From positions 1 to 20,653 of IMG/VR virus record IMGVR_UViG_3300011116_000034: 20,653 nucleotides of DNA. One strand, 5' to 3'. This document shows, one piece after another, positions 1 through 20,653 of the stretch. Source of the stretch: a virus. The notes below the pieces were generated by a model that was given only the letters and a program-made list of their open reading frames with translations, did no database searches and was not told the DNA's origin. Within the stretch, counting starts at the first letter, position 1. Every line of letters starts with the position of its first letter. The position numbers were made by a program, and so were the translations under genes.

Positions 1-235
1 GTGTTCTAGACTCATCAAAAAAGCGGCCCCCTTTGCGTAAATTGCATTGTTGGCACAGCAGCTGAAGATTATTAAGCGAATCATCTCCACCTAACTTGCG
101 TGGGACTATGTGATCGACATGGTTACCATCCATGCCACACATCTGGCACACTCCATCTCTTCTGATTACTATCTCTCGCAGCTTACGCCACTTAGTAGTT
201 GAACCATTAGACCTTAGTGCTGATCTCTTACTCAT
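1..235 (-). CDS. HNH endonuclease, unit A (partial, cut by left edge)
   Basis: The first 78 codons of an HNH nuclease are in the window; the 3' end lies beyond base 1. The sequence shows a CxxC pair at residues 30-33, the catalytic D-H-I-V-P block at 41-45, an asparagine-rich N-N-L step near 55-57 and a second CxxC at 61-64. Together these form the usual zinc-braced beta-beta-alpha metal fold. The start ATG overlaps the stop of the transglycosylase-like gene in ATGA. In phages of this layout a small HNH protein next to the large terminase helps genome cleavage during packaging (known for HK97-type systems); that role here is inferred. It is a diverged homologue of the complete HNH gene at 15215-15517, which overlaps terminase, so a terminase gene is expected just left of the window. 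Confidence 0.9.
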   Translation of the reverse strand, partial: MSKRSALRSNGSTTKWRKLREIVIRRDGVCQMCGMDGNHVDHIVPRKLGGDDSLNNLQLLCQQCNLRKGGRFFDESRT

Positions 236-666
236 TGCCAACCTTTAGTCTTTAGATGATGTAATGCCTTGCAGTAATTAGGCTCATCATACTCTGTCCA
301 TCCATAACGATGTGCTACATAATGCCAATACCACCACCATTGTTTAACTGTACTTGCATTCTTTAAGCTCTTAGATCGACCTTGATATAACCCAAAATGT
401 GATCCATTAACAGCTCTTGGATTCCATCTAGATTCTCTATAAACAATGCTGTTATGACAAGACTCTTGCTTATCAGTTAATTGATACTCTGCTAATTCTT
501 TAACGTATCGAATTGCTTGGTTTGACGCCTTAGCATCTAGGGGCATTGCCATAGATAGAGATATCCCAATAGCGATGGCTACCTTGCGGCCTCTCCCTAC
601 CGGGGCCGCCTTGAGCCCCTGATGGGCTCTAGCCCTGAGAGTACCATGAGTGTCAAATCTATTCAT
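232..666 (-). CDS. Small exported lysozyme/transglycosylase-like protein, unit A
   Basis: A 144-residue protein with a basic N-terminus (about residues 10-28), a hydrophobic segment at about 29-42 and an A-K-A-S-like cleavage context near 45-48, so it looks exported or membrane-anchored. The mature part has Y-R-E-S-R-W-N-P at 77-84, with E78 in the position of the catalytic glutamate of lytic transglycosylases, then N-G-S-H-F-G-L-Y-Q-G, and ends with a KTKGW motif typical of actinobacterial transglycosylase-like domains. It probably cuts peptidoglycan glycan strands, during entry or lysis; the substrate is inferred. An AGGAC ribosome site precedes the ATG. The 5' part of the gene is a GC-rich islet that can form hairpins. 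Unit B has a homologue at 15514-15918. Confidence 0.7.
   Translation of the reverse strand: MNRFDTHGTLRARAHQGLKAAPVGRGRKVAIAIGISLSMAMPLDAKASNQAIRYVKELAEYQLTDKQESCHNSIVYRESRWNPRAVNGSHFGLYQGRSKSLKNASTVKQWWWYWHYVAHRYGWTEYDEPNYCKALHHLKTKGWQ
602..635 (-). repeat. Two adjacent GC-rich hairpins, unit A
   Basis: Read directly, GGGGC at 602-606 pairs with GCCCC at 615-619 (8-base loop), and GGGC at 624-627 pairs with GCCC at 632-635 (4-base loop). Both lie inside the first codons of the transglycosylase-like gene, in a locally GC-rich patch unlike the AT-rich rest of the gene. The same gene in unit B carries different but equally placed hairpins. Candidate roles are a packaging or cos/pac-type site, an RNA regulatory element, or translational control; none is proven. 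Confidence 0.5.
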
Positions 667-693
667 AAAAGTCCTGTTCAGAGCGGTGTGTCG

Positions 694-882
694 TTATCTG
701 TTGTCGGTTGAATAGAAGCCTGAGCCTTTGAATGAAATTCCTACAGAGCTATAAACCTTGTGCATCGATGAATGGCAGAATGGGCACTCCAAATCATGCG
801 GCTCATTGATACTCATCCATTGTTCTATTCGAGCATTGGACTCACAGTTCTCGTTATCGCACTCGAACTCATAAGTTGGCAT
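694..882 (-). CDS. FmdB-type zinc ribbon protein, unit A
   Basis: A 62-residue protein starting M-P-T-Y-E-F, the hallmark start of FmdB-family putative regulatory proteins. A CxxxxC pair near residues 8-13 and a CxxC pair (CPFC) near 33-36 would bind one zinc. The C-terminus G-S-G-F-Y-S-T-D matches the family ending F-K-G-x-G-F-Y. The start is placed at the MPTYEF methionine, not at an upstream in-frame ATG at 933, because GAGGT sits at the right distance before it and because the unit B homologue begins the same way. The upstream nuclease gene ends inside its first codons. The molecular role of phage FmdB proteins is not established; nucleic-acid binding or transcriptional control is the usual guess. 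Confidence 0.8.
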   Translation of the reverse strand: MPTYEFECDNENCESNARIEQWMSINEPHDLECPFCHSSMHKVYSSVGISFKGSGFYSTDNR

Positions 883-1309
883 CTGGATCAACCTCACATG
901 TTCTGCATGTTTCGGTGAACGCCCATGCGCCACACATCTTGCATCTCATAGGCTCTAGTTTAGCAAGGTCGTTGCTGAAATCACCGTAACCTGCACGAAG
1001 CAATAGATCGACCAGATCACCAAGTCGCATAAAGGCCAAATAGTCTTGGGGACTACCTTCTCCTTGACCATTGAGACGACAAGTAACGATAGGCAACCCA
1101 CCAGTTTTAGCTGCCCTCTTTGTGACCTGATCGATCCACGCCTTTGGCTGGAACGCCGATCTAGCTTTAACTTCCATGTCGAACGGGACATGTGTTATAT
1201 CTTTTCCAGCCCCTCGACCAATATCTGCATGTGGCCACCACTCCGATAGGAACCTAGCGACCACACGCTCGGTCGAGAATCCTCGATACTTACGGCTTTG
1301 TGAGGCCAT
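869..1309 (-). CDS. PD-(D/E)XK nuclease with C-terminal zinc ribbon, unit A
   Basis: A 146-residue protein. The N-terminal half has a G-R-G-A-G-K-D-I stretch (D37) followed by D-M-E-V-K-A-R with E46 and K48, the D...E-x-K pattern of PD-(D/E)XK nucleases of the Holliday-junction-resolvase or endonuclease type. An upstream E-R-V-V-A-R-F helix with E14 fits the same fold. The C-terminus carries C123-x2-C126 and C135-x2-C138, a zinc ribbon likely to contact DNA. It overlaps the preceding zinc ribbon gene by 20 bases and the following FmdB gene by 14. Placement beside an annealing protein suggests resolving recombination or replication intermediates before packaging; the exact substrate cannot be read from sequence. 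The homologue at 16084-16563 keeps all catalytic residues and both cysteine pairs. Confidence 0.7.
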   Translation of the reverse strand: MASQSRKYRGFSTERVVARFLSEWWPHADIGRGAGKDITHVPFDMEVKARSAFQPKAWIDQVTKRAAKTGGLPIVTCRLNGQGEGSPQDYLAFMRLGDLVDLLLRAGYGDFSNDLAKLEPMRCKMCGAWAFTETCRTCEVDPDANL

Positions 1310-1520
1310 TGACCGCGTGGCATTTAGCGCATGACCAGCTCTTATTGATCAGGTTTACTTTAATATCTGCGACTGGAATAGACTCATTACAGATACAGCA
1401 TCTAGTCATGAATGTAAATTCCTCTAAGATCGCTTGGACTTCTTTAGATCGAGTAATCTCTTCATCAGTTGGGAATGACTCCCACTCGCCGTCTTGGTTC
1501 ATGAATTGTAAGCGTCCCAT
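1290..1520 (-). CDS. Small zinc ribbon protein, unit A
   Basis: A 76-residue protein with two CxxC pairs (C-C-I-C near residues 40-43 and C-A-K-C near 64-67) and a terminal H-A-V-N-G-L-T-K-P. The start is placed at the ATG of a TAATG overlap with the stop of the annealing-protein gene, with a purine-rich AAGGCGAGAG before it; an upstream in-frame ATG at 1547 is rejected. The unit B homologue at 16556-16756 has the same cysteine spacing and the same AVNG end. No function is recognised. A small single-zinc DNA- or RNA-binding protein working with the annealing protein and nuclease is plausible from the conserved neighbourhood. Confidence 0.65.
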   Translation of the reverse strand: MGRLQFMNQDGEWESFPTDEEITRSKEVQAILEEFTFMTRCCICNESIPVADIKVNLINKSWSCAKCHAVNGLTKP

Positions 1521-2215
1521 TATGCTCTCGCCTTCTGTCGTTGCCATGCGCCTTCTTTGTTGATCTCGTACCAGATGACATCGTTAGGTGCCGGGCATCG
1601 AGTAAGTTCGCCAGTTACTGCATAAGGGCACTTGAAGTGACCCCATGGCTTGCCTGCCTTAGTCGTCCCCGTCTTCCAGATCATGTCTCCATGTTGGCAC
1701 CGAGGGATATCCTTCTCGGTCTGGCCTCCAATGATTTCTTTCACCATCGACACAGCTTCCCCCATTGTGGGCGGCATAGTCGCTGAATTGATAGTCCATG
1801 GATCATCTTCCTTTACTACTGGGATGTATTCGCCAGATGTTTCTGACATCTTAGCCTTTACTTCATCGATCTTAGCCTTTACTTCCGACGCTTTAACGAC
1901 TTTGCCCATTTCCTCTCGTGACGCTCGCTTTCCCTTTGTTGCATATCCTGCGTTAGCAAGCGCTCGACCGATAGCACTCGTCTCACAATTTTCCAACGCA
2001 CTTGTCGCATTAACGCCCCGGCCTTGTATCGTTTCCTCAGCCAGCCCGGTAGTCCACGGCCGAAGGTCTGCCTCTGTGCGATATATAGCAGCCTCAACAA
2101 TAAAACGACCAGCGGTCTGATCAAGTAACTTTGTGTGAATTTGTCCATCTGGGTGATCCTTCCAAAACTTAATTAGACGCTCTTCGACTGTCTCGTAATC
2201 TTCTAGATTAAACAT
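1520..2215 (-). CDS. Putative ERF/Rad52-like single-strand annealing protein, unit A
   Basis: A protein of about 231 residues. The central block T-S-A-L-E-N-C-E-T-S-A-I-G-R-A-L-A (about 72-88) is of the kind seen in phage ERF/Sak annealing proteins, where it belongs to the DNA-binding core. A lysine/glutamate-rich linker (about 97-125) follows, then a Cys/His-containing tail beginning C-Q-H-G with later cysteines, possibly another zinc site. It would anneal complementary single strands during recombination-dependent replication or genome circularisation. I chose the M-F-N-L start at 2215 because AAAGG sits nine bases before it, whereas the ATG at 2224 directly abuts that ribosome site; unit B shows the same arrangement. 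Family assignment is by motif recognition only, so a RecT-like or other single-strand-binding protein remains possible. Confidence 0.55.
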   Translation of the reverse strand: MFNLEDYETVEERLIKFWKDHPDGQIHTKLLDQTAGRFIVEAAIYRTEADLRPWTTGLAEETIQGRGVNATSALENCETSAIGRALANAGYATKGKRASREEMGKVVKASEVKAKIDEVKAKMSETSGEYIPVVKEDDPWTINSATMPPTMGEAVSMVKEIIGGQTEKDIPRCQHGDMIWKTGTTKAGKPWGHFKCPYAVTGELTRCPAPNDVIWYEINKEGAWQRQKARA

Positions 2216-2486
2216 ATTGCTCATCCTTTTCTGTTATGAGTTCACAAGCTAAAGCAAGGTAAGCACACGCGTCGATATAGGAGTCAATGTGATCTGCTGT
2301 TTCTTGTAATCTGGCAAGTTTAACTTCGACCATCGCCAGACATGCTTGATGGTCTGAGATTGGTGTTTCAAGCATCTGTTGGAGTCGTAATGCGATTCGA
2401 GTCTGATTGATACGAGGATGACCATAAATTCGTCCTCGGTCTCCAATGATGTCAGTAGCTGATAATAGGACTTCACTTGCTTTCAC
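2208..2486 (-). CDS. DUF6378-like phage protein, unit A
   Basis: A 92-residue protein starting from GTG in a GTGA overlap with the small membrane protein gene. It has the pattern R-x3-Y-G-H-P-x2-N (about 17-27), M-V-E-V-K-L-A-R (about 51-58) and H-I-D-S-Y-I-D-A-C-A-Y (about 65-75), which I recognise as the DUF6378 signature of phage proteins. The all-helical character and conserved acidic, lysine and histidine residues resemble MazG-like nucleotide pyrophosphohydrolase folds, but catalytic E-x-x-E pairs are not convincing, so no activity is claimed. Its stop lies just inside the start of the annealing-protein gene, so the two are likely translated together. Confidence 0.65.
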   Translation of the reverse strand: MKASEVLLSATDIIGDRGRIYGHPRINQTRIALRLQQMLETPISDHQACLAMVEVKLARLQETADHIDSYIDACAYLALACELITEKDEQYV

Positions 2487-2638
2487 ACTCTCACCTTGTC
2501 TCTTGATTCGTAGTAATCCCGGACGGCTTTACGTCCCTTGAGATAACCTACTCGATGGCCAGCGATGCGGCCAAGGTGGAAATATATCGCAGCTAGTAAA
2601 ATCATTACTACTGCATCGCCCAATGATGGATCAAACAT
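2483..2638 (-). CDS. Small one-span membrane protein, unit A
   Basis: A 51-residue protein. After a short acidic start it has a hydrophobic segment at about residues 9-21 (A-V-V-M-I-L-L-A-A-I-Y-F) and then a basic, tyrosine-containing tail rich in R and K. By the positive-inside rule the tail is cytoplasmic. A GGGAG ribosome site precedes the ATG, with a short GTCGG...CCGAC hairpin upstream of it. The gene ends in a GTGA overlap with the DUF6378-like gene. The unit B homologue at 17685-17846 has a different sequence but the same size, order, topology and ATGA coupling. Function unknown; a lysis accessory or membrane anchor for replication are both possible. Confidence 0.65.
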   Translation of the reverse strand: MFDPSLGDAVVMILLAAIYFHLGRIAGHRVGYLKGRKAVRDYYESRDKVRV

Positions 2639-2689
2639 TTTTGCTCCCTTGTCGGTTTGTTGGCCCGACGGGATAAGAATGCCAGATCG

Positions 2690-2791
2690 CTAGGCTAGGT
2701 CGATAAGATTTTGATAACGAAACGGTAACAATTCTGAGTCATCCATGTGGTCATCGATGTCCCGACTTAGGTCGTTATCTAGGTCGTCCAT
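2690..2791 (-). CDS. Possible 33-residue acidic ORF, unit A only
   Basis: A short frame beginning M-D-D-L-D-N-D-L and ending N-L-I-D-L-A, strongly acidic at the start. It overlaps the end of the phosphoesterase gene by 17 bases. It occupies the place where unit B carries the Prim-Pol gene but shares no visible similarity with it. The ribosome site is weak (CAGGC). The frame runs through the TTGATAACGA motif, so the stretch could instead be non-coding. Listed with low confidence because it fills the only otherwise unexplained gap in unit A. Confidence 0.3.
   Translation of the reverse strand: MDDLDNDLSRDIDDHMDDSELLPFRYQNLIDLA
2711..2729. promoter_or_regulatory. TTGATAACGA + GGTAAC motif pair, unit A
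   Basis: The plus strand reads TTGATAACGA followed closely by GGTAAC. Unit B has the same two words in swapped order at 18404-18422, in the equivalent position just after the phosphoesterase gene. Conservation in an otherwise diverged, largely non-coding stretch suggests a protein-binding site, but this could be chance for such short words. Confidence 0.3.
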
Positions 2792-3521
2792 ACCGCTTGC
2801 CTGAGACTACGAATGTGCCGTCCTTCTCCAGATAGATCAGATCGACTTGGACGTTCTTTCCATCGACGTACATGATGGCGAATGCCTGTTGCCAGTTGGC
2901 TGATCCCTTGGTATATGACGCCTTGCTAAAGTCCATAAGATTGCCTACTTCGACTCCATGCAGAACACGCCCTATACGGCCTCCAGAGGCCTCTGAGAAG
3001 GACGATCTACCTGCCCTATGAGTATGTCCTGAGATGACGCTCTTGCCATGCCTACGAGCCGCCTCAAGGGCTGAGAGACCGCCTTGAGACTTGATAGGGG
3101 TATGGTCTCCATGTACTGCAATCCAGTTAGGTGCGATGTTATAGGGCTTCTTATGGAAGGTGATCCCTAGCTCATCGAGCTGCATAAACTTCTCGAATCG
3201 AAGCTCTGGCAAGGATAGGAATGACGGGATCTTACGCATGATCTGGTTGTATAGACGATCTGTGTGGTTAGATCGAATCATCTGGGTTACTTGGAGATCG
3301 TAAAGAACCTGAACAGCCTCATCGCGATCTTCTCCAAGAGTCTGTTCATAAGCCTCTGGCGTCCCTTCTGCCCACTTGCTAATGGTATTGAAATCAATCT
3401 CGTCGCCGATGGTTACTACCTCGTGCGGCTTGAACTTGCTGATAAAACTAACTAGATTCTTGACTGCGTGTCTATCGTGGAACGGCACTTGAAGGTCGCT
3501 CACTATGACTATTCGCTTCAT
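2775..3521 (-). CDS. Calcineurin-like metallophosphoesterase, unit A
   Basis: A 248-residue single-domain phosphoesterase. Motifs in order: S-D-L-Q-V-P-F-H (D9, H15), G-D-E-I-D (39-43), S-N-H-T-D-R-L (N85, H86, a variant of the family GNHD/E), H-G-D (137-139) and G-H-T-H-R-A-G (165-171). These provide the metal-binding aspartates, asparagine and histidines of the two-metal centre. Related phage enzymes are annotated as DNA-repair or nucleotide phosphoesterases, and the real substrate is unknown. GAGGA lies five bases before the ATG, which directly follows the stop of the acidic protein gene. The unit B copy at 18424-19167 has the same motifs and almost the same length (247 residues). Confidence 0.9.
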   Translation of the reverse strand: MKRIVIVSDLQVPFHDRHAVKNLVSFISKFKPHEVVTIGDEIDFNTISKWAEGTPEAYEQTLGEDRDEAVQVLYDLQVTQMIRSNHTDRLYNQIMRKIPSFLSLPELRFEKFMQLDELGITFHKKPYNIAPNWIAVHGDHTPIKSQGGLSALEAARRHGKSVISGHTHRAGRSSFSEASGGRIGRVLHGVEVGNLMDFSKASYTKGSANWQQAFAIMYVDGKNVQVDLIYLEKDGTFVVSGKRYGRPR

Positions 3522-3740
3522 TTAATCCTCGTCGTCATCCTCATAGGGTAGGCGATCCACTCGGTCGGGGATCGATGGCATAAGCCAGTCGGGATACGCG
3601 TCACGATCTGTAATGATCGCCAGACATAGATCAACGGCAAAACCTGCTCGCCTGAGACTCTTATAGAACTCATGCATACAGATAGCGTATTGATCGAGCT
3701 GTGAGTAAGTATCGAGATCGATGACTTTCTTTCGTGCCAT
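3522..3740 (-). CDS. Conserved acidic small protein, unit A
   Basis: A 72-residue protein with a basic N-terminus (M-A-R-K-K), a helical middle containing E-F-Y-K-S-L-R-R-A-G-F and an A-Y-P-D-W-L-M-P segment, and a highly acidic end (E-D-D-D-E-D). The homologue at 19160-19384 keeps F-x-x-S-L-x-R-A-G-F, L-A-I-I, A-Y-P-x-W and the acidic end. It lies directly before the phosphoesterase in both units, so the two may act together. I do not recognise a family; no function is proposed. Confidence 0.7.
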   Translation of the reverse strand: MARKKVIDLDTYSQLDQYAICMHEFYKSLRRAGFAVDLCLAIITDRDAYPDWLMPSIPDRVDRLPYEDDDED

Positions 3741-3750
3741 GGTAATAGTG

Positions 3751-3942
3751 TTACTTACCTAGTAATTCGATAATAGTATCGACACGCGCTTCTAGTCGAT
3801 TAACTTGATCCTTGATCGATGAACCGCCGTTGGGCTTGAGTTCATTTAGGTAGTGCTTCACCAAGAATTGTAGATAAGCAGCCACTCCGCCAAGGACTGT
3901 AACGATGCCTACGGCGACTGCCGCAATATCTACCGCGCTCAT
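3751..3942 (-). CDS. One-span membrane protein with coiled tail (DUF2746-like), unit A
   Basis: A 63-residue protein: hydrophobic span at about residues 5-26, then K-H-Y-L-N-E-L-K-P-N-G-G-S-S-I and a heptad-like C-terminus (V-N-R-L-E-A-R-V-D-T-I-I-E-L-L). This organisation is common in actinophage membrane proteins beside holin and lysin genes, often labelled DUF2746. The ATG overlaps the stop of the holin-like gene as TAATG. It may regulate or assist the holin. The unit B homologue at 19395-19586 is nearly identical in the L-K-P-N-x-G-S-S and R-L-E-A-R-V-D-T-I-I parts. Confidence 0.75.
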   Translation of the reverse strand: MSAVDIAAVAVGIVTVLGGVAAYLQFLVKHYLNELKPNGGSSIKDQVNRLEARVDTIIELLGK

Positions 3943-4085
3943 TACTTTTTAGGACTCGCGTATCCAAATACCCCTGCCACGATTGCGCCAAGGATTGAGC
4001 GATAGTTGAGATCGAAGTTCGATGTAGTTCCCCAGACTGCTAGGAATGCTCCGACTGCGATTACTGTTGGATGCTTCATGTTCAT
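3942..4085 (-). CDS. Holin-like two-span small membrane protein, unit A
   Basis: A 47-residue protein. A short basic start (M-N-M-K-H-P) is followed by a hydrophobic segment at about 7-18, a turn with T-S-N-F-D-L-N-Y-R, a second hydrophobic segment (S-I-L-G-A-I-V-A-G-V-F-G-Y) and a basic end (P-K-K). GAGGAG lies five bases before the ATG at 4085. It overlaps the neighbouring microprotein by ATGA and the coiled membrane protein by TAATG. The homologue at 19586-19720 keeps G-A-F-L-A-x-W, N-F-D, Y-R-x-I-L and F-G-Y-A-x-P-K-K. Small size, two spans and position after the endolysin and fibre genes point to a holin, but no family is firmly recognised. Confidence 0.6.
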   Translation of the reverse strand: MNMKHPTVIAVGAFLAVWGTTSNFDLNYRSILGAIVAGVFGYASPKK

Positions 4086-4183
4086 TCTGTCTCCTCATCT
4101 GGTAGATCGATCTCTTCGACGATGTTGTTATTTGGCTTGGTTGGGTCGTAGCCGCCTATGCCGTAGGTGATTAATTTGCCCAT
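4082..4183 (-). CDS. Conserved 33-residue microprotein, unit A
   Basis: A 33-residue protein. Residues 5-18 (I-T-Y-G-I-G-G-Y-D-P-T-K-P-N) are identical in the unit B copy at 19717-19818, although surrounding genes have diverged strongly; the C-terminal third is acidic in both. The ATG overlaps the stop of the collagen-like fibre gene (TAATG) and the stop overlaps the holin-like start (ATGA). Function unknown. Its tight conservation and position directly after the fibre suggest a fibre or tail-tip partner, or a lysis regulator. Confidence 0.7.
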   Translation of the reverse strand: MGKLITYGIGGYDPTKPNNNIVEEIDLPDEETE

Positions 4184-4995
4184 TATGCCGCCCTCAAGAA
4201 TGTATAGATTCCAGCAGTAAGGCTTCCATCAGCTAGGGATGTAGCAGTACCAAAGGCTCCTGTAACCGATGCTTGCGTGAAATATTGAATCGTTGCAAAA
4301 GCAGTTGTAAAAGGTTGTCCAATGTACGCAGAGGCTTGGTTAGATCCTATTCCGAGATAGGTGTTTGTGGTCGCTGCCGTCTGGGAATTAGCCGCTAACC
4401 AATAAAGGCCGGGAGTTAATTGTTGGCTGATCGTAATTGTATAAGAGGTGCTTAATGCTGTTGCCGATACTGTTCCAGCATCTAAAACAACGGTGCTTGG
4501 CTTGCCTCCAGAATTGTTATATATACCTAAACGAACCGATGCTGTTCCTGAAAATGTAGTACCTGTTCTAATTGCTATTCTATCGAATGTTGTTGTTACT
4601 GGCACAAAAAATGGTGTGTAATAAGTCGTATTTGCTACGGCTGTTCCATTACCAGCGTTAAGTCCAATGCCTCTGTAGTAATAAGTAGATATAAACGGCA
4701 TAACCTCACTTGCTGCAAAATCATAAACCGTCTTAACCGCATTAGGAGTTGCAGCAGTTGTCGTGCTGGTACTCGATGTTGAGTCTGTGAGCTGAAGGAC
4801 TCCAGCAGTAGAAGTTGATCCAGCAGATACGCCGATGTTGGCAGAAGTTGAAGTGCCAGAGTTAGTGATCGGAGCAGTTACCGCGATGACGCCTGATGGG
4901 CCTTGAGCTCCTGTCGCGCCAGTATCGCCCTTGTCGCCCTTCTCGCCTTTAGGACCGGGGAATAGGTTATTAGAGCTGATCGTTACGCGACCCAT
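4183..4995 (-). CDS. Collagen-like tail fibre protein, unit A
   Basis: A 270-residue protein. A short N-terminal segment (M-G-R-V-T-I-S-S-N-N) is followed by a Gly-X-Y run at about residues 14-35 (G-P-K-G-E-K-G-D-K-G-D-T-G-A-T-G), then a Ser/Thr-rich stretch at about 40-85. The C-terminal beta-rich domain contains [12 protein letters not shown] and Y-W-L-A-A-N-S-Q-T-A-A-T-T-N. The C-terminal domain is clearly homologous to that of the fibre at 19818-20653. Collagen-like phage fibres form trimers, and the C-terminal head is the likely host-binding part. It follows the endolysin with a TAATG overlap. The collagen stem is far shorter than in unit B. Confidence 0.8.
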   Translation of the reverse strand: MGRVTISSNNLFPGPKGEKGDKGDTGATGAQGPSGVIAVTAPITNSGTSTSANIGVSAGSTSTAGVLQLTDSTSSTSTTTAATPNAVKTVYDFAASEVMPFISTYYYRGIGLNAGNGTAVANTTYYTPFFVPVTTTFDRIAIRTGTTFSGTASVRLGIYNNSGGKPSTVVLDAGTVSATALSTSYTITISQQLTPGLYWLAANSQTAATTNTYLGIGSNQASAYIGQPFTTAFATIQYFTQASVTGAFGTATSLADGSLTAGIYTFLRAA

Positions 4996-5438
4996 TAATT
5001 ACCACCTAGCATCGGGATATTAAAGAACGAATTATCGATATCGCCTGTCCTAGTGAAAGAAACATGGAGATGATGATTGTGCGGATTAGATCCCTTGTAA
5101 GGTCTCCAACGCCAGCCCATGCGAGACGATGCAATTCGTCCTGCGAAAATGATGTAAGCAATTCGCTTCTCTCCAGCCTTGGCCGCGAGTCGAATCTGAT
5201 CTGCAATATCTGGCATGAGGTCGGGCTTGCCTGACTTATGTACATCTCGATCGACATCGATGGCTCTAACGTAAGCAAGTCCATCTTCTGCATTTGCCCA
5301 ATCAGGGTTATGGTCACTAGGACGCGCTGAATGACGGAGATCGCCGATCCAACCATCGGAACGCCTATCACGATCAGGGAAGGAGTCATCGAACTGTTCC
5401 CTCAATTGTTGGCCAGCCTTGCATAGAATTGGTTTCAT
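4995..5438 (-). CDS. Endolysin, M15-type (VanY-like) peptidase
   Basis: A 147-residue single-domain enzyme. S-D-H-N-P-D at 41-46 supplies H43, A-I-D-V-D at 59-63 supplies the second metal ligand, and N-H-H-L-H-V-S at 121-127 supplies the last histidine ligand, matching the zinc site of peptidase M15A-like D-Ala-D-Ala or L-Ala-D-Glu endopeptidases. It would cut stem peptides of the host wall. No signal peptide and no cell-wall-binding domain are visible, so it needs a holin; holin-like genes lie downstream. The start overlaps the preceding small gene by ATGA. The corresponding gene of unit B would lie beyond the right edge. Confidence 0.85.
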   Translation of the reverse strand: MKPILCKAGQQLREQFDDSFPDRDRRSDGWIGDLRHSARPSDHNPDWANAEDGLAYVRAIDVDRDVHKSGKPDLMPDIADQIRLAAKAGEKRIAYIIFAGRIASSRMGWRWRPYKGSNPHNHHLHVSFTRTGDIDNSFFNIPMLGGN

Positions 5439-5623
5439 TTGATCTTAGGGTTCTTCACTTCTTCAGGAAGCAAATCATAAGCATCTTGAATGTTCTTAAA
5501 CGTTGGCTTCTTGCGCTTATCGTTCCAAGTCAAGGCATCGAAATCTTCTTTAGTGTTGCCAGTCGTAGAACCGAAGTAATCAGCTGATGGAAGTAGGGCT
5601 TCAATAGCGAGTGCAATATCCAT
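5435..5623 (-). CDS. Small tail-associated hypothetical protein
   Basis: A 62-residue soluble protein (M-D-I-A-L-A-I-E-A-L-L-P) with a W-N-D-K-R-K-K-P-T motif and a basic C-terminus. AAGGTGG precedes the ATG. It lies between a fibre-type protein and the endolysin. Small proteins in this place in siphoviruses are often fibre accessory or assembly proteins (compare XkdW-like proteins), but the match is only positional and in general character. Confidence 0.55.
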   Translation of the reverse strand: MDIALAIEALLPSADYFGSTTGNTKEDFDALTWNDKRKKPTFKNIQDAYDLLPEEVKNPKIK

Positions 5624-5624
5624 G

Positions 5625-6272
5625 TTAGGCCACCTTTAGGACTGATATTTGAGTGTAAGTCTCGACTGAACCATTATTGGCCGCGATGCCGAATCCATAA
5701 GTAGTTGATGTTGCACTAGCGTAGTGCTGAATCTGAAATACCTTAGTTCCAGCGATTACGACCACTCCGCTAAATGGAGAATGAGTCACCATAATATCTG
5801 AAGCGTCTGTGTAAGCAGAACCGCCATTAATTGCCACAGTTGAATCGGTGATGTTGTAAAGACGAGTCATGTGCTGATTAACATCGTAGGCTGGTGCTGA
5901 GCCTTGAATGAGATAAGTACCAGCAGGCAAGGTAAGTTGATTAGAAGCGATAGATGCTCCAGAGATGCCGTTAGTGCCTACTGTGGTATTGAGATCACGA
6001 GTACGCCATGCGCCAGCAGTGAATGTACCGCCTTGAGTATTCGCCGCTTTTTGATCTGAAAAGGTTGCTGCGCTAATAAATACTGGAGTTACCCAAGCGA
6101 AGTCCAAGTCTGTTCCAGAGGCCTTCTTGAGTACCTGATCTGTCGTACCACCCTTGAGATCGACCAAGGATGTATCGATAGCAGAACCAAGGGTACGGAT
6201 CGCTAGTGCGCCGTCCTTGACGTAGCCTGTGTTATCAGGTGTCGTCCAGCCAAAGTTAGTTGTTGTTGCCAC
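5625..6272 (-). CDS. Minor tail/fibre protein with C-terminal jelly-roll-like domain
   Basis: A 215-residue protein starting from GTG with GGGGCAAGC before it. The first 60 residues (T-T-P-D-N-T-G-Y-V-K-D-G-A-L-A-I-R-T-L-G) resemble the attachment part of phage fibre proteins, where a D-G-x-x-A-I-x-x-L pattern is common. The remainder is beta-rich: A-G-T-Y-L-I-Q-G-S-A-P, T-R-L-Y-N-I-T-D-S and F-Q-I-Q-H-Y-A-S read like a C1q/TNF-type or lectin-like receptor-binding head. It probably sits at the tail tip beside the collagen-like fibre. The assignment to a head fold is inference from strand pattern only. Confidence 0.65.
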   Translation of the reverse strand: MATTTNFGWTTPDNTGYVKDGALAIRTLGSAIDTSLVDLKGGTTDQVLKKASGTDLDFAWVTPVFISAATFSDQKAANTQGGTFTAGAWRTRDLNTTVGTNGISGASIASNQLTLPAGTYLIQGSAPAYDVNQHMTRLYNITDSTVAINGGSAYTDASDIMVTHSPFSGVVVIAGTKVFQIQHYASATSTTYGFGIAANNGSVETYTQISVLKVA

Positions 6273-6280
6273 GCTTGCCC

Positions 6281-7432
6281 CTAGTCATCGTAAGTAGTCC
6301 ATTGTACCGCAGCCCCCACGCCATTCCATGTAAGAGACGCTGAGACGTCCTGCCATCTGGTAGGAGTGAAACTGTAGGTATAGTCGGTTGTGTTAAGCGT
6401 CAAGATCATCTCGTATTGATTGATCGAGAATGTGTAGCCTTCGACGAAGCCTCGATAGGTTGTGTTCTTTAAGGCGATTGGTAGGGCTGTGATCTGAATT
6501 GGCTCGCCCATGCTCATCGAGATATAGAAGTCCTTAAGAGCATCTGAAACATTGGAAGAGTTGATCGGGATAGTGAATGAGCTGAGAGATGTTCTTGGAT
6601 AGGCTCGAAGCGTGATGTAACGATCTGCCTGAGTCTGAGCATCTGTTGAGTTATGTAGGGTATTGGAGATCGATCCATCCACCTGCCCATAATCGGAAAT
6701 ACTTGTAGCATCTGTAGCCGTGACTGTTCCAGCATTATAGGTAAGAGTTAGGTTATTTAAGATATCTGCCAGAGTTTTTTGGCTTGATACGTTAGACCAG
6801 AGAATGTGATTATTTGGGATTACTGTGTATCCGTTGGCTTTAGCGTCATTGGTACGACGCGACTCATTGGCGAAGCCAACCTTGCCTAGTGAAGTCTCAT
6901 AGATATATCCGAATGCCTGAGCAGCGAATGAAGCAGCTAGTGAGTAAGCATCTGCCCGTGAACCTGTTCGAGCCGCGAACTCGTAGATTGATGGACTATC
7001 CACGACATCGATCGTCTGCCCTGCATCTGTGAAGATACGAGTCATGCGATCGGTATCCATCTCCTTAGCCCAATTTGATCCACCGATGATCTTTCGAGAC
7101 ATCTGCGAGAATGGGCCAACGGCTGTGATGGTCTGGACTGCATTAGTCCCGATTGTGCCTGAGCCTGCTAGGTTGTTATCAACGCTAGTGATCTTGCCTG
7201 TGAAGATTGTGACGTCTGTGCCAGCCATGTTCTTGACCTTGATTGAGACCACGTTGTTCATCTGGAAGTCGTAGTCTGTGTTATTGGTATTAAGGATCGA
7301 AATGCGAGCATAAGAAGATCGAGCCTGTTCCCAGACAGAAGTTCTGCCATAAGAAATCTGAACGTCTGAGAGAGTGATCGACTTACGATCTACGCCATCG
7401 ACTGTGATAGTTGGTTGGGGAGTCCAAGGCAT
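6281..7432 (-). CDS. Minor tail protein / tail-tip hub
   Basis: A 383-residue protein encoded directly after the tape measure with a TAATG overlap. The N-terminal part (S-Y-G-R-T-S-V-W-E-Q-A, S-Y-A-R-I-S-I-L-N and F-T-G-K-I-T-S-V-D) resembles the hub or baseplate domain of siphovirus tail proteins that bind the end of the tail tube. It is beta-rich, with no enzymatic motif seen. Only this one large tail-tip protein and the short fibre genes follow the tape measure, a very reduced tail tip compared with typical actinophages, which carry several minor tail genes. Confidence 0.75.
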   Translation of the reverse strand: MPWTPQPTITVDGVDRKSITLSDVQISYGRTSVWEQARSSYARISILNTNNTDYDFQMNNVVSIKVKNMAGTDVTIFTGKITSVDNNLAGSGTIGTNAVQTITAVGPFSQMSRKIIGGSNWAKEMDTDRMTRIFTDAGQTIDVVDSPSIYEFAARTGSRADAYSLAASFAAQAFGYIYETSLGKVGFANESRRTNDAKANGYTVIPNNHILWSNVSSQKTLADILNNLTLTYNAGTVTATDATSISDYGQVDGSISNTLHNSTDAQTQADRYITLRAYPRTSLSSFTIPINSSNVSDALKDFYISMSMGEPIQITALPIALKNTTYRGFVEGYTFSINQYEMILTLNTTDYTYSFTPTRWQDVSASLTWNGVGAAVQWTTYDD

Positions 7433-8796
7433 TATGCACCCACCAGTAGAGAGGCTCCAACCTTATTGAACGTACCAGAGAGAGTCGCTTCACGATTGAG
7501 AATCTGAGTGATCTGACGAGCTGTGGAGATTGGATCGATTGCGCCATTAACGGTGATGTTGATTGTGTTACCTGACTTACCGCCAAGTGCGCCATTAGGA
7601 ATGATTGTGCCTGAGCCTGAAGGCGTGAATAGTTCTGGACCCTTCTCGCCTACCAGATAGGTTGTACCGCCTGCTACAGGGCCACCAGAGGCTCTACCAC
7701 CGCCGAACATTCCACCGATAGAACCACCGATTTTTGAACCTAGACTGATGAGTGTCTGGAATCCTCGGATCAAGGCTCCTACTACATCGACCACCGCTGA
7801 AATGGCAGTTCCGATCCCTTGGATTGCTAGCTTGAAGGCTCCACCTAGGAATGGTGCAACGTACTTCTGAATGAACTCTAATAGGGCTTTGAATTCTTCT
7901 TTGTTGTCTGCTACTGCGCCCTTGATGTTATCGAAAGCTGATTTGATCCCCTCAAATACTGGAATGAAGATTGACTTAGCAGCTGAGATGAATCCGCTGA
8001 GTGCCTTGCTAATTCCCTTTTCTCCACCGATTGAATCAATGAACATCTGGACGCCCGGCACTACCTTCTGGACGATGAAATCAACCATTGGAGTAATCGC
8101 GTTAAGAATGAATACGCCGACAGTCTCCTTACCTTCATTGAAGGCGATCTTAAGGCGATCCATCTTGCCTTGGAATGTCTCGGCTTGCTTTGAGGCTTGT
8201 CCCTCGAATGTCTTAGATAGTGATGCAGTAGCCGCGTCGAAGTCTTTAGTCTTGATGATGTTCTCATCGATGCCGCCGCCTAGCTTCTTAAGGCTGGCGA
8301 AGTTGCCGTCCTGAGCTTTGGCTAAGGCTTCTGTAACGGCTTGGAGTGACTTGCCTGTACCTGCTGCAATATTAATTGCGAGAGTCTGTAGTTTCTGGGC
8401 TTCTTCGACTGATTTAGTTGATCGAACTAGACGATCCAGACTTGGACGAAGTTCATCATCTGTGATGCCTTTAGCCAGAGAAGTCTTGAGGATGTAATCC
8501 TCGGTTGATTTGATCTGGGCTTGTGTTGCACCAGTTACGTTCTTAAGAGATGTTGCTAGGCGTAATTGAGCCGCTTCATCTTCTATCGCAGCCTTGACTC
8601 CATCGATGGCTAACTTGCCAGCGTAAGCAACCGCCGCTGCTCCTGCCGCTGCGAATGCTAGTCCTGCTGCTTTACCGAACTTGCCGATCTTATCGCCGAA
8701 TGTTGAAACCTCGCTCGAACCCTTATTAAGGCTTGCGCTGAGGTCTTTGACTTCTCCAAGGATTGCGAGTTTAAGGGTTCTGCTATCTGAAGCCAT
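7432..8796 (-). CDS. Tape measure protein
   Basis: A 454-residue protein with an Ala/Lys-rich helical N-terminus, a hydrophobic span at about 43-62 (A-A-G-L-A-F-A-A-A-G-A-A-A-V-A-Y-A-G) and long helical stretches. Further hydrophobic segments lie around 315-365, and a Gly-rich region carries A-S-G-G-P-V-A-G-G and V-G-E-K-G-P-E-L-F, a motif typical of the C-terminal part of many tape measures. It sets tail length; by the usual ~1.5 angstrom per residue rule this predicts a tail near 65-70 nm, short for a siphovirus. It is coupled by TAATG to genes on both sides and lies downstream of the chaperone pair, as expected. Confidence 0.9.
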   Translation of the reverse strand: MASDSRTLKLAILGEVKDLSASLNKGSSEVSTFGDKIGKFGKAAGLAFAAAGAAAVAYAGKLAIDGVKAAIEDEAAQLRLATSLKNVTGATQAQIKSTEDYILKTSLAKGITDDELRPSLDRLVRSTKSVEEAQKLQTLAINIAAGTGKSLQAVTEALAKAQDGNFASLKKLGGGIDENIIKTKDFDAATASLSKTFEGQASKQAETFQGKMDRLKIAFNEGKETVGVFILNAITPMVDFIVQKVVPGVQMFIDSIGGEKGISKALSGFISAAKSIFIPVFEGIKSAFDNIKGAVADNKEEFKALLEFIQKYVAPFLGGAFKLAIQGIGTAISAVVDVVGALIRGFQTLISLGSKIGGSIGGMFGGGRASGGPVAGGTTYLVGEKGPELFTPSGSGTIIPNGALGGKSGNTINITVNGAIDPISTARQITQILNREATLSGTFNKVGASLLVGA

Positions 8797-9257
8797 TAGA
8801 ACTCCTTAAGAATCTTTGAGAAGGCATCTTGCCATTCCCGAATGATGTAAGGCTGGATTGCCTTGAGTGTTGGATAGATGAAGTAGCCATAGTTACCTGA
8901 TCGGAAGCGTGGAGTCCTTGCAGGGAACTGCTTAAACTTGTTTGAGCCGAACTCCATGCCACCCCAGAGTTTTTTAGTATCTGCTCCACCAGAGAATCTC
9001 TGAGAAGCGAACCCTAGGCTGATCTCACCTACCTTGGAACTTTTAGAAACCTTGCCACCCTGAGCAATACGGACTGCAACCTTAGTAGCCACAGTACGAG
9101 TGCCAGAAGCCTTCTGAATCTGACCTAACGCATAGTCGGCAAGTGCGCCTGAAACCTTCTTGGCTTCTTCGACTGCCGCTTCATCCATAGCCTTAAAGGC
9201 GCGGATCACTTCTCGGATTTCTTTCCGATTGTAAGCCTCGACCTCAGCTTGGTTCAT
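8796..9257 (-). CDS. Tail/neck-type structural protein between chaperone and tape measure
   Basis: A 153-residue protein: charged helical N-terminus (V-E-A-Y-N-R-K-E-I-R-E-V-I-R-A-F), then a basic beta-containing middle with F-G-S-N-K-F-K-Q-F-P and Y-F-I-Y-P-T-L, and a C-terminal helix. This pattern, especially G-x-x-F-G-S-x...F-x-Y-P-x-L, resembles HK97 gp10-like neck or tail-completion proteins. That gene usually lies between head adaptor and tail terminator, so its place after the tail chaperones is unusual. GGAG precedes the ATG, which lies inside the end of the frameshifted chaperone frame. Confidence 0.55.
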   Translation of the reverse strand: MNQAEVEAYNRKEIREVIRAFKAMDEAAVEEAKKVSGALADYALGQIQKASGTRTVATKVAVRIAQGGKVSKSSKVGEISLGFASQRFSGGADTKKLWGGMEFGSNKFKQFPARTPRFRSGNYGYFIYPTLKAIQPYIIREWQDAFSKILKEF

Positions 9258-9626
9258 TACGCTCCTTCAGTATTTCAATCGCCGTGAGAATATCTTCCGC
9301 TGATTCCCACTCCCTCATCGGGATATGGGTTGCGATGGCTAACTCGACTAGGAGTCGGCCGATACTTCCTCGGCTATGGCTTTTGGGTTATCAGAGTCCA
9401 CATCCACATCTTCCACGCTTTCGATCCATGCCTCAAAAGGTTTAACAGGTTTGCCTGCCGCCTCTCGCTTCATGGCACTATGCGCTACGAATAAGATGTC
9501 CCACATTCCAGAGAAATCTGAAATTGACTTCTGACTAGCTTGTTCCCATTTTGCGAAGTCTGGTGGATAGGCCACATAAGTAGCCTGATCCCCGGACTGA
9601 TATGTAATTGTGATTGCTTTTTTCAT
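9244..9626 (-). CDS. Tail assembly chaperone long form via -1 frameshift
   Basis: Translation from 9626 can shift by -1 at CCCAAAA (9387 down to 9381). It then continues in a second frame for 45 codons (S-H-S-R-G-S-I-G-R-L-L-V-E-L-A-I-A-T-H...), with W-E-S-A-E-D-I-L-T-A-I-E-I-L later, to a TGA at 9244-9246. The total is about 127 residues. This is the gpG/gpGT arrangement known from lambda and nearly all siphoviruses, placed as expected between tail tube and tape measure. The second frame has no good start of its own near the overlap. The interval given spans both frames; the base at 9381 is read twice. Confidence 0.75.
9348..9626 (-). CDS. Tail assembly chaperone short form
   Basis: A 92-residue protein (M-K-K-A-I-T-I-T-Y-Q) ending in an acidic tail, V-E-D-V-D-V-D-S-D-N-P-K and A-E-E-V-S-A-D-S, terminating at TAG. 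GGGAG lies at proper distance before the ATG. It is the unshifted product of the chaperone gene. It would bind the tape measure and bring tail-tube subunits during assembly and is not expected in virions. The acidic tail surrounds the slip site. Position directly after the tail tube gene supports the call. Confidence 0.8.
   Translation of the reverse strand: MKKAITITYQSGDQATYVAYPPDFAKWEQASQKSISDFSGMWDILFVAHSAMKREAAGKPVKPFEAWIESVEDVDVDSDNPKAIAEEVSADS
9381..9387 (-). promoter_or_regulatory. Programmed -1 frameshift slippery site CCCAAAA
   Basis: On the minus strand the zero-frame codons are AAC CCA AAA GCC, so C-CCA-AAA fits the X-XXY-YYZ rule for -1 slippage. A small hairpin (CGACT/AGTCG, 3-base loop, 9345-9357) lies 23 bases downstream; this is a little far for a classical stimulator. 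Confidence 0.7.
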
Positions 9627-9647
9627 CTTTGCTCCCGTTGGTTTAGA

Positions 9648-10058
9648 TTATGAGATGGTTAGTGTTGGCTTTGCTGTTCCCTGAAGAACGAAAGTGATTG
9701 TCTGTGCATCCTTGCCTGTTCCAGAAGCATCTGGGAATACTGGAAGAACGTTACCAGTAAAGACTGCGCCTGATGCGGCTGTAAAGGTATAAGCAAGTGA
9801 AGTGTTTGGAGCAGTTGAAGCTGCTGTCCACATCGCCTCGCAGATTGATGAAGCAGGTGAGTTTGCGCCCCAGTCTGCAAGGACTGTGACTGAAAGTGTT
9901 GCTGTTGTGTCTAGCGCGTAGAAAACCTTGCCGTCAATTGTCTCGTAGGCGTTACGCTCTAGGTTTACAGCTAGTGTTGCTGATGTACATTGATCGCCGT
10001 AGTTCTTGCTATCGATTGTTAGCGAGAGATCGCGACCTGTGATAACTGTTGTTGCCAT
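9648..10058 (-). CDS. Major tail (tube) protein
   Basis: A 136-residue beta-rich protein (M-A-T-T-V-I-T-G-R-D-L-S-L-T-I-D) with Y-G-D-Q-C-T-S-A-T-L and T-A-T-L-S-V-T-V-L-A-D-W-G and few charged residues, as in small siphovirus tail tube subunits. AAGGAGA precedes the ATG. It lies between the tail terminator and the chaperones, the standard order. It is at the short end of the usual 130-250 residue range and has no extra Ig-like domain, consistent with a minimised virion. Confidence 0.8.
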   Translation of the reverse strand: MATTVITGRDLSLTIDSKNYGDQCTSATLAVNLERNAYETIDGKVFYALDTTATLSVTVLADWGANSPASSICEAMWTAASTAPNTSLAYTFTAASGAVFTGNVLPVFPDASGTGKDAQTITFVLQGTAKPTLTIS

Positions 10059-10067
10059 TTTGTCTCC

Positions 10068-10457
10068 TTAGACTGTTCGCGTGTAGTGTGTACTAACGAC
10101 GATATCGGCTACTAGCAGATTGCTTGCGCCTACTTGTGTAACTGTTGGTCGTTGGACATCGCTTATCTCATAACCTGCTGGAATGGCTAGTACAACGCTT
10201 TCTATGAGTTGCTCGATATTGTCGAGCGATGCTGGATTGCTTGAGTAAGCCACGCAGCAAGATATGGTGAAGTTGAGTTTGCATCGGAAGGTAGATGATC
10301 CGATCGTGTCGAACTCCATGTATGGTGAAGATGGGACAAGCACTACCGCCGGGACTGGTACGTTTTCTGGTACGTATGAGAAGACGTTAGCTGCGACTGA
10401 TCCAAGTGCTGTAGCAAGTGGAGTGCGAACGGCTGAAAGAATGGTTGAGGCTGGCAT
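10068..10457 (-). CDS. Tail terminator / tail completion protein
   Basis: A 129-residue protein with an alpha-helical start (S-T-I-L-S-A-V-R-T-P-L-A-T-A-L), then alternating strands (V-P-A-V-V-L-V-P-S and F-R-C-K-L-N-F-T-I-S-C-C-V-A), a central helix (L-D-N-I-E-Q-L-I-E-S-V-V-L-A-I) and a final strand pair. This alpha-beta layout and location directly before the tail tube gene fit gpU-like tail terminators, which cap the tube and join it to the head. It is coupled to the adaptor gene by TAATG. Confidence 0.65.
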   Translation of the reverse strand: MPASTILSAVRTPLATALGSVAANVFSYVPENVPVPAVVLVPSSPYMEFDTIGSSTFRCKLNFTISCCVAYSSNPASLDNIEQLIESVVLAIPAGYEISDVQRPTVTQVGASNLLVADIVVSTHYTRTV

Positions 10458-11029
10458 TATTGGGCTATCGTTCCTACATCGACGAGTGAACCTAATAGAC
10501 CAACGCAGCGATTATAGAGTGAGCGGCCCATCCTGAACGGACTTGGACTGAAATCCACGCCTTCGATCTGGCCACCTGCTGCTGTGCGACTCTGGAAGAT
10601 TTCGACAGAGACGACTAGGACGGCTGATTCTACTGCGCTATTTCCGACATAAGTCGATGCACCAGTAAGGGTAGCCAACCCTGATGGGATGATGTTCTTA
10701 GAGATGATATCGGCGTTAGTAATAGCCGCTGAGAATGCTGAGTCATCAAGTAAATCTGTTGTGACTGTTCGAGTGCCATTGAAAGGGCTACCGCATCCTG
10801 TGATAACTACGGACTGGCCTTCTGCGAATGGATTAGTCTGAACTGTTGAGAAGTAAGCAACGTTATTGTTGAGCGAGACTGCATCGATGGCTACTGAGTA
10901 ACTTACGAGCATTGGCAGAATGATCGCCTCTGCACTATCGATGATGTCTGATAGAACTGCGTCCGAATACAGAGAGGAAGAAACGCCAAGGGTTGATCGA
11001 AGCTCTGAAGCCGTGATAATTGTTGGCAT
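10457..11029 (-). CDS. Head-tail connector / adaptor
   Basis: A 190-residue protein that begins with the helical pattern of gp6-type head-tail adaptors (A-S-E-L-R-S-T-L-G-V, then Y-S-D-A-V-L-S-D-I-I-D-S-A-E-A-I-I). Residues 45-115 form an inserted beta-rich domain (V-S-L-N-N-N-V-A-Y-F-S-T-V and G-Q-S-V-V-I-T-G-C-G), followed by a helix with A-V-L-V-V-S-V-E-I-F-Q-S-R and an S-P-F-R-M-G end. GAGAGGA precedes the ATG. Placement after the capsid gene supports the role. It appears to be the only clear adaptor. Confidence 0.7.
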   Translation of the reverse strand: MPTIITASELRSTLGVSSSLYSDAVLSDIIDSAEAIILPMLVSYSVAIDAVSLNNNVAYFSTVQTNPFAEGQSVVITGCGSPFNGTRTVTTDLLDDSAFSAAITNADIISKNIIPSGLATLTGASTYVGNSAVESAVLVVSVEIFQSRTAAGGQIEGVDFSPSPFRMGRSLYNRCVGLLGSLVDVGTIAQ

Positions 11030-11052
11030 TTCTATCCTCTCGGTAAACGACT

Positions 11053-11081
11053 GGGGGAGCGATCGGGAGCAACCGCCCCCC
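11053..11081 (-). promoter_or_regulatory. GC-rich hairpin between capsid and adaptor genes
   Basis: GGGGG (11053-11057) plus GCG (11059-11061) pairs with CGC (11074-11076) plus CCCCC (11077-11081), with a single bulged A and a 12-base loop. It sits in the 68-base gap after the capsid gene, one of the largest gaps in unit A. No U-run follows in the reading direction, so it is more likely an mRNA-stabilising or attenuating element than a full terminator. Capsid translation stops at TAATAA, and further stops in the other frames follow. Confidence 0.5.
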
Positions 11082-11097
11082 CATGCTTAGTTAGTTA

Positions 11098-12633
11098 TTA
11101 GGTAAGGTTGAAGCGACGAACGCCTGCGCCGACCTTTGTTGCGATTGCGTAGTAACCGTAAACGGCAACCTGCAAGCGACCATTTGCGAGTGCTTGAACC
11201 TGAACCTGAGTCTTTGGTGCCTCGTAGAATGTGACCGCCTCTGGAACGACGAGGAATGCTGAATCGTCGATGAGAGTTGTTGTTGTCATGTGTGGATCAA
11301 CGAAGAGGTTGAGACCCATTACGTTACCTGTGATTGAGTTTACGCCGACGTTGCCGGGAGCGTTTGATGGCTGAGCCGCTGTGAATAGTGGACGGTTTGT
11401 TGTGTCCTCTGCTGAGATGATTGTCTCCCACCATGCTGTATTAGCGATGATGTTCTTAGCGAACTTGCCTGCTGCTGCGTAAGCGGCTGGAACTTCCTTG
11501 CCGACATAAGCCTTGAAGCCTGCGATTGTTGCAGCCTGTGTTGAAGCCTGTGTTCCACCAGCAACGAGAGCTGCTACTAGAGCCTGATCTGTTGCCTTTG
11601 CGTATGCAGAGTTGAGTTCGCGGATGAGTTCATCGTAGAACGCTGGTGATGAGCGATCTAGGAGTTCCCATGAGATGTTCTGAAGTCCAGCGGCCTTCTT
11701 GACGTCTACTGTGATGTAAGTAGAAGCCATTTCTGTTCCGCCAAGTGCTTCACCTTCTGTTGAGTTTCCATCGACAGTTGGAGCAGTTCCGAGCTTAGGA
11801 ATTGTGAATGACATTCCTGATGCTGGCAATACGCCACGAGAAACTGCATCTACGGCTGGACGGCCATCGATTGAAGTTGTGATGAACTCGTTCATATGTG
11901 GAGCGAGTGTTAAACCTGTGTTTGTTGAAGTGTCGTTAGTTGCTTTGACGAGAGTCTTTGCTTCGTCATCGCCCATAGCGGCCTTGATGTTCGCTTCTAG
12001 GAACTGACCTGCTGTGAGGTTAGTGTTGATGCGTGGAGTTGCGTAGAATGCTGGCTTTGATGCAGCAGCCTCTACTTTTGTCGCTTCTACCGCTTCAGTT
12101 ACGGCAGGAGCTTCTGGAACGGTAGTGTCTGACACTTGTTCTCCTTCTGTTGGTTGGTTTGCATCTGCTACCTCTTCAGGAGCAGAATCTTCTGATGCAG
12201 CGACTTGAGCGACACGCGCTGAGTCGATTGCTGGATCGGTGACGAGTGACGTCTCTACGATCGAACTCTTGCTAATGACCATGACGCCATCTTGGTTGTC
12301 CCACGCATCTACCTTGACGCCGACTGAGAATCCGTCGCGCATTCCTGTAGAAGCTTCGACGAGTGCATCATTTCCAGCAGTTGTCTCAGCGATCTTGAAT
12401 GTTGCAACGATGCCTGAATCGGTGATCTCGTGTGCAATAAGTTTTCCGATAGGTCGAGTACGATCATGTTCGAGCAAGAGCTTGATGTTCTTATTAAACT
12501 TGATTGAATCTGAAGCGAAAATAGTTGGACCAGCAGAAGTGTTGCCCTGCTCGCCCCATGTAACGATCTGGCCTGAGATTGTGCGAGATTGTGAATCCGC
12601 AGCTGTTAGTGTGATTGGGACTTCGATCTTCAT
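11098..12633 (-). CDS. Capsid maturation protease-major capsid protein fusion
   Basis: A 511-residue fusion. Residues 1-145 are a prohead protease domain of the S78/U35 type: L-L-L-E-H-D-R-T with H56, G-F-S-V-G-V with S103, and E127/D133 nearby, matching the His-Ser-Glu/Asp catalytic arrangement. A Glu/Ala/Pro-rich linker covers about 146-195. Residues from about 200 form an HK97-fold capsid protein (L-E-A-N-I-K-A-A-M-G-D-D-E-A-K, later S-F-T-I-P-K-L-G and a terminal Y-G-Y-Y-A-I-A-T-K-V-G). Fusion means each subunit brings its own protease, which must be released on maturation. The start overlaps the portal stop by ATGA. Confidence 0.88.
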   Translation of the reverse strand: MKIEVPITLTAADSQSRTISGQIVTWGEQGNTSAGPTIFASDSIKFNKNIKLLLEHDRTRPIGKLIAHEITDSGIVATFKIAETTAGNDALVEASTGMRDGFSVGVKVDAWDNQDGVMVISKSSIVETSLVTDPAIDSARVAQVAASEDSAPEEVADANQPTEGEQVSDTTVPEAPAVTEAVEATKVEAAASKPAFYATPRINTNLTAGQFLEANIKAAMGDDEAKTLVKATNDTSTNTGLTLAPHMNEFITTSIDGRPAVDAVSRGVLPASGMSFTIPKLGTAPTVDGNSTEGEALGGTEMASTYITVDVKKAAGLQNISWELLDRSSPAFYDELIRELNSAYAKATDQALVAALVAGGTQASTQAATIAGFKAYVGKEVPAAYAAAGKFAKNIIANTAWWETIISAEDTTNRPLFTAAQPSNAPGNVGVNSITGNVMGLNLFVDPHMTTTTLIDDSAFLVVPEAVTFYEAPKTQVQVQALANGRLQVAVYGYYAIATKVGAGVRRFNLT

Positions 12634-13733
12634 CGGATTAGGTCCTCTTCCTCTTGGATTTGTTCAACGCTCATCGCGCCGATTGTGTTGAGTATCTGAT
12701 AAACCTGAGCGCGTTCTAAAGGATTTCCGCGAAGGAAGTCATCGAGATCGAATCGGATTTCAGAAGTTGAAGGGCAGATATCTGGAAGTGATAGACGGCT
12801 CTCGATCGCTGCCAAGATTGGGCGAAGCGAGAAGTCCACAAGTGAACGACGTTCAGAAGTGGCGTTGGAGTAGGTCATCGATGTTGTCTCTGCTGAAAGG
12901 AAGTAAGCAGGAATGCCGGAAGCTCGTGCTATTTCCAACGCCACATATTGACGAGCCTCTACGAGCTGAAGGCTCTTAGGGTCGAATCCAACTGATTGCA
13001 TTTCAACATCTGCATTAAGGAATGCTGTTGATCGAGTAGCGCGAGAATTGCGCCATGCTTCAAGAAGTTTAGCGATGCGCTCTGAAGTTAAGTTTGTTCC
13101 GTTGCTCTTAAGAACCATCGATGGGACTGGCTCTTTAGCGTATGAGAGAGCAGCCTTTTCTAGTTCGATTGCGGCGATTACTGTGCGACCTGCGCGATTA
13201 ATAAAGCCTTCATCTGCGCCATCGAAGCGAATAACTGAACCGACTCCAGCAATAGGAGCAAGTTTGCCATCTACTTCATAGCCTTCAATTTCGTTCATTG
13301 CCAAGTTGTACTTAGGATTAACGCGACGTGGATCGATGCGAGTCCATGAGCGAACGCGGCCATCTTCTGCATAAGCATCGAGGACGAGTCCGAAGCCAAC
13401 GCCGTACAGCCAAATGTCTTCTGCAAGCCAATTGTAAACGACGAATCCTGAGACGCGTGGATCTGGTTGATTGATAACTCTTAAAGGTTCGACGTGTGCG
13501 CCGGTGATCTTGTTGTATTGCTCAAGTGGAAGAGAGCCGATAGTTCCGCAGATGATGTTACGGGCGCGAGCAACCGCAGGAACCGACATAGCAGATGCGC
13601 GATCGACTGTCGTTGGTGCATTAAGCAATCCATAGACAGAAGTTGAAAGATTGAAAGGTTGTAGAGAGGCTTCAACATCGGTGACTTTATCAGCCACAGA
13701 CGGAGCCCCTAAAAAGAATTCTTTTAGTCCCAT
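12630..13733 (-). CDS. HK97-type portal protein
   Basis: A 367-residue protein with the family signature V-P-A-V-A-R-A-R-N-I-I-C-G-T-I-G-S-L-P-L (about 51-70), W-L-A-E-D-I-W-L-Y-G-V-G-F near 105-117, and the C-terminal A-Y-F-L-S-A-E-T-T-S-M-T-Y-S-N segment typical of phage_portal proteins. It forms the dodecameric DNA gate at one capsid vertex. It is short for the family (often 390-500 residues). No purine-rich ribosome site precedes the ATG; the bases just before it are ACTCCTTA. A near-perfect dyad around GAATTC (13709-13727) covers codons 3-8, so translation may depend on re-initiation after terminase. Confidence 0.9.
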   Translation of the reverse strand: MGLKEFFLGAPSVADKVTDVEASLQPFNLSTSVYGLLNAPTTVDRASAMSVPAVARARNIICGTIGSLPLEQYNKITGAHVEPLRVINQPDPRVSGFVVYNWLAEDIWLYGVGFGLVLDAYAEDGRVRSWTRIDPRRVNPKYNLAMNEIEGYEVDGKLAPIAGVGSVIRFDGADEGFINRAGRTVIAAIELEKAALSYAKEPVPSMVLKSNGTNLTSERIAKLLEAWRNSRATRSTAFLNADVEMQSVGFDPKSLQLVEARQYVALEIARASGIPAYFLSAETTSMTYSNATSERRSLVDFSLRPILAAIESRLSLPDICPSTSEIRFDLDDFLRGNPLERAQVYQILNTIGAMSVEQIQEEEDLIR

Positions 13734-13760
13734 TAAGGAGTATTGTACACTATGTTCGAT

Positions 13761-15218
13761 TTATCCGACTACGATGTCGTACTCCGCTTCTCCGCGAGTC
13801 GCGAAGTGGCAGACCATAGCCATAGCAACGGCCGCGCAGATTGTTGCGTTCGAGACTTTACGTCCCAGATACCAGCCCCCATCCTTGAATGGAAGTTTTA
13901 CAGCTGAGAGGACTTGTCTGTTGAACTCGTCTTGGTCTGGATGAAATAGTCGCTGGGAAGTGATCGCGGAAAGCATTTCGTCGCAAGCCTGACCATAAAC
14001 GCTGCCATCGATAGGCGTAGTTGAAATACCTGCTGGCGATAGTAAAGCGGCAATAGCCCCAGATGTTTGGCGACTATAAGCAACGGTTTCTGTCTGGTAT
14101 TTGCGTACCCAGTCCGCGACGTCGTTTGCAATTTGCTTAGCATCGAGGTTGATTGGGTTCGTCCATGTTTGGAGTAGAACGACATTGATATTATCTCCTT
14201 TTTGTTGGGCTGCTACGAGTGAGCCTTCTTGCCTGTTAGGACTGAGATCGATCGCCATCCAAGTAAGAGCTTCTCGATCCAGTTTAAGATCCTTCTTTGC
14301 ACCTGCATTCCAGTTACTTGGATTGATCGCTGGATTAACTACTGATACCCATTGGCATAGAAGTTCTGTTCTGACGATAGACTCTTCATCGGACATGGCC
14401 GCCTCGAGGTTATCGAGACTGATTGTGTAACCAGCGGACGGATTGGCCTGCATCCAAGCGTTCTTATCTCGGATGTCGCAACCGGGTTCTGCCGACCACT
14501 CGAACCAACCGATGCGATCATCTGCACCAGCGGCCGCAGCTAGTCCACGTTCCCGAAGTCGATTAAGAACGATCGAGTGTTGATCTCCTGCGTTCGAGAA
14601 GATTAATGTCTGAGGATTGGGGGTTGCCATCTGTGTATATCGAAGCGATGACCAGACTTCATCGTCATGGAACTCTCGAACCTCATCCATGTAGATCGTA
14701 TCGGGCGCGGCAATACCACGAGATGCAGAGTTATTGGCTCGCACTAAGTAACGTCCCCCGGACTTTAACTTAATCTCCTGAGATCCCTTGGACTCGTACT
14801 TCTTAGCGAAGTCATCGACCAATTTGGCGTGGCTCTGGATTGTGTCATCGATCTTCCAAAAGATTTCACTCGATGTAGTCAGTTTATGAGCTGTGTGGAC
14901 TTGTAATTTCTGCCCTAAAGCGAACATTCTCCATAAAATCATGAGCTGCATAAAGGTAGATTTGCCATTTTGCCGGCTGATAATCACGCCCACTTCCTTG
15001 AAATACCACTTGTCATCCTCGGTGACTTTGCAGATTTCATGGGCCAGAAACATCTGCCACGGGAGCAAAGTAAAGCCGATTGACTCGCACCATTCGATGA
15101 AATCGATGCCATAAGAAGGCAAATCTGGGGATTTAGTCCATATACGAGGCTCAGTCACACCTCGGTAAGCCGTTTGAGGCCCTTCTGAGCCTGTTTCAGC
15201 CTGATTAGGTATATTCAC
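13761..15218 (-). CDS. terL: Terminase large subunit
   Basis: A 485-residue packaging motor starting at GTG, overlapping the HNH stop in GTGA. The ATPase domain has Walker A S-R-Q-N-G-K-S at 81-87 and Walker B D-T-I-Y-M-D-E at 173-179; S-N-A-G-D-Q-H at 208-214 fits the coupling motif. The nuclease domain begins with M-A-I-D-L-S-P at 321-327 (D324 as first metal ligand). No small terminase gene is seen between it and the HNH gene or elsewhere in the window; either it is too diverged to recognise or one of the small zinc/HNH proteins helps recognise the packaging site. Local G+C is about half (31 of 60 at 14221-14280), clearly above the genes just upstream in unit B. Confidence 0.93.
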   Translation of the reverse strand: MNIPNQAETGSEGPQTAYRGVTEPRIWTKSPDLPSYGIDFIEWCESIGFTLLPWQMFLAHEICKVTEDDKWYFKEVGVIISRQNGKSTFMQLMILWRMFALGQKLQVHTAHKLTTSSEIFWKIDDTIQSHAKLVDDFAKKYESKGSQEIKLKSGGRYLVRANNSASRGIAAPDTIYMDEVREFHDDEVWSSLRYTQMATPNPQTLIFSNAGDQHSIVLNRLRERGLAAAAGADDRIGWFEWSAEPGCDIRDKNAWMQANPSAGYTISLDNLEAAMSDEESIVRTELLCQWVSVVNPAINPSNWNAGAKKDLKLDREALTWMAIDLSPNRQEGSLVAAQQKGDNINVVLLQTWTNPINLDAKQIANDVADWVRKYQTETVAYSRQTSGAIAALLSPAGISTTPIDGSVYGQACDEMLSAITSQRLFHPDQDEFNRQVLSAVKLPFKDGGWYLGRKVSNATICAAVAMAMVCHFATRGEAEYDIVVG

Positions 15219-15517
15219 TCGGAATCGTCCTGATAGTGGCTTATTGAGGCGTTTTTCGGGTAAAAAGAACCAAGGAGGGTCGTGGGTGGCTTAGGACTAT
15301 CAAAAAGCCTACCCCCTTTAGAATAATTACATCTTCTGCATAATACTTGCAGATTAGAATCCTGATCACTACCACCAAGCTTGCGAGGTATGATGTGGTC
15401 CACAGTATCACCTTCAAGTCCACACCTTTGGCATGTCCTTTGATCGCGCCTTAATATGCGCTCTCTTATCTTACGCCACTTAGAGCTTGATCCATTAGAT
15501 AATGCAGACTTCTTCAA
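15215..15517 (-). CDS. HNH endonuclease, unit B
   Basis: A complete 100-residue HNH protein: basic start (K-W-R-K-I-R-E-R-I-L-R-R-D), C29-x2-C32, D-H-I-I-P at 40-44, N55-L-Q-V-L-C, and C60-x2-C63 followed by K-G-G-R. It is a zinc-braced nuclease likely acting with the adjacent large terminase at the packaging cut, as shown for HK97 gp74-type proteins. It starts in an ATGA overlap with the transglycosylase-like gene and ends in a GTGA overlap with terL. It is the last gene of the unit B composition type; G+C rises on entering terL. The homologous start at 235 is 15,282 bases away. Confidence 0.92.
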   Translation of the reverse strand: MKKSALSNGSSSKWRKIRERILRRDQRTCQRCGLEGDTVDHIIPRKLGGSDQDSNLQVLCRRCNYSKGGRLFDSPKPPTTLLGSFYPKNASISHYQDDSE

Positions 15518-15918
15518 TGCCAGCCCTTATCCTTGAAGTGTTGCCATGCTATACACGGCTCACCATATCTATGACCTATATAGTCTAAGCCCCATTGTAC
15601 TTGCTCATAGCCATTAAGTGTGGATAAGTAGATCGATCTACCTTGTGGTATTCCATAGTGGCTACCATTCTTAGCATCTGGGTTCCATGCTGACTCTTTA
15701 CCATATAGAGCTGTTAAGCATTTATATTCTTTATAGTTATAATCTAGTGAGATAAGTGCATACTCTTTATAGCTTATGTATTGCACTGGTTTAGATCCAC
15801 CTGCATCAGGCATTATGCATAGAGCTATCCCAATAGCTACTAGCACCCCGCGACCTACCCGCCTCAGCGGGTCGCGGTGAGCCTTTGAGAGGCTCTGCTC
15901 CGATAGCGTACCGATCAT
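15514..15918 (-). CDS. Small exported lysozyme/transglycosylase-like protein, unit B
   Basis: A 134-residue protein. The start is placed at 15918 because GAGGTG lies six bases upstream; a longer frame from 16044 would run through the FmdB gene. Basic residues (H-R-D-P-L-R-R-V-G-R-G) precede a hydrophobic segment at about 25-36. The domain then has Y-G-K-E-S-A-W-N-P with E75 as the likely catalytic acid, N-G-S-H-Y-G-I-P-Q-G, and an A-W-Q-H-F-K-D-K-G-W-H end, all shared with the unit A homologue at 232-666. The middle of the gene is very AT-rich (14 G+C in 60 at 15721-15780), in contrast to its GC-rich hairpin region at the 5' end. Confidence 0.7.
   Translation of the reverse strand: MIGTLSEQSLSKAHRDPLRRVGRGVLVAIGIALCIMPDAGGSKPVQYISYKEYALISLDYNYKEYKCLTALYGKESAWNPDAKNGSHYGIPQGRSIYLSTLNGYEQVQWGLDYIGHRYGEPCIAWQHFKDKGWH
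15849..15895 (-). repeat. Two adjacent GC-rich hairpins, unit B
   Basis: CGCGA (15849-15853) pairs with TCGCG (15872-15876) and encloses CCCGC (15858-15862) paired with GCGGG (15867-15871), with a 4-base loop and a 4-base bulge. Next to it GAGCC (15879-15883) pairs with GGCTC (15891-15895). The region lies inside the 5' end of the transglycosylase-like gene, matching the hairpins of unit A in position but not in sequence. It forms a sharp GC islet in AT-rich surroundings. Confidence 0.6.
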
Positions 15919-15966
15919 GTCAAGCACCTCGCTTAATCTTGGGCGTGTCGTAACGATTATGTACCC

Positions 15967-15988
15967 TGTGGATAACTTCTGTGGATAA
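15967..15988. other. Tandem DnaA boxes, candidate replication origin, unit B
   Basis: TGTGGATAA occurs at 15967-15975 and again at 15980-15988, 13 bases apart. Each is the exact reverse complement of the DnaA box TTATCCACA. They lie in the 70-base gap between the FmdB-type gene and the transglycosylase-like gene, next to AT-rich sequence. Unit A has no such boxes in its corresponding 27-base gap. They may recruit host DnaA to start phage replication or regulate transcription. Confidence 0.6.
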
Positions 15989-16162
15989 CTATTTATCTGT
16001 TGAGTAGAAGCCTTTGCCCTTGAAGTGTGCTGGCGCAGCTGCAATTACTTTGACCATTGGCTCATTACAGTATGTGCATGGGATTATTGGTCGATCGTGC
16101 CATCCATGATAGATCTCTTGACTGAGATTGCATCGTGTGCATTTGTAATCGTAGGTTGGCAT
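15989..16162 (-). CDS. FmdB-type zinc ribbon protein, unit B
   Basis: A 57-residue protein starting M-P-T-Y-D-Y-K-C-x-x-C and carrying a second pair C-T-Y-C near 33-36, then F-K-G-K-G-F-Y-S-T-D-K. The start at 16162 is chosen over in-frame ATGs at 16171 and 16204 because AGGAG lies nine bases before it, the 16171 ATG abuts that site, and family members start MPTY. The nuclease gene ends about 79 bases inside it, a long overlap. Its stop codon lies one base from the second DnaA box. The unit A homologue is at 694-882. Confidence 0.8.
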   Translation of the reverse strand: MPTYDYKCTRCNLSQEIYHGWHDRPIIPCTYCNEPMVKVIAAAPAHFKGKGFYSTDK

Positions 16163-16563
16163 GTTAAACATCTCCTGATCATATATGACCCACATCCAGA
16201 GCACCGGTCTATGTCTGCCTCTGTGGGTTCGCTAGTAATGTGACAATACTTTAATTGAAGTAATGGTAAGAGATCACCTAATCTAATGATGCAGGCATAG
16301 TCCTCTGCATTCTCTCCTTGATTATTTAGGCGCAAGACTGCGAAGCCCAATTCCCCCGAAAGAGCTGTACGCGCCTTGTATTGTTTTATTACTTCCAATG
16401 GGTTAAAGCCTTTTCTGGCCTTGACCTCACAGTCGAAGGGAACATTGACAATATCCTTACCATTACCTCTTCCGACCGTTGCGCCACTCCACACAGTCGA
16501 TAGGTACTGTGCGACTACTCGCTCCGTTCGGAAACCTCTTGTGCGCCTAAAGTTGTTAGCCAT
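16084..16563 (-). CDS. PD-(D/E)XK nuclease with zinc ribbon, unit B
   Basis: A 159-residue homologue of the unit A nuclease. G-R-G-N-G-K-D-I gives D37, and D-C-E-V-K-A-R gives E46 and K48. The C-terminal ribbon has C121-x2-C124 and C132-x2-C135. After the ribbon it has a tail of about 24 residues absent from unit A; that tail is encoded in the overlap with the FmdB gene in another frame, so it probably arose by loss of the original stop. Likely role as for unit A: cutting branched or recombining DNA. Confidence 0.7.
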   Translation of the reverse strand: MANNFRRTRGFRTERVVAQYLSTVWSGATVGRGNGKDIVNVPFDCEVKARKGFNPLEVIKQYKARTALSGELGFAVLRLNNQGENAEDYACIIRLGDLLPLLQLKYCHITSEPTEADIDRCSGCGSYMIRRCLTCQPTITNAHDAISVKRSIMDGTIDQ

Positions 16564-16756
16564 TTACAGCTTTACACTTACGGCATTGCCAAGCTCCTAC
16601 AACTGGCTGATCGTTATGAAACTTAATTTCTGCCACAATGTCATGTGCCTCGGTTGGCTCATTACACAGCTGACAATTGATCGTGTCAAATAGTGGTACA
16701 TCCTCGATGTTTGTCCACACTCCAGTTGTTTCATCAAAGTATTCTACAAAGCCCAT
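16556..16756 (-). CDS. Small zinc ribbon protein, unit B
   Basis: A 66-residue protein beginning M-G-F-V-E-Y-F-D-E and containing C-Q-L-C (about 28-31) and C-R-K-C (about 58-61), ending K-A-V-N-G. AAGGA precedes the ATG, one base after the stop of the annealing-protein gene. The cysteine spacing, the W near the start and the AVNG end match the unit A protein at 1290-1520. The nuclease start codon is embedded in its last codons, as in unit A. Function unknown; a small nucleic-acid-binding protein is likely. Confidence 0.65.
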   Translation of the reverse strand: MGFVEYFDETTGVWTNIEDVPLFDTINCQLCNEPTEAHDIVAEIKFHNDQPVVGAWQCRKCKAVNG

Positions 16757-16757
16757 G

Positions 16758-17417
16758 TTAGATCCTTACCTCTTGTGGTCTCCATTTAGCATCGCTTCCC
16801 ATGCGATACCAAATTGTGTTGCACTTGATTTCACCTGTTCGTGTGGCATAGGCGCAGAAGTAACCGCCCCAAGCCTTAGAATTCTTCACACCTTCGCGCC
16901 ATGTCATGTGACCATGCTGGCATGATGGCGGCTCTAAAGCTTCCTGTGTACCCATAACAGCCTCAATAGTTTCCATAGCCTTTTCTAGTGTGACAGGCGC
17001 ATCCACTACCTTGTTGTACTGACCCACAGGCGTAGTCCAGTAATCCTGATTATCTGGTACAACATCTTGTACCGCTGGTTTAACTGGCTTAGAAGCAACA
17101 ACCTTAATCATTTCCTCTCGGCTTGGTCTCTTTCCTTTAGCAGCATAACCTGCATTTGCAAGTGCCCTACCGATTGCCGAAGTTTCACAATTCTCCAATG
17201 CAGAAGTCTGATTAACGCCGCGATCAGTAACCTTTTCCTCAGCGAGTCCTGTTGAAAACGCGGTGCTGCATTGAGCAGTTTTAAATAAATACGCTTTGAC
17301 AATGTATCGATCCTTTTCGCACACTTCCAACTCAGTACAGATGCGGAAATCTGGATAGTCCTTAATAAACTTTTCAAGTCTCACCTCGACTGTTTCGTAA
17401 TCGGCTAAATTAAACAT
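16758..17417 (-). CDS. Putative ERF/Rad52-like single-strand annealing protein, unit B
   Basis: A protein of about 219 residues, homologous to the unit A protein along its length. It keeps A-D-Y-E-T-V-E-x-R-L, G-L-A-E-E, and the block T-S-A-L-E-N-C-E-T-S-A-I-G-R-A-L-A-N-A-G-Y, followed by K-G-K-R-x-S-R-E-E-M. The C-terminus has C-Q-H-G-H-M-T-W and two later cysteines that could bind zinc. The M-F-N-L start at 17417 is chosen because AGGAG is ten bases upstream, while the ATG at 17426 is one base from it. The linker between core and tail differs most, with no repeated K-A-K-I-D-E-V block. Confidence 0.55.
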   Translation of the reverse strand: MFNLADYETVEVRLEKFIKDYPDFRICTELEVCEKDRYIVKAYLFKTAQCSTAFSTGLAEEKVTDRGVNQTSALENCETSAIGRALANAGYAAKGKRPSREEMIKVVASKPVKPAVQDVVPDNQDYWTTPVGQYNKVVDAPVTLEKAMETIEAVMGTQEALEPPSCQHGHMTWREGVKNSKAWGGYFCAYATRTGEIKCNTIWYRMGSDAKWRPQEVRI

Positions 17418-17688
17418 AAAGCTCATTCTCCTCTGTTGCCAGTTGTCCGGCTAGTGCTCCGTATGAGCAGAGATCAACCCAGTTGTCGATGTGCTGGGCT
17501 GATTGATTAGTCCTTGCAAGTTTAACAAGCACCATGATCCCTGCCACCTGGTAATCATGTATTGGTGTCTGTAAGTATGCTGAGAGGAGCATTGCTGTGT
17601 GTTGCAGGTTATCCGCAGGATGACCATATGAAAGCCCACGATCGCGGATTGTGTCTGTGGCGGATAAAAGGATTTCATTAGCTCTCAT
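17410..17688 (-). CDS. DUF6378-like phage protein, unit B
   Basis: A 92-residue protein starting M-R-A-N-E-I-L-L-S-A-T-D. The ATG at 17688 is chosen because it forms an ATGA overlap with the small membrane gene, as in unit A. It keeps D-R-G-x-x-Y-G-H-P, M-V-L-V-K-L-A-R and H-I-D-N-W-V-D-L-C-S-Y-G-A-L-A. Length and coupling are identical to the unit A copy at 2208-2486. No enzymatic role is established for this family. Confidence 0.65.
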   Translation of the reverse strand: MRANEILLSATDTIRDRGLSYGHPADNLQHTAMLLSAYLQTPIHDYQVAGIMVLVKLARTNQSAQHIDNWVDLCSYGALAGQLATEENELYV

Positions 17689-17846
17689 TCTTTCCAAAAC
17701 TCCTGACGGTTTATTGCTCTGCCTCTATGGTATCCATCTCTAACGCCCTTTTGATAGGCATGCTTCTGGACATCGATCAATGTGATGATAAAACCAATAA
17801 ATACGCCAAACAGGCATATGATCAGCAGCTTATCGGTGTTGCTCAT
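17685..17846 (-). CDS. Small one-span membrane protein, unit B
   Basis: A 53-residue protein with M-S-N-T-D-K, a hydrophobic span at about residues 7-24 (L-L-I-I-C-L-F-G-V-F-I-G-F-I-I-T-L-I), then a basic tail with Y-Q-K-G-V-R-D-G-Y-H-R-G-R. Start and stop are both in ATGA overlaps, with the Prim-Pol gene before and the DUF6378-like gene after. Although almost no residues of the span match the unit A protein at 2483-2638, both tails share a Y-x-K-G-x-K/R pattern, so they are probably true homologues. Function unknown. Confidence 0.65.
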   Translation of the reverse strand: MSNTDKLLIICLFGVFIGFIITLIDVQKHAYQKGVRDGYHRGRAINRQEFWKE

Positions 17847-18328
17847 TTTTGCACCATTTCCAAGATTGCCTCTGGTAGTGCAATTGGCTCAATATCCAAT
17901 ACTACTTGATAAATTGCTCCGTTTGGATGGATTGATGGTGCAGCTGCGACGTAACCTTTGTACTTAACATCGATGCCATCACCAATTGATCCTTTCAGCG
18001 ATAAACCTTGATCGATCTTGTAGTAATAGTGAAAACCGTCTCCGGTTTTTACCGTATAAGTTTCGCCCATTTCATCAAAGTATTTCCCACCATTTCGGAA
18101 ATCCACATCCAGGACGACTAAACCAGATGTCACACATGCAATTCCAATGTTTGCCTTTGGATCGACATCAAACCAAAAATCAATCAACTTTGTATCTGTA
18201 GTTGCTCCAAGATAAGCACCCTTGACTAGGTCAAAGTGTGGGTCTTTCATCTTTGGCTTTAGTGGCAATACAGCCCAGCCTTTTGCAGCATAATCTAAAG
18301 CTGCCTGTCGTGAATCGATAGTAATCAT
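17843..18328 (-). CDS. Stand-alone Prim-Pol (bifunctional primase-polymerase N-terminal) domain protein
   Basis: A 161-residue protein with the Prim-Pol signature: G-W-A-V-L-P-L-K-P-K-x-K-D-P (17-30), A-N-I-G-I (59-63), V-V-L-D-V-D-F with D74 and D76 as metal-binding aspartates, T-G-D-G-F-H-Y-Y-Y (95-103), and A-P-S-I-H-P-N-G-A-I-Y (130-140). It would make RNA/DNA primers or extend short DNA. Larger phage homologues carry a C-terminal helicase; here only the Prim-Pol domain is present. The start at 18328 follows GGGAG; an in-frame ATG at 18376 lacks that site and would run through a hairpin. Unit A has no counterpart between phosphoesterase and membrane gene. Confidence 0.85.
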   Translation of the reverse strand: MITIDSRQAALDYAAKGWAVLPLKPKMKDPHFDLVKGAYLGATTDTKLIDFWFDVDPKANIGIACVTSGLVVLDVDFRNGGKYFDEMGETYTVKTGDGFHYYYKIDQGLSLKGSIGDGIDVKYKGYVAAAPSIHPNGAIYQVVLDIEPIALPEAILEMVQK

Positions 18329-18370
18329 GTTGCTCCCTTTCCAGCCATATCTTGGCTGTTGGGATGAGTG

Positions 18371-18384
18371 TGACATAAATGTCA
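18371..18384. promoter_or_regulatory. Dyad TGACAT-aa-ATGTCA upstream of Prim-Pol
   Basis: A 14-base dyad with six-base arms and a two-base centre lies in the 95-base gap between phosphoesterase and Prim-Pol. Closer to the gene, CAGCC and GGCTG can form a hairpin just before the GGGAG ribosome site. The dyad could be an operator; no clear -35/-10 pair is seen beside it. Confidence 0.4.
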
Positions 18385-18403
18385 GACGGATTTGGTAGAT
18401 TTA

Positions 18404-18422
18404 GGTAACGACTTGATAACGA
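18404..18422. promoter_or_regulatory. GGTAACGA + TTGATAACGA motif pair, unit B
   Basis: GGTAACGA is followed by TTGATAACGA directly after the phosphoesterase stop. Unit A carries the same words in swapped order at 2711-2729. Together with the dyad 20 bases away this makes the gap a candidate control region. Confidence 0.3.
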
Positions 18423-18423
18423 T

Positions 18424-19167
18424 TTAGACGTACAGTCTGCCGTAAAGGGTGAACGATCCATCCTTGTTGATGGGAACGAGCATCGGTGAGACATGATTTC
18501 CATGAGTCTCAATGACTGCCACAGACATCTGCCAATTAGCGGCTCCAGCCTTCAAATAAGAGGCTTTCTTCTTATCCATGACATTTCCTGCTTCTACGCC
18601 CCATAAAGTCCTGTATGAGGCTCCTAGACCCTCTGTATAGGCTGATATGCCTGCCCTGTGAGTGTGTCCACAGACTACAGATTTTCCAAATTTCTTAGCC
18701 AAGCCAAGAGCTGTAAGTCCGGCATTCTGGTTCATTGATCCTTCATCGCCATGAACTAAGACCCATCCTCTGTGGAACTCAAATGGCTTCTTATGAAAGC
18801 GTATCCCCAACTCGTTGAAGCCCATAAAACGGGAGTATTCGAGTTCTGGGAGTCCGATGAGACTAGGAGCTCCCCTAACGAGAGTGTGGTATAGACGATC
18901 GGTGTGGTTGGATCGAGTGATGTCGGTGGTTCCCAAGTCCCAAAGGATGTTTTGAGCCAGACTTCGATCGGCATCTAATTGACCCTCATATTCTAGGTGT
19001 GTGCCTTTAGCCCACTTGGACTGGGACTGCATATCAAGCTCATCGCCTGTGTTGAGAACTAAGTCGAACTTCTCGCGCTTTACTAATTTGATCAGATTCT
19101 TTACGGCTTGCTCATGATGAAACGGGATTTGTAAATCCGAAATCACCAGGTATCTGCGTTTAGTCAT
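18424..19167 (-). CDS. Calcineurin-like metallophosphoesterase, unit B
   Basis: A 247-residue phosphoesterase: I-S-D-L-Q-I-P-F-H near the start, N-T-G-D-E-L-D-M-Q, R-S-N-H-T-D-R-L, V-H-G-D-E-G and C-G-H-T-H-R-A-G. The start at 19167 (M-T-K-R-R-Y) is chosen over the upstream in-frame ATGs at 19251 and 19176 because GAGG lies just before it, the unit A protein starts at the same place relative to the first motif, and the longer version would run far into the acidic protein gene. The R-S-N-H-T-D variant of the family GNHD motif is shared with unit A and seems characteristic of this group. The substrate is unknown. Confidence 0.9.
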   Translation of the reverse strand: MTKRRYLVISDLQIPFHHEQAVKNLIKLVKREKFDLVLNTGDELDMQSQSKWAKGTHLEYEGQLDADRSLAQNILWDLGTTDITRSNHTDRLYHTLVRGAPSLIGLPELEYSRFMGFNELGIRFHKKPFEFHRGWVLVHGDEGSMNQNAGLTALGLAKKFGKSVVCGHTHRAGISAYTEGLGASYRTLWGVEAGNVMDKKKASYLKAGAANWQMSVAVIETHGNHVSPMLVPINKDGSFTLYGRLYV

Positions 19168-19384
19168 CATCCTCATCTTCGTAATCACCGAACCGTTCTG
19201 GCTCGATTGGGTCAGGCAAAATCCAACCAGGATAAGCAGACGGTTCAACAATGATTGCTAGGGCAATTTCATCATCAAAGCCTGCGCGTTTAAGTGAAGT
19301 CCAAAACTCCTGCAAGCCAATGCAGTATGCATCGAGCTTTGAGTAACCTTGCTCTTCTAACGCCTTGGTCTGTCGTTTTGCCAT
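19160..19384 (-). CDS. Conserved acidic small protein, unit B
   Basis: A 74-residue protein with a basic start (A-K-R-Q-T-K), Y-S-K-L-D-A-Y-C-I-G-L-Q-E-F, S-L-K-R-A-G-F, A-Y-P-G-W-I-L-P and an acidic end (Y-E-D-E-D-D-D). It overlaps the phosphoesterase start by eight bases. The shared S-L-x-R-A-G-F and A-Y-P-x-W motifs and acidic end mark it as the homologue of the protein at 3522-3740. No known family is recognised. Confidence 0.7.
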   Translation of the reverse strand: MAKRQTKALEEQGYSKLDAYCIGLQEFWTSLKRAGFDDEIALAIIVEPSAYPGWILPDPIEPERFGDYEDEDDD

Positions 19385-19394
19385 GAGATACTTG

Positions 19395-19586
19395 TTACCT
19401 CTCTAACATTGAGATAATGGTATCGACACGCGCTTCTAATCGAGTGACTTGATCCCTCAAAGATGATCCGCTATTTGGCTTGAGTTCTGCGAGGTAGTGC
19501 TTTACTAACCATCGCACTGAGCCAATAAATGAACCAATAACGGTCGTAACAGCAACAGCAATTGCCGCTGTGTCCTGCACAGTCAT
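19395..19586 (-). CDS. One-span membrane protein with coiled tail (DUF2746-like), unit B
   Basis: A 63-residue protein with a hydrophobic segment at about 5-27, then V-K-H-Y-L-A-E-L-K-P-N-S-G-S-S-L-R-D-Q-V and R-L-E-A-R-V-D-T-I-I. It has exactly the same length as the unit A copy, and the cytoplasmic half is the best-conserved part, suggesting that this region makes the functional contact. It is coupled to the holin-like gene by TAATG. Confidence 0.75.
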   Translation of the reverse strand: MTVQDTAAIAVAVTTVIGSFIGSVRWLVKHYLAELKPNSGSSLRDQVTRLEARVDTIISMLER

Positions 19587-19720
19587 TACTTCTTTGGTGT
19601 TGCATATCCAAACACTCCTGAAAGGACTGCGAAAAGGATTGCACGATAGTCGATGTCAAAGTTAGTGGCTGACCATGCAGCTAGAAATGCTCCAGCTGCT
19701 AAGACGATTGGATTCTTCAT
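19586..19720 (-). CDS. Holin-like two-span small membrane protein, unit B
   Basis: A 44-residue protein: M-K-N-P-I-V-L-A-A-G-A-F-L-A-A-W-S-A-T-N is the first span and turn, then F-D-I-D-Y-R-A-I-L-F-A-V-L-S-G-V-F-G-Y and a basic end. GAGGAG precedes the ATG. The size, two hydrophobic segments with a short polar turn, and place in the lysis block suggest a holin. It aligns without gaps to the unit A copy from the K-x-P start. Confidence 0.6.
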   Translation of the reverse strand: MKNPIVLAAGAFLAAWSATNFDIDYRAILFAVLSGVFGYATPKK

Positions 19721-19818
19721 TCTTGCTCCTCATCTGGGATCTCTGTTATTTCAACGATATTGTCATTTGGCTTGGTTGGATCGTAACCACCAATGCCATA
19801 GGTAATCATTTGAGCCAT
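19717..19818 (-). CDS. Conserved 33-residue microprotein, unit B
   Basis: It has the same 33-residue length as the unit A copy at 4082-4183 and an identical I-T-Y-G-I-G-G-Y-D-P-T-K-P-N core followed by D/N-N-I-V-E and an acidic end. It is coupled by TAATG to the fibre gene and by ATGA to the holin-like gene. No family is recognised. The conservation contrasts with the divergence of its neighbours and argues that it is a real protein. Confidence 0.7.
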   Translation of the reverse strand: MAQMITYGIGGYDPTKPNDNIVEITEIPDEEQE

Positions 19819-20653
19819 TATGCCTTCCTTAAAGGTACAATAAATCCGCCTTGCGATTCAACCAATGTTCCTGCTGTAGCAAAAGCACCAGTGATTGATG
19901 ACTCGTACCAACATGGTGAGTTAAAATTGAAACTTGCTGCATATTTCATCATGCTTGGATAAGTAATGCCCGTTGATCCAACGAATGAATTTGTGGTTGC
20001 TGCTGTTTGTGTATTTGCTGCCAACCAGTACCAACCTGCATTCAATGTTTGATTTATTGTAATTAGATATTGAGTAGATGCTACTGTAGCTGATACAGTT
20101 CCAGCATCAAATGCTACAGTTGTAGGAACACCTCCAGAGTTGTTATAAACGCCTAATCGAACTACGGCTGTTCCTGAAAAATTACTACCTGTTCTAATAG
20201 CAATACGATCAAATGTTGTTGTTTCTGATAAATAAATCGGCATAAATGTTGTTCGACTTAACACTGCAGTTGTATTACCTGTGGAAATAACTTGAGGACC
20301 AAAAAACTCACCAGATTTGAAACCGAGACTTTGTATTAAACCTGTTGCTCCAGTTGCTCCTGTGGCACCAGCAGCGCCTGTTGCTCCAACGCTTCCTGTT
20401 GCACCAATAGGTCCTGTTGCTCCAACGCTTCCTGTTGCACCAATAGGTCCTGTTGCTCCTGTATCACCTTGAACTCCTTGTGGTCCTGTTAGACCAGTTG
20501 CTCCTGCTGGTCCTGTTAGACCAGTTGCTCCTGCTGGTCCTGTTAGACCAGTTGCTCCTGCTGGTCCTGTTGGTCCTGTGATTCCAGCAGGTCCAGTTGC
20601 GCCTGTTGCACCGGTAGCACCGGTTGGTCCTTGTGGACCAGTTACACCTTGCA
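19818..20653 (-). CDS. Collagen-like tail fibre protein, unit B (partial, N-terminus beyond right edge)
   Basis: The frame is open to the right edge, so at least 277 residues are present and the start is missing. From the edge to about base 20335 it is an almost unbroken Gly-X-Y run of more than 30 triplets, rich in G-A-T, G-P-T and G-L-T. The C-terminal head then has [23 protein letters not shown] and [14 protein letters not shown], homologous to the head of the unit A fibre. Two sets of perfect tandem DNA repeats encode parts of the stem. A GTG at 20264 is not a real start because the collagen frame continues upstream of it. Confidence 0.85.
20383..20454 (-). repeat. 36-base tandem repeat, two perfect copies
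   Basis: Two identical copies (20383-20418 and 20419-20454) each encode 12 residues of the collagen stem, alternating G-A-T, G-P-I and G-S-V triplets; the first five bases of a third copy follow. Perfect identity points to recent duplication by slippage or recombination. Confidence 0.9.
20482..20562 (-). repeat. 27-base tandem repeat, three perfect copies
   Basis: Three identical copies (20482-20508, 20509-20535, 20536-20562) encode G-A-T-G-L-T-G-P-A units of the collagen stem. The repeat keeps the reading frame and triplet register, so changes in copy number would lengthen or shorten the fibre without disrupting it. Confidence 0.9.

Follow-up and report, generated by a model that had tools for sequence, protein, structure and literature searches.

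A helically phased pair of DnaA boxes 5' of the transglycosylase gene of tiny freshwater phages, a possible exchangeable site for a host regulator

The window analysed here, a virus record of 20,653 bp, contains two similar regions, units A and B, in each of which an FmdB-type gene is followed by a short gap and a leader. In unit B two exact copies of the DnaA box TTATCCACA lie 13 bp apart on the minus strand, as an earlier note on this DNA had reported, and the pair is located directly 3' of the stop codon of the FmdB-like gene and upstream of a transglycosylase gene (Table 1). By a hand estimate from base composition, a sequence of 20.6 kb should contain about 0.2 exact boxes by chance, and the expected number of pairs on one strand no more than 30 bp apart is about 5e-5. 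Chance therefore does not account for the pair, and the note's judgement on this point was sound. A third exact box lies within the transglycosylase open reading frame; it is probably fortuitous, because most complete relatives have the pair alone. This third box, which lies in coding sequence and is not generally conserved, is the one observation that would favor chance or a coding artefact as the source of the pair as well, but that explanation has a negligible probability and is ruled out by conservation, since the 23-mer that spans the pair is nearly invariant in more than 100 viral contigs whose flanking sequences vary.

Table 1. Positions of the boxes and neighboring features in the 20,653-bp window
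Feature	Position	Strand	Basis or remark
DnaA box 1, TTATCCACA, exact	15980..15988	(-)	sequence match
DnaA box 2, TTATCCACA, exact, 13 bp from box 1	15967..15975	(-)	sequence match
23-mer TTATCCACAGAAGTTATCCACAG spanning the box pair	15966..15988	(-)	
Gene for FmdB-like zinc-ribbon protein, 5' of the pair	15989..16204	(-)	
GACACGCC motif between pair and core, recurring in relatives	15942..15949	(-)	read from sequence
Core TTGAC-N8-TANNNT (TTGACATGATCGGTACGCT), 52 nt from start of box 2	15905..15923	(-)	
Three-way-junction element of unit B, covarying, just after core	15821..15903	(-)	
Transglycosylase gene, PHROG 12661, putative ATG at 15918	15514..15918	(-)	
Third exact DnaA box, within transglycosylase ORF	15619..15627	(-)	
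Cut cos end of phage A (...CTAGAACAC)	1..12	(-)	
Joined cos, where the right arm of phage B meets the left arm of phage A	15270..15295	(-)	
Prim-Pol gene of unit B	17843..18376	(-)	not linked to boxes
Unit A, CTCTGAACAGGACTTTT block common to host oriC, in box-less slot	667..683	(-)	
Unit A, core TTGAC-N8-TANNNT	638..656	(-)	
Unit A, three-way-junction element	557..637	(-)	

The relatives of the window include many contigs of 15-17 kb, and one 27-kb contig has two box pairs 15,362 bp apart, so the genome unit is about 15.4 kb long. The right ends of many relatives lie ∼700-860 nt past FmdB and often have the same sequence (...AGAACAC or ...AAGACAC, with ...GGCTAC in another class), and the left ends of several start with TTGGTTC. 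Judging from these end sequences, units A and B are right arms that come from different cos phages of ∼15 kb and meet at a cos site. The cut end at position 1 and the joined site within the window thus mean that the record is made up of the right arm of phage B followed by a complete genome of phage A, with its structural genes and unit A, in a mixed concatemer or an assembly join. The statement in the earlier note that only unit B has boxes is correct for the contig, since an exact search found no DnaA box in unit A and the pair is missing from the unit A gap (667-693). The two units come, however, from two phages and not from one. In this group, a contig of some 20-30 kb can be two phages joined at cos, which calls for caution; L096, L125, L143, L158 and G021 are other contigs above 20 kb with parts of two genome units. 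An HNH open reading frame spans the cos site in the window.

The carriers of the pair are tiny freshwater bacterial viruses and number in the hundreds. Gaps that follow an FmdB gene of the unit-B type have the direct pair in 79 of 91 cases, nearly always as TTATCCACAGAAGTTATCCACAG, and those that follow the unit-A type in none of 85; among these 85, a CRP/GlxR-like GTGA-N6-TCAC palindrome is found in 17 (in L088-L157), an inverted DnaA pair in 4 and neither site in 63 (all redundant counts). The full TGTGA-N6-TCACA sites, where found, number one per record. The GAAG linker between the boxes is present in 78 of 83 non-redundant viral leaders. Unrelated upstream genes also precede the pair, and most such contigs keep the same kind of leader 3' of it. 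In L090, L092, L117 and L130 an extra gene, methyltransferase-like by eye in some, lies between FmdB and the transglycosylase gene. The earlier note had proposed a search for conserved boxes in the FmdB-transglycosylase gap, and had taken absence from all close relatives as grounds to abandon its reading; because the boxes are conserved and of the host type (below), those grounds do not exist. A literature search on phage DnaA boxes found none, and a DNA search of the leader against a phage collection gave no match.

The position of the pair relative to the core is also constrained. Of 113 distinct leaders, 112 place the TTGAC of the core at 52-53, 62-63 or 71-75 nt from where box 2 starts, and 10.5 bp is the period at which the circular statistic is highest (R=0.899; none of 20,000 uniform draws was as high). 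The spacing classes are in part inherited through shared ancestry, so this test overstates the independence of the leaders; after thinning to 19-31 leaders R is still 0.75-0.82. Many leaders have the start codon between pair and core, and the reading frame therefore cannot explain the steps of 10-11 nt. From center to TTGAC the distance is 64 nt for inverted pairs and 51-54 nt for CRP-like sites. Such a constrained position in the 5' control region of a gene is what is expected of a DnaA-regulated promoter. The core itself is a putative promoter; its TTGAC and TANNNT begin only 13 nt apart, whereas a standard promoter has a spacer of 16-18 nt, and a promoter scan of the window region gave no more matches than chance. 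In some other phages the pair lies upstream of sequences closer to the standard form. In the larger contig L382 it precedes a CRP-like palindrome and then a textbook promoter (TTGCAT-N17-TATACT), in the larger contig L395 a CRP-like sequence lies between the pair and a textbook promoter (TTGACT-N17-TAGAAT), and L438 and L448 have TTGACA-N19-TATACT; the pair-to-TTGAC distances in these phages, 47-48 and about 60 nt, are outside the three main classes.

Just 3' of the core, both units contain a three-way-junction element of 20 pairs, 94% paired, with a covariation of 0.378 versus 0.122 in shuffles; it is retained despite a different reading frame between the clades. The element has no Rfam match, no known RNA family was found in the window or the leaders (a single miRNA match below threshold was disregarded), and the element was absent from 297 bacterial genomes under stricter filters and with no positive control.

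The likely hosts are small low-GC actinobacteria, as suggested by small Actinomycetes genomes (1.0-1.5 Mb, most with a locus GC of 0.41-0.48) that have TTATCCACA boxes at their dnaA-linked oriC; these genomes presumably belong to the Nanopelagicales. CRP-type HTH proteins are encoded in every one of 19 putative host genomes tested, and the 13-bp-spaced pair is absent from 24 putative host genomes. Most of the putative-host dnaA loci have at oriC a block close to CTGASCWGSVVTTTT, and many of the genomes have a further copy of such a block, which in the examples read lies directly 5' of a secreted transglycosylase gene beside phoH. Within a genome the variants of the block at oriC and at the transglycosylase promoter tend to agree (L523-L546, L550-L559). 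The phage transglycosylase is homologous to that of the host (38% identical over 88 aa, E 1e-15), and the block of unit-A and most pair-bearing leaders matches both host oriC and the region upstream of the host transglycosylase gene. A weight matrix built from the host oriC copies alone and scanned over the phage genomes has its best match in the phage leader in most genomes of both clades, though not in CRP-type leaders, nor in unit B, whose own leader does not have the block. Mimicry of oriC by the whole region was considered and rejected, as the block also precedes the host transglycosylase gene and a DnaA-trio is absent.

The earlier note had suggested that unit B replicates by a DnaA-initiated theta-type route, with the Prim-Pol gene as a partner of the boxes, and had named a skew minimum away from about 15.97 kb as grounds against this. 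Neither the route nor the Prim-Pol link is supported. After detrending, the skew minimum does lie elsewhere, in most cases 9.7-12.4 kb from terL, and the boxes are near the GC-skew maximum; box-less genomes show a similar skew, so skew is weak evidence on the origin and was set aside. Prim-Pol is found in only 10 other loci and in none of the 80 closest box-bearing loci; the two occur together in L165 and L518, Prim-Pol without boxes in L166-L168, and boxes without Prim-Pol in L052, and with this independent occurrence a linkage was rejected.

A more general role in replication, in which the pair would be the DnaA/DnaB-loading site of a phage origin that recruits the host replisome, perhaps with the downstream three-way junction, is less likely than control of the gene, although it deserves some weight. 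The complete box-bearing genome L052 (15,505 bp) encodes no recognised initiator, primase, helicase or polymerase, as judged by reading its open reading frames, which leaves room for a DnaA origin. The pair, with at least two host-type boxes as an origin would need, is often the only exact box set of a genome, additional box-like sites are present in L404, L374, L426 and relatives, and many phages share the sequence block of host oriC in this region. In 6 of 14 box-bearing genomes the 30-mer richest in AT of the whole genome is found 231-260 nt downstream, but this patch ∼200-260 nt from the pair is transglycosylase coding sequence and weaker versions of it are present in box-less genomes. Further against an origin, no DnaA-trio lies within 1 kb of the boxes in 16 genomes, though many putative host oriCs have one, the skew minimum is away from the boxes, and the site is not kept in all close relatives of the same gene layout, since sister phages have no boxes or have CRP-like sites instead. 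The presence of DnaA boxes in a phage genome does not by itself make an origin.

The pair is helix-phased 5' of a cell-wall gene, and relatives have the site of another regulator in its place, which argues for a gene switch rather than a start of copying. We give about an even chance to the reading, drawn from sequence comparison, that the pair is an exchangeable site through which host DnaA controls the transglycosylase gene. Two host DnaA molecules would bind the pair in the control region and regulate transcription of the gene, kept to a single helical face with respect to the fixed core just downstream; both the binding and the direction of control are putative, as is a function of the transglycosylase in lysis. 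The short spacing of the core, the chance-level promoter scan of the window region and the lack of the host block in unit B's own leader speak against this reading. The slot would be modular, with a DnaA pair in one clade, while sister phages have an inverted DnaA pair there, a CRP/GlxR-like site or no site at all, so that the gene could be tied to the replication status or the nutrient status of the host. If so, widespread minimal phages wire a cell-wall gene to the cell-cycle or nutrient regulators of the host by a swappable site, and phage sensing of host state could be tested by simple box mutations. It is doubtful, though conceivable, that host DnaA serves as a counter of genome copies, with multiplying phage genomes titrating DnaA until the shift in occupancy switches the transglycosylase gene and times lysis, and with CRP reading nutrition at the same slot in the sister phages.

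Titration could also be the whole purpose of the pair. As a decoy, each new phage genome would add two high-affinity sites that draw off host DnaA and halt host initiation, as datA or box-bearing plasmids do in E. coli (PMC5835720). The perfect pair with its conserved linker fits this, and the same 23-mer is present in many Streptomyces and Actinoplanes chromosomes (L248-L367), in one copy per genome in the two checked; in Streptomyces griseofuscus (L253) it is flanked by pheA and serS and is not beside dnaA. A decoy, however, requires no fixed position, helical phase or exchange with CRP-like sites, and all three are observed, so we consider it unlikely. A still smaller share of the probability falls to other explanations.

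DnaA-regulated promoters and DnaA-box titration loci are known at dnaA, mioC and datA of E. coli (reviewed in PMC5835720), and the proposed role resembles these non-origin boxes that control transcription or sequester DnaA; here, in contrast, the boxes are phage-borne, lie helix-phased 5' of a cell-wall enzyme gene and are swapped for CRP-like sites in sister phages. Compared with bacterial oriCs that have a DnaA-trio, such as those of the putative hosts, the phage region has the same TTATCCACA boxes and, in many phages of the group, the short common block, but only two boxes, no trio nearby and a location in the leader of a gene for a cell-wall enzyme. The promoter pR of phage λ is stimulated by host DnaA, and its DnaA sites are weak and tied to replication; the present case would be similar in that a phage promoter is influenced by host DnaA, but it has exact boxes and these lie upstream of a transglycosylase gene. 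In Mycobacterium, the MtrA regulon places one regulator on both oriC and cell-wall hydrolase promoters (PMC6265350), and, going by the block common to oriC and the cell-wall gene, a single binder might likewise act at both places here. Among described phages, those of Arthrobacter cluster AN (Decurrovirus; PMC5513430, KU160655) differ in the right arm, in a portal protein that is only ∼34% identical, and in lacking the close protein identity and shared early genes that membership would imply, and Decurrovirus phage Maggie has no DnaA boxes. They are nevertheless alike in being ∼15.5-kb siphophages with the terminase near the left end, an HNH gene at the right end and no annotated replication genes.
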